A DNA stretch of 64,000 nucleotides, taken from positions 1 through 64,000 of the forward strand of contig JAFEDH010000020.1 in the NCBI GenBank assembly GCA_018241695.1, given 5' to 3'. This DNA is from Pseudomonadota bacterium (lineage in GTDB: Bacteria > Pseudomonadota > Gammaproteobacteria > Burkholderiales > Rhodocyclaceae). The notes beneath the pieces are model-generated. The model was given only the letters and a program-made list of their open reading frames with translations, searched no databases and was not told the origin of the DNA. Of the stretch, positions 1-64,000 are shown piece after piece; within the stretch, counting starts at the first letter, position 1; the number at the start of each line of letters is the position of its first letter. Made by a program: the position numbers and the translations under genes.

Positions 1-125
1 CCACCAAACTTGCGCGACAGTACCGTCGTGATCGCCGCCGTCAGCGTCGTCTTGCCATGGTCTACGTGACCAATCGTCCCTACGTTCACGTGCGGCTTGG
101 TCCGCTCAAACTTGCCTTTTGCCAT
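1..125 (-). CDS. tuf: Elongation factor Tu, N-terminal part (runs off the window)
   Basis: This is the GTPase that delivers aminoacyl-tRNA to the ribosome. Only the first 41 codons are inside the window. They begin [20 protein letters not shown] and include the P-loop GHVDHGKT, which is diagnostic of EF-Tu. The ATG lies at 125-123 and a purine-rich stretch (GGGGTGATC on the minus strand) sits just upstream as the ribosome site. Three tRNA genes lie directly upstream on the same strand, the classic tyrU-glyT-thrT-tufB arrangement. The gene is probably co-transcribed with them from the promoter at 524-552. The C-terminal portion is not visible, so its integrity cannot be judged. Confidence 0.97.
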
Positions 126-188
126 GATCGATCACCCCAAAAAATCCGACCCGAAAGAAAAAACGCCGCGAACGGCACTCCATATCAC

Positions 189-264
<76 letters not shown>

Positions 265-293
265 AATCCTGCTGATCAAATTCCTGCAAATAC

Positions 294-369
294 TGGAGCG
301 GGCGACGAGGTTCGAACTCGCGACATCTTGCTTGGAAGGCAAGTGCTCTACCAGCTGAGCTACACCCGC
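294..369 (-). tRNA. tRNA-Gly (TCC)
   Basis: A 76-nt cloverleaf on the minus strand with encoded CCA. The 5' acceptor strand GCGGGTG pairs with CGCCCGC, allowing one G-U pair. The anticodon stem CTTGC/GCAAG encloses loop CTTCCAA, so the anticodon is TCC (glycine). The T-arm shows GTTCGAACC. It lies between tRNA-Tyr and tRNA-Thr in the tRNA-tuf operon. Confidence 0.97.
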
Positions 370-425
370 GCTACCACCACTCCCGGCAGCTACAACCACA
401 ACCCCTGCCGGATCTGCATGAAACC

Positions 426-510
<85 letters not shown>

Positions 511-523
511 CAGCGAACCCGTG

Positions 524-552
524 ATTATGGTGCAAGAAATTTTTCATGTCAA
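524..552 (-). promoter_or_regulatory. Sigma70-type promoter of the tRNA-tuf operon
   Basis: On the minus strand a perfect -35 hexamer TTGACA (552-547) is followed by exactly 17 bases and then CATAAT (529-524). This is a strong vegetative promoter located 14 bases upstream of the tRNA-Tyr 5' end, as expected for a stable-RNA operon. It overlaps the longest possible reading frame of the neighbouring methyltransferase gene, which argues for that gene's later start. Confidence 0.85.
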
Positions 553-611
553 TGTGGGGTTCACTGTTTTTCTACCTGCACCGCTTTATCCCTGCCGTTA
601 ATATCCTTCCC

Positions 612-1367
612 ATGTCTCCCTTTCGCAAAGCCATCGCTGCCCAGATCCTCGCCCTGCCCATCGCCTATGCGATCATTCAGATCATCCAGCCCCGCTGGGG
701 TGGCGAGCCCGGAATCCTGGGCCCGCTCCTGGGTTTTTGCGCCGCCACGGTGGGCTACAAACTGGAAATACCGTCTTGGTGGATTCCCATCAACCTGGCC
801 TTTCCCTCCCTGACCCTTCTGGCGCTGGGGCTACACCTCCCGCCAGTACTCTGGCTCACCGGTTTCGGGGGGCTGGTCCTGGTTTTCTGGCGAGTGGATA
901 AAAACCGTGTTCCGCTCTATCTCAGCAACGAAGCGACGGCAAACACCCTGCTCACCCTCCTCCCGCCGCACCCTTGCCGGTTTCTGGACCTGGGATGCGG
1001 CGACGGCAGGCTGCTACGCCACCTCGCGCTGGCCCGTCCGGACTGCGAGTTTATCGGTATCGAGCACGCTCCGCTGCCCTGGCTCTGGGCCCGCTTGCGC
1101 TCGGCGAGGATCGCCAATCTGCAAATTCGCCACGGCGACCTCTGGAATATCCCGCTGGGGCTCTACGATCTGGTTTATGCGTTCCTTTCTTCCGATCCCA
1201 TGAACGGGCTATGGGAAAAGTCGAAAAGGGAGATGAAGCCACACGCCCTGCTGATTTCAAACAGCTTTCCGATTCCTGGCGTTTCGCCGCTTCAGGTCAT
1301 TGAAGTCCCGGACAGGCGCCACACCCGGATCTATAGTTTCCACCCCGGGCAGGCAAAAAATATTTGA
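612..1367 (+). CDS. Membrane-linked class I SAM-dependent methyltransferase
   Basis: The C-terminal half is a Rossmann-type methyltransferase. Motif I reads FLDLGCGDGRLL, followed by an acidic FIGIEHAP segment that would hold the SAM ribose and an HGDLW segment for the adenine. The N-terminal ~110 residues are strongly hydrophobic and look like two or three membrane segments, so the catalytic domain is probably tethered to the inner membrane. The substrate is unknown. The ATG at 612 was chosen because an upstream in-frame ATG at 546 would overlap the tRNA-operon promoter on the other strand. Neither start has a strong ribosome site. Its stop overlaps the start of the following sensor-kinase gene, suggesting co-transcription. 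Confidence 0.7.
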   Translation: MSPFRKAIAAQILALPIAYAIIQIIQPRWGGEPGILGPLLGFCAATVGYKLEIPSWWIPINLAFPSLTLLALGLHLPPVLWLTGFGGLVLVFWRVDKNRVPLYLSNEATANTLLTLLPPHPCRFLDLGCGDGRLLRHLALARPDCEFIGIEHAPLPWLWARLRSARIANLQIRHGDLWNIPLGLYDLVYAFLSSDPMNGLWEKSKREMKPHALLISNSFPIPGVSPLQVIEVPDRRHTRIYSFHPGQAKNI

Positions 1368-3751
1368 CCGGCCGCCATCTGCCGCCCCCAAGCATTCGGT
1401 CGCATGGCAGTATTGCACCCCACATTCCTATAGCACGAGCGGGTTTTCAATCAAAAGTGCCGGCCGATATCAGGCGATTCAAGATTGCATACCGTAGCCT
1501 GAACAGCAGGATTTTGTTCCTGGCTTCCGCCCCCTTGGCGGCAGCTGCCGTCGCTCTCGTTTTTTATTTCACTTTCCTGCGTTACGGAGATGTGGAAACC
1601 GCATTGGTACAGCGCGGCACCAGCCTGGCCAACCAGTTGGCTCCGGCTGCGGTATATGGCATGTTTTCAGGCAATGTGGCCGAACTGAGGCATCTGGTTC
1701 AGGCCACCCTGCATGAACCCGATGTCGTCGCCGTAACCCTTTATGATCCACATGGCACGCCGATGATCAGCGCAGGAACACTGCATGAACCGCCTGCCCC
1801 CGATACGTTGCCGGATCACTGGCATGGGAGCGGAAAAAACCAGCGTAGCCTGCTGTTCCACAGCAAGATCGTGCGGACCGGTACTTCCTTTGAAGATCCT
1901 TTCGATCAGTCCCCGCGAATTTCGACGCCTCACGCCGAAGATCGGTTACTGGGCAGCCTCACGCTCGAGCTGTCCCGTGAACGGGTAGTAGCGCACAAGC
2001 GCGAGATCCTGCTGGTGACGCTTGGCGCGACCGGGCTGATGCTGCTGGGCGGCATCTTGCTGGCGCGGCGCCTGGGCCGTGACCTTGCCGAACCTCTGCA
2101 AACGCTGGAAGAAACGGTCACCCGGATCCGCCGGGGTGAACTGGCGGCCCGGGTCACACCCCATGGCAGCCGATCATTACAGTCACTGGAAGACGGCATC
2201 AATGCCATGGCCTCCGCGCTGGAGACGGCACAGGCGCGCTCGGATGCGATGCTCGCCACCTCCGAGGCCCATTTGCATGAGCAGCATGAATTCGCCAACG
2301 CCATGCTGCGTGCCCAGTCGGATGCCGGCATCGGACTGATCATCATCCAGTCCGGCCGGATCGTGTTCGCCAACGACGCATGTTCCGGCATCACCGGATA
2401 CAGCCGGGAAGAACTCTTTGAGAGCACGCTTCTTCCCGGCAAGCTCCTGGGCCGGGATGTCACTGTCGCCGCCGGACCGGACAAGGCCACGGAACACATC
2501 GAGCGCATGGAAATCCGCTTTCAGGCCAGGTCCGGTGCATGGCATGTTTATGACATTGCCGCGGTACGGCTTGCCGATCACACTCGTATCCGCACCATGC
2601 TCGTCCTGCTCGATATCACGCAGCGCCACGACGCCACCAGGCGTCTGGCCCAGGCCAATCTTGCACTTCAGCAGCAAAAGGACGCCGCGGAAAGGGTCAG
2701 TGCGGCCAAAACCCGCTTCCTTGCCGCCGCGAGCCACGATCTCCGGCAACCGCTACATGCGCTGTCCCTTTTTACTGCCGAAATGGAATCCCGGGTCACA
2801 ACCTCCCGGCAGCGGCACCTGGCCAGCCAGATCACCCGATCGACGGACTCCCTGATGCAGCTTCTGGACAGCCTGCTTGACCTCTCGCGGATGGATCTCG
2901 GCCAGACCATCCCTCGGCGACGGGCCGTTGAACTGGGCACCGTACTGGAACTGGCTGCCACCACTCATCGCCACAGCGCTGCCAGCAAACACATCGGACT
3001 CAAGGCGCGCCAGACGCGACTGTGGGTCGATACCGATCCGCAGTTGCTCGAGCGCATTCTCGACAACCTGATCAGCAACGCGATCCGTTACACCCGGCGG
3101 GGCCGGATCATGATCGGCGTACGCCAGCAGGGTCGCCATGCGCGTGTCGAAGTCTGGGATACCGGCATCGGCATCGCTCCCGACGACATACCCCACCTGT
3201 TCGATGAGTTTTATCAGGCGGACAATCCTGAACGCGATGCGAACAAGGGGTTGGGACTCGGACTGTCCATCGTGCAGCGTCTGGCCACGGCACTGGATCA
3301 CCCGATCAACGTCCGATCGATCCCTGGCAAGGGCTCCGTATTTGCCATCACCCTGCCGCTCGCCAGGCCCGACTCCGAATCAGGCTTAGTGGCCCACCCC
3401 GAAATTCTGGCAACACAACTGCAGGCTCACGCACTGATTTTGAGCCAGAACCATCGGGTGCGTGAAGATCTGGCTCAATTGCTCACCGGATGGGGCTGTG
3501 AGATCAGTTACGCGGAATCTTCTGACGACTTGCGGAATGCCTGTCGCATCCCACCCACGGTCTTCATTGCCGACGATCGTGATCTCGCATTTCTAACCGA
3601 TGTGCCCGAGCTTCCCTGTGCGCCACTCATCGCAATCGGTGCGGAAGGCGCAACCACCCACAAAATTTTTGCGCGGCTCGAAAAACCGCTGCGTCCCGCA
3701 CGCCTGCGGGCACTGCTCCAGCACATCGTGCAGCAGAACGGCGATCGCTAA
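1364..3751 (+). CDS. Hybrid sensor histidine kinase with HAMP, PAS and degenerate receiver domains
   Basis: This is an inner-membrane sensor of 795 residues in the longest form. Two membrane segments (about residues 50-70 and 215-235) flank a periplasmic domain. They are followed by a HAMP linker, a PAS domain (IIIQSGRIVFANDACSGITG), a HisKA box with the phospho-acceptor in SHDLRQPLHAL, and a HATPase domain with N box (DNLISNAIRYT), G1 (DTGIGIAP), F box (FDEFYQ) and G2 (GLGLGLSI). The last ~110 residues resemble a receiver domain (FIADDRD) but lack clear family signatures. The start is uncertain: a TTG at 1364 overlaps the previous stop, and a GTG at 1457 is an alternative. It ends tail-to-tail with the NarL-type regulator, its probable partner. 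Confidence 0.85.
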   Translation: MTGRHLPPPSIRSHGSIAPHIPIARAGFQSKVPADIRRFKIAYRSLNSRILFLASAPLAAAAVALVFYFTFLRYGDVETALVQRGTSLANQLAPAAVYGMFSGNVAELRHLVQATLHEPDVVAVTLYDPHGTPMISAGTLHEPPAPDTLPDHWHGSGKNQRSLLFHSKIVRTGTSFEDPFDQSPRISTPHAEDRLLGSLTLELSRERVVAHKREILLVTLGATGLMLLGGILLARRLGRDLAEPLQTLEETVTRIRRGELAARVTPHGSRSLQSLEDGINAMASALETAQARSDAMLATSEAHLHEQHEFANAMLRAQSDAGIGLIIIQSGRIVFANDACSGITGYSREELFESTLLPGKLLGRDVTVAAGPDKATEHIERMEIRFQARSGAWHVYDIAAVRLADHTRIRTMLVLLDITQRHDATRRLAQANLALQQQKDAAERVSAAKTRFLAAASHDLRQPLHALSLFTAEMESRVTTSRQRHLASQITRSTDSLMQLLDSLLDLSRMDLGQTIPRRRAVELGTVLELAATTHRHSAASKHIGLKARQTRLWVDTDPQLLERILDNLISNAIRYTRRGRIMIGVRQQGRHARVEVWDTGIGIAPDDIPHLFDEFYQADNPERDANKGLGLGLSIVQRLATALDHPINVRSIPGKGSVFAITLPLARPDSESGLVAHPEILATQLQAHALILSQNHRVREDLAQLLTGWGCEISYAESSDDLRNACRIPPTVFIADDRDLAFLTDVPELPCAPLIAIGAEGATTHKIFARLEKPLRPARLRALLQHIVQQNGDR

Positions 3752-4368
3752 ATCCGCACGCGCCCCTTGCTGGCGACAAGCATTGCCTGGGTGCGGTTAT
3801 TGACGTTGAGCACCTTGAAAATTGCCGATACATGAATTTTCACCGTCCCCTCGGTCAGACCGAGCAGATCACCAATCTGACGGTTGGTCCTGCCCTGGGA
3901 CAACAATTCAAGCACCCGATTCTGACTTACGGTCAAACCACGCCGCTCCATCATGCCCCGTGTTCCTGTCGGCGCTACATCCTGGCAGGACTGGGGAAGA
4001 TAAATTTCTCCCGCCAGCACCCGGTTCAGGGCTTCCAGTAGAGAGACACTATTACTGGCCTTGGGCACGAATCCGGATGCACCTGCCTTGATCGCTCGCC
4101 GGACCGTTTCCGCATCATCCAGCGCCGAGATCACCACAACGGGCACAGCCGGAAAACGCTTGCGCATCACCACCAGCAGCCCCATGCCATTCATGCCCGG
4201 CAGCATCAAATCCAGCAGCACGAGATCCATGTCGGCACTGGCATCCAGAATGGCCAGTGCCTCATCCGCATTCTGTGCCCCGACAACGACGGTATCGGGG
4301 CCACGCAGGGTTTGCAGCAAACCTTCGCGTACCAATGCGTGATCCTCGATTACCAGGAGCTTCAACAT
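3748..4368 (-). CDS. NarL/LuxR-family response regulator
   Basis: A 206-residue transcription regulator. The N-terminal receiver domain starts MLKLLVIEDHALVREGL and carries the phospho-acceptor Asp in LVLLDLMLPG and the conserved Lys in GFVPKAS. The C-terminal LuxR-type helix-turn-helix reads LTVSQNRVLELLSQGRTNRQ, then IGDLLGLTEGTVKIHVS. It is convergent with the hybrid kinase gene, and their stop codons overlap by four bases. That makes the kinase its likely phospho-donor, although the two are not co-transcribed. The target genes are not evident. Confidence 0.9.
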   Translation of the reverse strand: MLKLLVIEDHALVREGLLQTLRGPDTVVVGAQNADEALAILDASADMDLVLLDLMLPGMNGMGLLVVMRKRFPAVPVVVISALDDAETVRRAIKAGASGFVPKASNSVSLLEALNRVLAGEIYLPQSCQDVAPTGTRGMMERRGLTVSQNRVLELLSQGRTNRQIGDLLGLTEGTVKIHVSAIFKVLNVNNRTQAMLVASKGRVRI

Positions 4369-4497
4369 GGGATTATCCCGTCACCATAAATCGGTCCGAC
4401 CACCAGTGTAGTCCAGAATTCCGTTCCCCATATCGGTCCGGGCTTGGTTACCATGGCGGCTTCGACAGGCCCGATGAATGAACAGGAGATGATCGCC

Positions 4498-4863
4498 ATG
4501 GCTGATACCCCTTCCCCCGCGGACCCTCTTGATTTTTTTCGCAACCTCTGGTCCCAGATGGGCACGCCGCTACCCGGTCTCAGCGTTCCGACACTGGATG
4601 TCGGAGACCTTGAAAAACGCATCAAGGATCTGAAAGCCGTAGAGGGCTGGCTCAGAGCCAACCTCGGTATGCTGCAAATGACCATACAAACCCTGGAAAT
4701 GCAACACGCGGCCCTGGGCGCCATGCAATCGATGAGTCAGGCCGTCAGTACGGATGGGGCCACCAGCCCGGACGGCAGTACTGCCCCCTGGCCATGGAAC
4801 CTGATGATGGGGATGACATCTCCCCCTGCTCCGGTCAAGGACGAAAAAAAGAAATCTTCGTAA
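4498..4863 (+). CDS. phaM: PhaM-like polyhydroxyalkanoate granule-associated protein
   Basis: A 121-residue protein that resembles PhaM, which in Ralstonia activates PHB synthase and links PHB granules to the nucleoid. The N-terminal signature DPLDFFRNLWSQMG and the helical segment with LEKRIKDLKAVEGWLRANL and MLQMTIQTLEMQ match what I recall of the family. The C-terminus is short and lysine-rich (KDEKKKSS), compatible with DNA binding. The ATG at 4498 has AGGAG nine bases upstream and is preferred over an in-frame ATG at 4444. The adjacent convergent gene encodes 3-hydroxybutyryl-CoA dehydrogenase, which fits PHB or acyl-CoA metabolism. Confidence 0.8.
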   Translation: MADTPSPADPLDFFRNLWSQMGTPLPGLSVPTLDVGDLEKRIKDLKAVEGWLRANLGMLQMTIQTLEMQHAALGAMQSMSQAVSTDGATSPDGSTAPWPWNLMMGMTSPPAPVKDEKKKSS

Positions 4864-4896
4864 TGCCCCCGTAACCCGGACCGGAGCCGATGCGGA

Positions 4897-5742
4897 TCAC
4901 GAATACGTGAAAAACCCGCGGCCATTCTTGCGGCCGAGATAGCCCGCATCGACCATTTCACGCAACAACGGAGCCGGGCGGTATTTATCCTGACTGAACC
5001 CTTCGTACAGGGTTTCCATCACCGCCAGCAATGTATCCAGGCCAATCAGATCCGCCAGCGCCAGAGGCCCTATGGAGTGATTCGCTCCCATTTTCATCCC
5101 GTCGTCGATTTCCTGGGCGGTCGCCAGCCCCTCCTGGAGGACAAAAACCGCCTCGTTGATCATCGGCACCAGAATCCGGTTCACCACAAATCCCGGACTG
5201 TTCCTGGCATTGATCGGTGCCTTGCCAATCGCTCGCCCCAGAGCCATGATCTTGTTGTAAGCGTCATCGGCAGTCTGCATGCCCCGGATCACCTCCACCA
5301 GAGGCAATACCGGCACCGGATTGAAAAAGTGCAGGCCGACGAAGCGATCCGGGCGGCCGCTGGCGGCCGCCAGACGGGTGATCGAAATCGAGGAGGTATT
5401 GGTGGCAAAAACGGTGGAGGGGCCAACAATCGCCGCGACATCCTTGATGATCTTGATCTTGACCGCTTCATTTTCCGACGCGGCCTCGATGATGTAATCG
5501 GCCGGCGCCAGATCCTGCAGATCGGTGGTGCCCGTGATCCTGGACAGCGTGGCCAGCCTCTGCTCGGCCGTCATTCTCTCTTTCTTCACCAGTCTGTCGA
5601 GACTCGTGGAGATCGTTTCGATTCCACGCTCGATCGCTTCCGGATTGACATCCATCATCACCACACGAAACCCGGCGGCGGCGCTCACCTGCGCAATGCC
5701 ATTACCCATGATGCCGGCGCCGATCACGCCTACCGTATCCAT
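4897..5742 (-). CDS. hbd: 3-hydroxybutyryl-CoA (3-hydroxyacyl-CoA) dehydrogenase
   Basis: This NAD-dependent enzyme interconverts 3-hydroxyacyl-CoA and 3-ketoacyl-CoA in butyrate/PHB metabolism or beta-oxidation. The 281-residue product has the N-terminal Rossmann motif VGVIGAGIMGNGIA, the NTSSISI segment, the catalytic HFFNPVP stretch and the family C-terminus GRKNGRGFFTYS. The ATG at 5742 starts exactly at the Rossmann fold. A TTG two codons earlier would sit closer to the AGGAG site, so the start could shift by two residues. Longer in-frame extensions carry no homology. A perfect 19-bp palindrome lies 27 bases upstream and may control the gene. Confidence 0.93.
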   Translation of the reverse strand: MDTVGVIGAGIMGNGIAQVSAAAGFRVVMMDVNPEAIERGIETISTSLDRLVKKERMTAEQRLATLSRITGTTDLQDLAPADYIIEAASENEAVKIKIIKDVAAIVGPSTVFATNTSSISITRLAAASGRPDRFVGLHFFNPVPVLPLVEVIRGMQTADDAYNKIMALGRAIGKAPINARNSPGFVVNRILVPMINEAVFVLQEGLATAQEIDDGMKMGANHSIGPLALADLIGLDTLLAVMETLYEGFSQDKYRPAPLLREMVDAGYLGRKNGRGFFTYS

Positions 5743-5768
5743 AGCCAAATCAATATCTCCTGAAAAAG

Positions 5769-5787
5769 ACATGTTCTGCGAACATGT
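5769..5787. promoter_or_regulatory. Operator-like palindrome between hbd and the LLM oxidoreductase gene
   Basis: The perfect inverted repeat ACATGTTC-TGC-GAACATGT lies in the 160-base divergent region, 27 bases upstream of the hbd start. It is typical in size and symmetry for a homodimeric repressor. A second, looser repeat (GTACTC at 5812-5817 and GAGTAC at 5831-5836) lies nearby. No regulator gene is adjacent, so the binding protein is unknown. Confidence 0.5.
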
Positions 5788-5901
5788 GATGACAGGTATT
5801 TTACCGCGCAAGTACTCCTGGCACGCCGGTGAGTACAGCAAGTAGAAAAAATCCTCTTGCGGTAGCATTGCTGCCGACATGGATCGACTTGCGGAGGTGT
5901 T

Positions 5902-6777
5902 ATGAAAATCGGTATCTGCATACCCTATATGGCTCACGGGCTGGATCGGGATCGCATCCTCACCTGGGCACGCAAAATCGATCAGGGCCCCTTTCACAGC
6001 CTGTCCTGTGGCGAACGCATCACCGGTCATACCTACGAGATGCGCACGCTCATGGCAGCAGCCGCCGCCGTGACCGAGCGTGTCCGGCTGATTCCCTCGC
6101 TCTACGTACTCCCCATGCACTCCGCCGTGTTGACTGCCAAGGAAATCGCCACGCTCGATGTCATTTCAAATGGCCGTGCCGCAGTTACTGTCGGCGTCGG
6201 CGGTCGGGAGAAGGATTATCGGGCGGTGGGCGCATCCTTCGAGCATCGCCATGAGCGCATGGACCGGCAGGTCGCGGAAATACGCAAGGTCTGGCGTGGC
6301 GAGACCCTTTTCGATGGCTGTGATGAAATCGGGCCGGCATCCCCGCAGGGCGCCAGCATTCCCATTTACGCGGGGGCTATGGGTCCCAAAGCCATTGCCC
6401 GGGCGGCGCGCTGGGCCGACGGTCTTTACGGCGCCTCCATGGCAGGTGACCGGGAAGGTCACGCAGGTATGTTCGACATGGCCCGCGAGGCATGGACCGC
6501 CGCGGGCCGCAAGGAAAAGCCTTATCTGATCGGCAGTTTCTGGTACAGCCTGGCTCCTCACGCAAAGGAGGAACTCCAGCGTTATGTCTATGACTACATG
6601 AAGATTGCGGGTGATGATTTTGCGCGAGGCTACGCTGCCTCCATGACGCGCCACACCCCGGCGGCAATCCGCGAGGGTATCGAGAACCTGCGGGCCGCGG
6701 GGGCGGATGAAGTATTGCTGGTCCCGGCCACGGCGGATTACGCCGAGGTGGACCGGATGGCCGATCTGCTTGGCTGA
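5902..6777 (+). CDS. Luciferase-like (LLM) flavin-dependent oxidoreductase
   Basis: A 291-residue TIM-barrel oxidoreductase of the bacterial luciferase-like superfamily, which uses reduced FMN or F420. Family signs are the N-terminal KIGICIPYMAHG strand, the segment ERVRLIPSLYVLPMHSAVLTA, and GRAAVTVGVGGREKDYRAVG followed by ERMDRQVAEIRKVW. The start has a good ribosome site, GGAGGTGTT directly before the ATG. It is transcribed away from hbd across a region holding a palindromic operator-like site. The substrate cannot be inferred. F420 use would be less usual in this lineage, so FMN is more likely. Confidence 0.82.
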   Translation: MKIGICIPYMAHGLDRDRILTWARKIDQGPFHSLSCGERITGHTYEMRTLMAAAAAVTERVRLIPSLYVLPMHSAVLTAKEIATLDVISNGRAAVTVGVGGREKDYRAVGASFEHRHERMDRQVAEIRKVWRGETLFDGCDEIGPASPQGASIPIYAGAMGPKAIARAARWADGLYGASMAGDREGHAGMFDMAREAWTAAGRKEKPYLIGSFWYSLAPHAKEELQRYVYDYMKIAGDDFARGYAASMTRHTPAAIREGIENLRAAGADEVLLVPATADYAEVDRMADLLG

Positions 6778-6822
6778 CACCGGCCTCCATGGCGCCGACG
6801 CCAGTCAGCAGCGGCTTGCCAT

Positions 6823-8640
6823 CTATTCAACCGTGACCGATTTCGCGAGATTACGTGGCTTGTCCACATCCGTACCCTTGACCAGGGCCACGTGATAGGC
6901 CAGCAATTGCAATGGCACCGAGTGCAGCACGGGAGAAAGCAGCCCATAGTGCTCGGGCAGGCGCAGCACATGAATTCCATCCGATTCCGTCACCGAAGAA
7001 TCCGCATCCGCGAAGACATACAGTTCTCCGCCACGTGCCCTGACCTCCTGCAGATTGGACTTCAGTTTCTCCAGCAACATGTCATTCGGAGCGACGGCGA
7101 TCACCGGCATATCCCGGTCCACCAGCGCGAGAGGGCCATGCTTGAGTTCTCCGGCCGGATAGGCTTCGGCGTGGATATAGGAAATTTCCTTGAGCTTGAG
7201 CGCACCTTCGAGTGCTACCGGGTAGTGATGTCCGCGTCCCAGAAACAGGGCGTGATCCTTGCCCGCAAATCTTTCCGCCCAAACCTTGATCTCGGGTTCC
7301 AGCGCCAGCACCTTATGTACGGCCAGGGGCAGATGGCGCAAGGCATCCAGATGGCGCTGCTCCTTCTCCGGATCGAGTTTTCCCGAGCACTGGGCCAGCG
7401 CCAGCGCGAGCATCGCCAGGGCGGTGAGCTGGGTGGTGAATGCCTTGGTAGATGCCACACCGATCTCCGGGCCCGCCCGCGTCAGGAAGCGCAGCGCGGA
7501 TTCCCGCACCAGGGCTGATTCGGGGGAGTTGCAAATGGTCAGGGTATGTTCCATCCCCTGGGCCTTGGCGTACTTGACCGCCGCCAGGGTATCGGCGGTT
7601 TCGCCGGACTGGGAGATGGTCACCACCAGCGCACTGGGATCAGGCACCGTGACGCGGTAGCGATACTCACTGGCGATTTCGACGGTACAGGGAATGCGCG
7701 CCAGTTCCTCGATCCAGTAGCGCGCCACAAGCCCGGCGTGATAACTGGTGCCGCAGGCCAGAATCAGCACGCTGCGAATTTCGGCAAACCGTTCCGGTGC
7801 ATCACTGCCAAAAATATTGGGTGACAGTCGCGTGGCCCCGCCCAGCATTTCGAGTGTGTTCCCCAATGCCTCGGGCTGTTCGAAAATCTCCTTTTGCATG
7901 TAGTGCCGGTAGGCGCCCAGTTCCACCGCATCGGCACTGAGGCTGCTTTCGGAAATGGCACGGGTCGCCGGTTCTCCACGCGAAGAGATGACCCTCCAGC
8001 CGGCACTGCTGATTTCCGCCAGATCGCCATCTTCCAGATAGACCATATCGCGCGTCACCTGCAGCAGGGCGGATGCATCCGAAGCGGCGTAGTGGCCCTT
8101 TTCCCCGACTCCCAGCAGCAAGGGCGCCCCCTGCCGGGCGACGACAATCCGCGACTCACCCTCCCGCACAACGGCCAGTGCATAGGCTCCGGTGAGGTGG
8201 TTGCAAGCGAGACGCAACGCCTCCAGCAGATCGGGGGTTTCCTTCAGTGTTTCGCGCAGCAGGTGGGCCACGACTTCGGTATCGGTATCGGAGTGAAAGG
8301 CATAGCCCCGACGCTCAAGATCCGCCTTGATTTCGGCAAAGTTCTCGATGATGCCGTTATGGACAATCGCCAGATCCCCTGACACATGGGGATGGGCATT
8401 GCGCTCGCTGGGTGCGCCGTGGGTGGCCCAGCGCGTATGGGCGACACCGATGAACGCACTCGCTCCCTCTGCCCTTGCGGCAAGCTCGGAAACCCGCCCC
8501 AGGGCGCGAATGCGTTGCAGACCGGGGTTGACCAGGGCCAGCCCCGCGGAATCATAACCACGGTATTCCAGCTTGCGCAGCCCCTCGATCAATACCGGAA
8601 CGATGTTTTGCGCGGCAACGGCCGCAACGATGCCACACAT
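6823..8640 (-). CDS. glmS: Glutamine-fructose-6-phosphate aminotransferase (isomerizing)
   Basis: GlmS makes glucosamine-6-phosphate from fructose-6-phosphate and glutamine, the entry step to UDP-GlcNAc. The 605-residue product begins [20 protein letters not shown], where Cys2 is the N-terminal nucleophile of the class II glutaminase. It contains [16 protein letters not shown] and HNGIIEN, then two SIS sugar-isomerase domains ([28 protein letters not shown]). The C-terminus is the typical [15 protein letters not shown]. It starts six bases after the glmU stop, so the two genes form one operon for the same pathway. No glmS ribozyme-like leader is apparent in that short gap. Confidence 0.98.
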
Positions 8641-8646
8641 GGATTT

Positions 8647-10026
8647 TCAATCCCTCTTGTGTTTGACCGGGCGCTTCCAGCCACCGATGGTAATCGCCCT
8701 GGTACGCGCAACCGTAAGTTTCTCCGGTGGCACATCCTTGCTCACGGTCGACCCGGCGCCGATGGTGGCGCCACGCCCCACGGTAATCGGCGCCACCAGA
8801 ACCGAATTGGAGCCGGTATGGGCGTCATCCTCGATGATGGTGCGGTGCTTGTTGGCTCCATCAAAATTGGCGACGATGGTGCCTGCGCCAATATTCACCC
8901 GGCAACCCACCGTGGCATCCCCGACATAGGCCAGGTGATTCGCTTTGGACTGGTCCGCCACCGTGCTGTTCTTGATCTCGACGAAGTTGCCGATATGCAC
9001 TTCGCGCCCCAGCCTGGCGCCGGGACGCAAGCGGGCATAGGGGCCGATGATGGATTCAGCACCCACCTGTGCATCCTCGATATGGGTGAATGCTTCGATC
9101 CGCGCATTCGGGCCGATCCTGCAATTACGCAGCACGCAATGCGGACCGATGCGAACACCGTCCGCAAGCTCCACGATGCCCTCGAATACGGCATTCACGT
9201 CGATGCTGACATCTGTGCCGCAGATGAGCTGTCCACGCACATCGATACGCGCCGGATCGGCCAGGGCAACGCCTTCTTCCATCAGCGCTTGTGCGATATT
9301 TTCCTGATGGATACGTTCCAGCGCGGCCAGTTGCGACTTGCTGTTGACCCCCTGGACTTCCCATACCGCCGAGGGTTGTACCGTCTCCACCGTCAGGCCT
9401 TCGTCCACAGCCATGGCCACGATGTCCGTCAGGTAGTACTCGCCTTGCGCATTGCGATTGCCAAGTGCGGGCAGCCAGCGGAGCAGGGCATGGGTAGGTG
9501 CGACGAGAATTCCGGTATTCACCTCCCGGATCGATCGCTCCGCCCCACTAGCATCCTTTTCCTCGACGATGCGCCGTACCCTGCCCCTCTCCCGCACAAT
9601 CCGGCCATACCCGGAAGGATCGGGCAGATCGACGGTCAATAACCCCAGGGATGCATTCCCGGCCGCCAACAGCAGTTGTTGTAATGTTTCGGCACGGATC
9701 AGCGGGACATCGCCATAGAGCACCAACGCGGGTACGGCGGGGTCCAGCATGGGCAATGCCTGGAGCACGGCATGCCCTGTTCCCAGCTGGGGTTCCTGGC
9801 GGGCCCAGGCCAGGTCGGGTGATGTCAGGATGGCGGGTACCTGCTCGCCGCCGTGGCCATACACGATGCAGATTTTCCCTGTCGGATGAAGTTCTCTTGC
9901 CGTCCCGATCACATGGACAAGCATGGGCTCACCGGCAATCGGATGTAACACCTTGGGCAGCGCAGATCGCATGCGCTTGCCCTGGCCGGCGGCGAGGATG
10001 ACAACGTTGATGGATGACAAATTCAA
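8647..10026 (-). CDS. glmU: Bifunctional UDP-GlcNAc pyrophosphorylase / glucosamine-1-phosphate acetyltransferase
   Basis: GlmU catalyses the last two steps to UDP-GlcNAc, the precursor of peptidoglycan and LPS. The 459-residue product has the nucleotidyltransferase motif [19 protein letters not shown] at the N-terminus and YGDVPLI and GYGRIVRE further on. The C-terminal part is a left-handed beta-helix with hexapeptide repeats ([20 protein letters not shown]) and the acetyltransferase segment ENFVEIKNS-like GNFVEIKNS and NHLAYVGDA. The length is normal for the family. It is followed after six bases by glmS and preceded by gltBD on the same strand, with a 92-base gap. Confidence 0.98.
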
Positions 10027-10118
10027 CTCCAGACAAGGGGCAGCAGGATTTTATCCGTGCTGCGCCATCCATGCCGGCTTGATATCAGGTGATGCAGCCG
10101 GGCTTGAATTGTTCGGAT

Positions 10119-11581
10119 TCAGCGTGGCAGTTCGCTCGTCCCCATCAGATATGCATCCACTGCCCGGGCGGCCTGCCGGCCTTCACGAATTGCCCACACG
10201 ACGAGGGACTGGCCGCGGCGCATGTCGCCAGCCGCGAAGATACCGGGCACGCTGGTATGGTATGCCTCGCCGGATTCGGTATCGGCCCTGGCATTGCCAC
10301 GTGCATCCTTCTCCACACCGAATGCGTCGAGCACGCCGCTTACGGGGCTGACGAAGCCCATGGCGAGGAAGACCAGATCGGCTTTGATCTCGAATTCGGA
10401 ACCCGGGATCTCGACCATCTTGCCGTCTTTCCATTCCAGGCGCACCGCCTGTACAGCCCGAAGCTGGCCTTTCTCGCCGATGAATGCCTTGGTGGCGATG
10501 GCCCAGTCACGCTCCACCCCTTCTTCATGAGACGAGGAGGTGCGCAGCTTGAGCGGCCAGTAGGGCCAGATCAGGGGGCCATTTTCCAGTTCCGGCGGAC
10601 GCGACAGCAGTTCGATCTGGGTAACGCTGGCGGCACCGTGGCGATTGGATGTTCCCACACAATCGGAGCCGGTATCGCCCCCGCCGATCACGAGGACATG
10701 CTTGCCTCCGGCATTGATCGGATTCTTGCCGGCACCGTGGACTTCCTTGTTCTGCGGAATCAGGAATTCCAGGGCGAAATGGACACCGTTCAGTTCACGG
10801 CCGGGGATGGGCAGGTCACGGGGGGTTTCGGCGCCGCCGGTAAGAATCACGGCATCGAACCGCTTTTTCAACTCGGCTGCGGTCACGGACTTTTTGGCAT
10901 CGCTGGCGACTCCCTTGGGCAGGGCTGCCCCGGTCACCAGCGTATCGGTCACGAATCTGACGCCCTCGGCCTTCATCTGGGCCATGCGCCAGTCGATCAG
11001 GCGCTTGTCCAGCTTGAAATCGGGAATACCGTATCGCAAGAGGCCTCCGATACGGGAATTTTTCTCGAACACGGTGACATCATGACCCACGCGTGCGAGT
11101 TGCTGCGCGGCCGCCAGACCGGCCGGGCCCGAACCGATGATCGCGACCTTCCTGCCGGTCCTGATCGCGGCAGGCTGCGGTAGAACCCAGCCATTCTCTC
11201 CCGCCTTGTCAATGATGGCGCGCTCGATCGACTTGATGCCGACCGGTGTCTGGGGGATATTCAGCGTGCAGGCGGCCTCACAGGGAGCCGGGCAGATGCG
11301 GCTGGTGAACTCGGGGAAGTTGTTGGTGGAGTGAAGCACCTCGATGGCTCTCTCCCAGTCGCCCCGATACACCAGATCGTTCCAGTCAGGAATGATGTTA
11401 TTGACCGGGCACCCTTGTGTGCAGAAAGGAATGCCGCAATCCATGCAGCGCGCCCCCTGGACCTTGGCCTGATCATCGGAAAGGTGCAGCACGAACTCAC
11501 GATAGTGGTGCAACCGTTCCTCGACGGGCTCATAGGTTTCGGACAGGCGCTGGTATTCAAGGAATCCGGTGGGTTTTCCCA

Positions 11582-11582
<1 letters not shown>
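10119..11582 (-). CDS. gltD: Glutamate synthase (NADPH) small subunit
   Basis: The beta subunit passes electrons from NADPH through FAD to the large subunit during glutamate synthesis. The 487-residue protein has the N-terminal cysteine clusters [17 protein letters not shown] and [12 protein letters not shown] for Fe-S centres. The FAD motif is [16 protein letters not shown], and the NADPH motif is [15 protein letters not shown]. The C-terminal [19 protein letters not shown] completes FAD binding. Its start codon overlaps the stop of gltB, so the subunits are translationally coupled. Confidence 0.98.
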
Positions 11583-16240
<4,658 letters not shown>

Positions 16241-16285
16241 CTCGTCTGTCCTTGAAATAACCGGATTGCACAAAGCGCAACCGTC

Positions 16286-16318
16286 AAAAAAAGCCGGGGC
16301 GAATGCCTCCCCGGCTTT
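16286..16318 (-). terminator. Rho-independent terminator between dgt and gltB
   Basis: On the minus strand a perfect 10-bp stem AAAGCCGGGG / CCCCGGCTTT with a 9-base loop is followed by an unbroken run of seven T. This is a strong intrinsic terminator. It ends the pil-aro-dgt transcription unit, lying 92 bases after the dgt stop and 46 bases before the gltB start. A promoter-like sequence lies upstream of it, so it may instead, or also, act as an attenuator in the gltB leader. Confidence 0.85.
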
Positions 16319-16345
16319 GTTCATGAGAATCTGTTTGGGTTTCTA

Positions 16346-16374
16346 AATATACCCCCGATTTCCCACAAACTCAA
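16346..16374 (-). promoter_or_regulatory. Candidate gltB promoter upstream of the terminator hairpin
   Basis: On the minus strand TTGAGT (16374-16369) and TATATT (16351-16346) are separated by exactly 17 bases. This is a plausible sigma70 promoter in the gap between dgt and gltB. A transcript starting from it would pass the intrinsic terminator at 16318-16286 before reaching gltB. No better promoter is visible between the terminator and the gltB start codon. Confidence 0.5.
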
Positions 16375-16409
16375 TACGCTGCAGAGCAGCAATCGAAGAT
16401 ATCAAAAGG

Positions 16410-17531
16410 TCATATTTCGCCCACGGCAAAAAGTCTGCGATGCTCCCGCATAGCATATCTATCGGTCATGCCAGCGATGTAATCGGCGATCGCGCGTGGT
16501 GCATTTTCCCGCGCCATTGCCCGGTATTGATCCGGCAACAGGCAAGGTTCGGCGCTGAAGGCTTGGAAAAGTTCGGCAATGATCCTGCGAGCCTTATAGG
16601 TCATGCGGACCACCTGGTAATGGCGATACAGGTTTTCCCGCAAGAATGCCTTCAACTCCCGGTTCTGCCGGCCAATCTCTGGTGAGAAAGCAATCAGAGC
16701 TGGTGCCACATGCACTTCATCAAGCGTTGTGATTCCGGATTCGATAATACGTCGGCCAGATTCGGTCAATAGGTCGGTGACCAGTGTATCGATCATTCGC
16801 CGGATGGTTTCGTGAACCCTGCGCCTGCCCGATAGCACCGGGAATTCGCTACGAACCATTGCACTATGGCGCGCAAATAGTTCAACCTCCTCCAGCTGCT
16901 CCCTTTGCAGGAGACCGGAACGCAGACCATCATCCACGTCATGGTTGTTATAGGCGATTTCGTCGGCAAGATTGCAGATCTGTGCTTCCAGTGATGGCCG
17001 GCGGTTTTCAAGAAATCGTTTTCCCAGTTCCCCCATCTCTCGTGCCCGGGACAAAGAGCAGTGTTTCAGAATGCCCTCACGTGTTTCGTAGGTGAGATTC
17101 AGTCCGTCAAATGCGCCATAGTGCTCCTCCAGCCGATCCACGATGTGCAACGATTGAAGATTGTGTTCGAAGCCACCTGAACCCTCCATGCACTCATTGA
17201 GCGCTTCCTGTCCGGCGTGTCCGAATGGTGTGTGGCCCAGGTCATGGCTGAGGGAAATGGCCTCGACCAGATCGTCGTTCAGCCTCAGGGCGCGGGCAAT
17301 GCTGCGGCCGATCTGGGCGACCTCGATGGAATGGGTCAGGCGGGTGCGGAACAGATCCCCTTCATGATTGACGAATACCTGGGTCTTGTATTCCAGACGG
17401 CGGAAGGCCGTCGAGTGGACGATCCGGTCCCGATCCCGCTGAAATTCGCTGCGAGACTTGGGATGGGGTTCGGGAATCTGCCTGCCCCTGCTGTTGCGCT
17501 CGGAAACCGCGAAGGGAGCAAGTTCATCCAT
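16410..17531 (-). CDS. dgt: dGTP triphosphohydrolase-like HD-domain protein
   Basis: A 373-residue dNTP triphosphohydrolase of the HD superfamily, which hydrolyses dGTP (or other dNTPs) to the nucleoside and triphosphate. Signature segments are [39 protein letters not shown] (metal-binding His), [18 protein letters not shown] (the HD pair), and [17 protein letters not shown]. The ATG at 17531 overlaps the aroB stop (ATGGATGA), indicating translational coupling. The longer reading frame upstream lies inside aroB and was rejected. An intrinsic terminator follows the gene. Confidence 0.93.
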
Positions 17532-18618
17532 CGCAACAAGCAGCAATCGCAGCCAGCACATCTTCCTTCGGTGCCCCCTCCCAGGTGACCGCCTCTCCGA
17601 TGTGTTTGAGCAAGACCAGACGCAGAGCACCGGCAATAACCTTTTTGTCGTGCCCCATCATTTCCCAGTAGCGCTCCACGCCCAGTGCCGGCCCTCTGAC
17701 CGGCAACCCGGCCCTTTTGAGCAGATGTGCGGTCCGGGAGACATCATCGCGGCTGATCCAGCCCAGCCTGCACGATAATTCCGCGGCCATCACCATTCCC
17801 GCCGCAACCGCTTCGCCGTGCAGCCATACTCCGTACCCCAGACCGGTTTCGATGGCATGGCCAAAGGTATGCCCCAGATTCAGCAGCGCCCTTCCTCCCT
17901 CCTTCGAGGTTTCCCGTTCATCGCCGGCAACAACCTCTGCCTTGTTTGTGCAGGAGCACTCAATGGCATATGAGAGTGCCGCACTATCCCGGGCGACCAG
18001 TTGCTCCACATTGGATTCCAGCCAAATAAGGAACTCGGCATCCCTGATCAAGCCATACTTGATGATCTCGGCCAGACCAGCTGACAATTCTCTGCCTGGC
18101 AAAGTACTGATCGTATCCGTATCGGCGAGCACCAATTGTGGCTGCCAGAATGCCCCGATCATATTCTTTCCCAACGGGTGGTTGATCCCGGTCTTACCAC
18201 CCACCGAAGAATCCACCTGAGACAATAATGTGGTGGGGATCTGAATGAAGGGAATGCCTCTTTGGTAGGTGGCTGCGGCATATCCGGCCAGATCTCCAAC
18301 GACACCGCCTCCAAGCGCGATCAGGGTGGTGCCCCGATCACAACGGGCTTCGAGCAGAGCATCGTAAATCTGCCCCAGCGTAGCGGAATTTTTGTATTTT
18401 TCTCCATCCGCCAGAATGATCTCTGTCACCTTCACGCCCGCATCACGTAACTTGTCGGAAAGGGGCTTCAAGTACAACGGGGCCACTGTATCGTTGCTCA
18501 CGATGGCCACATGGCGACTCGAGAGTTTTTCAACGATCAAATCAACCCGGGCAAGCAGGCCCGAAGCGATGAGAATGGGATAGCTGCGATCGGCGAGTGA
18601 AACAATCAGTTGGCGCAT
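17524..18618 (-). CDS. aroB: 3-dehydroquinate synthase
   Basis: AroB converts DAHP to 3-dehydroquinate, the second step of the shikimate pathway, using NAD and a divalent metal. The 364-residue product shows the NAD-binding [19 protein letters not shown], the [19 protein letters not shown] signature with active-site Lys, and metal ligands in [13 protein letters not shown] and [10 protein letters not shown]. It overlaps the end of aroK by 13 bases and the start of dgt by 8, a tightly packed operon. The gene order pilQ-aroK-aroB is widely conserved in proteobacteria. Confidence 0.98.
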
Positions 18619-19124
18619 GTTCCTGGGAGTGATTCCTGAATTCGGCGAACGACCTGGGTTGCCTGGGCATGTCCCACCTCAACGACGAGATGGGCAATTT
18701 CCCGATACAGTGGATCTCGCTGGGAGTGCAGGGAACGCAATTTTCCCAAACGATCCTCCACTTGCAGCAAGGGGCGCCCTCGATCACCCCTTGTGCGCTG
18801 ATAGAGAATTTCCGGCGTGGCACACAGATAAATGACAACCCCGCGCTCGTGCAGATGACTGCGATTCACGGGATCCATCACTGCGCCACCACCTGTCGCA
18901 AGGACAATATCCACGTGCTGCGTCAATTCATCGATGATTGCAGACTCACGCAACCGGAAGCCTGCCTCGCCCTCTATTTCGAAAATCGTCCGAATGGAAA
19001 CCCCGGTACGATCCTCGATCACATGGTCCGTATCGACGAACTCACTGTGTAGAGCACGGGCGAGCAACCTCCCGACCGTGGTTTTGCCTGCCCCCATGAG
19101 GCCGACAAGAAAAACCGCAGGCAC
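18606..19124 (-). CDS. aroK: Shikimate kinase
   Basis: This enzyme phosphorylates shikimate with ATP. The 172-residue protein has the P-loop [15 protein letters not shown], the shikimate-binding [11 protein letters not shown] with its DxD, the FRLRES segment, [10 protein letters not shown], and the lid segment [11 protein letters not shown]. The start is a GTG at 19124, six bases after the pilQ stop, so it is part of the pilMNOPQ transcription unit. Length is normal for the family. Confidence 0.97.
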
Positions 19125-19130
19125 AGAAGA

Positions 19131-21350
19131 CTACTGCAAAGTCAGGTCTTCGCTCACCACCCGTGGGGTGATGAAAATCAGTAACTCCTGCCGGTTACGC
19201 TGCTTGAGGGTGGTCTTGAAAAGATTGCCAAGAACAGGAATATCACCGAGCAAGGGAACCTGGTCCACGTTGTTGGTCGCCGAGTCCTCAAACACGCCAC
19301 CCAGCATCAGGGTTCCACCATTCTCGACCACAACCTGGGTACGAATCTCCCGCTTGTTGGTTGTCACCACCCCGCCCGCATTGGCTGCAGGTTCACCCTT
19401 ATTGACATAAACCTTGAGCTGGATCTTTCCATCCGGGTTGATCTGCGGCGTGACGTCAAGCTTGGTGGCTGCGTCGATACAACTGGTGGTCGGTCCCGTC
19501 AATGCGCCACTGAGCTGAAAGCAGATGTTCTGGCCGTTGGTAATCGTTGCCTGACGGCCATCCTGAGTCAGGATCTTGGGACTGGCGACATCCTTGAGCG
19601 CATTGTCCGTTTCGCTGGCTGAGAGTTCCAACTGCAATATCCGCGTCTGGTTCTGATTGAAGAGATTGAAAATCAAATCGGTCGACTTGGCTCCCTGACT
19701 CGAATCATAACCACCGCTGGCCTGAACGATCTGGCCTGCCGGCATGGTACCTCCCGAGATGGTCTGCGGACCGTTCGGACTCGTACCTGCGGTCCCGGAA
19801 ATCGTCGCACCATTGGGGTTGCGTAAAAAACCGATTCTCGCACCCAGGTTACGTGCGTAGTTATCGCTGACACTGACGATTCGTGCCTCGATCATGACCT
19901 GGCGCACAGGCCTGTCCAGCAGGGAAACCCGGTCGCGAATCTTATCCAGCTGGGCACGTGTTTCCTCGACAAAAATGGTATTGGTCACCGAATCGAACGC
20001 AATGCTGCCGCGAGCGGAAATCATTGATTTGCTTGCGCCACCGGAAGCCTGGGGCGCATTGCTGTTACCACCGGCCTGAGGGATATCCGGCTGTCCACCT
20101 CCCGGTGGAGGGGGCATCCCACCACCTTGACCCGCGGAAGCATTATTGGAATTATTGGTGCTAACCGGCTGCCCCATCAAAGCCTGAACGATCTCGGAAG
20201 CCGGACGATATCGCACCTTGATGGAATCCTGCTCGATCGGATCGACGCTGGCCAGAGCCGCAGCCCGATCGCGCTCATCCTTGTCATATTTGGCAAGGTC
20301 GTCGGCACGGCCCACGACCACAATATCTCCGTAACGGCGGAACCCTAATCCGTACATGCGTGAAATCACGTCAATCGCGGTTCCCACCGGGGTATTGTCC
20401 ATCTTGAGGCTCTGGATTTCACCGCCGACTCCCGGCATCACCATGAAGTTGAATCCCGTGATGTCCTGGAAAATACCGATCATCTGACTCACCGGTACGG
20501 GCTGGGTGAAATTGAAACTCACAACCTTACCCTGCAGCTGTTTGGATTCGGCGAGGTTGTTGGGATCGGATTTGGCACGCCTAATCTCAACGACGACCGA
20601 GGTATCGACCTGACGGACGGAATAATCCCAGTCGCCACGATTGGTGATTGCGACCTGAGCACCCCCTCCGGCACGCTGGCTATTCAACAGGGTCACGGGG
20701 GTACCAAAGTCACGGACATCCAGCTTTCGCTCTGCCCGTTCGGAAATGCCCGTAGAGGGGAAATTGAGCACAAGGCTGTTACCCTGCTGTCGTGCATCCA
20801 AAAGTGCGTTGGGATCGCTGACTTCTATCTTGATTGTTGCCAGATCGGTTGTTTTGGCTTGGAAGTCGACGCTGTTGATGATGGTCGAACTCGGCTGTCC
20901 GCCCATCCTGGCCAATGTGGGGGCAGTGGCAGTAGAAGGAGCGGAGGCCATCGACATGGCGGCCGGGAGTTTGATGAACAGTGCATTGCCTTCGATCCGC
21001 GGCTCGAACACGGTCGACTGATTCAGATTCAAAACAAGCCGTGTGCGATTCGCGGCCTGAACCAGGTTTACGCTACGCAGATTACCCACGCCGGCTTGCT
21101 GAAGGCTATTGCCGGACGCGTTTTCGGTATCCAGAAAGTCGAATGCCAGCCTTGGCGGATTGGAAACCGAGAAGGACGCGGGCACCCGATCCAGCGGGCT
21201 GCGCAGAGTGACCTTGACCAGAGTCTGGCCAGCCAGCTCTGAAAATTCGACCTTTTCGATTGCATTGCCCTGAACTCCGGCTGCCCAGGTCAGCGTCGCC
21301 AGGACAGCTCCGAGACAAGCCAGAAAGTATTTCAAAAATTTGACGTTCAT
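19131..21350 (-). CDS. pilQ: Type IV pilus secretin
   Basis: PilQ forms the outer-membrane channel for the type IV pilus. The 739-residue product begins with a signal peptide (MNVKFLKYFLACLGAVLATL..AAG). It then has two AMIN domains (about residues 30-130 and 155-250) that bind peptidoglycan, an STN/secretin N-terminal region, and a low-complexity Gly/Asn/Pro stretch at about residues 400-435. The secretin domain follows, with VRQVMIEARIVSVSDNYARN, VASPKILTQDGRQATITNG and ending in VPLLGDIPVLGNLFK plus ELLIFITPRVV. The start codon overlaps the pilP stop by four bases. Confidence 0.97.
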   Translation of the reverse strand: MNVKFLKYFLACLGAVLATLTWAAGVQGNAIEKVEFSELAGQTLVKVTLRSPLDRVPASFSVSNPPRLAFDFLDTENASGNSLQQAGVGNLRSVNLVQAANRTRLVLNLNQSTVFEPRIEGNALFIKLPAAMSMASAPSTATAPTLARMGGQPSSTIINSVDFQAKTTDLATIKIEVSDPNALLDARQQGNSLVLNFPSTGISERAERKLDVRDFGTPVTLLNSQRAGGGAQVAITNRGDWDYSVRQVDTSVVVEIRRAKSDPNNLAESKQLQGKVVSFNFTQPVPVSQMIGIFQDITGFNFMVMPGVGGEIQSLKMDNTPVGTAIDVISRMYGLGFRRYGDIVVVGRADDLAKYDKDERDRAAALASVDPIEQDSIKVRYRPASEIVQALMGQPVSTNNSNNASAGQGGGMPPPPGGGQPDIPQAGGNSNAPQASGGASKSMISARGSIAFDSVTNTIFVEETRAQLDKIRDRVSLLDRPVRQVMIEARIVSVSDNYARNLGARIGFLRNPNGATISGTAGTSPNGPQTISGGTMPAGQIVQASGGYDSSQGAKSTDLIFNLFNQNQTRILQLELSASETDNALKDVASPKILTQDGRQATITNGQNICFQLSGALTGPTTSCIDAATKLDVTPQINPDGKIQLKVYVNKGEPAANAGGVVTTNKREIRTQVVVENGGTLMLGGVFEDSATNNVDQVPLLGDIPVLGNLFKTTLKQRNRQELLIFITPRVVSEDLTLQ

Positions 21351-21913
21351 CCTTTATCCCCCTGAGAGGAGGGGAGCGGCAACCGGTTTTCCCGTTCCAC
21401 CCACACCCCTTTCTCGAACACACTTTCCTTGACGGTGATTTCTGCATCATCCTTGTCCGTTGCCGGACGGATGCGGATAACCTTGCCCAGATTCTGACCG
21501 ATGAAATCTCCCACACGAACCTGGTACGGTGCTGCACGATCCATGGCCACCAAGGCAACCACTTCCTTGCCGATGGTGATTGTTCCGACCAGCCGCAGGG
21601 TTTCCAGCGGTGCGCGTGTCAGCGGATAGGCATCCGTATTCACCGCCTTACCCGAAGCCAGCTGCCCTGCACCTGCGCCCGCCGCATCCCCTGCAAAAAG
21701 CTTGTCGGTGGAAAATGGAGATGCCAGATCTCCAGGCTCATAGACCAAAACAGGAGGAGACTGCATTTCCGGCAGCGGCGGTACCCTGGCCTTCAGATCC
21801 TTGGACGACTCACGCATCCACTCGCGGATATCCCCGGGCTCGCCACCGCTGCATGCGACGAGGGTAAACGCAGCGATCAGCATCATCCCCCATGCCACCT
21901 GGCCGCGCATCAT
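21347..21913 (-). CDS. pilP: Type IV pilus assembly lipoprotein
   Basis: PilP is an inner-membrane lipoprotein that links PilN/PilO to the PilQ secretin. The 188-residue product has a lipoprotein signal with lipobox LVAC (Cys21), a disordered linker, and a C-terminal beta domain (LRLVGTITIGKEVVALVAMD, QVRVGDFIGQNLGKVIRI). Both ends overlap the neighbouring pil genes by four bases, so the five proteins are made together. Confidence 0.95.
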   Translation of the reverse strand: MMRGQVAWGMMLIAAFTLVACSGGEPGDIREWMRESSKDLKARVPPLPEMQSPPVLVYEPGDLASPFSTDKLFAGDAAGAGAGQLASGKAVNTDAYPLTRAPLETLRLVGTITIGKEVVALVAMDRAAPYQVRVGDFIGQNLGKVIRIRPATDKDDAEITVKESVFEKGVWVERENRLPLPSSQGDKG

Positions 21914-22596
21914 TTCTTGCCTCCGCCCTTGTTCTGCTTCTTCTGGGCCGCGATTTCCTCGCTGTCCAGATAGCGGTAGGTCATGATCGTTGCATCCATG
22001 CTCACACGCCCCTGGCCTTTGACATCCAACGGCTTCAACTTGATGTTGTTGAGTGTGACGACCCGTGACAGCCGGGCAATATCCCCGGCAAAATTCGCCA
22101 GATCATTGTATGCACCATTGACTGTCAGCGAAATCGGCATTTCGGCATAGAACTCCTTGCGTGATTCGGCACCGGGCCTGAACAGTTCGACCTTCAGTCC
22201 GCGCGTCAAGGCAGCCTGGCTGATATCGACGATCATGGCATCGAGTTCCGCGCGGTTTGGCAACTGCTTCAACAACTCACCAAATGCTCGGTCGATACCC
22301 GCCAACTGCTTGCGATATTCGTCCAGATTGATGGCCTGACGCTTTTTCGCCAGCCAGTCATCCTTGAGCTCGACTTCACGGGCTTTTGCCGCATCCAATT
22401 CGTCGATCTGGCTGCTCCACCCCACAAACCAGGCAAGTACCAGCAACACGACGAAAACACCCGAAAGGATGATGACCTTGGGCATGAACGGCCATACCCC
22501 GGGATCCCTGGGATCGAGCGTCTTGAAATCTTCGGCAAGCCGCTTGAAATCAATTGCCGGAAGCTTGAGCTGCAATTTGGGCATGGATGCCTTCAT
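21910..22596 (-). CDS. pilO: Type IV pilus inner-membrane alignment protein
   Basis: PilO pairs with PilN in the periplasm and helps align the pilus machine. The 228-residue protein has a short cytoplasmic N-terminus, one membrane helix (VIILSGVFVVLLVLAWFVGW), a coiled coil with many Lys/Glu, and a ferredoxin-like periplasmic domain. That domain contains LLKQLPNRAELDAMIVDISQ and MPISLTVNGAYNDLANFAGD, typical of PilO. The C-terminus is Lys-rich (KKQNKGGGKK). Confidence 0.95.
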   Translation of the reverse strand: MKASMPKLQLKLPAIDFKRLAEDFKTLDPRDPGVWPFMPKVIILSGVFVVLLVLAWFVGWSSQIDELDAAKAREVELKDDWLAKKRQAINLDEYRKQLAGIDRAFGELLKQLPNRAELDAMIVDISQAALTRGLKVELFRPGAESRKEFYAEMPISLTVNGAYNDLANFAGDIARLSRVVTLNNIKLKPLDVKGQGRVSMDATIMTYRYLDSEEIAAQKKQNKGGGKK

Positions 22597-23189
22597 GTTG
22601 CTCCCTTCCCGGAAACATCCTTGCCTGCCTTGGCGTTCGCCGGCGCCGGATGCTCGATCGACATCCGAAGCTGGAAAGCGAACAAGGAGCGCCCCCCGGA
22701 CGAGGTGGATGCCCGAATCTCCAAAGGATTAACCCCCTGAAACATCGAGGACTCTTCCAGGTTGCGCATCAGTGTCGACACCCGGGCTTCGGATACCGAC
22801 TCACCCGTCAGATCTATCACATTGTTATTCTGGTTGAAGGAGACCAGTCTCACACCGTCAGGCACACGACGCAACAATTCATCGAACATCCTGGCTGTTT
22901 CAGCGCGGTTACCCTGCAAGGATTCGATTACCTGTTTACGTTTCAGCAGAGCGTCGGTCTCATCCTTCAATTTGGAAATCTCGGCAATCTCCTTCTTCAG
23001 ACCATCGATTTCCTTTTCAAGGAATTCGTTCTTGGCTTGCTGGCTGCCGATGTAACCATTGATGGCCGTATGACCCAAAAACCAGATCAACCCGGCGGCC
23101 ACCACCACCACTCCCAGCAAGGCAAAAAACTGCTGGCGCCGCGCCTTGCGCTTTTCCTCACGATGCGGCAAAAGATTGATGCGGATCAT
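22593..23189 (-). CDS. pilN: Type IV pilus inner-membrane assembly protein
   Basis: PilN is a bitopic inner-membrane protein that binds PilM in the cytoplasm and PilO in the periplasm. The 198-residue product begins with the PilM-binding motif MIRINLLPHREEKRKARRQQ, which matches the conserved INLLP sequence. A membrane helix follows (FFALLGVVVVAAGLIWFLG), then a coiled coil and a small periplasmic domain. It overlaps pilM and pilO by four bases each. Confidence 0.96.
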   Translation of the reverse strand: MIRINLLPHREEKRKARRQQFFALLGVVVVAAGLIWFLGHTAINGYIGSQQAKNEFLEKEIDGLKKEIAEISKLKDETDALLKRKQVIESLQGNRAETARMFDELLRRVPDGVRLVSFNQNNNVIDLTGESVSEARVSTLMRNLEESSMFQGVNPLEIRASTSSGGRSLFAFQLRMSIEHPAPANAKAGKDVSGKGAT

Positions 23190-24265
23190 TGATCAAATCT
23201 CCGCAAAGCCAAACCACACGCGGTCATGAGTGAAGGTGCATCCGCCATCAGCTGATTGGTACGGACGCGTGAAGCCACGGCCATCGCGGCAAAGGGATTT
23301 GCCACTACCGTCTCCACCTGGGTATGCCCATATACGGCATCCACGATGCCAGTGATGGTGGAGGACCCGCCCGACAAAACGATGCAATCCACATGAGTAA
23401 ACTGGGTGGACGTGAAAAAGAACTGTAACGCACGGCTAATTTCCTGAGCCAGGCTCTCAAGAAAAGGGGCCAGAATTTCAGCCTCATAGTTTTCCGGCAA
23501 GGATCCGTTGCGTTTCGCGGCCTCCGCCTCCTCCGGACTCATGCCATAGGCGCGCATGATCTCCTGCGTCAGCAATCCACCACCAAACGCCTGCTCACGT
23601 GAGTAAATCTGTTGATCGTTGCGCAGCATGACAACGTTCAATACATTGGCGCCGATATCGAAAAGGGCAATGACCTTGTCGCGCCCTCCCTCGGGCAACT
23701 GTCGCTCGACCAGCTCAAAAGAAGCGAGTGCGGCAAAAGACTCCACGTCCATCACCATCGATTTCAGGCCGGCGAGCTCGGCACAAGCAACCCGATCTTC
23801 CACCACCTCCTTGCGGGAGGCCGCAATCAGCACTTCGACCTCATCTGGGCTTGATGGCGCGGGGCCAACCAGCTGAAAGTCGAGATTGACCTCTTCGAGC
23901 GCGAAGGGAATGTACTGGTTTGCCTCCGACTCGACCTGTATCTCCATTTCCTGCTCCCGGAGATTAGCCGGAAGAATGATCTTCTTGGTAATGACCGCGG
24001 CGGACGGGAGGGCAAGGGCAACGTACTTGGTGGTCGCGCCCATTTTTTTCCAGCCACGCTTGATGGCTTCGGCAATACCCTCGATATTGACGGCCTTGCC
24101 ATCCACCACCGCATCCCGCGGCAGTGGTTCGATCACATAGCGCTCCACCCGGTATCCGCCCTTTTCTCCTTCCGCCAATTCGACCATCTTGACGGAAGAA
24201 GAACTGATATCCAGGCCGATCAGGGGCCGCTTGCTCGGATTAAAGATCGAGAGGTCGATCTGCAA
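23186..24265 (-). CDS. pilM: Type IV pilus actin-like assembly protein
   Basis: PilM is a cytoplasmic actin/FtsA-like ATPase that anchors the pilus alignment complex. The 359-residue product has the phosphate-1 motif LIGLDISSSSVKMVEL, the segment LPSAAVITKKIILPANLREQ, the phosphate-2 motif IALFDIGANVLNVVML, and the adenosine motif CIVLSGGSSTITGIVDAV. The start is a TTG at 24265. It is the first gene of the pil-aro-dgt operon and is divergent from mrcA across 197 bases that must hold both promoters. Confidence 0.96.
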   Translation of the reverse strand: MQIDLSIFNPSKRPLIGLDISSSSVKMVELAEGEKGGYRVERYVIEPLPRDAVVDGKAVNIEGIAEAIKRGWKKMGATTKYVALALPSAAVITKKIILPANLREQEMEIQVESEANQYIPFALEEVNLDFQLVGPAPSSPDEVEVLIAASRKEVVEDRVACAELAGLKSMVMDVESFAALASFELVERQLPEGGRDKVIALFDIGANVLNVVMLRNDQQIYSREQAFGGGLLTQEIMRAYGMSPEEAEAAKRNGSLPENYEAEILAPFLESLAQEISRALQFFFTSTQFTHVDCIVLSGGSSTITGIVDAVYGHTQVETVVANPFAAMAVASRVRTNQLMADAPSLMTACGLALRRFDQ

Positions 24266-24426
24266 GGAAGTTTCCCTATAAAATTAGCAAGTTAGGCGCA
24301 ATACTGATAATTTACATCAAATGCTAGCAACAACTATAACGAGTGTAAAGCATTTTTTTCATGGCGGATGGAGATCGCATGGCAAGCTAGCCCACCAAGC
24401 CCACGAAACAGGGACGATCAGCCCTA

Positions 24427-24432
24427 TATAAT
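24427..24432 (+). promoter_or_regulatory. Candidate -10 box for mrcA
   Basis: A perfect TATAAT lies 31 bases upstream of the TTG start of mrcA in the pilM-mrcA divergent region. The sequence 17 bases upstream (CGAAAC) is a poor -35 element, so the promoter is weak or activator-dependent if real. The upstream A/T-rich part of this region (about 24280-24355) probably holds the pilM promoter. Confidence 0.4.
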
Positions 24433-24462
24433 GCGCCCCTCCCCGCCTCCACCGAGACTGTC

Positions 24463-26865
24463 TTGCCCTTCTCTCCGTCCTCGTCCCTGCGCATTGCGCT
24501 CTATGCACTGCTCGGAATCCTCGGCCTGATCCTCATCGCCACTGCCCTGACCGGCATTGTGGTCGTTCTTGCCTTTCCCCAGCTCCCGTCACTGGACGCA
24601 CTGACCGACTATCAGCCAAAGATTCCCTTGCGGGTGTATTCGGCCGACGGCTATCTGCTGGGGGAATTCGGCGAAGAACGACGCGACCTGGTACGCATCC
24701 AGGATGTCCCCGCAGTGATGAAGCAGGCCATTCTGGCGGCGGAAGACGAGCGCTTCTATCAGCATCCGGGCATTGATACCATGGGGGTGCTACGGGCAGC
24801 CTATTCCAACCTGGTCAGCGGTGGGAAGCGCCAGGGTGCCTCCACCATCACCATGCAGGTGGCACGGAATTTTTTCCTCTCCAGCGAAAAAACCCTCACC
24901 CGCAAGGTCTATGAAGCATTGCTGGCTTTCAAGATCGAACATAGCCTGAGCAAGGACGAGATATTCCAGCTTTACGTCAACCAGATATATCTCGGCCAAC
25001 GCGCATATGGCTTCAGTGCCGCCGCCCAGATCTATTTCGGCAAGCCGCTCAAGGACATCACCGTGGCCGAAGCCGCAATGCTCGCCGGCCTGCCCAAGGC
25101 TCCCTCGTCCTTCAATCCGGTTGCCAACCCCAAGCGTGCCCACTTGCGACAGCTGTATGTCCTCCGGCGCATGCGCGAACTCGGCTTTATCAACGACTCG
25201 CAACTCAAGACCGCCACCGACGAACAGCTCAAGGTCAAGCACGATGCCAACGATTTCGGTACGCACGCAGAATATGTTGCGGAAATGGCGCGCCAGATCG
25301 TCTTTGACCGATACCACGAGGCCGCTTACTCCACCGGGCTGCGCGTGATCACCACCCTGGTCCGGGATGAGCAGGAAGCTGCCTACACTTCACTGCGCCG
25401 TGCCGTGCTGGATTACGACCGCCGTCACGGCTATCGCGGTGCCGAGGCATTTGCCGACCTGAAGGATGTACGCGACGATCAGGAGGAATCACTGGAGGAA
25501 GCCCTGTCGGATGTCGACGACGCCGATACCCTGGTGCCCGCCCTGGTTCTACACGCCGATCCGGCCCTGGTACGGATCTATATTCGAGGGGGCGACGTAG
25601 TTTCGCTCACGGGCGACGCCCTGAAATGGCCTGCCCGCATGCTGGATGACAAGGCACCGGCCAACCGGCGTCTACGCCGCGGCGCCATTGTGCGCATGAA
25701 CAAGGACGACAAGGGCCAATGGCAATTGGCACAATTGCCCGAGGTGGAGGCCGCATTCGTCTCCGCCAGTCCCATCGACGGTGCTGTCCGTGCACTGGTG
25801 GGGGGCTTCGATTTCAATCGCAACAAGTTCAATCACGTCACCCAGGCCTGGCGCCAACCCGGCTCCAGTTTCAAGCCCTTCATCTATTCCGCCGCAATGG
25901 AAAAAGGCTTTACGCCGGCTTCCGTGATTCCGGATGAGCCCATCGTCATTCCTGCGTCGGAAACCGGTTCCCAGGCATGGGAACCCAAAAACTATGACGG
26001 GAAATACGAAGGTCCGATGACCTTGCGTACCGCCCTGGCAAAATCCAAAAACATGGTTTCGATCCGTCTGCTCAGATCGATCGGCACCCAGTACGCGCAG
26101 GAGTATTCCACCCGGTTCGGTTTCGATGCCGACAAGAACCCCCCCTATCTCACCCTGGCCCTTGGCGCGGGTTCGGTCACCCCCTGGCAGCAACTGACCG
26201 CCTATTCGGTCTTCGCCAATGGCGGCTACCGAATTCAGCCCTATGTGGTGAAACAGATACAGGACGCTAAGGGCAACGAACTGGCCCGCTTCGACCCGCC
26301 CGTCGCCGGCGATGAAAATCTGCGGGTGATCGATGTCCGCAACGCCTACATCATGGACAGCATGCTGCACGAGGTCACCCGGCGCGGCACCGCGGCCAAG
26401 GCGGCCCAGGCCCTCAAACGTTATGACATCGCCGGCAAGACGGGCACCACCAACGACTATGTGGATGCCTGGTTCTGTGGCTACCAGCCCACGGTTGTGG
26501 GGATCGCCTGGATTGGTTTTGACAAGCCGCGGCGTATGGGCAGCGGGGAAACCGGCGGTACCGCCGCCCTGCCGATCTGGATCGGCTACATGCGGCAGGC
26601 ACTGAAAAATGTCCCTGAAAGCTACATGGATGTCCCGGAAGGGATGACCACGATCGAGGCCCGCGATCCTGATGGCAACAAACCGGTACAGGAACTGATC
26701 TACAAGGAAAGCATGCCCGGGGACTCTCCCGCGTCTCCCCCGGTGGTGCCCGAGGACAACAAACCCGCAGTACCCCAGCAGTCACCCGCTCCCGTGCAGG
26801 ACGCAAGGCCAAAACCGGTGGAGCACCCCGTGGACAAGTCCGACAAGGCGGACAAGAAGCCCTGA
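24463..26865 (+). CDS. mrcA: Penicillin-binding protein 1A (bifunctional)
   Basis: This class A PBP polymerises and crosslinks peptidoglycan. The 800-residue protein has a membrane anchor at residues 9-38, then a GT51 glycosyltransferase domain (AAEDERFYQHPGIDTMG, GASTITMQVARNFFLS, KDEIFQLYVNQIYLGQRAYG). The transpeptidase domain has the SxxK box in PGSSFKPFIYSAAM, SxN in AKSKNMVSIRL, and KTGTT in AGKTGTTNDYVDAWFCGY. The C-terminal tail is rich in Pro, Lys and Asp and probably disordered. A TTG start at 24463 is used because no in-frame ATG or GTG lies nearby. The mrcA/pilM divergent arrangement is common in proteobacteria. Confidence 0.97.
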   Translation: MPFSPSSSLRIALYALLGILGLILIATALTGIVVVLAFPQLPSLDALTDYQPKIPLRVYSADGYLLGEFGEERRDLVRIQDVPAVMKQAILAAEDERFYQHPGIDTMGVLRAAYSNLVSGGKRQGASTITMQVARNFFLSSEKTLTRKVYEALLAFKIEHSLSKDEIFQLYVNQIYLGQRAYGFSAAAQIYFGKPLKDITVAEAAMLAGLPKAPSSFNPVANPKRAHLRQLYVLRRMRELGFINDSQLKTATDEQLKVKHDANDFGTHAEYVAEMARQIVFDRYHEAAYSTGLRVITTLVRDEQEAAYTSLRRAVLDYDRRHGYRGAEAFADLKDVRDDQEESLEEALSDVDDADTLVPALVLHADPALVRIYIRGGDVVSLTGDALKWPARMLDDKAPANRRLRRGAIVRMNKDDKGQWQLAQLPEVEAAFVSASPIDGAVRALVGGFDFNRNKFNHVTQAWRQPGSSFKPFIYSAAMEKGFTPASVIPDEPIVIPASETGSQAWEPKNYDGKYEGPMTLRTALAKSKNMVSIRLLRSIGTQYAQEYSTRFGFDADKNPPYLTLALGAGSVTPWQQLTAYSVFANGGYRIQPYVVKQIQDAKGNELARFDPPVAGDENLRVIDVRNAYIMDSMLHEVTRRGTAAKAAQALKRYDIAGKTGTTNDYVDAWFCGYQPTVVGIAWIGFDKPRRMGSGETGGTAALPIWIGYMRQALKNVPESYMDVPEGMTTIEARDPDGNKPVQELIYKESMPGDSPASPPVVPEDNKPAVPQQSPAPVQDARPKPVEHPVDKSDKADKKP

Positions 26866-26876
26866 GCTAGCTCAGG
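26861..26876. repeat. Perfect 16-bp palindrome joining the mrcA and cyaY stop codons
   Basis: CCTGAGCTAGCTCAGG is fully self-complementary. It contains the TGA stop of mrcA on the plus strand and the TGA stop of cyaY on the minus strand, which face each other. It has no T-tract, so it is not a standard intrinsic terminator. It may be coincidence or a compact convergent-end signal. Confidence 0.6.
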
Positions 26877-27189
26877 CGAGTTCGATGGCAGTACCCGCCT
26901 GTTCGCTCAGGCAGCGGGACAGTACCCGCAGCAGATCCTCGCCGTCGCGGGTGCCGACCCATTGATCTGACTGGGGGCGGAAATGAAAGCCGCCGGAGCG
27001 TGCCGCCACCCAGATTTCCCGGGCGGCACCGTGACGATTCACGATGACCTTGCTGCCGTTGTCGAAGGCAATCTCGATCACCCCGCCGGGCCGGACTTCG
27101 TAATCAATGTCGGCATCCGAATCATCAAGACAACGCTCGATGCGTGCCAGCATGGCATCGGCGAGATGGGTGAATTCCTGCTCATCCAT
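26872..27189 (-). CDS. cyaY: Iron donor / frataxin homologue
   Basis: CyaY binds iron and tunes Fe-S cluster assembly by IscS. The 105-residue protein starts MDEQEFTHLADAMLARIERC. It has the acidic first helix with DDSDADIDYEVRPGGVIEI and the sheet region IVNRHGAAREIWVAARSGGFHF, which is the frataxin fold signature. It lies between mrcA and lptM, transcribed away from lptM. This neighbourhood is usual for betaproteobacteria. Confidence 0.95.
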   Translation of the reverse strand: MDEQEFTHLADAMLARIERCLDDSDADIDYEVRPGGVIEIAFDNGSKVIVNRHGAAREIWVAARSGGFHFRPQSDQWVGTRDGEDLLRVLSRCLSEQAGTAIELA

Positions 27190-27247
27190 GGCGTGTTAAA
27201 ATTAGCTTACCAGAAAACAATTGACCATACAGCAATCAGCCCCATCC

Positions 27248-27454
27248 ATGAGAACCCTGACGCGTGCCCTGATACTTTCGGTACTTCTTTCGGCCTGCGG
27301 GACGAAGGGGCCGCTGTACCTGCCGCCCCCCGTGGTACCGGTACCGGCACAATCCGAACCCGCCGCTCCGTCCGTCAAGCCGGGTGAGGCAACCGATGTT
27401 AGCACCGCCCCCATCCCGACTTCCGTACCACCAGCGAAGGCTCCCGCCTCATGA
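27248..27454 (+). CDS. lptM: LPS-assembly lipoprotein LptM (YifL-like)
   Basis: A 68-residue lipoprotein. From the ATG at 27248 the product begins MRTLTRALILSVLLSACGTK, with lipobox LSAC and Cys17 as the lipidation site. Immediately after comes the family hallmark GTKGPLYLPP. In E. coli LptM helps the LptD/LptE translocon mature. The rest is Pro/Ala-rich and probably unstructured. Its stop overlaps the lysA start (ATGA), and the lptM-lysA pairing is conserved in proteobacteria. Confidence 0.9.
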   Translation: MRTLTRALILSVLLSACGTKGPLYLPPPVVPVPAQSEPAAPSVKPGEATDVSTAPIPTSVPPAKAPAS

Positions 27455-28698
27455 ACCCGCTGCAGCGGCAACAGGGTGCGCTCCGGATCGAGGATATTGC
27501 GCTCGCCGACATCGCCGCGCGCTTCGGCACTCCATGCTACGTCTATTCCCGGGCAGCCCTGACTGCTGCCTTCGAGGATTACCGCAGCGCGCTTGCGGGC
27601 CGCAACGCCCTGATCTGCTTCGCCGTCAAGGCCAACTCCAATCTGGCGGTGCTCAACGTTTTCGCCCGGCTGGGTGCGGGTTTCGATATCGTCTCCGGTG
27701 GTGAGCTTGCACGCGTCATGGCGGCGGGTGGCGACCCGGCACGGGTCGTATTTTCCGGCGTCAGTAAAACCGAAATGGAAATGGAGCAGGCGCTGGATCT
27801 GGGAATCCGCTGCTTCAACGTCGAGTCCGCCAGCGAACTGGAACGGCTCGATGCGGTGGCCGGCCGCCTGGGCAAGGTGGCGCCTGTCTCCCTGAGAGTC
27901 AATCCGGACGTGGACCCGAAAACTCATCCGTATATTTCCACCGGACTCAAAACCAGCAAGTTCGGCGTGCCCTTTGAAGATGCCCTGGCGCTCTACCACC
28001 GCGCCGCAGCCCTGCCCCACCTGCGCGTGGAGGGCATCGACTGCCATATCGGCTCGCAGATCCTCGACCCGGCGCCCGCCGCCGAAGCTGCCGGAAAAAT
28101 CATCGGTCTGGTGGATCGCCTGGCAGCCGAAGGAATTGCCATTCATCATATCGACCTGGGGGGTGGCAAGGGCATCCGCTATCGTGACGAAGCCGTCTTG
28201 AGCGCGGCCGAATACCTCGCCCCCCTGCTGCAGATCACCGCGGGCCGTCCCGAGCAGCTGCTGTTCGAGCCGGGGCGCTCCCTGGTGGGCAATGCGGGCC
28301 TGCTCCTGACCCGTGTGGAAGTCCTCAAACACGGCGAAGGCAAGAATTTCGCCGTGGTCGATGCGGCCATGAACGATCTGGTGCGCCCCGCGCTCTACGA
28401 TGCCTGGCATGACATCCAGCCCGTCCAGTCCCGCCCCGGCCCGGGCCAGCCCTACGAAATCGTCGGCCCGGTCTGCGAATCCGGCGATTTCCTCGGTCAT
28501 GACCGTGATCTCGCCCTGGCCGAAGGGGATCTACTGGCCATCCTCTCCGCCGGTGCCTATGGCATGACCATGAGTTCCAACTACAACAGCCGGCCCCGTG
28601 CCGCCGAGGTCATGGTTGATGGCGCCAGCGCCCATCTGGTGCGGCGCCGCGAACAGATCTCCGAACTTTTCGGGCAGGAAGCTATCCTGCCCGGTTAA
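27451..28698 (+). CDS. lysA: Diaminopimelate decarboxylase
   Basis: LysA makes L-lysine from meso-diaminopimelate with PLP. The 415-residue protein has the PLP-lysine motif FAVKANSNLAVLN, the SGGELARVMAAGGDPARVVF segment, HIGSQI, the glycine-rich phosphate site DLGGGKGI, FEPGRSLVGNAG and the C-terminal GAYGMTMSSNYNSRPRAAEV. All are family signatures and the length is normal. The gene is translationally coupled to lptM. Confidence 0.98.
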   Translation: MNPLQRQQGALRIEDIALADIAARFGTPCYVYSRAALTAAFEDYRSALAGRNALICFAVKANSNLAVLNVFARLGAGFDIVSGGELARVMAAGGDPARVVFSGVSKTEMEMEQALDLGIRCFNVESASELERLDAVAGRLGKVAPVSLRVNPDVDPKTHPYISTGLKTSKFGVPFEDALALYHRAAALPHLRVEGIDCHIGSQILDPAPAAEAAGKIIGLVDRLAAEGIAIHHIDLGGGKGIRYRDEAVLSAAEYLAPLLQITAGRPEQLLFEPGRSLVGNAGLLLTRVEVLKHGEGKNFAVVDAAMNDLVRPALYDAWHDIQPVQSRPGPGQPYEIVGPVCESGDFLGHDRDLALAEGDLLAILSAGAYGMTMSSNYNSRPRAAEVMVDGASAHLVRRREQISELFGQEAILPG

Positions 28699-28726
28699 TC
28701 CGATTCCACTTCATCTTTTCCTTTCC

Positions 28727-29815
28727 ATGAAAAAGCGCTTCCTCCTGCTCCTTTCCCTGGCCCTTGTGGCCTGTGGCAAGGGCGATGACACAAAAACCGT
28801 CGGGCCGCCCCCCACCCTTGTCACCACCTATACCGTCAAGGCCGCACCCTTCGAGGAAACCGAGGAAACCAGTGGCACCCTCGAGGCCCTGGTGGATCCC
28901 AAGATCTCCGCCGAAGTGCCCGGCAAGGTCACCCGCATCCTGGTCACCCCGGGCACCCGGGTCAAGGCCGGGCAGGCCCTGGTATTGATCGATCCTGTCG
29001 ACGCCACGCTCCAGCACCGTGCCGATCAGGCTGAAGTGCACCGGCTCGAAGCCCTCACGCGCCAGCAGGAAAAACTTGCCGAGCGGCAGCAGCAGCTGAT
29101 GAGCCAGGGTTTCATCTCGAAGAATGCAGGCGAGGATGTGAAGGCGCAGCGTGATGCCGTCACCGCCCAGCTCGCCGGCGCACGTGCGCGGCTGGAAAGC
29201 TCGGCCCGCAGCGTGAACAAGACCACGATCTCCGCCCCGGCGGATGGCGTGATCGACACCGTGATCGCATCTGTCGGCGAGTATGTCCGCGTCGGCGACC
29301 CGGTATTGACCCTCATCGCAAACGGCAAGCTGCGCGCCCATCTCCCCTTTCCCGAGGCCGTCGCCGGCCGGATCAAGGCGGGCGACACAGTACGCATGAC
29401 CTCCCCCCAGCTGCCTGCGGGCGAAATGCTCGAGGCAAAAATCAGCCAGGTCACTCCGGGCATCAGCGCCAATGCGCGTGCCGTCGACGCCGTGGTGGAA
29501 ATCGACAACAAGAATGGCCTGCGCGGCGGTGGCAGCCTGGATGCCACCGTGGTGGTGGCCGTCAAACCCGACGCCCTCACCGTGCCCGAACAGGGCGTGG
29601 TGCTGCGCCCTGCAGGCCAGGTGGTCTATGTGATTGCAGGGGGCAAGGCCCGGCAGCAACGAGTCACTACCGGCGCGAAACATGGTGGCATGATCGAAGT
29701 GGTCTCCGGACTCAAGGGCGGCGAAACCGTCGCGCTTGATGGCGCCGGATTCCTCACCGACGGTGCCGCGGTCGCGATCAAGGCCGAATCATCACCCTCT
29801 TCCAAAAAACCCTGA
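28727..29815 (+). CDS. RND efflux periplasmic adaptor (membrane fusion) lipoprotein
   Basis: This 362-residue HlyD-family adaptor bridges the RND pump to an outer-membrane channel. The ATG at 28727 gives a lipoprotein signal with lipobox LVAC (Cys16). It is followed by a lipoyl half-motif (DPKISAEVPGKVTRILVTPG), an alpha-helical hairpin (LEALTRQQEKLAERQQQLMS), the second lipoyl half (TTISAPADGVIDTVIASVGE) and beta-barrel segments. The pump gene follows after 42 bases. No outer-membrane TolC-type gene is in the cluster, so the channel must be encoded elsewhere. Confidence 0.93.
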   Translation: MKKRFLLLLSLALVACGKGDDTKTVGPPPTLVTTYTVKAAPFEETEETSGTLEALVDPKISAEVPGKVTRILVTPGTRVKAGQALVLIDPVDATLQHRADQAEVHRLEALTRQQEKLAERQQQLMSQGFISKNAGEDVKAQRDAVTAQLAGARARLESSARSVNKTTISAPADGVIDTVIASVGEYVRVGDPVLTLIANGKLRAHLPFPEAVAGRIKAGDTVRMTSPQLPAGEMLEAKISQVTPGISANARAVDAVVEIDNKNGLRGGGSLDATVVVAVKPDALTVPEQGVVLRPAGQVVYVIAGGKARQQRVTTGAKHGGMIEVVSGLKGGETVALDGAGFLTDGAAVAIKAESSPSSKKP

Positions 29816-29857
29816 CCGGACCCTTCCGGAACCGGTGATGTCCGCCGAACCCAAGCC

Positions 29858-32800
29858 ATGACCCTGCCCGAACTTTCGATCAAACGCCACGTCCTGGCCT
29901 GGATGCTCAATGCCGTCCTGGTCCTGACCGGAGTGGTCTCCATGAATCGCATCGGCGTCGATTCGATGCCCTACATGGAGTTCCCGATCATCGCCATCAC
30001 CACCACCCTCAAGGGTGGCAACCCGGACGTGATCGACTCGAGCGTCACCAACGTGATCGAAACCGCGATCAACTCGGTGCCGGGAATCGAGCACATCTCG
30101 TCCACCTCGTCGCCCAGCGTCTCGCAGGTGAATGTGATCTTCACCCTGGGCAAGAACGTCGATGTCGCCTTTACCGAAATCCAGTCCAAGATCAGCCAGG
30201 CCCAGCGCCGCCTGCCCAAGGATGCCGATCCACCGGTGGTGATGAAAGTCGAGACCAATGCCCAGCCCATCGTCTGGCTGGCACTGGAAGGCGACCGGAC
30301 CTCCCAGCAGGTCAACCAGTACGCCATCAATGTCCTGAAGAAAAAGCTGGAAACCATCGACGATGTGGGCGAGGTCATCATCGGCGGCCAGCGTGACCGC
30401 ACCATCCGAGTGGATCTCCTGCCCGACCGCATGGCCGCCTACCAGATCACGGCCCAGGACGTGATCGACGCCTTTTCCCGCGAACATATCCAGATGGCCG
30501 GCGGCTTCGTCGTCGGCAAGACCATCGAGCATCTGGTCAAGCTCGATCTCGAATTCCATTCCGTGGACGGACTGGCCACCATGCTGGTGGGTTACCGCAA
30601 TGGCACGCCGATCCGCCTCAAGGATATCGCCGAGGTGCATGACGGACTGGCCGACAACCGCAAGCTGGCCCGCTTCAACGGCGTGAGTTCGGTCGGCATC
30701 GGCATCGTCAAGGTCACTAACAGCAATACCGTGGAAGTGGCCAAGCGGGTGATGCAAAAGGTGAATGACGAACTGCGTCCCCAATTGCCGCCGGGATTGC
30801 GCCTGCATGTCGTCGCCAACGATTCCAACTACATCCTGGAGATCGTCAACTCCCTCAACGAACACCTGATCGAAGGCACCATTCTGGCCGCGCTGGTGGT
30901 GTGGTTCTTCCTCCGCTCCGGCCGTTCCACCCTGATCATCTCGCTGGCGATCCCGGTTTCCCTGATGGGTGCCATCGCCGCCATCTACTTTGCCGGCTAC
31001 ACCCTCAACAGCATGACCATGCTGGCCCTGCTGCTGCTGATCGGGGTCGTGGTGGACGATGCCATTGTGGTACTGGAAAACATCTTCCGCCACCGCGAGG
31101 AGATCGATCCGGACCCGATGAGTGCCGCCATTCACGGTGCCAACGAGGTGGCCTTCGCCGTCATGGCCGCCACCCTGTCCCTGGTCTGCATCTTTGGCGC
31201 GGTGATCTTCATTCCCGGCATCTTCGGCCAGTTTTTCAAATCCTTCGCCGTGGTGGTGACCTGCGGTGTGCTGGTTTCGCTGTTCGTTTCCCTCACCCTC
31301 ACCCCCATGCTCTGTTCCCGCTATCTGCTGGTGGAAAAGCAGCACGGCAAGATTTATCACAAGCTCGACAGCATCCTGAAGAGCATGGACAGCGTCTACC
31401 ACCGCGTCCTCAACTGGGTGCTGCTGCATCGCTGGAAGGTGGTGGCGCTGACCGCCGTCGTGGTTGCCTCGTCCGGATTCTTCATCGCCATGGTGGGCAA
31501 GACCTTCATCCCGGACAACGACGAAGGCCGTTTCCTCGTCGTTGTCCGCACCCCGCTGGGATCGAGTATTGAATACACCGACAGCAAGCTCAAGGAAGTT
31601 GAAACCATCTTGCGCAGCCGCAAGGAACTGGCCACCGAATTCACCATGATCGGCACCTTCTCCGCCCAGGTAAACCAGGGCACCATCGTGGTCCGCATGA
31701 AGCCACGCAACGCCCGCAAGATCAGCCAGGCCGAAAGTATTGCCATCATCACGCAGGATTTCAACCGCCTCGCCGGCGTCCAGGCCTTCGCTGCGCCCTA
31801 CCCCGTCATCGGCGGAGGTGGTGGCCGTGGCGAAATGCTGCAGTTCGTCCTCACCGGGCCCAATCTCGATGAACTGGGACGCCTGACCCAGGAATTGCAG
31901 GCACGCTTCGCCGCCAGTCCCAAACTCGGCCGGGTGGATACCAGCCTCCAGCTCAATCTGCCGCAACTGGTGTTCGAACCGGACCGGGTACGTATCGCGA
32001 ATGCCAGTCTCAGTCCCGCTCAGGTGGCTCTGGCGGTGAACATGCTCTCCGGCGGAATCGATATCGCCAAATACAGCGATGAACCGGGCGATGGCCAGCG
32101 TTACGACATCCGCGTCAAGGCCAAGGAAGGCGCGATTACCTCACCGGCGGACCTCGCGCACATCTTCCTGCGCGGCAACGACGGCAAACTGGTACGGCTG
32201 GATTCGATCGCCCGGTTCGAGGAAAAGCTCGGCCCGGCCACCATCAGCCGCTACGATCTGCAGTATTCGGCCGGCTTCTACGCCAATCCGCCGGTCCCCC
32301 TGGGTGAAGCCACGGCCGAGGTTTACCGGATCGCGGGCAAGGTGCTGCCGGCAGGCTATACGTTGCATCCCACCGGCCCCGCAGAGGAACTCGGGAAGGT
32401 CATGGGGCAGGTGACCTTCGTCCTCGGTATGGCGCTGGTGCTGCTCTACATGGTGCTCGCCAGCCAGTTCAACTCTTTCCTCCAGCCCGCGATCGTCATG
32501 CTTGCGCAACCCCTCGCCGTGGTGGGTGGCGTTGCCGCACTGTGGGCCACCGGGCAGACCATCAACGTCATTTCCATTGTCGGTCTGGTGCTGCTGATTG
32601 GCCTGGTGGCGAAGAATTCGATTCTGCTGGTGGATCTCACCAATCAGCGGCGACGGCAGGGTATGCGGGTGGATCAGGCCCTGCGTGATGCCTGCCCGAC
32701 CCGGATGCGCCCCGTGCTGATGACTTCGGCCACGGTGGTGCTGGCGCTCTTCCCCGCCGCGCTGGGGATCGGCGCCGGCGCCGAGCAGAACCAGTCCCTG

Positions 32801-32917
32801 GCCATCACGGTGATCGGCGGCATGATTTCGTCCACCCTGCTCACCCTGGCCGTGGTGCCGGCGGTCTACTCGCTGATCGAGGGCTGGCGCGAAAGCCGCG
32901 GAGCCCCGGCGCCCTGA
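29858..32917 (+). CDS. RND efflux pump, HAE1-type inner-membrane transporter
   Basis: A 1019-residue proton-driven exporter. It has the AcrB-like layout: membrane helix 1 (MLNAVLVLTGVVSMNRIGVD), a large periplasmic porter domain, six helices with the proton-relay Asp pair in LLLIGVVVDDAIVVLENIFR, a second periplasmic domain, and the final helix bundle (LVLLIGLVAKNSILLVDLTN). The substrate cannot be read from sequence. A GC-rich hairpin lies directly after its stop. With the adaptor it forms a two-gene operon downstream of lysA. Confidence 0.95.
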   Translation: MTLPELSIKRHVLAWMLNAVLVLTGVVSMNRIGVDSMPYMEFPIIAITTTLKGGNPDVIDSSVTNVIETAINSVPGIEHISSTSSPSVSQVNVIFTLGKNVDVAFTEIQSKISQAQRRLPKDADPPVVMKVETNAQPIVWLALEGDRTSQQVNQYAINVLKKKLETIDDVGEVIIGGQRDRTIRVDLLPDRMAAYQITAQDVIDAFSREHIQMAGGFVVGKTIEHLVKLDLEFHSVDGLATMLVGYRNGTPIRLKDIAEVHDGLADNRKLARFNGVSSVGIGIVKVTNSNTVEVAKRVMQKVNDELRPQLPPGLRLHVVANDSNYILEIVNSLNEHLIEGTILAALVVWFFLRSGRSTLIISLAIPVSLMGAIAAIYFAGYTLNSMTMLALLLLIGVVVDDAIVVLENIFRHREEIDPDPMSAAIHGANEVAFAVMAATLSLVCIFGAVIFIPGIFGQFFKSFAVVVTCGVLVSLFVSLTLTPMLCSRYLLVEKQHGKIYHKLDSILKSMDSVYHRVLNWVLLHRWKVVALTAVVVASSGFFIAMVGKTFIPDNDEGRFLVVVRTPLGSSIEYTDSKLKEVETILRSRKELATEFTMIGTFSAQVNQGTIVVRMKPRNARKISQAESIAIITQDFNRLAGVQAFAAPYPVIGGGGGRGEMLQFVLTGPNLDELGRLTQELQARFAASPKLGRVDTSLQLNLPQLVFEPDRVRIANASLSPAQVALAVNMLSGGIDIAKYSDEPGDGQRYDIRVKAKEGAITSPADLAHIFLRGNDGKLVRLDSIARFEEKLGPATISRYDLQYSAGFYANPPVPLGEATAEVYRIAGKVLPAGYTLHPTGPAEELGKVMGQVTFVLGMALVLLYMVLASQFNSFLQPAIVMLAQPLAVVGGVAALWATGQTINVISIVGLVLLIGLVAKNSILLVDLTNQRRRQGMRVDQALRDACPTRMRPVLMTSATVVLALFPAALGIGAGAEQNQSLAITVIGGMISSTLLTLAVVPAVYSLIEGWRESRGAPAP

Positions 32918-32927
32918 TGGGCAACAT

Positions 32928-32963
32928 CCCTGCGGGAGCGTGATCGCCCCCGCAGGGGTTTCA
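32928..32963 (+). terminator. Probable terminator after the RND operon
   Basis: CCCTGCGGG (32928-32936) pairs perfectly with CCCGCAGGG (32949-32957) across a 12-base loop and is followed by GTTTCAT. The T-tract is short, so termination may be only partial. It sits between the RND pump gene and the convergent copper chaperone gene. Confidence 0.5.
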
Positions 32964-32973
32964 TCCATTCCTG

Positions 32974-33474
32974 TCAGTGATGATGGTGGTGCTCGTCACT
33001 GGGCGGTGCATTGCCAAAATCCCGGACCTCGGCGGACACCCCGACGGTTTCAACCTTGCCATCGCTCCCCTTCACCTGCAGCACGATGGGAACCGTGGCG
33101 CCCGGCCTGAGCGGTTGCCTGAGCTCCATCAACATCAGATGGTAGCCGCCGGGCGACAGGGTCAGCGCCTTGCCGGGAGGAACATCCAGCCGGGACAGGC
33201 CACGCATCTTCATCACCCCGCCTTCCAGGCTCATGGCATGGAATTCGGCGGCGCCCGCCAGAGTGCTGCTGACACCGACAATGGATACGCCGGCCCTGCT
33301 GGAAAGCTGCATATAGGCCGCCCCGGTCTGCTGGCCCGGCACGGTGGCACGCACCCAGGGCTTGTTCACCTCGAGGTCGGCGGCAGCGGCAGGAATGGCG
33401 GCCGTGGCCAGCAGAATGTTCAAGACGCAGAAAATGCGGAAAAAACAGGTGGCGTCGATGCCGCGATATTTCAT
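32974..33474 (-). CDS. Periplasmic copper chaperone, PCu(A)C type
   Basis: PCu(A)C proteins carry Cu(I) in the periplasm, commonly to cytochrome c oxidase. This 166-residue protein has an N-terminal signal peptide (LLATAAIPAAAA) and the Cu(I) ligands in the usual spacing: HAM in FHAMSLEGGVMKM and HLM in GGYHLMLME. The C-terminus ends in five histidines (DEHHHHH), an additional metal-binding tail. The gene faces the RND pump gene and is divergent from the RegB-like kinase gene. That kinase senses redox state, so oxidase assembly is a reasonable shared theme. Confidence 0.9.
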   Translation of the reverse strand: MKYRGIDATCFFRIFCVLNILLATAAIPAAAADLEVNKPWVRATVPGQQTGAAYMQLSSRAGVSIVGVSSTLAGAAEFHAMSLEGGVMKMRGLSRLDVPPGKALTLSPGGYHLMLMELRQPLRPGATVPIVLQVKGSDGKVETVGVSAEVRDFGNAPPSDEHHHHH

Positions 33475-33603
33475 GACGGGAACCCCGGGATGGACAGAAA
33501 GCGGAGTCTACCGGGCTTCGCGCCAGCGCGCACCGCACTGCGGCACGTTGTCGCAGGCGTGCGCAAGGGGGCTGGTTAAAATCGGCGCACGGCCCTCTCC
33601 ATC

Positions 33604-34833
33604 ATGAATCTACCCCTTTCTCCCGATAATCTGCGCCGCATTTCCCTGTTGCGCATCACTACCCTCGTGGCGGCCATCGGCATGAGTGCGCTGGCCGCGC
33701 CCGTATTCCGCGTCCAGCCACAGCAGCAAATGCTGGCGGCGATCTGCGCCTTCTGGGCGGTTTGTGCCGGCGTGCTCTGGCACCGGATGCGGGCTTCGGA
33801 GGACGAGGTGTTCTGGCATCTGGCGGGAGACATCGCCCTGCTGACTGCATGGCTGATTTTTTGTGGCGGTGTCGCCAACCCGCTTACCGCCCTCTATCTC
33901 CTGCCGGTTGCGGCCGCCGCCGCGCTGCTGCGGGCTGGCCGGGCCTGGATGCTGGCCACATTCAGTGTCGCCGCCTATGCGGCCCTGTGGTTCATCGCCG
34001 TTCCCCTGACCGTGGAAGATACGGAACAGGCCGCCCGCATGCACGTCGCCGGCATGGGACTCACCTTCATCCTGTCCGCCGTATTGATCGTTGGCCTCGT
34101 CGGTCGCATGGGCGTCGCCCTGCGGATGCGGGAGCGGCAACTCGCCGCCGCACGTGAGCGCAGCCTGCGCGATCAGCACATCGTGGCGCTCGGCAGCATG
34201 GCCGCCGGCGCCGCCCATGCACTGGGCACGCCACTGGGCACGCTGGCCCTCCTGGCCGACGACATTGCCGATCAGGCAGCGAATGCCACACTGCACGAGG
34301 ATGCGGCCGAACTGCGCATCCAGGTGATGCGCTGCCGGGAGATATTGACCGGCCTGCTCACGGAAGCCGATACCGCCCGCGCCGAAAATGCGGATGCAAC
34401 CCTGGGCACGTGGCTGGAGCGGATACTGCACCGATTCCGGCAGCGCCGTGCGGAATGCACACCGCGTCTTGTGATCGATGCTGCCACCGCATCCCGCCGC
34501 ATCCGGCCGGATGCGGCGCTCGCCCAAAGTATCGACGACCTCCTGGATAACGCGGCCGACGCACGCCCCGATGGCATCGAACTGGGCGCCCGCAGCGAGG
34601 GCAGACAACTGGTGATCACCGTCCGCGACCGGGGGCCGGGCTTCAGCGCCACTGCGCTTGTCAAGGCAGGCCGGGAACCCTACAGCGCGAAGGATCACGG
34701 CATGGGGCTCGGTCTCTACCTGGCCCGGGCCAACGCCGAGCGTGCCGGTGGCGCCCTGATGCTGCGCAATGACGCCAGCGGTGCGGAAGTCCGCCTGCAG
34801 ATCCCGCTCGCCGGAGTGGAAGCGTCGCCATGA
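33604..34833 (+). CDS. regB: RegB/PrrB-like redox sensor histidine kinase
   Basis: A 409-residue inner-membrane kinase. The N-terminal ~170 residues contain about six hydrophobic helices with GGVANPL at residues 88-94, close to the GGxxNPF quinone-binding motif of RegB. The H-box has His205 in AHALGTPLGTL. A Cys follows in MRCREIL (Cys244), near where RegB keeps its redox-active Cys. The HATPase domain shows DDLLDNAADA, RDRGPGFS and GMGLGLYLA. It overlaps the RegA-like regulator gene by four bases, the usual pairing for this redox system controlling respiration, carbon and nitrogen genes. Confidence 0.85.
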   Translation: MNLPLSPDNLRRISLLRITTLVAAIGMSALAAPVFRVQPQQQMLAAICAFWAVCAGVLWHRMRASEDEVFWHLAGDIALLTAWLIFCGGVANPLTALYLLPVAAAAALLRAGRAWMLATFSVAAYAALWFIAVPLTVEDTEQAARMHVAGMGLTFILSAVLIVGLVGRMGVALRMRERQLAAARERSLRDQHIVALGSMAAGAAHALGTPLGTLALLADDIADQAANATLHEDAAELRIQVMRCREILTGLLTEADTARAENADATLGTWLERILHRFRQRRAECTPRLVIDAATASRRIRPDAALAQSIDDLLDNAADARPDGIELGARSEGRQLVITVRDRGPGFSATALVKAGREPYSAKDHGMGLGLYLARANAERAGGALMLRNDASGAEVRLQIPLAGVEASP

Positions 34834-35351
34834 AACTGCTGCTGGTGGATGACGATCCCGTCTTCAGCCGCATCGCGGCACGCACCCTGGGCCGGCGGGG
34901 CTTCGAGGTGGCCTGCGCCGGCAACTGCGCAGACGCCCTCGGCCTCCTCGATGCCGACGTGGCCTGCGCCGTGGTGGACCTGGTCCTGGGAGAGGAATCG
35001 GGACTGGCGCTGGTCGCCCGGTTACGGGCGGCGCAACCGGAAATCCGTATCCTCGTGCTCACCGGCTATGCCAGCATCGCCACGGCGGTGGAGGCGGTCA
35101 AGCTCGGGGCCGACAACTATCTGGCCAAGCCCGCCGACGTGGACAGCATCATCGCCGCGCTACGCTTGCGCGCACCCAATCCGGACCTTCCCACCCCCTC
35201 GACCCCGCTCTCCGTTGACCGGCTCGAATGGGAGCACATCCAGCGCGTCCTGACGGATCACGCGGGCAATATCTCCGCCACCGCCCGCGCGCTGAAAATG
35301 CACCGCCGCACCCTGCAGCGCAAGCTGGCGAAACGCCCGGTCAGGGATTGA
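34830..35351 (+). CDS. regA: RegA/PrrA/ActR-like response regulator
   Basis: A 173-residue regulator with a receiver domain (LLLVDDDPVFSR, phospho-acceptor Asp50 in VVDLVLGEESG, and ..NYLAKPAD with the conserved Lys). A short Fis-type helix-turn-helix follows: WEHIQRVLTDHAGNISATAR then ALKMHRRTLQRKLAKR. The ALKMHRRTLQRKL ending is the RegA hallmark. Coupled start with the sensor gene supports one two-component system. It probably tunes genes to the redox state of the quinone pool, as its family does. Confidence 0.9.
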   Translation: MKLLLVDDDPVFSRIAARTLGRRGFEVACAGNCADALGLLDADVACAVVDLVLGEESGLALVARLRAAQPEIRILVLTGYASIATAVEAVKLGADNYLAKPADVDSIIAALRLRAPNPDLPTPSTPLSVDRLEWEHIQRVLTDHAGNISATARALKMHRRTLQRKLAKRPVRD

Positions 35352-35451
35352 CCGGCAACCCGTCTGCCCGACGCCTCCGGCTTCCCGATGCCAGGGCAAC
35401 TCTTGCGATGCCGGCCGGGAGAGGTTCAGAAAGCGGAACCGCGCGGACCCG

Positions 35452-36894
35452 CTATTCACGGACCGGTATTCCCTGCAACCGGGTCTGGTACGCCTTTGCC
35501 CGGGCCGCCTGCTGCTGCTCACGCTCCCGGCCTGTCACTGGCACGGCGGGCGAGGGCAGCGCGTCCTTCAGATTCGCCATCTTCACGACCCGAACGCCGA
35601 GGATGGCCGTCCTGACCTGTTCGTCTGTGGGCCGCAATCCCTGCCACCGAATCGCGAAAAGGCCGGTGTGCAGCCCGACGGTATCCAGCCAGTTCCAGAC
35701 TCCGGGATCTTGCGCTGAAATCACGTAGGTGATGGTGCCGTCATCATTGGGCTTCACCTGTTTCTGGGTCAGGCTGCTGGTGTGCCTCGTGTATTCGGGG
35801 GCCACCCCCCACACATCGGCGATCTGGAAGCCGAGATAGCGTGCACCAAGAGGGGCAAGGGTCAGGACCAATGCCTCGTCGTCCTGCAGATTGAACCACC
35901 CGCCCGAGGCGTAACCCCAGCCGCCGGCGCGTGCCCACAGGGGTTTTACGCTATTTGCGGGCGAGTTGTAGGTTCTCTGGTCGAAATACTCGAGCCAGAA
36001 CGGGGTGATCTTTTTGAGGATCGCTGCTGCATCTTCCGCGATTTGCGCATCACTCCTTGCAGTATGAGGAATGACCGGATCGGTGCGTCCGATCCTGAGC
36101 GGATTGGGTATTTCCGTTCCCCAATCGACCAGCGTATCTCTCACGACCACGTGCAAGCGCCTTGCCGTGACCGGTGTCTGGATGTGGTTTTTCCTGCCGT
36201 TCGCAGGATCGCTGTCGATAGTGATGACGAAGTTTCCATCCGGACCGGTTTGGAGGCTATCTGCCGCCAAGGCTGCCAGCACCTTGGCGCCCTCGGCATT
36301 CATCGCCGTTGTGCCCGGAATCGCCTCGTAAAGCAGAAACATCTCCATCGCCGGTCCCGGGTGATTGCGGTGGCCATGGATCTCGTATCGCTTGTCTCCG
36401 TCAACAGCGAACATCCGGTAGAAATTGTCCGGGTTATCCACTCCATAGCCCGAACCTCTCACCATCAGCCTGCCATAGTGGTGAGCGGCATTGGCCGACC
36501 AGACAATGGCCGGAGCATCCGGATCGGCAAGTGCATAGTTTGCGGCCGTCAGCGCGATCGCCTCGACCGCGTTGGCCAGCGTTTTCCCGCCATCCCGGTA
36601 GCGTGCCAGGGGGTGGGAGGCGTAGGTCACGGTCGCGTCATGGATGGCTTTGCGCATTGCCGGCTGTTCCATGATGTGCAGCGAATGCCTGTCGAACGCG
36701 ATCTGGGATTTCCAGTCGATCACAGCGGAGCGTTCGGTCAATGCGCCTGCCTCTCTGGCCCCGGCCTCCCCAGCCTGCGCGGGCAGGGAAAGCATGGACA
36801 GGGCGACGATTGCCAGCCCCGCCCCCCGGAGCAATCTTCGTGGTGTCTCAAGCTCCACGAAACACGTGCGGATGATTTGCAGGACCGGCTTCAT
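35452..36894 (-). CDS. Secreted DUF1254/DUF1214-type protein
   Basis: A 480-residue exported protein of unknown function. An N-terminal hydrophobic signal (LLRGAGLAIVALSMLSLPAQAG) ends in an AQA-type cleavage site. The C-terminal third contains features I associate with DUF1214: a long aromatic-rich region with ALVLTLAPLGARYLGFQIAD followed by LTQKQVKPNDDGTITYVISA and PGVWNWLDTVGLHTGLFAIR. Members are found in many Gram-negative catabolic loci. It lies downstream of an SDR and HMG-CoA lyase on the same strand, with a 130-base gap, so a catabolic role is possible but unproven. Confidence 0.65.
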   Translation of the reverse strand: MKPVLQIIRTCFVELETPRRLLRGAGLAIVALSMLSLPAQAGEAGAREAGALTERSAVIDWKSQIAFDRHSLHIMEQPAMRKAIHDATVTYASHPLARYRDGGKTLANAVEAIALTAANYALADPDAPAIVWSANAAHHYGRLMVRGSGYGVDNPDNFYRMFAVDGDKRYEIHGHRNHPGPAMEMFLLYEAIPGTTAMNAEGAKVLAALAADSLQTGPDGNFVITIDSDPANGRKNHIQTPVTARRLHVVVRDTLVDWGTEIPNPLRIGRTDPVIPHTARSDAQIAEDAAAILKKITPFWLEYFDQRTYNSPANSVKPLWARAGGWGYASGGWFNLQDDEALVLTLAPLGARYLGFQIADVWGVAPEYTRHTSSLTQKQVKPNDDGTITYVISAQDPGVWNWLDTVGLHTGLFAIRWQGLRPTDEQVRTAILGVRVVKMANLKDALPSPAVPVTGREREQQQAARAKAYQTRLQGIPVRE

Positions 36895-37024
36895 TCGAAT
36901 TCTCCTTCACACATTCAGATGATGGATGGTTGCGCCGGGGCCATCCACGATCGATGCTCCGGCGCAATCGTCACGCACGGCCCCGCATGCCTTCATGGGC
37001 CGGGCGACAAGACTGCGGCCCGGC

Positions 37025-37774
37025 TCAGGCGCACATGAAGCCGCCATCGACCACCAGCGCATGACCGGTGACGAAGCTGGATTTCGATGAACTGAGCCAG
37101 AGCACCGCCTCGGCGATTTCCTCGGCCTCGCCCATGCGACCCATCGGGCACATGGAATCGAGATGGGCCTTCATCGCCGGGTTGTCGATCATGGGCGCGG
37201 TCATCGGTGTCACGATCACCCCGGGGCAAACCGCATTGACACGGATTTTTTCCTTGGCGTAGCGCAGGGCCGCGGAGCGGGTCATGCCCACCACGGCATG
37301 CTTGCTGGCGCAGTATTCCAGCGTGCCGCTGCCGCTCACCCCGGCGATGGAAGCGGTATTGACGATGGTGCCGCCCCCCTGCTTGCGCATCTGCGCCACG
37401 GCATACTTGATGCCGTGGGCCACGCCCATCACGTTCACCTCTATGGTGCGGCGGAAAACCGCCATGTCGATGACAGGATCCGAACCGGAGATGCCGGCAT
37501 TGTTGAACATGCAATCCAGTCGGCCGAATTCGCTCACCGCCCGGTCCACCAGGATGGCAACCTCGCCTTCCTGGGCCACATTGCACGCCTGGGCCGCAGC
37601 CCGACCGCCGGCGGCGCGGATCATCGCCACGGTTTCCTCGATGGCGGACAGATTGACATCCGAAACCACCACCGCGGCGCCCTCGCGGGCATAGAGCAGG
37701 GCCGATGCCCGGCCGATACCGCCTCCCGCGCCAGTGACAATCGCTACCTTGTCTTTCAGCGTATCCACGCGCAT
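37025..37774 (-). CDS. SDR-family NAD(P)-dependent oxidoreductase
   Basis: A 249-residue classical short-chain dehydrogenase. It shows the cofactor motif VTGAGGGIGRA, an Asp after beta-2 (VVSDVN) suggesting NAD preference, the NNAG motif in FNNAGIS, the catalytic Ser in NTASIAGVSG, YCASK (Tyr and Lys), and VCPGVIVTPM. The substrate is unknown: an alcohol, hydroxysteroid or 3-hydroxyacyl group would each fit. It starts 33 bases after the HMG-CoA lyase stop, so the two form an operon. Confidence 0.9.
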   Translation of the reverse strand: MRVDTLKDKVAIVTGAGGGIGRASALLYAREGAAVVVSDVNLSAIEETVAMIRAAGGRAAAQACNVAQEGEVAILVDRAVSEFGRLDCMFNNAGISGSDPVIDMAVFRRTIEVNVMGVAHGIKYAVAQMRKQGGGTIVNTASIAGVSGSGTLEYCASKHAVVGMTRSAALRYAKEKIRVNAVCPGVIVTPMTAPMIDNPAMKAHLDSMCPMGRMGEAEEIAEAVLWLSSSKSSFVTGHALVVDGGFMCA

Positions 37775-37807
37775 CTCCTTCTTGGTTGTAAGTCGTTCAT
37801 CGGATGG

Positions 37808-38710
37808 TCAATGTACCGCCACGCCTGCCCGCGCCAGCGCGGATTGCGGCGGGCGCCCCAGCTGCGCGCCGATCCAGCGCGCCGTCGCCACCAGCCGCGG
37901 CAGATCGATGCCGGTGGCGATGCCCAAGCCCTGCATCAGATACACCACATCCTCGGTTGCCACATTACCCGAAGCGCCCGGCGCATAGGGACAACCGCCA
38001 AGGCCCGCGACAGAGCAGTCGAACATGGCGACACCCATTTCCAGCGAAGCATAGATGTTGGCCACGGCCATGCCGTAGGTGTCGTGGTAATGGCCGATCA
38101 GCCGGTCCACCGGCACATGGCCGGCCACCGCCTCGACCACGCGCCGGATCGAGGCGGGCGTGCCCACGCCGATGGTGTCGCCCAGATCGATTTCCACGCA
38201 GCCCATGTCGAACAGCGCCCGGGCGATCCCGGCCACGGCATCGGGCCTGACCTCACCCTCGTACGGACAGCCCGCGACGCAGGAAACATATCCCTTCACG
38301 GCCACGCCGGCATCCCGGGCCGCGGCCACCACCGGACGGAAACGCTCCAGGGCCTCTGCGATGGAGCAATTGGTGTTCTTGCGGGAAAAGCTTTCCGATG
38401 CCGCCGCGAACACCGCCACTTCGCGTGCCCCGGCCGCCCGCGCCGCCTCGAAGCCCTGCAGGTTGGGCACCAGCACCGTGTAGGCGAGTCCGGGCCGGTG
38501 TGGCGCGGCGCGCAGCACCTCGGCGGCGTCCGCCATCTGTGGCACCCAGCGGGGAGAAACAAAAGCCGTGGCCTCGATGGCGGACAAGCCCGCATCGGCA
38601 AGGCGGGCGATCAGTTCCAGCTTGATCGCGGTGGGCACCGGCTGCTTTTCATTCTGCAGTCCGTCACGCGGGCCGACGTCGATCAGCTTGACTCTGGCGG
38701 GAAGCGTCAT
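37808..38710 (-). CDS. mvaB: Hydroxymethylglutaryl-CoA lyase
   Basis: This enzyme cleaves HMG-CoA to acetoacetate and acetyl-CoA, the last step of leucine and some isoprenoid catabolism. The 300-residue TIM barrel has VGPRDGLQNEKQPVP (catalytic Arg, metal Asp), CVAGCPYEGEV, the metal ligands HYHDTYGMA and the lyase loop GLGGCPYAPGASGNVATEDV with its active-site Cys. It is transcribed with the downstream SDR and is divergent from an enoyl-CoA hydratase gene, forming an acyl-CoA breakdown locus. Confidence 0.96.
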   Translation of the reverse strand: MTLPARVKLIDVGPRDGLQNEKQPVPTAIKLELIARLADAGLSAIEATAFVSPRWVPQMADAAEVLRAAPHRPGLAYTVLVPNLQGFEAARAAGAREVAVFAAASESFSRKNTNCSIAEALERFRPVVAAARDAGVAVKGYVSCVAGCPYEGEVRPDAVAGIARALFDMGCVEIDLGDTIGVGTPASIRRVVEAVAGHVPVDRLIGHYHDTYGMAVANIYASLEMGVAMFDCSVAGLGGCPYAPGASGNVATEDVVYLMQGLGIATGIDLPRLVATARWIGAQLGRPPQSALARAGVAVH

Positions 38711-38877
38711 GGAATGTTGAACCGTACCGTGCGGCGAAGAATGCCGGCAGCGCCTCGTACCAGATACACCCCGCTGCGGCGGCGAAAATTAAATTGATAC
38801 ACTCACGACTTTCCGATTCTACCCGCGCGGCGTTCCCGGCAATTTTCCACGACCGCCACAATTACAGGAGACTGTTC

Positions 38878-39642
38878 ATGCAAACCCAGGCCCTCGTGCT
38901 CTCCCGGATCGACGGCAACGTCGCCCTCCTCTCCCTGAACAAGCCCCGGGCCATGAACGTCGTCGATTTCGATCTCAACGATGCCCTGCGCGCCGCGATC
39001 CAGGCCCTCGGCCCCGATGTCCGCGCCGTGGTGCTCAAGGCCGAGGGACCGGCCTTTTCGGGTGGTGGCAACATCCGTTCGATGCAGGAAAACATGGCCA
39101 CCATCGAGGACTTCATCGCCCGCCTGATCGACAATTTCCATGGCCTGATCCGCACCCTGCGCGGCCTGCCGGTCCCCCTGGTGGTGGCAGTCAATGGCGC
39201 CGCGGCCGGAGGTGGCTTTTCTCTCGCGCTCACCGGCGATCTGCTGGTGGCCGGCGCATCGGCCAAGTTCGTGGTGGCCTACCCCAAACTCGCGGTTTCC
39301 ACCGACGGGGGCCTCAGCTACTCCCTCGAACGGCGGCTGGGCGCCCAGCGCGCCCAGGAACTGCTGCTCACCAACGCCACCCTTTCCGCTGATGAGGCCA
39401 AAACGCTGGGGCTCGTCACCCAGGTGGTGGCGGACGACCAGATCGAGACCGCGGCCCTCGCCCTGGCGCACAAGGTCGCAGCCCTGCCGGCGCGGGCCGT
39501 CCGCGAGATCAAGGGCCTGTTCGGTGATGCCGCGGGACTCTCGCAGCGTCTCGATGCTGAAAAGGCAGCTTTCCTGCGCTGTGTGGCGCAAGACGATTTC
39601 CGGGCGGCAGTCACGGCCTTCCTCACCCCGCGCAAGGGCTGA
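38878..39642 (+). CDS. Enoyl-CoA hydratase/isomerase family protein
   Basis: A 254-residue crotonase-fold enzyme that hydrates or isomerises enoyl-CoA thioesters. Diagnostic segments are RIDGNVALLSLNKPRAMNVV, the oxyanion-hole strand KAEGPAFSGGGNIRSMQ, and AVNGAAAGGGFSLALTGDLL. The usual second Glu of true hydratases is not evident (KLAVSTDGGLSYSL instead). It may therefore be an isomerase or thioesterase-like member rather than a classical hydratase. The ATG at 38878 has CAGGAG seven bases upstream. It is divergent from HMG-CoA lyase. Confidence 0.88.
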   Translation: MQTQALVLSRIDGNVALLSLNKPRAMNVVDFDLNDALRAAIQALGPDVRAVVLKAEGPAFSGGGNIRSMQENMATIEDFIARLIDNFHGLIRTLRGLPVPLVVAVNGAAAGGGFSLALTGDLLVAGASAKFVVAYPKLAVSTDGGLSYSLERRLGAQRAQELLLTNATLSADEAKTLGLVTQVVADDQIETAALALAHKVAALPARAVREIKGLFGDAAGLSQRLDAEKAAFLRCVAQDDFRAAVTAFLTPRKG

Positions 39643-39682
39643 GGCAGGGCCGTAAGCGGCCGCAGGACCATTCGTGCCTGTT

Positions 39683-40156
39683 TCAGGCATGCACCTGCTG
39701 GCACTCCTTGAAACAGGCGGCGCAGGCGTCCGCGCAGACGCGGCATTCCCGATACTGCTTTTCGTGCTTGCGGCACTCGGTTTCACAATCCTGCATCACC
39801 GGTAGCGCCGCGCTGGCGAAAGCCGGCAGATAGGGAGAGTTCCAGGTCGCCAGCTGACGCAGAGTATGGGCCACGGCCATCATCTGCTCGACCGAGCGGG
39901 CGCAGGCCGCCATCGAAGTGTCGCCATGACCAAGGTGCTCGATGCAGTGACCGATGCAGGCCTCACCGAACATGACGCAATGCGTGGCTGCATGGGTCAG
40001 GGCCATGTAAGGCCGGCTGCCGCCATGGCCTTCCGGGTGATCGTGGTTGCCGTGGCCGGCGGGATCCTCGGCCGCAACCGCCGTACTGCCGGAAGCCATC
40101 CCGAGATAGCCGGCTGCCAGCGCACTGGCGGTAAGCAGGGCATTGCGTCTGTCCAT
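39683..40156 (-). CDS. Four-helix-bundle copper-binding (DUF326-type) protein
   Basis: A 157-residue Cys- and His-rich protein. A twin-arginine-like start (MDRRNALLTASALAAGYLGM) suggests export. After an His-rich linker (HGNHDHPEGHGG) come helices with repeated Cys: CVMFGEACIGHCIEHLG, MAACARSVEQM, CETECRKH and CRVCADACAACFKECQQ. This pattern matches DUF326 copper-storage bundles such as Csp. The ATG at 40156 has AAGGA upstream. The longer frame was rejected because it covers a probable promoter region. It is divergent from a TonB receptor gene, so copper uptake and storage may be co-controlled. Confidence 0.85.
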   Translation of the reverse strand: MDRRNALLTASALAAGYLGMASGSTAVAAEDPAGHGNHDHPEGHGGSRPYMALTHAATHCVMFGEACIGHCIEHLGHGDTSMAACARSVEQMMAVAHTLRQLATWNSPYLPAFASAALPVMQDCETECRKHEKQYRECRVCADACAACFKECQQVHA

Positions 40157-40182
40157 GATGAGATCCTTTCCTGTGGAGATTG

Positions 40183-40207
40183 GGCAAGGTGGCCATTGTG
40201 CCTTGCC
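40183..40207. promoter_or_regulatory. Candidate operator upstream of the copper-binding protein gene
   Basis: An inverted repeat GGCAAGG (40183-40189) and CCTTGCC (40201-40207) with an 11-base spacer lies 27 bases upstream of the copper-binding protein start, in the 231-base divergent region. MerR-type copper regulators bind repeats of this general kind, but no regulator gene is adjacent and the assignment is tentative. The rest of this region is GC-rich with no other clear signal. Confidence 0.35.
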
Positions 40208-40387
40208 GGAGATCAAAAAGGGATGACGCAGCAGCCCTGAAGGGCGGCATTCCCGACATCCGGGGCCATGCGCGGGGCATCGCGTCGTGCCCGGCCGGCG
40301 CGACACCATGTCGCACCCGGTGCGCGCTCGCCGGTGGTGAAATGCGGACCCGTTCGATCGGCCCTGTTCCGCACATTCCCTATCCGC

Positions 40388-42505
40388 ATGTTCCGCACAC
40401 TCTGCACACTCCGCACGCGCCATGTCATGCCACTCGCCCTGACCCTGGGGTGCGCTTCTTCACCTGCGCTGGCCGATAGCGGAATCCTTCAGGAAATCAC
40501 CGTCACCGGCACCCGCGAGAACCGGCTGCTGGTGGAAACTCCCGCTGCCGTAAGCCTGCTGAGTGAAGAAACCCTGGAACAGGATCGTCCGGCTCATCCC
40601 GCCCAGGTGCTGGGCCAGATGCCCGGCGTGGCGGTGGCTGTCACCAATGGCGAGGGCCACACCACGGCCATCCGCCAGCCCTTCACCACCAACCCGGTCT
40701 ATCTGTTTCTGGAAGATGGCATCCCCACGCGTTCCACCGGTTTTTTCAATCACAACGCCCTGTACGAAATCAATCTTCCCCAGGCGGGCGGCGTGGAAGT
40801 GACGCGCGGCCCCGCCACCGCCCTGTATGGTTCCGACGCCATCGGCGGCGTGGTGAATGTGCTCACCCGCACTCCGCCCGCGACAGGCCGCGAAGGGTAC
40901 ACCTCCCTCGAGACCGGCCAGAATGGCTGGCGCCGGCTTCTGGCCGGTGGCGGCGCGGCGACAGCGGATGGCGGATGGCGCGCCGACCTGAACCTCACCG
41001 CGACCGACGGCTGGCGGGAACGCACCGCCTACGAACGCCAGAGCGGCACCCTGCGCTGGGACAAGACGCTGGACAGCAGCAACCGGCTGCGTACCGTGCT
41101 CGCCTTTTCCGAAGTGCGCCAGCAGACGGGCGCCAACAGCCCCCTGGTGCAGGCCGACTACGAGAACAACCCCACCCGCAACTACTTCCCCATCGCCTTT
41201 CGCAAGGTCAGCGCCCTGCGCCTGTCCTCGACCTGGGACAGCGATCCCGATGCCGCCACACGCCTCAGCCTGACCCCCTACTACCGCCACGACGGCATGG
41301 ACCTGCTGGCCTCCTTCAGCCTCAACAGCGATCCCACGGTCTACACCACCCAGAACGCTTCCTACGGCCTCATGGCCAAATGGCGCCGGGACTTCGCCCC
41401 CCTGCGGACACGCCTCATCCTTGGCGCCGACATGGAGGACAGCCCCGGTTTCAGGCGCGAGAACCGCATCCTGACCACACCCACGGGCAGCGGCGCCGCC
41501 CGGGTCTATCGCAGCTACACAAAAGGCGCCCGCATCTACGATTACGACGTCACCTATCGCGGCTTCTCGCCCTACCTCCATCTGGAATTCTCGCCGACGG
41601 ACCGCTTACGGATCAGCCTGGGGCTGCGCCATGACAGCATCGCGTATGCGTTCGACAACCACCTGCCCGCCGGCGCGGTGGTCGCCGGCCCGTACTACGG
41701 CCAGGCCGCGAGCACCACGCGGCGCTTCAGCCATGCAAGCCCCAAGCTGGGGCTGACCTATGCGCTCGATGCGCAGACCCATCTATACGCCTCATACAAC
41801 CACGGCTTCCGTGTCCCGTCGGAAAACCAGCTGTTCCGTCCCGCCCGGAGCGCCACGCCGGCAGCAGCCGGCGTGGCCGTGCAATCGGCCCTGGGCCTCC
41901 GGCCGATCAAGGCCAACCAGGCCGAACTCGGACTGCGCGGCCGTGCCGGGCGGATCGACTACGACATCGCGCTCTACGATCTGGAAAAACAGGACGACAT
42001 CCTCAGCGCCCGTGACACGATCACCAACCTGACCCAGACCGTGAATGCCGGCAAGACCCGCCACCAGGGCATCGAGCTGGGCGCGGGGCTGGCATTGAGC
42101 GATGCCTGGCGCGCCGACCTCGCCCTCTCGCAGGCGGAACACCACTATCAACACTGGCTCACCAGCATGGGCGATTTCAGCGGCAAGGAAATCGAATCGG
42201 CGCCGCGCCGTCTGGTCAATGCGCGCCTCACCTGGCAGCCACGCGCAGGCAACCGCCTGCAACTGGAATGGGTAGGCATCGGCGCCTACTGGCTGGACGC
42301 GGCCAACACCGTGCGCTACCCCGGCCATCACCTGCTCAATCTGCGCGGCAACTGGGCCATCACCCCCGCCATCGCCGTTTTCGGCAGCGTCTACAACCTT
42401 GCCAGCACGCGCTACGCCGACAGCGCCTCGATTTCGTCCGGCACCCCGGTCTATTCACCCGGCCTGCCCCGCACACTCACCGCCGGGGTGGAGTTGCGCT
42501 GGTAG
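40388..42505 (+). CDS. TonB-dependent outer-membrane receptor
   Basis: An outer-membrane gated channel of about 705 residues. A signal region ends in LALTLGCASSPALA. The plug domain follows (ITVTGTRENRLLVETPAAVS, then GPATALYGSDAIGGVVNVLT) and a 22-stranded barrel ending in an aromatic-rich last strand (LPRTLTAGVELRW). The start could be 40388 or the ATG at 40427. The ligand is not evident from sequence. Its neighbours (a Cys-rich copper bundle on one side, a Cys-containing sialidase-fold protein and a thioredoxin on the other) make copper or a copper chelate the best guess. Confidence 0.85.
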   Translation: MFRTLCTLRTRHVMPLALTLGCASSPALADSGILQEITVTGTRENRLLVETPAAVSLLSEETLEQDRPAHPAQVLGQMPGVAVAVTNGEGHTTAIRQPFTTNPVYLFLEDGIPTRSTGFFNHNALYEINLPQAGGVEVTRGPATALYGSDAIGGVVNVLTRTPPATGREGYTSLETGQNGWRRLLAGGGAATADGGWRADLNLTATDGWRERTAYERQSGTLRWDKTLDSSNRLRTVLAFSEVRQQTGANSPLVQADYENNPTRNYFPIAFRKVSALRLSSTWDSDPDAATRLSLTPYYRHDGMDLLASFSLNSDPTVYTTQNASYGLMAKWRRDFAPLRTRLILGADMEDSPGFRRENRILTTPTGSGAARVYRSYTKGARIYDYDVTYRGFSPYLHLEFSPTDRLRISLGLRHDSIAYAFDNHLPAGAVVAGPYYGQAASTTRRFSHASPKLGLTYALDAQTHLYASYNHGFRVPSENQLFRPARSATPAAAGVAVQSALGLRPIKANQAELGLRGRAGRIDYDIALYDLEKQDDILSARDTITNLTQTVNAGKTRHQGIELGAGLALSDAWRADLALSQAEHHYQHWLTSMGDFSGKEIESAPRRLVNARLTWQPRAGNRLQLEWVGIGAYWLDAANTVRYPGHHLLNLRGNWAITPAIAVFGSVYNLASTRYADSASISSGTPVYSPGLPRTLTAGVELRW

Positions 42506-42513
42506 GACGGATA

Positions 42514-43716
42514 ATGGCGGCCATGCATCGATCCGGATATCCCCTGCGTACCCTGCTCATTGCGCTGACGGCCCTCACGCTGGCCGCCAGCGCCTCTCCC
42601 TCCACGGCCCATGAAGGACACGCGCACACCGCACGCACCGATCTGGGCGCCTCCGCAGCCTTCACCGCCGGGGGTGACCTGCTCGCGGTCCGCGTCGAGC
42701 AGGGCCGCGTCGTGCTGCGCCGTTCTTCCGATCTTGGCCAGCACTGGAGCGTGGGGATGCCCGTCAGCCCGGCTGGAGAAGCCATCTCGGCGGAGGGAGA
42801 AAACCGTCCCAAACTCGCCGTCGGCCCCGGTGACGAAATCTATGTGAGCTGGACCCAGCCACTCGCCCAGCCCTACGCCGGCATGATCCGTTTCACCCGC
42901 TCCCGGGATGGCGGCGCCCATTTCGAACCCGCACTCACCGTTCATCACGACCGGCAGGCCATCACCCATCGCTTCGAATCCCTGTTCGTCGACCCTGCCG
43001 GCAACATCTTCGTCGCCTGGATCGACAAGCGCGACCTGGTCGCGGCCCGGACCGCCAACCGTGCGTATACCGGCGCCGCCTTGTACTTCGCCGTGTCCAC
43101 CGATGGCGGCGGCCACTTCAATGGCGACCACCGGGTGGCCGACCATAGCTGCGAATGCTGCCGCATCGCCCTGGCCAGTGACGGCAAGACGCCAGGTGTG
43201 CTCATGTTCTGGCGCCACATCTTCCCGCCCAACCTGCGTGACCACGCCCTTGCCCGCCTGCATCCCGATGGCAGTATCACCGGATTCCAGCGCGCCACGT
43301 TCGATGGCTGGGCCATCGACGCCTGCCCCCACCACGGCCCCGCCCTCACCGTGGATCAGGCCGGAATCCGGCACGCCGTCTGGTTTTCCGAGCGAAATGG
43401 CGAGGGGCACGTCTTCTACGGCCGCCCCGGCGCTGACGGTGTCGAGGGACAACAGCCGGTTGGCGACGCCAGCGCGGAGCATGCCGACATCCTCGCCACC
43501 CAAACGACCCTGTACATGGCGTGGAAGGAATTCGACGGCACGCACACCGTGCTGCAATCCGCCCGCTCCGATGACGGCGGACACACCTGGGCCAATGCCA
43601 CGCTCGCCCGCACCGATGGCGCCTCCGATGCTCCCCATCTGCTGGCCCGCGGAGCGAACGCCTACGTGCTCTGGAATACCCTTGACCAGGGGCTGCGGAT
43701 ACTGCCCCTGCCATGA
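42514..43716 (+). CDS. Exported sialidase-fold (BNR-repeat) protein with Cys cluster
   Basis: A 400-residue secreted beta-propeller-like protein. The signal peptide is LIALTALTLAASASPSTAHE, followed by HEGHAHT, a possible metal-binding N-terminus. Repeated Asp-box-like motifs (SSDLGQHWS, SRDGGAHFE, STDGGGHFN, SDDGGHTWA) indicate a sialidase-type propeller. It carries an unusual CECC cluster at residues 213-216 and CPHH at 271-274. True sialidase catalytic residues are not obvious, so metal handling or protein binding is more likely. It starts eight bases after the TonB receptor stop and its stop overlaps the thioredoxin gene, so all three are one operon. Confidence 0.75.
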   Translation: MAAMHRSGYPLRTLLIALTALTLAASASPSTAHEGHAHTARTDLGASAAFTAGGDLLAVRVEQGRVVLRRSSDLGQHWSVGMPVSPAGEAISAEGENRPKLAVGPGDEIYVSWTQPLAQPYAGMIRFTRSRDGGAHFEPALTVHHDRQAITHRFESLFVDPAGNIFVAWIDKRDLVAARTANRAYTGAALYFAVSTDGGGHFNGDHRVADHSCECCRIALASDGKTPGVLMFWRHIFPPNLRDHALARLHPDGSITGFQRATFDGWAIDACPHHGPALTVDQAGIRHAVWFSERNGEGHVFYGRPGADGVEGQQPVGDASAEHADILATQTTLYMAWKEFDGTHTVLQSARSDDGGHTWANATLARTDGASDAPHLLARGANAYVLWNTLDQGLRILPLP

Positions 43717-44207
43717 AAAACCGGCTCGCAATCCTGCTGCTCGCCGCGCTCTGTGCGCAAGCACTGCCCGCACCCGCAGCGGAGTCCCTGCACCCGCTGG
43801 AGCCGGAGACCGCCACCCGCCTGCTGCCGGAACGGGGCCCGGCCGTGGTGATGCTGTGGTCGCTCGACTGCCCTTACTGCGATGACAATCTGGCCCTGCT
43901 CTCGCGCTGGCAAAAGAAGCATCCCGGACTGGTCGTGATCCGGATCGCCACCGACTCCATCGATGCCGCTTCCGCCATCCGCGCACGGTTGCGCCACTAT
44001 CCGGTCACGGGACCGTGCTGGGTCTTTGGCGCGGCGGCCCCGGAACGCATCCGCCATGCGATCGATCCAACCTGGCATGGGGAACTGCCACGCAGCTATC
44101 TGATCGGCCACGATGGCCACCGTCAGGCCATCTCCGGCCGGATCACCGCCACACAACTGGAAGCGCTCCAGCCTGCCACCACATCCGTCGCCACGCCCGG
44201 CACCTGA
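43713..44207 (+). CDS. Periplasmic thioredoxin-fold (TlpA-like) protein
   Basis: A 164-residue exported protein. After a signal peptide (LLLAALCAQALPAPA), a thioredoxin fold is suggested by AVVMLWSLDCPYCDDNLALL with the CPYC redox motif, LVVIRIATDS and the later RSYLIGHDG strand. The cis-proline site is not clear. It is translationally coupled to the sialidase-fold gene (ATGA overlap). It might reduce the Cys cluster of that protein or help load metal. It may equally be a generic thiol-disulfide protein. Confidence 0.75.
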   Translation: MKNRLAILLLAALCAQALPAPAAESLHPLEPETATRLLPERGPAVVMLWSLDCPYCDDNLALLSRWQKKHPGLVVIRIATDSIDAASAIRARLRHYPVTGPCWVFGAAAPERIRHAIDPTWHGELPRSYLIGHDGHRQAISGRITATQLEALQPATTSVATPGT

Positions 44208-44287
44208 GCGGGCGCGATACGCCGCCATCACGGTCGCCGCCGTATCCACCGCGGAAGGTTCCATTGCATTCAGCTATCAATAGAATT

Positions 44288-44313
44288 CCAATAATCAATT
44301 GGATCAATTGATG
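44288..44313. promoter_or_regulatory. Overlapping inverted repeats upstream of ahpC
   Basis: Two palindromes share bases: TCCAAT-AATCA-ATTGGA (44288-44304) and ATCAATTG-GAT-CAATTGAT (44295-44313). They lie 73-98 bases upstream of the ahpC start in an A/T-rich patch that stands out from the GC-rich surroundings. This is where a peroxide regulator would bind, but the spacing does not match a good OxyR site (four ATAG/CTAT quarters). The regulator is unidentified. Confidence 0.5.
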
Positions 44314-44385
44314 GTATCTCCGTAGCATTCACTCCATCGCAGCAAGACACACCGATTTTCATCCACTCGCGAAGGAGCAAACCAC

Positions 44386-44955
44386 ATGAACGCCACCCTG
44401 ATCAACACCGAAGTCCTGCCCTTCAAGGCCCAGGCCTATCACAACGGCAAATTCGTCGAAGTCACCGAAGCCGCCCTCAAGGGCAAGTGGTCGGTGGTCT
44501 TCTTCTACCCCGCCGACTTCACTTTCGTCTGCCCCACCGAACTGGGCGATCTGGCCGACAACCATGCCGAGTTCAAGAAGCTGGGCGTCGAGATCTACGC
44601 CGTGTCCACCGACACCCACTTCACCCACAAGGCCTGGCACGACACCTCCGACACCATCGGCAAGATCCAGTACGTGATGGTGGGCGACCCGACCGGTACC
44701 ATCTCGCGCAACTTCGGCGTGATGATCGAGTCCGAAGGGCTGGCCGAACGCGGCACCTTCGTCATCGACCCCCAGGGGCGGATCCAGATCATCGAGATCA
44801 ACGCCGGCGGGATCGGCCGTGACGCCAGCGAACTGCTGCGCAAGGTGAAGGCCGCCCAGTACGTGGCCGCGCACCCCGGCGAAGTCTGCCCCGCCAAGTG
44901 GAAGGAAGGCGAGAAGACCCTGGCGCCCTCCCTCGATCTGGTCGGAAAAATCTGA
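44386..44955 (+). CDS. ahpC: Alkyl hydroperoxide reductase subunit C (2-Cys peroxiredoxin)
   Basis: AhpC reduces hydrogen peroxide and organic peroxides. The 189-residue protein has the peroxidatic Cys in [20 protein letters not shown], Thr and Arg partners ([12 protein letters not shown] region) and the resolving Cys in [11 protein letters not shown]. The start has GAAGGAG upstream. ahpF follows after a 108-base gap, so AhpC is recharged by the neighbouring reductase. Confidence 0.98.
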
Positions 44956-45008
44956 GGCCGATTCCCCCCGTCCCTCCCAGGTTACCGCCCGGGAGCGGAT
45001 TGCAGCGC

Positions 45009-45035
45009 AAAGATGCGGTCACAAGCGGCATCTTT
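45009..45035 (+). repeat. Hairpin between ahpC and ahpF
   Basis: AAAGATGC (45009-45016) pairs with GCATCTTT (45028-45035) across an 11-base loop in the ahpC-ahpF gap. It has no following T-tract, so it is more likely an mRNA stabiliser or processing site that lets ahpC be expressed above ahpF than a full terminator. Confidence 0.45.
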
Positions 45036-45063
45036 CCAGTGCGATCCCTTTCAGGAGAACATC

Positions 45064-46656
45064 ATGCTCGACGACGCCATCAAAACCCAGCTCAAGGCCT
45101 ATCTCGAACGCCTGCAACAACCCATCGAACTCGTCGCCTGTCTGGACGACAGCACCCGGTCCGCCGAAATGCGCGAACTGCTGCACCAGATCGCGACACT
45201 CTCGCCTTTGGTGAGTGTGCGCGAGTCCGATGACGACGTCCGTCGTCCCTCCTTCGCCGTGGGCCGTCCCGGCGAGCCCGCCCGCATCCGCTTCGCCGGC
45301 CTGCCGATGGGCCATGAATTCACCTCCCTGGTGCTGGCCCTGCTCCAGACCGGCGGCCATCCACCCAAGGTGGAAGACGCGGTCATCGAACAGATCCGGA
45401 GCCTGCGCGGTGAATTCCGCTTCGAGGCCTACATCTCCCTCTCCTGCCACAACTGCCCGGACGTGGTGCAGGCGGTGAACCTTATGGCGGTGCTCAATCC
45501 CGGCATCGAAGCGGTGATGGTGGATGGCGCCCTGTTCCCGGAGGAAGTGGAATCGCGCCAGATCATGGCCGTGCCCGCCCTCTACCTCAACGGCGAGCCC
45601 TTCGGCCAGGGCCGCATGACCCTGGAAGAAATTCTCGCCAGGGTGGATAGCGGAGCTGCTGCCCGCGAAGCCGAAAAGATCAGCGCGAGGGAAGCCTTCG
45701 ACGTGCTCGTGGTGGGCCGCGGTCCCGCCGGCGCCGCGGCGGCCGTGTATGCGGCGCGCAAGGGCATCCGCACCGGCGTGCTGGCCGAGCGTTTCGGCGG
45801 CCAGGTGCTCGACACCCTGAGCATCGAGAACCTCATCTCGGTTCCGCATACCGAAGGCCCCCGGCTCGTGGCGGCACTGGAGCAGCATGTGCGCGAATAC
45901 GAAGTGGACATCATGAACCTGCAGCGCGCCGAAGCGCTCGAACCCATCGGTGCCGACGGCTACGCCACGGTGCGCACCGCCAGCGGCGCCACGCTCAAGG
46001 CCCGCAGCGTGGTGCTCGCCACCGGCGCGCGCTGGCGCGAGATGAACGTCCCCGGCGAAAAGGAATACAAGGCGCGCGGCGTCTGCTTCTGCCCCCACTG
46101 CGACGGCCCGCTGTTCAAGGGCAAGCGCGTGGCGGTGATCGGCGGCGGCAACTCCGGCGTGGAAGCCGCCATCGACCTGGCCGGCATCGTCAGCCACGTC
46201 ACCCTGCTCGAATTCGACGCCCAGCTGCGCGCCGATGCCGTGCTCCAGGCCAAGCTCGGCAGCCTTCCCAATGTCACCGTGATCACCCGGGCGCAGACCA
46301 CCGAAGTCACGGGCGACGGCGAGAAGGTCAATGGCATCGTCTACCAGGACCGGACCAGCGGCGCGGAAACGCGCATCGATCTGGAAGGCATCTTCGTCCA
46401 GATCGGCCTCTTGCCCAACACCGACTGGCTGCGTGGCACAATCGCCCTGTCCCCCCGCGGCGAGATCGATGTCGATGCCCGTGGCCAGACCTCGCTGCCC
46501 GGCATCTTCGCCGCCGGCGACGTCACCACCACGCCTTTCAAGCAGATCGTGATCGCCATGGGCGAGGGTGCCAAGGCCAGCCTCGCCGCCTTCGACCACC
46601 TGATCCGCAGCACGGCGCCCGCGGCAGCGCCTGCCGCATCCGCAGTGCCTGCCTGA
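45064..46656 (+). CDS. ahpF: Alkyl hydroperoxide reductase subunit F
   Basis: AhpF uses NADH and FAD to reduce AhpC. The 530-residue protein begins [20 protein letters not shown] and has the N-terminal double-thioredoxin-like domain with CHNC ([12 protein letters not shown]). It then has the FAD site [20 protein letters not shown], the redox pair CPHC in [13 protein letters not shown], the NAD site [17 protein letters not shown] and the closing [16 protein letters not shown]. The ATG at 45064 has AGGAG upstream. The length fits the family. Confidence 0.97.
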
Positions 46657-46683
46657 TCGCCGCACCAACCGAGGAGAAACCGC

Positions 46684-48132
46684 ATGTCAAAAAAACTGAC
46701 CACGGCCTTTGGCTGCCCCGTAGCCGACAACCAGAACACCATGACGGCGGGGCCGCGCGGCCCCGCCCTGCTGCAGGATGTCTGGCTGCTGGAAAAGCTG
46801 GCCCACTTCGACCGCGAGGTGATCCCCGAACGGCGCATGCACGCCAAGGGCAGCGGCGCCTATGGCACCTTCACGGTCACCCATGACATCACCCGCTACA
46901 CCCGGGCGAAAATCTTCAGCCAGATCGGCAAGAAGACCGAACTGTTCGCCCGTTTCACCACCGTGGCGGGCGAACGCGGCGCGGCCGATGCCGAACGCGA
47001 CATTCGCGGCTTCGCCGTAAAGTTCTATACCGAGGAAGGCAACTGGGATCTGGTGGGCAACAACACTCCCGTGTTCTTCCTGCGCGATCCGCTCAAGTTC
47101 CCCGATCTCAATCACGCGGTCAAGCGCGATCCCCGCACCAACCTGCGCTCCGCCCGCAACAACTGGGATTTCTGGACCTCCCTGCCCGAAGCGCTGCATC
47201 AGATCACCATCGTCATGAGCGAGCGCGGCATTCCCGCCAGCTATCGCGCCATGCACGGCTTTGGCAGCCACACCTTCAGCTTCATCAACGCGAATCAGGA
47301 ACGGCACTGGGTCAAGTTCCATTTCAGATCCCGCCAGCCGCTGCGGAACCTGAGCGACGCCGAGGCCGAAGCCCTGATCGGCCAGGACCGCGAAAGCCAC
47401 CAGCGCGACCTCTACGATGCGGTAGAGCGCGGCGACTATCCGCAATGGACCCTGTTGGTGCAGGTGATGCCGGAAAAGGATGCGTCGAAGGTGCCCTACA
47501 ACCCCTTCGATCTGACCAAGGTCTGGCCCCACAAGGATTACCCCCTGATCGAGGTGGGAGTCATGGAGCTAAACCGCAATCCGGAAAACTTCTTCGCCGA
47601 GGTCGAACAGTCCGCCTTCAATCCGGCCAGCGTGGTGCCCGGCATCGGTTTTTCTCCCGACAAGATGCTCCAGGCGCGCCTGTTCTCCTACGGCGATGCG
47701 CAGCGTTACCGGCTGGGCGTGAATCATCACCTGATCCCGGTCAATGCTCCGCGCTGCCCGGTGCACAGCTACCACCGGGATGGCGCCATGCGGGTGGATG
47801 GCAACCAGGGCGGCACCCTGGGCTACGAGCCCAACAGTTATGGCGAATGGCAGGAGCAGCCCGACTACCGCGAACCACCCCTGTCCCTCGAAGGCGCCGC
47901 CGATCACTGGAACCACCGGGAGGATGACGATTATTACTCCCAGCCCGGTGCCCTGTTCCGGCTGATGACGCCGGCCCAGCAGCAGGTGCTGTTCGAAAAT
48001 ACCGCCCGCTCCATCGGCCCCGCACCACGCGAAATCCAGCTGCGCCATATCCGCAACTGCCTCCGCGCCGACCCCGCCTACGGCAAGGGCATCGCCGACG
48101 CGCTGGGGATTCCGCACAGCGAGATCGGCTGA
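46684..48132 (+). CDS. katA: Monofunctional haem catalase (small-subunit type)
   Basis: The catalase disproportionates hydrogen peroxide. The 482-residue protein contains the distal His in [19 protein letters not shown], the Asn in [12 protein letters not shown], and the haem-binding Tyr in [20 protein letters not shown]. Absence of a large C-terminal domain places it in the small-subunit clade. GAGGAG lies just upstream of the start, 27 bases after ahpF, so ahpC-ahpF-katA is a peroxide-defence operon. A long hairpin follows the stop. Confidence 0.98.
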
Positions 48133-48145
48133 AGTGGAACGGCAT

Positions 48146-48197
48146 CCATGGCATCTGTCCCTCCCTCCGGAATGGACGGTCGGGACAGGTGCCATGG
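48146..48197 (+). repeat. Long hairpin downstream of katA
   Basis: CCATGGCATCTGTCCC (48146-48161) pairs with GGGACAGGTGCCATGG (48182-48197) in a 16-bp stem with one G-U wobble and a 20-base loop. It starts 13 bases after the katA stop. There is no T-tract, so it may be an mRNA 3' stabiliser or a Rho-related end rather than an intrinsic terminator. Confidence 0.65.
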
Positions 48198-48286
48198 CGG
48201 GAACCGGAGTGCAATGGTAGATTGGACTCCTTGCTACCCGGTCTCTCCCGGTGCACCTTCCGCCAGGGTGGTGCGTTCAGGCAGAC

Positions 48287-49090
48287 ATGAAGCACGAGCT
48301 TTTCAAACCTCTGGGCAACCATTATCCGCATGCTCTGGAACGGGCCTATGACCGTATCCTGGTCCGGATCGAGCAGCTCTGGGAAACGCCGGCGATCGAC
48401 GACTACTTCAGTGATCTGCTGATCGACAAGCGGGGCGGGCGCAAGGGTTTCCCCGCCGACGTGCTGGCCGACATCATCAAGCTGGCCCAGTATCGGGAGG
48501 TCGCCACCATCAAGCAGGCGGAACGGCGCGAGGACGCCGTCGCCGAACTGGCCCGGCGCAACATCGCCACCACGGGTGACAGCCTGTTCGAAACCATCGC
48601 GCATGGCGACAAGGAACTGCTCGACCTGCTGCTGCGCGCCGGTGTCAACATCCACATCAAGGACAAGCACGGCACGCCGCCCCTCATCCTCGCCCTGATG
48701 AAGGGCTACACCGTGGTGGCGCAGATGCTGCTCAAGGCGGGGGCGGAGGTGAACGACCGCGACAAGCGCGGCCTGACGCCACTCCTCCTGGCCTGCGGCA
48801 AGCCCGTTCAGGGCTACAAAGCCATTGCCGAAGCCCTGATCAAGAAGGGGGCCTTCATCAATATGCGCGACGCGCTGGGCAATACGCCCCTGCTGCTGGC
48901 GCTCTCCGGCGGCACGGTGGAGATCGCCGAACTGCTCATCGAGCGGGGCGCCGACGTCACGGCCACCACGCGGGATGGAGAAAGCGCCCTGACCCTGGCG
49001 CGCAAGGCCGGACACAACTCCCTGGCCAACCTGATCGCCGTCCGGCTGGAAGACCGGGCCAGGCCGAAGCCGGGGCCGTCAGAAAAATAG
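48287..49090 (+). CDS. Ankyrin-repeat protein with conserved N-terminal domain
   Basis: A 267-residue cytosolic protein without a signal peptide. The C-terminal part holds five or so ankyrin repeats (DSLFETIAHGDKELLDLLLR, HGTPPLILALMKGYTVVAQM, LTPLLLACGKPVQGYKAIAE, NTPLLLALSGGTVEIAELLI, ESALTLARKAGHNSLANLIA). The N-terminal ~100 residues (YDRILVRIEQLWETPAIDDY, LLIDKRGGRKGFPADVLADI) form a domain I recall from other betaproteobacterial proteins but cannot name. It follows katA. In Pseudomonas an ankyrin protein supports catalase KatB, but that one is exported, so the analogy is loose. Confidence 0.8.
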   Translation: MKHELFKPLGNHYPHALERAYDRILVRIEQLWETPAIDDYFSDLLIDKRGGRKGFPADVLADIIKLAQYREVATIKQAERREDAVAELARRNIATTGDSLFETIAHGDKELLDLLLRAGVNIHIKDKHGTPPLILALMKGYTVVAQMLLKAGAEVNDRDKRGLTPLLLACGKPVQGYKAIAEALIKKGAFINMRDALGNTPLLLALSGGTVEIAELLIERGADVTATTRDGESALTLARKAGHNSLANLIAVRLEDRARPKPGPSEK

Positions 49091-49127
49091 CTGCGGCGCA
49101 TGAATGCGGAGAATCCCCCGGGCCGGT

Positions 49128-51752
49128 TCAGTGCAGTACCGACCAGTCACCGGTTTGCAGCTCTTTTATCTTCGCCCGGATATCCCGGCCGGACTTGACC
49201 GCGCCGCCCACCGGGCCGGCGAGATCGGGCCAGCCGATCAGGATCGCACCAACGAGCCGGCCTTCGCGCCAGACCAGCTTGCGGTAACGGTGCGCCACCT
49301 CGTCTTCCAGTACCAGGCTTTCATCACTTCCGTCCGCTTCGAAACGGCCCATCGAATACACATCCGCACCCACCACCTTGAGCATGGTCGACAACACCGG
49401 CTCGCGGTATTCACGGGCTTCGCCCAGGGCATTGCAGGCGGCAACCTCGGCCTGCTCGACCGCCACCGGCCACAACCCCGGGATACGGCCCGCATGTTCC
49501 GCCATGTCACCCACGGCAAATATCCCCTCGACCGAGGTGCGCATGGCCGAATCGACCACCACACCCCGCTTCACCACAAGGCCGGCAGCCCGCGCCAGCG
49601 TGATATTGGGCGTGATCCCGGCAGCCATGACCAGAACGTCGGCCTCAAGCGGTGCCGCATCCCGGAGATGCAGCAGCATTCTCCCGTCTTCGCGCACCAG
49701 GCGTAGCGACTCCCGGGCGGTGACAATCTCGATTCCAAGGCCGGCCAGATAGCCTTGCAGCATCCTTCCGCCACGTTCATCGAGCTGGCGATGCAATAGC
49801 CAGGCATTGCGTTCGACGACCGTGACCTTCAGCCCCAGCTTATGCAGCGCATAGGCGGCTTCAAGGCCCAGCAGACCGCCACCGGCCACCACGGCGTAAC
49901 GTGCCTGTTCCTTTTGCACAAAACTGCGCAGCCCCATGGCATCGTCTGCACTGCGCAGCACGAAGCAGCCGGGCAGCCCCCAGCCTTCCAGTGCCGGAAC
50001 GGTGCCGCTGCTGCCGCAGGCCAGGATCAGCCGGTCATATTCCAGCGTTTCCCCGTCTGCCAGACATACGCAATGGCCGGACGGATCGATGGATCGGGCG
50101 GCAGTATTGAGCAGCATCTCGATATTGCGCTCCCGGTACCACTCGTCCGCCATCAGATACAGGCCCTGCATCGCGGAACGGCCATACACCAGACGACTGA
50201 TACCCATGCGGTTGTAGAGTGCGTGGTTCTCGTCGGCGACGATGCGCAGCGTGCATTCGGGATGGCGCCGGCGCACATGATCCGCAGCCGTCACCCCGGC
50301 GATGCCATTGCCGATGATCAGGACATTGCGGATCGAGCGATCGAATCCCGATGCGGCGGCGGGTGGTGCGGTCGCCTTGTCGGGCGTCAGTACGATGCCG
50401 ATCCGGCCACGCTGGACACGGGCGCAGCAGGCCATGCGGGTATTGGGTGCGAACCCCAGGCGGGCCAGGGTGTTGAGTTCGTCCTCCTCCGCCGGACTCA
50501 ACCCCTCCGCACCCTCCCGGATCGCGACAGGGTCCGCGCCACAGGCGCCCATCCGGCAGCCCGCCTCGATCCGGCCGCCACAACCCTCGATCAGTTCCAG
50601 CAGGGTCTGCCCCTGCTGCGCGGGCACCTTCAGTTCGTCCGGCAGGATCACCAGCTCCGCCTGCTGTGCCGCAGTCGCCTGCTTCAGCGCACTGACGGCC
50701 CCGCTGCCCAGGCCGATCGATGAATTCGCGGTCTTGCCCACCGCCTTGAGGATGAAGGCATCCTCGACCCGGAACCCGCGCCGGATCCAGATCACGCTCA
50801 GCACCAGGATGCCCGCACGCACCACCTGCACGGCGACATTTGCATTCCAGCCACCGGTCAGGCCGGCGAGGCCGCCCAGCCACGTGGAGGAGACACCCCA
50901 GTAATAGATGTTGAAGGCCAGTGCGCCAAACACCACCGTAAGCCGGTTTTTAGGGACACGGGCGAAGGCATCCAGAAACTGGAAAATGCCGATGCTCAAA
51001 AGGCAGCACACGGCGAAGCGGGTGTACAGCGTCAGCCAGTCCGCCCCTGCGGGGATGGAAAAAAATGCCACCAGAAAACCGGGCAGCAGGCTGTTGAACA
51101 GACGGCGGCGGCCCACGTAGTGGCGGTCTTCGTCATACTGGTCGGCCAGATAGGCCACGGACGGATTGAAGTCGAAACAGTTGCGGGTGCAGCTGACACA
51201 GGGCTGGCAGTGGTTGTTCGCAACCGGCAGCGCCGCGGTCTGCCCGTAGATGCGCTGCACCGGCAGCAGGGGACAGATGCTGCTGCACCAGCCGCTTTTC
51301 CCCTTGAAAACCAGGCCGCCGGCAAAAGCCCCCAGCAAGCCGAACAGAATCATCGCGGCGGTCGCCGGACCACTGCCGTTGAACAACCATTTGCGCGAGG
51401 ACACGAAGATGAAGAACAGCGCGATGCCGACGGTATAGCTGTATTCACGAATCCGTGTTGTATGCGTCAGCCCGCGGGTGAAGCCGAAACGGCGGGGCAG
51501 CTGGTTGAGCGCAGCCATCGGACAGATGTTTCTCCAGATGCCCGGTGCCAGCAGGAAGAGCAGGGGCAGGGCAGGCACCATCACCTGCCAGAACAGCACC
51601 AGGCCGATGGCGGGAGCGACCACGAGCAGAATCACCGTCGCCAGCGCAACCAGCACGGACATCACCCGCAGGGCATCCCATACCCGCTGCGGGAACAGTG
51701 GTGGCAACTGCAGATAGTTGGCGAAAAGCGGTGGCGCCGTATTGCCCGGCAT
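49128..51752 (-). CDS. Membrane 4Fe-4S / 2Fe-2S / FAD fusion oxidoreductase
   Basis: An 874-residue protein with three fused modules. The N-terminal third has about eight membrane helices with NapH/NosR-like CP motifs (WRNICPMAALNQ, GWCSSICPLLPVQ) and a 4Fe-4S motif HCQPCVSCTRNC near residue 180. The middle (about 390-445) is a ferredoxin-like domain with GCRMGACGADPVAI, where the usual third Cys is Asp, and ACCARV. The C-terminal part is a NirB-like pyridine nucleotide-disulfide reductase: FAD motif IIGNGIAGVTAADHVRRRH at about residue 475, NAD motif VVAGGGLLGLEAAYAL at about 620 and GIFAVGDMAEHAG. It probably moves electrons between a quinone or periplasmic donor and NAD. It follows a cNMP-binding gene by 14 bases. 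Confidence 0.82.
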   Translation of the reverse strand: MPGNTAPPLFANYLQLPPLFPQRVWDALRVMSVLVALATVILLVVAPAIGLVLFWQVMVPALPLLFLLAPGIWRNICPMAALNQLPRRFGFTRGLTHTTRIREYSYTVGIALFFIFVSSRKWLFNGSGPATAAMILFGLLGAFAGGLVFKGKSGWCSSICPLLPVQRIYGQTAALPVANNHCQPCVSCTRNCFDFNPSVAYLADQYDEDRHYVGRRRLFNSLLPGFLVAFFSIPAGADWLTLYTRFAVCCLLSIGIFQFLDAFARVPKNRLTVVFGALAFNIYYWGVSSTWLGGLAGLTGGWNANVAVQVVRAGILVLSVIWIRRGFRVEDAFILKAVGKTANSSIGLGSGAVSALKQATAAQQAELVILPDELKVPAQQGQTLLELIEGCGGRIEAGCRMGACGADPVAIREGAEGLSPAEEDELNTLARLGFAPNTRMACCARVQRGRIGIVLTPDKATAPPAAASGFDRSIRNVLIIGNGIAGVTAADHVRRRHPECTLRIVADENHALYNRMGISRLVYGRSAMQGLYLMADEWYRERNIEMLLNTAARSIDPSGHCVCLADGETLEYDRLILACGSSGTVPALEGWGLPGCFVLRSADDAMGLRSFVQKEQARYAVVAGGGLLGLEAAYALHKLGLKVTVVERNAWLLHRQLDERGGRMLQGYLAGLGIEIVTARESLRLVREDGRMLLHLRDAAPLEADVLVMAAGITPNITLARAAGLVVKRGVVVDSAMRTSVEGIFAVGDMAEHAGRIPGLWPVAVEQAEVAACNALGEAREYREPVLSTMLKVVGADVYSMGRFEADGSDESLVLEDEVAHRYRKLVWREGRLVGAILIGWPDLAGPVGGAVKSGRDIRAKIKELQTGDWSVLH

Positions 51753-51766
51753 GATTCATCCGTATT

Positions 51767-52249
51767 TCAGCGGCGTGTGCGCAGCATGAGCTCGGTCAGC
51801 TCGCGCAGGCGTAGCGAGAGAATCCGGCCCAGATCGAAAAGCGCCATGCGCGCCAGCTCCGGATATCGCGCCGAAAGCAGATCGAAAGCCTCCAGCGAGA
51901 TGATGAACAGTTCGCCATCGCTGTGGGCGCGCACACTGGCCGAACGCGCCAGTCCATCGAGAAACGCCTGCTCGCCGAAAACCGAAAGCGGCTCGATGTC
52001 ATAGATGTGCCTGTCACCATCCTGGCCGCTCGCAAACACCTCCAGCCGGCCGCTGGCAACGATGTAAAAGGCCCGGCTGTGTTCACCCTGGCGCAGCAGC
52101 AACTCACCCGCCGCAAATTTCCGGCGCTGCGCCACCGCCAGCAGGCGCGTCCAGTCCTCCTCGGGAAGATTGCCCAGAAAAATCGCGGCCGGCGCCGGGT
52201 CCGAATCGGCACCGGCGCGTTCGTAATCGAAAAACGAAGAAAAATCCAT
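51767..52249 (-). CDS. Cyclic-nucleotide-binding-domain protein without HTH
   Basis: A 160-residue Crp/cNMP-binding-fold protein. The core reads KFAAGELLLRQGEHSRAFYI, VASGRLEVFASGQ, and LSVFGEQAFLDGLARSASVR, where the FGE-x(n)-R pattern matches a phosphate-binding cassette. The C-terminus has a helix but no DNA-binding helix-turn-helix, so it is a sensor or subunit, not a transcription factor. The ATG at 52249 was chosen over a longer frame with no homology; the ribosome site is modest. It lies 14 bases upstream of the fusion oxidoreductase in the same direction and may regulate or dock on it. Confidence 0.8.
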   Translation of the reverse strand: MDFSSFFDYERAGADSDPAPAAIFLGNLPEEDWTRLLAVAQRRKFAAGELLLRQGEHSRAFYIVASGRLEVFASGQDGDRHIYDIEPLSVFGEQAFLDGLARSASVRAHSDGELFIISLEAFDLLSARYPELARMALFDLGRILSLRLRELTELMLRTRR

Positions 52250-52361
52250 GCACGCTTCCCGTTCCGTGCGGACAAGCGATCCGCAAGCCTGCACCTTCCT
52301 TCGGTTAGCACAAGATCGGCAGACTGCAAGGAATCCCCCGGCGACTGGCACAATACCGGCC

Positions 52362-55271
52362 ATGACACCGGAAACCTTCATCGCCCGCTGGCGCGGCAAC
52401 ACCCTTACCGAACGCGCCGGCGCGCAGCCGCATTTCGACGATCTGTGCGACCTGCTCGGCGTGGACAAACCCCGCGATCCGGAAAACTACTGCTTCGAGC
52501 GCGGCGCAAGAAAGGCCGGCGGCGGCGAGGGGGCGCGGCAGGGCTGGGCCGATGTCTGGAAGCGCGGCCACTTCGGCTGGGAGAACAAGAAACCCGGCCG
52601 CAATCTCGATGCCGCCCTCAAGCAGCTCACCGACTACGCCCTGCAACTCGACAACCCGCCGCTGCTCGTCGTCTGCGACCGCGAGCGCATCGTCATCCAT
52701 ACCGCCTTCACCGGCTACCCCGACGAACCCCGTGAAATCCGCATCGGGCAACTGATCGAGCCGCACGCCCGGCAAACACTCCGCTGGGTATTCACCGATC
52801 CTGAAAAGCTGCGCCCGGAAAAATCCACCGCCGCCATCACCGCGCAGGCCGCCGGCCAGTTCGCCCAGCTTGCCGCCGCCCTGCGCGGGCGCGGCGAGGG
52901 CGGCGAGAAAGTCGCCCACTTTCTCGTCCAGTGCCTTTTCTGCATGTTTGCCGAAGACGAAAACCTGCTCCCCTCCGGCATCTTCACCGATCTGCTGCAG
53001 CACGCCGGCAGCGATGCCGGCAAGGCCGCCCGCCGCATCGAAAAACTTTTCCATGCCATGCGCCAGCGCGGCGGCGAATATGGCGACCACGACATCGCCT
53101 GGTTCAACGGCGGCCTTTTCAAAACCATCGACCTTCCACCGCTGATCACGACGGACATCGCCATCCTGCACCGCGCCGCCGCCGACATGGACTGGCGCGC
53201 CATCGACCCCACCATCTTCGGCACGCTCTTTGAACGCGGCCTCGACCCCGCCGCCCGCGCCCCGCTCGGCGCCCACTACACCGACACCGGCACCATCCAG
53301 AAGCTGATCGACCCGCTGGTGCGCGAACCGCTGGCCAGCGAATGGGCCTCCACCCGCCGGCAAATCGCCGCACTGGCGCCCGGCTTCGGCATGGTCAGGA
53401 CGCGCAAAAAAGCGCAGTTCCGGCCCAACGAAGCCCGGCAGCGCGGACAGGAACTGCTGCAGGGTTTTCTCAACCGCCTCAACCACTACCGCGTGCTCGA
53501 CCCCGCCTGCGGCAGTGGCAACTTTCTCTATCTCGCCCTCAAGGCCCTGCGTGACATCGAAAAGCGCGCCCACATCGACGCCCTCGAACTCGGCCTGCAA
53601 CCCGAACTCGTCATGCAGACCGGCCCGCACAACATCCTCGGGCTGGAGATCAACGAATTCGCCGCCGAACTCGCCCGCGTCACCGTCTGGATCGGCGACA
53701 TCCAGTGGTGCCGGCAGAACGGCTACCCGCACGCCCTCAACCCCATTTTGAAACCGCTCGACGGCATCGAACACCGCGACGCCCTGCTCAACGCCGATGG
53801 CAGCGAAGCGCAATGGCCTGCCGCCGACGTCATCGTCGGCAACCCGCCTTTCCTCGGTGACAAGGTCATGCGCGGCGAACTCGGCTCCGAATACGTCGAA
53901 ACCCTGCGTAAAACCTACGACGGCCACGTTCCCGGTGGTGCCGACCTCGTCACCTACTGGTTCGAAAAAGCCCGCGCCCGGATCGCCGCCGGAAAACTGC
54001 AGGCCGCCGGCCTCGTCGCCACCAACTCCATCCGCGGCGGCGCCAACCGCAAGGTGCTGGAGCGCATTGTCGACACGACGCGCATTTTCGAGGCCTGGAG
54101 CGACGAGGAATGGGTCAATGAAGGCGCCGCCGTGCGCGTGTCGCTGGTTGGTTTTGGCCCGTTTTTCGGGGTCGACCGCAGCAGTCGGCTGGATGGGCTT
54201 GAAGTAAATTCGATTCACGCCGATTTGACGGCAGCCGTCGGTGTCAACCTGACCAAGGCCAAGCCGCTGCCGGAAAATACCAGCACCGCCTACCTCGGCA
54301 TCCAGAAAACCGGCCCCTTCGATCTTCCCGGTGAACTGGGCCGAAGCTGGCTCAGCCAACCCAACCCGAACGGTCGCCCGAACAGCGAAATCGTCAAACC
54401 GTGGTTCAACGGTCTCGACATCACGCGCCGCCAGCGCGACATGTGGATCGTCGATTTCGGTACCGACATGCCGGAAACAGAAGCTAGTCTTTACGAGTTG
54501 CCGTTTGCCTACGCTAGGGAGCACGTGCAGCCAACAAGGGTTGGCAAGCGCGAAGCGCGAACCAACGAAATGTGGTGGCTTTTCCAGTGGTCGCGGCCAT
54601 TGATGCGCCGGGCCATCGCCAAGCTGCCGCGCTTCATCGTCACACCCGAGGTTGCCAAGCACCGGGTATTTGCTTTCATGCAACCGCCTACGGTCGCCGA
54701 CAAGAACCTTACGGTCATCGCCCGTTCCGACGACACCACCTTCGGCATCCTGCATTCCCGCTTCCATGAACTCTGGTCGCTGCGCCTCTGCACCTACCTC
54801 GGCGTTGGCAACGATCCGCGCTACACCCCGACCACCACCTTCGAAACCTTCCCCTTCCCCGCCGGCCTGACGCCGCGCGACACCGCCGCCGGCGCGCCGT
54901 CCGGCCCGCTCGCCGCAGCCATCGCGGCCGCCGCCCACCGTCTCGACGAACTGCGCGAAGCCTGGCTCAACCCACCGGAATGGGTCGACTGGATCATCAC
55001 CCCGGAAGAGGAAAAGGCCGGCTTCCCGCAACGCCCGGTGGCCAAACCCGGCCATGAGGCCGACCTCAGGAAGCGCACCCTGACCAATCTCTACAACGCG
55101 AAGCAGGCGGGGCAAGCGGCCTGGCTCGACATGGCCCACAAGGCGCTCGACCGGGCCGTGGCCGCCGCCTACGGCTGGGACGACTACACGCCAGAAATGC
55201 CCGACGAGGAAATCCTCCGCCGCCTGCTGGCGCTCAATCTTGCCCGCGCCGCCGGGGCCAAGACGCGCTGA
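52362..55271 (+). CDS. MmeI-like single-protein restriction-modification enzyme (type IIL)
   Basis: A 969-residue protein combining nuclease, N6-adenine methyltransferase and target recognition. The N-terminal nuclease motif is D64-x9-E74-N-K76 (DVWKRGHFGWENK), the exact D-x9-ExK spacing I recall for MmeI. A helical spacer follows. Methyltransferase motif I is LDPACGSGNF (from about residue 378) and motif IV is NPPF at 494. The region after about residue 600 is the probable target-recognition domain. It stands alone between housekeeping genes with no accessory methylase, as expected for type IIL. Codon use is GC-rich except in the recognition domain. Confidence 0.88.
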   Translation: MTPETFIARWRGNTLTERAGAQPHFDDLCDLLGVDKPRDPENYCFERGARKAGGGEGARQGWADVWKRGHFGWENKKPGRNLDAALKQLTDYALQLDNPPLLVVCDRERIVIHTAFTGYPDEPREIRIGQLIEPHARQTLRWVFTDPEKLRPEKSTAAITAQAAGQFAQLAAALRGRGEGGEKVAHFLVQCLFCMFAEDENLLPSGIFTDLLQHAGSDAGKAARRIEKLFHAMRQRGGEYGDHDIAWFNGGLFKTIDLPPLITTDIAILHRAAADMDWRAIDPTIFGTLFERGLDPAARAPLGAHYTDTGTIQKLIDPLVREPLASEWASTRRQIAALAPGFGMVRTRKKAQFRPNEARQRGQELLQGFLNRLNHYRVLDPACGSGNFLYLALKALRDIEKRAHIDALELGLQPELVMQTGPHNILGLEINEFAAELARVTVWIGDIQWCRQNGYPHALNPILKPLDGIEHRDALLNADGSEAQWPAADVIVGNPPFLGDKVMRGELGSEYVETLRKTYDGHVPGGADLVTYWFEKARARIAAGKLQAAGLVATNSIRGGANRKVLERIVDTTRIFEAWSDEEWVNEGAAVRVSLVGFGPFFGVDRSSRLDGLEVNSIHADLTAAVGVNLTKAKPLPENTSTAYLGIQKTGPFDLPGELGRSWLSQPNPNGRPNSEIVKPWFNGLDITRRQRDMWIVDFGTDMPETEASLYELPFAYAREHVQPTRVGKREARTNEMWWLFQWSRPLMRRAIAKLPRFIVTPEVAKHRVFAFMQPPTVADKNLTVIARSDDTTFGILHSRFHELWSLRLCTYLGVGNDPRYTPTTTFETFPFPAGLTPRDTAAGAPSGPLAAAIAAAAHRLDELREAWLNPPEWVDWIITPEEEKAGFPQRPVAKPGHEADLRKRTLTNLYNAKQAGQAAWLDMAHKALDRAVAAAYGWDDYTPEMPDEEILRRLLALNLARAAGAKTR

Positions 55272-55481
55272 AGGCCGCGGCCACGCGATCCGCATCGGGC
55301 AACGGATCGGGCCGCACCTCCGGCAAACGCCCGGATGGGCATCCGCCGATCTGTGCTACTGTCTTTTTCGTATGCCGGGCAGGCCGACAGAATCATGCGC
55401 CGAGGCTGAACCGGGCCAGAGCATCTTGCCGCGGCGGAAAGTGGCCGGAGGGCGCCAGCAAACTTTTTCAGGAAGACAGAC

Positions 55482-56189
55482 ATGGGTCAATGGATCAGCA
55501 TCGATACCGCCCGCCATCCCGGATTCGAAGCCTATCTGGCGACACCGCCCACCGGAAGCGGGCCGGGCCTGCTGCTGCTGCAGGAGGCCATGGGGGTCAA
55601 CCCTCACATCCGCACCGTGGCCGACCAGTACGCCGCGGAGGGCTTCACCGTGCTGGCCCCCGATGTGTTCTGGCGTCTGCAGCCACACCTGGAATTCGGC
55701 TACGGCGAAGCCGAGATGCAGAAGGTCATGGCCGCCATCGGCGGGCTGGATTTTCCCCTGGCGCTGCAGGACATCGCCCACAGCATCGATGCCCTGCGCG
55801 CGCGCCCCGAATGCACGGGGAAAGTGGCCGCGCTGGGCTACTGCATGGGCGGCCTGCTCTCCTTTCTCACCGCGGCCAGCGGCCAGGTGGATGCGGCGGT
55901 GTGCTACTACGGCGGGCGCATCCAGGATCACCTGCACCGCCTGGCCGAGATCCGCATACCGGTGCTGATGCACTTCGCCGATCAGGATCGGTTCATCCCG
56001 ATCGCCGCCATCGATACGATCGTCGCGGCCTGCGCCGGTCAGCCGGCCCTGCGCGTCGAGCGCTACCCTGCCGACCACGGTTTCAACTGCCCGGAGCGTG
56101 CCGCCTATCACCACCCCTCGGCCCTCCTTGCCAAGGGCCGCACCCTCGGCTTTCTCGCCCGCACGCTTTACCCACCCACAAAGGAATGA
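55482..56189 (+). CDS. Dienelactone hydrolase family protein
   Basis: A 235-residue alpha/beta hydrolase. The catalytic triad is visible as Cys in ALGYCMGGLLSF, Asp in FADQDRFIP and His in PADHGFNC. The N-terminal LLLLQEAMGVNPHIRTVADQ, containing the conserved Glu, and FTVLAPDVFWR segments match dienelactone hydrolase (carboxymethylenebutenolidase). This family acts in chlorocatechol and other ring-cleavage pathways but also has many uncharacterised members. Its stop overlaps a potential start of the SDR gene, so the two are co-transcribed. Confidence 0.9.
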   Translation: MGQWISIDTARHPGFEAYLATPPTGSGPGLLLLQEAMGVNPHIRTVADQYAAEGFTVLAPDVFWRLQPHLEFGYGEAEMQKVMAAIGGLDFPLALQDIAHSIDALRARPECTGKVAALGYCMGGLLSFLTAASGQVDAAVCYYGGRIQDHLHRLAEIRIPVLMHFADQDRFIPIAAIDTIVAACAGQPALRVERYPADHGFNCPERAAYHHPSALLAKGRTLGFLARTLYPPTKE

Positions 56190-56194
56190 TCACC

Positions 56195-57031
56195 ATGAGC
56201 CTGACCCTGACCGGATTCGACGGAAAAATCGCCCTGGTGACCGGCGCCGGCCGCATGCGCAGCATCGGCCGGCCCATCGCCGTGGCCCTGGCGCAAGCCG
56301 GCTGCGACGTGGTGCTGACCGGCACCGGAAAATCGCCGGCGCTGTATCCCGACGATGAAAAACAGGCGGGCTGGCGCGATATCGAATCCGTTGCCGACGA
56401 GATCCGCGCCCTGGGCCGGCGCGCCCTCGCGCTGGTTTCCGACGTTACCGATCCGGTCGCGGTGGACACCCTCGCGGACCGCATCGAGGCCGAGTTCGGC
56501 CGCATCGATTTCGTGGTGAACAACGCCGGCTCCACCCGTGGCAAGGACCGTCAGCCAGTCACCACCCTGCCGGTGGAGGAGTGGCAGCGCGTCATCGATA
56601 CCAACCTCAACGGCGGCTTCTACATGGCCCGCGCCTTCGCGCAACGCATGATGAAGACTGGCCGGGGAGGCGCCATCGTCAACATTTCCACCCTGGGCAC
56701 CCGTCTGCTGGCGGCCAATACCGCGGCCTATGTGAGTTCCAAGGCGGGCATCAACGCCCTGACCACCATTCTCAGCGGCGAACTGGGGCGCCACGGCATC
56801 CGCGTCAACGCCGTGAGTCCCGGCCTGATCGATACCAGCCGCATGGACGACATGGGGCGCACTGACGCCTGGAACGGGCTGGTGAAATCCTTCATCCCGC
56901 TGGGACGGGCCGGCACCGGGGAGGACATCGCGCACATGGTGGCCTTCCTGTGCAGCGATCAGGGTAGCTGGATCAGCGGCCAGAACATCTATGTGGATGG
57001 CGGCTACACCAACGTGCCACTGCTCTTCTGA
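56195..57031 (+). CDS. SDR-family oxidoreductase
   Basis: A 278-residue short-chain dehydrogenase resembling 3-oxoacyl-ACP reductases. It has a modified cofactor loop VTGAGRMRSIGRPIAVALA (extra residues between the glycines), VNNAGSTRG, the catalytic Ser in VNISTLGTRL, YVSSK, and VSPGLIDTSR, and ends in GSWISGQNIYVDGGYTNV. The ATG at 56195 has AAGGA nine bases upstream. An ATG at 56186 overlapping the hydrolase stop is less likely. Co-transcription with dienelactone hydrolase suggests a shared catabolic pathway of unknown substrate. Confidence 0.9.
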   Translation: MSLTLTGFDGKIALVTGAGRMRSIGRPIAVALAQAGCDVVLTGTGKSPALYPDDEKQAGWRDIESVADEIRALGRRALALVSDVTDPVAVDTLADRIEAEFGRIDFVVNNAGSTRGKDRQPVTTLPVEEWQRVIDTNLNGGFYMARAFAQRMMKTGRGGAIVNISTLGTRLLAANTAAYVSSKAGINALTTILSGELGRHGIRVNAVSPGLIDTSRMDDMGRTDAWNGLVKSFIPLGRAGTGEDIAHMVAFLCSDQGSWISGQNIYVDGGYTNVPLLF

Positions 57032-57117
57032 GCGGCACGACCGGCAGGAACCCGAAGCCCCTCCGGGCCCGCATCACCAACACCGTCCCATCGCGACGGC
57101 GGCGGCGCTGACCAGGA

Positions 57118-57501
57118 TCAGTGCAGCACCCGCGGCATGGACAGCACGAACTCGTCGATGGGGGCCTCGAACTGTGTGCCGTCCTCCGCCGTCATCTGGT
57201 AGCTGCCCTTCATCGTTCCCACCGGCGTCTCCAGCACACAGCCGCTGGTGTACTGGAACGAATGTCCGGGCGGCAGCAGTGGCTGGTGGCCGACCACGCC
57301 CAGGCCACGCACCTGCTCCACCTTGCCGTCGCCGTTGGTGATGATCCAGTGGCGGGAGATCAGCTGGGCCGGCACATTGCCCGTATTGCTGACGGTGATG
57401 GTGTAGGCGAAGACATAGCGGCTCGATGCCGGCTCGGACTGGTCGGGCAGGTACTCGGTCAGCACCTCGACGCGGATCTGGTAGTGATTGGAATCGGTCA
57501 T
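57118..57501 (-). CDS. apaG: ApaG protein
   Basis: A 127-residue Ig-like beta-sandwich protein of the ApaG/CorD family, linked to cobalt and magnesium homeostasis in enterobacteria though its exact role is unsettled. It shows [60 protein letters not shown] and GTMKGSYQM, which are family signatures. It is divergent from rpe across about 150 bases. The ATG at 57501 fits the family length. Confidence 0.95.
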
Positions 57502-57652
57502 GGGTTCGGCTTTCGACAGGCCGCCATTGCACACGAAAATCGGTCCGGCCGCAATTCGCCGGGGCACTTGGGATACCCGGAGCACTCGAAGCACCCGCGC
57601 TGCGAAGCGCCGTGCCCGGTAAAATCCGCTTTCAGTCTACGAGGTCGCCTCC

Positions 57653-58342
57653 ATGTTCCGTATCGCTCCCAGCATCCTTTCCGCCAACTTCGCCCGGCTC
57701 GGCGAGGAAGTGGGCAACGTCATCGCCGCAGGCGCGGACTGGATTCACTTCGATGTGATGGACAACCATTACGTCCCCAATCTCACCATCGGCCCGCTGG
57801 TTTGCGAGGCCCTGCGCCCGGTGACGGATGCGGTGATCGACGTGCATCTGATGGTCAGGCCGGTGGATCGCATCATTCCCGACTTCGCCAAGGCGGGCGC
57901 CAATGTCATCACCTTCCACCCCGAGGCTTCCGATCATATCGACCGCACCCTGGGCCTGATCCGGGAGTCGGGCTGTCAGGCCGGCCTGGTGTTCAACCCG
58001 GCCACGCCGCTGCACTACATGGATCACGTGATGGACAAGCTCGATATCGTGTTGCTGATGAGCGTGAATCCCGGCTTTGGTGGTCAGACCTTCATTCCCG
58101 AAATCCTCGCCAAGCTGGGCCAGGCCCGCCGCAAGCTCGACGACTACGAAGCCAGGAGCGGTCGCCGCATCCTGCTTGAAGTCGATGGTGGCGTGAAGGT
58201 GGACAACATCGCCCAGATCGCGCGGGCAGGTGCCGATACCTTCGTCGCCGGTTCCGCCATCTTCGGTGCCGGCCGTGACGGCGACCCCCATCGCTACGAC
58301 TCGGTCATCGCGGCGCTGCGCGCGGAACTGGCCGGCGTCTAG
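57653..58342 (+). CDS. rpe: Ribulose-phosphate 3-epimerase
   Basis: Rpe interconverts ribulose-5-phosphate and xylulose-5-phosphate in the pentose phosphate and Calvin pathways. The 229-residue TIM barrel starts [20 protein letters not shown] and has metal ligands in [12 protein letters not shown] and DVHLMV, then [18 protein letters not shown], and [10 protein letters not shown]. It is followed after four bases by gph. The rpe-gph-trpE order is a common proteobacterial operon. Confidence 0.98.
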
Positions 58343-58346
58343 CGCC

Positions 58347-58997
58347 ATGCCCATCACCTCGGTCACCCTCGATCTGGATGGCACCCTGCTCGACACGGTG
58401 CCGGATCTGGCCGGGGCCGCCAACGCCATGCTGCTGGAACTGGGTCTGCCTCCACGCAGCGAGGAAGAGGTGCGGCGCTTCGTCGGCCGTGGCATTGGCA
58501 AACTGGTGGAGCGCTGCATCGGCGATGCGGCCGTGGATCACGCCCAGGCCCTTGCCGTGTTCCGCCGCCATTACGCCCGCTGCAACGGCCACGGTGCCCA
58601 GCCCTATCCCGGCGTGCGGGAAGGGCTGGAATGTTTCAGGGCGCGCGGTCTGCCGATGGGCGTGATCACCAACAAGTCCGCCGAATTCACCGGCCCCCTG
58701 CTGGCCGCCACGGGGCTCGCGCCTTATTTCCGCTTCGCCCTCTCGGGAGACAGCCTGCCGGAAAAGAAGCCCCATCCGCGCCCGCTGCTGGAGGCGTGTG
58801 CGCGCCTGAACAGTACCCCGCCGGGGAATCTCCATATCGGCGATTCCCGCCACGATGCCGCAGCCGCCCGGGCCGCCGGGTGCCCGGTATTCCTGGTGCC
58901 CTACGGTTACAACGAAGGCCAGGACGTGCGCGGCCTGGACTGCGATGCTATAGTGGCCACACTCATGGATGCGGCAGCCCGCATCGAGTCCCTCTGA
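58347..58997 (+). CDS. gph: Phosphoglycolate phosphatase
   Basis: A HAD-family phosphatase that removes 2-phosphoglycolate formed by RuBisCO oxygenation or DNA repair. The 216-residue protein has the nucleophile motif LDLDGTLLDTVPD, motif II in GVITNKS, motif III Lys in LPEKKPHPRPL and motif IV HIGDSRHDAAAARAAGC. It starts four bases after the rpe stop, in the rpe-gph-trp arrangement. A small CCCGA/TCGGG stem followed by a few T lies just downstream (59007-59020) and could be a weak terminator. Confidence 0.94.
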   Translation: MPITSVTLDLDGTLLDTVPDLAGAANAMLLELGLPPRSEEEVRRFVGRGIGKLVERCIGDAAVDHAQALAVFRRHYARCNGHGAQPYPGVREGLECFRARGLPMGVITNKSAEFTGPLLAATGLAPYFRFALSGDSLPEKKPHPRPLLEACARLNSTPPGNLHIGDSRHDAAAARAAGCPVFLVPYGYNEGQDVRGLDCDAIVATLMDAAARIESL

Positions 58998-59063
58998 ATG
59001 CCCGGCCCCGAAGATTCGGGTCCGATTTTCACCACAAAGATCCGAAAAGTGCTCCACACCACT

Positions 59064-59132
59064 GTGCTCGCGACGAAAAAACATGCCCTCGGGGCGGAGG
59101 CCTGGCCCTGGCGCCGCTGGCGCTGGCTGTAA
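59064..59132 (+). CDS. trpL: Candidate trp leader peptide with four Trp codons
   Basis: A 22-codon reading frame begins with GTG at 59064 (an earlier in-frame GTG at 59049 is possible) and ends with TAA at 59130. Its last nine residues read WPWRRWRWL, so four of nine are Trp (codons at 59103, 59109, 59118, 59124). It lies 90 bases upstream of trpE in a region with no other gene. Trp codons are rare, so this density strongly suggests a leader peptide that senses charged tRNA-Trp. No obvious ribosome site precedes the GTG, which is the main weakness. Confidence 0.7.
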   Translation: MLATKKHALGAEAWPWRRWRWL

Positions 59133-59158
59133 TCCGCATCGGGCGCGCCATAGCGCCC
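59111..59158 (+). promoter_or_regulatory. Possible trp attenuator stem-loops
   Basis: Within and after the Trp-rich codons the RNA can form GCGCC-GCT-GGCGC (59111-59123) or a downstream stem GGGCGC-GCCATA-GCGCCC (59141-59158). Two overlapping options are what attenuation needs. The second stem is not followed by a T-run, so termination would have to be Rho-dependent or the control could be translational. Confidence 0.4.
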
Positions 59159-59222
59159 CTCCCGCACCCACGCAGGTGCCACGCACGTCGCCCTCGCAGT
59201 CCCCGTCTCATGTGGAGTCATC

Positions 59223-60704
59223 ATGAATCAATCCGAATTCCAGCGTCTGGCCGCCGAAGGCTACAACCGCATTCCGGTCACCCTGGAAACCTTTGCCGAC
59301 CTTGACACCCCCCTTTCGCTCTACCTGAAGCTGGCCAACAGGCCGAACAGCTATCTGCTGGAATCGGTCGTCGGTGGCGAGCGTTCCGGGCGCTATTCCT
59401 TCATCGGCCTGCCCGCCCGTACCGCCGTCCGCAGCAACGGCTTCGCCACCGAAGTGGTGACCGATGGCCAGGTAGTGGAGCGGCACGCGGGGAATCCGCT
59501 GGACTTTCTCGCGCAATACCAGTCCCGCTTCAAGGTGCATGTGCCCGCGCATTTCCCGCGCTTTTGCGGGGGCCTCGCCGGCTACTTCGGTTACGACGCG
59601 GTCCGCTACATCGAATCCCGGCTTTCCGCATTCGACAAGCCGGATGAAATCGGCATGCCCGACATTCTGCTGCTGCAAACCGAAGAAGTTGCCGTGGTGG
59701 ACAACCTGGCCGGGAAAATCTACCTGATCGTCTATGCCGATCCGTCACAACCCGATGCCTTCGCCCGGGCTAGGGAAAGATTGCGCTCATTGACCGCCGC
59801 ATTGCGCAGTCCCGTGAGCATGCCCGAGAGCCCGCCCGGCACCGCCACCGCGGTACAGCGCGATTTCAGGAAAGAGGATTATCTCGCCGCCGTGCTGCGC
59901 TCCAAGGAATACATCGCCGCGGGCGACATGATGCAGGTACAGATCGGCCAGCGACTGAAAAAGCCGTTTACCGATTCACCACTGACGCTCTATCGCGCCC
60001 TGCGCTCGCTCAACCCGTCGCCCTATATGTATTACTACGATTTCGGCGATTTCCATGTGGTCGGCGCATCGCCCGAAATTCTCGTGCGGCAGGAGAGCAC
60101 CCCGGAGGGCCCCAAGGTCACCATCCGCCCCCTGGCCGGCACCCGCCCGCGCGGGGCAACGCCGGAACAGGATCGCCAGAACGCCGAAGAACTGCTGGCC
60201 GACCCCAAGGAGCGCGCCGAACACGTGATGCTGATCGATCTGGCCCGCAACGACATCGGCCGCATTGCCCGCACCGGCAGCGTCAAGGTCACCGACCAGA
60301 TGGTCATCGAGCGCTACTCTCACGTCATGCATATCGTCTCGAATGTCGAAGGGCTGCTGAAACCAGGCCTGGACAATCTCGACGTCTTTCGCGCCACCTT
60401 CCCCGCCGGCACACTTACCGGAGCCCCCAAGGTGCGGGCGATGGAAATCATTGATGAACTCGAACCCGTCAAACGCGGTCTGTATGGCGGTGCCTGCGGA
60501 TATCTGAGCTTTTCCGGCCAGATGGATCTGGCCATCGCCATCCGCACCGGCATCGTCCGGAACGGAATGCTTTACGTACAGGCCGCAGCGGGTGTGGTGG
60601 CGGATTCGATTCCCGAAAGCGAATGGCAGGAAACCGAGAACAAGGCACGCGCACTGATCCGTGCGGCGGAACAGGTTCAGGCCGGCCTTGACCACTCGGA
60701 CTAA
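59223..60704 (+). CDS. trpE: Anthranilate synthase component I
   Basis: TrpE makes anthranilate from chorismate with glutamine-derived ammonia supplied by TrpG. The 493-residue protein has the feedback-inhibitor segment [19 protein letters not shown], then the chorismate-binding domain with [63 protein letters not shown] and [20 protein letters not shown]. The start has GGAG upstream. Its usual partner trpG should begin ten bases downstream but is interrupted. Confidence 0.98.
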
Positions 60705-60714
60705 GGAGATCGCC

Positions 60715-60807
60715 ATGCTTCTGATGATCGAAAATCGGCATCGCAATCCGTCGGCATCCGCAGCTATCCGATACCCGGCGACAAACCAAGTATTCACGCG
60801 GTTCTAG
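60715..60807 (+). pseudogene. trpG: 5' fragment of trpG split by the inserted element
   Basis: After the trpE stop, an AAGGAG site leads to an ATG at 60715 encoding MLLMIEN. Intact anthranilate synthase component II proteins begin MLLMIDNYDSFTYN. The match ends after about six codons (ATGATCGA), then the sequence is unrelated and stops at TAG 60805. The remaining ~180 codons of trpG must lie beyond the element, outside this window, possibly with a new start restored by a repeated attachment site. As it stands here the trpE-trpG coupling is broken. Confidence 0.85.
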
Positions 60808-60827
60808 CATCCGGCAGCAATCGGCAT
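60733..60827 (+). repeat. Imperfect direct repeats at the element's left end
   Basis: AATCGGCAT occurs at 60733-60741 and again at 60819-60827, each followed within about 6 bases by similar CCGT..GGCATCCG-type sequence (CCGTCGGCATCCG and CCGTTGCCATCCG). Such spaced repeats beside an integrase gene are typical of integrase arm-binding sites. Confidence 0.5.
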
Positions 60828-60851
60828 AGTCCGTTGCCATCCGAGATAAAA

Positions 60852-60887
60852 GCGGGTATCGTGGCGGGTATCAAGTCCGATACCCGC
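60852..60887 (+). repeat. Triple GCGGGTATC repeat just before the integrase start
   Basis: GCGGGTATC occurs at 60852-60860 and 60864-60872, and its inverse GATACCCGC at 60879-60887. The last two form a perfect 9-bp stem with a 6-base loop, four bases upstream of the integrase ATG. This could be an autorepression operator, an integrase arm site, or an RNA hairpin hiding the ribosome site. Confidence 0.6.
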
Positions 60888-60891
60888 TACC

Positions 60892-62223
60892 ATGCCCCTT
60901 ACCGATAGCGAAATCCGCAACGCGAAGCCTGGCGAAAAGCCGATAAAGGATAAGACCGGCAAGGTGACCGGCCGCGAAACCGTGGATGGCCCTTACAAGC
61001 TGACTGACGGCGGCGGGCTTTATCTTGAAGTGCGAACGACTGGCGCGAAGCTGTGGCGCTACCGCTACCGCATCGCTGGCAAGGAAAACGTCTTTGCCGT
61101 TGGGGAGTATGTCCAAGCCCCAAGCGGCGAAACCAAAGAGCAAACCCAATCCCGGCGCAATGCGGGGATGCTGACACTTTCCGAGGCGCGGGCAAGGCGC
61201 GAAGAGTGCCGGGCGCTGGTGAAGCAAGGCATTCACCCGGCGCACTATCGGCAAGCGGCGCGGATGGAGCAATCCGCCAGAAACGCGAACACCTTTGAAG
61301 CTGTGGCGCGGGAATGGATTGCCAAGAAAAAGCCGGGGTGGACACCCTACTACCTGCGGCAAGTCGAGCGATTCCTAGAGGCGGACGTTTTCCCCTACGT
61401 CGGCAACCTGCCCATTCGCAACGTGACGGCGGCGCACCTGTTGGAAATCGTGCGGCGCGTGGAAGGGCGCGGCGCGGAAACCGTGGCCTTGCTGGTGCGG
61501 CAATGGGCATCGGCCATCTTCCGCTATGCCGTGGCAACCCTGCGAGCGGACATTGATCCAGCGGCGGCACTACGGGGCGCGATCCATCGGCCCAAGGTGG
61601 TGCATCGCAAGCCCATGACCCGCGACCAGATAGCCGGCTTCGTGAAGGCGCTTGATGCCTATGGCGGGTATCGGACTACGGTTATCGCCCTGCGCCTGAT
61701 GCTGCTGACCTTCGTTCGCACCGTGGAGCTGCGGGGGGCGCATTGGGCGGAAATCGACCTTGACCGGGCGGAATGGCGCATCCCTGCCGAGCGGATGAAG
61801 ATGCGGGAGCCGCACATTGTTCCCCTGTCCCGGCAAGCCGTGGAATTGCTGCGCGAACTGCATACCTATACCGGCGGGCGCGGGATGCTGTTCCCGAATT
61901 ACCGCAACCCGAAAACCTGCATGACAGCAACGACACTGAATCGGGCGCTGGAACGCATGGGCTTCAACGGCAAAGACAGCATCGGCTTTTCGGCGCATGG
62001 CTTCCGGGCGACGGCTTCAACCATCCTGAACGAAAACGGTTTTCGGCCTGACGTGATCGAGCGCCAGCTAGCCCATGCCGAGCGCAATAAGGTAAGGGCC
62101 AGCTACAACCAAGCCGAATACCTGGAAGAGCGGCGGGTCATGATGCAGCAATGGGCAGACCTGACCGACGAAATGGCAAAGGATGATGACAAGGTGATGC
62201 CGATCAAGAAAGCGGCGGCATGA
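60892..62223 (+). CDS. Tyrosine-type site-specific integrase (P4-like)
   Basis: A 443-residue integrase that catalyses insertion and excision of the element. The N-terminal DUF4102-like arm-binding domain contains PYKLTDGGGLYLEVRTTGAK and LWRYRYRI. The core-binding region has TFEAVAREWIAKKKPGWTPY. The catalytic domain shows Arg in LTFVRTVELRGAHW, HGFR (HGFRATAST), the second His in LAHAERN and the Tyr nucleophile probably in RASYNQAEY. P4-type integrases usually use tRNA genes, so use of trpG is notable. Its stop overlaps the following gene. Confidence 0.94.
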   Translation: MPLTDSEIRNAKPGEKPIKDKTGKVTGRETVDGPYKLTDGGGLYLEVRTTGAKLWRYRYRIAGKENVFAVGEYVQAPSGETKEQTQSRRNAGMLTLSEARARREECRALVKQGIHPAHYRQAARMEQSARNANTFEAVAREWIAKKKPGWTPYYLRQVERFLEADVFPYVGNLPIRNVTAAHLLEIVRRVEGRGAETVALLVRQWASAIFRYAVATLRADIDPAAALRGAIHRPKVVHRKPMTRDQIAGFVKALDAYGGYRTTVIALRLMLLTFVRTVELRGAHWAEIDLDRAEWRIPAERMKMREPHIVPLSRQAVELLRELHTYTGGRGMLFPNYRNPKTCMTATTLNRALERMGFNGKDSIGFSAHGFRATASTILNENGFRPDVIERQLAHAERNKVRASYNQAEYLEERRVMMQQWADLTDEMAKDDDKVMPIKKAAA

Positions 62224-62801
62224 CTCTACCCCCCTTCCCTGACATTAAGGAACAATCAGACTATGAGCTAGGCGGGCTACTGTTGGGCTATTTTATTGCC
62301 GCCCAAGCTGATGATCTTGGAATCCCACGGGATCAAATTCCAGACGAATTTGCGGAACGAGTGCGGGCGCACGTCTTAACGCTGGAAACGGCGACCGCGA
62401 AGAATGCGGCGGTTGAGAAGGCATTGCACAAAGCGGCAGGCGGCGACTTTGAAGCGGCGGGAAAGTTATTACGGGAACATATGATAGCTGGTGCAGTAGC
62501 CCTGAAATTTGTCCCAATCGGGGTAAAGTTTTCACAAGGGCGCAAACCCGGAACTGGCGGACCAATCCGAAAGGCCATCGCCAAACTGTTAGCCAAGAAT
62601 CCAGCGATGAAAAATCCCGATCTATGGGAAGCCATCAAGAAAAAACCGCCTAAAAGATGGAGTGCCGAAGAGCATCCATATTATGGCTTTGAGCCTGAAC
62701 TACGTGGGCCAAATCGAGAAACGGATCATATGAGCTATCGCCGTTTCTGCACTGTCTGCGGTGAGGAACGCAAGAAGGTAAAGGGGAAAATCACGAGTTA
62801 G
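62220..62801 (+). CDS. Hypothetical protein coupled to the integrase
   Basis: A 193-residue protein that I do not recognise. The start overlaps the integrase stop (ATGA). The N-terminal half is helical and acidic. The C-terminal half is basic (GRKPGTGGPIRKAIAKLLAK, then EAIKKKPPKRWS) and ends with a CxxC pair in FCTVCGEERKKVKGK, possibly half of a zinc site. A nucleic-acid-binding role linked to integration or element control is a reasonable guess only. Confidence 0.6.
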   Translation: MTLPPFPDIKEQSDYELGGLLLGYFIAAQADDLGIPRDQIPDEFAERVRAHVLTLETATAKNAAVEKALHKAAGGDFEAAGKLLREHMIAGAVALKFVPIGVKFSQGRKPGTGGPIRKAIAKLLAKNPAMKNPDLWEAIKKKPPKRWSAEEHPYYGFEPELRGPNRETDHMSYRRFCTVCGEERKKVKGKITS

Positions 62802-62876
62802 CGAACCCGTGAAAGTGGTTTTGCAGGATGCGCCTGTCGGCTGGAAACGGCCTTAACCGAACAGGAGCAAACCACA

Positions 62877-63089
62877 ATGAGCCAACTTCCCGAAACCGGC
62901 TTTCTTCGCTTGCCGCAAATCATTGGCGACCCCGACGCGGAACCGCCGATCCCCCCAATCATCCCTGTTAAAAAAACCTGCTGGTGGGATGGCGTGAAGT
63001 CCGGGCGCTTCCCCAAGCCGGTAAAACTTGGGCCGCGTGTTACCGCGTGGCGAGTCGAGGATATTCGCGCCCTGATTGCATCGGCATAA
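62877..63089 (+). CDS. AlpA-like small DNA-binding regulator
   Basis: A 70-residue protein with GFLRLPQIIGD, a Pro-rich insert (DAEPPIPPIIPVKKT), then the AlpA-type recognition segment WWDGVKSGRFPKPVKLGPRV and TAWRVEDIRALIA. AlpA-family proteins act as activators of excision or integrase genes in P4-type elements. The insert between the two helices is unusual for the family. AGGAG lies upstream of the start. Confidence 0.85.
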   Translation: MSQLPETGFLRLPQIIGDPDAEPPIPPIIPVKKTCWWDGVKSGRFPKPVKLGPRVTAWRVEDIRALIASA

Positions 63090-63099
63090 GGGGGCGGGC

Positions 63100-63285
63100 A
63101 TGACCACAAAAACGAAGGGCCGGAACGGTGGCGACCGCCCGACCCCAAAGACTTCTGATAGCCGAAATCATACCCCGATTCATTCCAGCATCAAAGCCGC
63201 AATCGTTCGCCTGGCCGTGTGGGGCTTGATCCCCGCGAGCTTCGCAACTTGGCTGATTCAACGCGGAGGGCTGAAAGATGCGTAA
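63100..63285 (+). CDS. Small basic hypothetical protein
   Basis: A 61-residue protein starting MTTKTKGRNGGDRPTPKT with a basic, Pro-rich N-terminus and a hydrophobic C-terminal helix (AAIVRLAVWGLIPASFATWL). Eleven bases separate it from the AlpA-like stop and its own stop overlaps the primase start. No family is recognised. Such small proteins next to primase are common in satellite-type elements. Confidence 0.55.
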   Translation: MTTKTKGRNGGDRPTPKTSDSRNHTPIHSSIKAAIVRLAVWGLIPASFATWLIQRGGLKDA

Positions 63286-64000
63286 TGATCTTGACCGCAT
63301 CCGCGAAGCCCTGCAATTCATTGATGCCAGCGACCGCGAGACATGGCTACGCATGGGCATGGCGATCAAGTCCGAACTTGCTGACACCGGCTTTGACCTG
63401 TGGGAAGCATGGAGCCTGCAAGCTGAATCGTTCAATGGCAAGGATGCGCGGGACGTGTGGAAGAGCATCCGGGCGGGCGGCAAGGTGACTATCGGGACGC
63501 TGTTCTATGAGGCCAAAGCGAACGGCTGGCGCGATGATGGAATGCACCAGAAACCGACCCCCGAAGAGCTTGCCGAGCGGCGGCGCATTGCAGCGGAACG
63601 AGCCGCGCAAGAGGAAGCCGAAATAGCCCGCGAACGTGCCGACACGGCGAAGAAAGCGGCGGCGATCCTGAAGGCGGCGACCGAAGCGAAAGCCGATCAT
63701 CCCTATCTTTCCCGCAAGCGGGTTTCCCCTGTGGCAACCCTGCGAGAGATTGACGCGGGCGCGGCGGCGGCGATCTTGGGCTATCACCCAAAGTCGAAAG
63801 ACGAACTGCTGACCGGGCGCTTGCTGGTGGTTCCAGTCAAGCAAGGCGACGGCATATCAACGCTGGAACTGATTGACGGCGACAAGCGCAAGGCGGCACT
63901 GGCCGGGCGCGGTAGCAAGGTGGGCGGGTATTGGGCAACCCAAAGGCTACCCGATGGCGACGGCGCGGGCCTGACCCTGCTGGTAGGTGAAGGGGTGGCG
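63278..64000 (+). CDS. PriCT-2/Toprim-type primase, N-terminal part (runs off the window)
   Basis: At least 241 codons are open to the window end. The first ~80 residues match a PriCT-2 domain (LDRIREALQFIDASDRETWL, MGMAIKSE, FDLWEAWSLQAESFNGKDAR, VWKSIRAGG, TIGTLFYEAKANGW). A charged Ala/Glu-rich coiled segment follows. Then comes a region (KADHPYLSRKRV, TGRLLVVPV, TLLVGEGVA) like the primase-helicase N-terminus with the start of a Toprim fold. It probably primes replication of the element. The ribosome site GGAGGG lies upstream and the start overlaps the previous stop. Confidence 0.82.
   Translation, partial: MRNDLDRIREALQFIDASDRETWLRMGMAIKSELADTGFDLWEAWSLQAESFNGKDARDVWKSIRAGGKVTIGTLFYEAKANGWRDDGMHQKPTPEELAERRRIAAERAAQEEAEIARERADTAKKAAAILKAATEAKADHPYLSRKRVSPVATLREIDAGAAAAILGYHPKSKDELLTGRLLVVPVKQGDGISTLELIDGDKRKAALAGRGSKVGGYWATQRLPDGDGAGLTLLVGEGVA

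Follow-up and report, generated by a model that had tools for sequence, protein, structure and literature searches.

What does a membrane-bound oxidoreductase share with a nucleotide-binding protein encoded directly upstream of it? The question is raised by two adjacent genes in the window, the 64,000-nucleotide stretch of Rhodocyclaceae DNA analysed here. One encodes a large redox protein (the core), and the other a small cyclic-nucleotide-binding (CNB) protein. An earlier sequence-only reading had taken the core for a triple fusion of a NapH/NosR-like membrane ferredoxin, a 2Fe-2S-like domain and a NirB-like reductase, and had suggested an electron-transfer route between membrane and NAD, switched by a nucleotide signal on the protein itself. 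The evidence assembled here points, with a probability of roughly 0.6, to a membrane-anchored NADH oxidoreductase in which a signal, sensed on the enzyme itself, gates the flow of electrons.

Domain architecture of the core

From its N to its C terminus the core consists of a membrane Fe-S domain, a [2Fe-2S]-type domain and an FAD/NAD reductase (Table 1). The open reading frame and the Pfam matches bear out the three-part architecture that had been proposed; its placement in the NapH/NosR family does not stand, as the motifs that define this family are not all present. The 14-bp gap between the genes is compatible with a single transcript, and neither a sigma-70-like promoter nor a minus-strand terminator-like site was seen in the region of the pair.

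Table 1. Positions of the gene pair and of the parts of the core within the window
Feature	Position	Strand	Remarks
Core gene	49128-51752	minus	ORF, 874 aa, no internal stops
CNB protein gene	51767-52249	minus	ORF, 160 aa
Intergenic gap, CNB gene/core	51753-51766	minus	14 bp; CNB gene upstream of core
Membrane domain, residues 10-345	50718-51725	minus	8 predicted TM helices, N terminus in
C77-P	51522-51524	minus	upstream of the other membrane-domain Cys motifs
C156-x3-C160-P and C182-x2-C185-x2-C188-x3-C192	51177-51287	minus	invariant in 45/45 homologues
Fer2 domain, residues 366-447	50412-50657	minus	PF00111 at residues 371-447, 26.1 bits, cut-off 21
FAD/NAD reductase, residues 476-841	49230-50327	minus	Pyr_redox_2 and Rubredoxin_C; fold of TodA/BphA4/putidaredoxin reductase

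In the membrane domain Cys77, 156, 160, 182, 185, 188 and 192 are identical in all 45 aligned homologues, and the same seven are kept in a second, rhizobial and cyanobacterial branch. An AlphaFold model (mean pLDDT 87.8) contains eight long membrane helices. Lys and Arg are almost absent from the loops on the side opposite the Fe-S motifs, and by this charge distribution and the model these motifs, together with the N terminus, are all predicted to lie on the cytoplasmic side. The proposed link between membrane and NAD thus holds insofar as the reductase is joined to a membrane Fe-S module; electron transfer across the membrane is unsupported, because none of the Fe-S motifs is predicted to lie anywhere but at the cytoplasm. 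Similarity to described membrane modules is weak. NapH models score 21 bits, far below their cut-offs of 213 and 234, and the Fer4_5 match falls slightly below its cut-off. No convincing match was obtained when solved structures were searched by sequence and fold using only the membrane domain, which does not imply a new fold.

The middle domain carries the cluster set C399-x4-C404-x2-D407 ... C442, identical in 45/45 homologues. It has the Fer2 domain of plant/vertebrate-type [2Fe-2S] ferredoxins and not their four cysteine ligands, the third position being Asp407 in every homologue, where Ferredoxin-4, an ordinary ferredoxin, has a Cys. An aspartate in place of the third ligand cysteine is known from SdhB of E. 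coli. The reductase part comprises Pyr_redox_2 (residues 476-768, 185 bits) and Rubredoxin_C (residues 788-840, 53 bits) in the Pfam scan, and superposes on TodA (3ef6) with a Z score of 46.1 and an rmsd of 2.5 over 391 aligned residues; its nearest relatives in fold are the ferredoxin reductases of dioxygenases. At the end of its NAD beta strand lies Glu647, present in 35 of the 45 homologues. A known rule links glutamate at this place with the use of NADH, and the residue suggests that the core prefers NADH to NADPH.

Conservation of the pair and repeated change of its input module

Full-length cores were found in 4 of 61 genomes (that of the window and 60 relatives), at identities of 100, 59, 51 and 40%, with the CNB protein directly upstream in all four. 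Strong matches to the N-terminal half of the core are present in 3 of the 369 genomes sampled in the class and 4 of the 399 sampled in the order; close to the window the core is therefore scarce and unevenly distributed. Relatives numbered 154 in a scan of species genomes, and the best 80 of them were retained. These belong to Beta-, Gamma- and Alphaproteobacteria, Chloroflexota and many Actinomycetota. The few labelled Akkermansia come from metagenome bins, and their assignment may be wrong; L045 and L051, which carry this label, branch among proteobacterial or mixed sequences and are probably mis-binned contigs. In genome G777 the core is broken into several frames (L145:4511-6882), which may reflect a frameshift, a pseudogene or a sequencing error. 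Mycobacterium sp. AZCC_0083 has two cores (L104 and L107), the second lacking both FHA and CNB. A shortened core without the flavin domain has a DUF3095 protein nearby (L125:2187-3368) and still a CNB protein upstream.

In the window, a peroxide-defence cluster (ahpC, an AhpF-like reductase, catalase and an ankyrin-repeat gene; 44386-49090, plus strand) is convergent with the core, and an MmeI-like restriction-modification protein (52359-55271) is encoded divergently from the CNB gene. Both were rejected as partners of the pair because they are not common to other core loci. At the proteobacterial loci no single conserved downstream gene was found.

Input modules were counted at 82 loci, namely the best 80 of the 154 relatives, the window and the G020 locus. 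A CNB protein alone accompanies 40 cores, a core-fused FHA domain alone 29, both 7 and neither 6, counts that are not independent because Nocardia and Mycobacterium are heavily represented. In total, CNB stands beside the core at 47 of the 82 loci, so that the pair does recur well beyond this strain, and FHA is on the core at 36. In most loci the CNB gene overlaps the core or is separated from it by no more than tens of bases. A CNB protein is present with nearly all cores that have no FHA domain. True exceptions are L055 and L107, which have room for an input module and contain none; conversely, G041 has an orphan CNB gene. Among the other loci without a module, L053, L062 and L094 are cut by the upstream contig edge, and at L108 a separate FHA gene directly precedes the core. 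L064 starts at a contig edge, beyond which an FHA domain may lie. The orphan (L143:6936-7409, no core nearby) is one of the four closest CNB relatives in the relatives' genomes; the other three adjoin a core.

FHA domains are phosphothreonine readers. In many Actinomycetota a fused FHA domain takes the place of the CNB protein, which suggests that the common rule is a signal-reading module plus a redox core, and not cyclic nucleotides alone. The FHA domain is N-terminal in most cores and C-terminal in one from Chloroflexota (L057). On the tree, fused FHA requires four changes and CNB three, and the inputs have therefore changed on more than one occasion.

The CNB protein itself is a single PF00027 domain (71.3 bits, cut-off 27.5) in 160 residues. 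Pfam and model scans of it detected no DNA-binding domain, confirming the earlier description of a cNMP-binding protein that lacks one and precedes the core. It also has no C-terminal HTH, the mark of CRP/FNR transcription regulators, and cannot be assigned to that class. The glutamate and the phosphate-binding arginine of the cassette (Arg209 in PKA) form the canonical CNB motif (PMC2246266). Both are kept in the cassette of the window protein, FGEQAFLDGLARSASV, and across the core loci 42 of the 47 CNB proteins retain the Glu and 38 the Arg. Sequence and model together suggest that the protein would be competent to bind a cyclic nucleotide.

These residues bear on the strongest of the alternatives, in which the core is an ordinary membrane reductase with a metabolic acceptor such as ferric iron, an oxygenase or quinone, and the CNB protein is structural and needs no nucleotide. 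It would accommodate CNB proteins that have lost Glu or Arg (L110, L115 and the G020 locus), the relative of the membrane domain in an iron-uptake-like cluster, and the gene downstream of the core in Andreprevotia that by sequence appearance encodes a Rieske-type oxygenase. Loss of the arginine is, however, not scattered. Of the 37 CNB proteins that have no FHA partner 35 retain the residue, whereas 6 of the 9 that have one lack it, an association with a Fisher p of 0.0002 that is post hoc and ignores kinship; on the tree the independent pairs are too few for a test, and none runs in the opposite direction. A merely structural role also explains poorly why both FHA and CNB have been used repeatedly. 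We consider this alternative unlikely.

The other genes around the cores fit a signalling role. A Ser/Thr kinase family is present at 23 loci and a family of FHA genes at 30; class III cyclases were found by Pfam at L052, L063, L067 and L098, and L071 contains a protein that clusters with them by sequence. Of the three class III cyclases encoded in the window genome, one carries CHASE2 and another a hemerythrin domain (L119:1354-2661); the latter might supply cyclic nucleotide in a manner linked to oxygen. A small DUF6529 membrane protein with conserved histidines is encoded near some actinobacterial cores. It is present at L057 (9156-10856), where it is fused to a Ser/Thr kinase, and also at L068, L077, L100, L103 and L106. 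It is possibly a haem protein and redox partner of the core, and offers one lead for the acceptor.

The same neighbourhoods could be read with information flowing in reverse: the redox chain would sense NADH or the quinone pool, and the CNB or FHA module would be its output, or would integrate the redox state with another signal, towards kinases or further partners. Kinase and FHA genes do cluster with the core in Actinomycetota, and the proteobacterial loci lack a conserved substrate enzyme. Yet the CNB protein carries no output domain, its ligand-binding residues are mostly retained, and the flavin domain has the standard fold of an NADH:ferredoxin reductase. Reverse flow is likewise unlikely and ranks second among the alternatives.

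Relatives of the core and comparison with known systems

A search of plasmids with the N-terminal part of the core matched only distant cyanobacterial fusions (Synechocystis PCC 6714, Leptolyngbya BL0902 and Kovacikia). A further search brought in Rhizobium, Agrobacterium and Leptolyngbya boryana. Profile comparison of the membrane domain with this second branch gave homology probabilities of 99.3-99.4% over 266-269 columns. In Synechocystis the membrane domain carries a C-terminal CNB domain, and Fer2 and flavin domains are absent from the chain. In Rhizobium etli it is fused to FHA, and the adjoining gene encodes a flavin/Fer2 reductase; Agrobacterium has a reductase annotated likewise. In L. 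boryana the membrane-domain gene is flanked by a kinase gene and by a gene for a protein combining FHA, an FNR-type flavin/NAD reductase and Fer2; an EF-hand annotated in one L. boryana protein had no match in the Pfam scan. The reductase of the core and the different flavin/Fer2 class of this branch are thus two unrelated reductases wired alike to the membrane domain.

At two of the plasmid loci (L128 and L131, from Rhizobium and Agrobacterium), the gene of the FHA-fused membrane protein is oriented divergently from genes for a MauG-type di-haem peroxidase, an ATP-binding, kinase-like protein and a response regulator. The relative in the iron-uptake-like cluster is a 375-residue protein of genome G033 (L127:3734-4861), whose neighbours are EfeO-, EfeB- and FTR1-like as judged by appearance.

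None of the known systems compared here matches the pair as a whole. With the NapH/NosR/RdhC module the core shares membrane helices, CP motifs and a CX2CX2CX3C ferredoxin motif. That module is defined by two complete CX3CP motifs (PMC5928378), whereas the core has one, its first reading W73-x3-C77-P. NapH and NosR have two 4Fe-4S ferredoxin motifs and the core one; the core also differs from the module in its eight helices, its scores far under the cut-offs and its fusion to Fer2 and an NADH reductase. The covalent FMN-binding domain of NosR and RdhC gave no match in a Pfam scan of the core. The FAD/NAD/C-terminal fold of TodA, BphA4 and putidaredoxin reductase, which are NADH:[2Fe-2S] ferredoxin reductases, is found in the core, which differs from them in its membrane anchor and in carrying the [2Fe-2S] domain in the same chain. 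A further comparison is with the 'Bact_Pyrredox' family, in which tandem CNB domains and a pyridine nucleotide-disulphide oxidoreductase form one chain (Kannan et al. 2007; PMC2246266). The window pair likewise couples CNB to such an oxidoreductase, but has a single CNB domain in a separate gene and a membrane Fe-S core. The full-text literature searched contained no description of the gene pair, the fusion or a pathway with this pair, in agreement with the earlier impression; subscription papers were mostly outside it, so this absence is weak.

The likeness to NirB and NosR raises the further alternative that the core is a nitrite or nitric-oxide enzyme, for which a weak NapH-type match and a partial match to the NirB model could be cited. 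The N-terminal FAD/NAD part is indeed common to the core and NirB, the large subunit of assimilatory nitrite reductase, and to this extent the label 'NirB-like' was apt. The match covers positions 2-371 of the 794 in the model (298 bits, cut-off 578) and, because it ends there, the sirohaem/4Fe-4S, nitrite-reducing half is absent. With the NosR-type FMN domain missing as well, both functions were rejected for the core. There are no obvious denitrification genes among the neighbours, nothing was found that links the core to nitrosative stress, and this alternative is very improbable. Chance adjacency of unrelated CNB and core genes has next to nothing in its favour: the other window neighbours, for restriction and peroxide defence, are indeed unrelated to the pair, but the constant order and spacing across many genera and several phyla refute it.

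Proposed signal-gated electron transfer and its significance

A membrane NADH oxidoreductase gated on the protein therefore remains the preferred reading. NADH would reduce the FAD of the core, and FAD would pass single electrons to the [2Fe-2S] domain of the same chain, with three Cys and one Asp as ligands. From there electrons would move to the [4Fe-4S] motif at the cytoplasmic face of the eight-helix membrane domain, and finally to an acceptor in the membrane, for which the quinone pool and a membrane redox partner are candidates. This order, NADH to FAD to [2Fe-2S] to [4Fe-4S], is inferred from sequence and model. The stand-alone CNB protein would bind a cyclic nucleotide and act directly on the core as its regulatory subunit, and its role would be filled in other lineages by an FHA domain, fused to the core or encoded nearby and often accompanied by an adjacent Ser/Thr kinase gene. 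Direct action gains plausibility from cyanobacteria, where CNB and a homologue of the membrane domain share one chain. Against this reading speak the orphan CNB gene of G041, the absence of a module at L055 and L107, the loss of Glu or Arg from some CNB proteins and the lack of a single downstream gene common to the proteobacterial loci; moreover, neighbouring genes need not encode proteins that touch.

The genomic evidence thus suggests direct, signal-switched electron transfer, with the core and its CNB or FHA module forming an undescribed enzyme family. A wider class, in which the membrane Fe-S domain works with either of the two unrelated NAD(P)H reductases and CNB or FHA/kinase inputs are interchangeable means of post-translational control, is a tentative extension, possible rather than probable.

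In eukaryotic NADPH oxidases a signal-binding domain switches membrane electron transfer from a nicotinamide nucleotide. The comparison is an analogy without a claim of homology, and the core has Fe-S motifs, not haem. Most descriptions of how bacteria control respiratory-type electron flow concern gene expression. If the proposed mechanism is true, bacteria would also adjust electron transfer in the membrane rapidly, through signals, and a target would be at hand for some of the numerous CNB and FHA proteins without a DNA-binding domain. The variety of the family across phyla makes it testable in type strains. The wider class, if real, would be a bacterial counterpart of the signal-gated oxidases.
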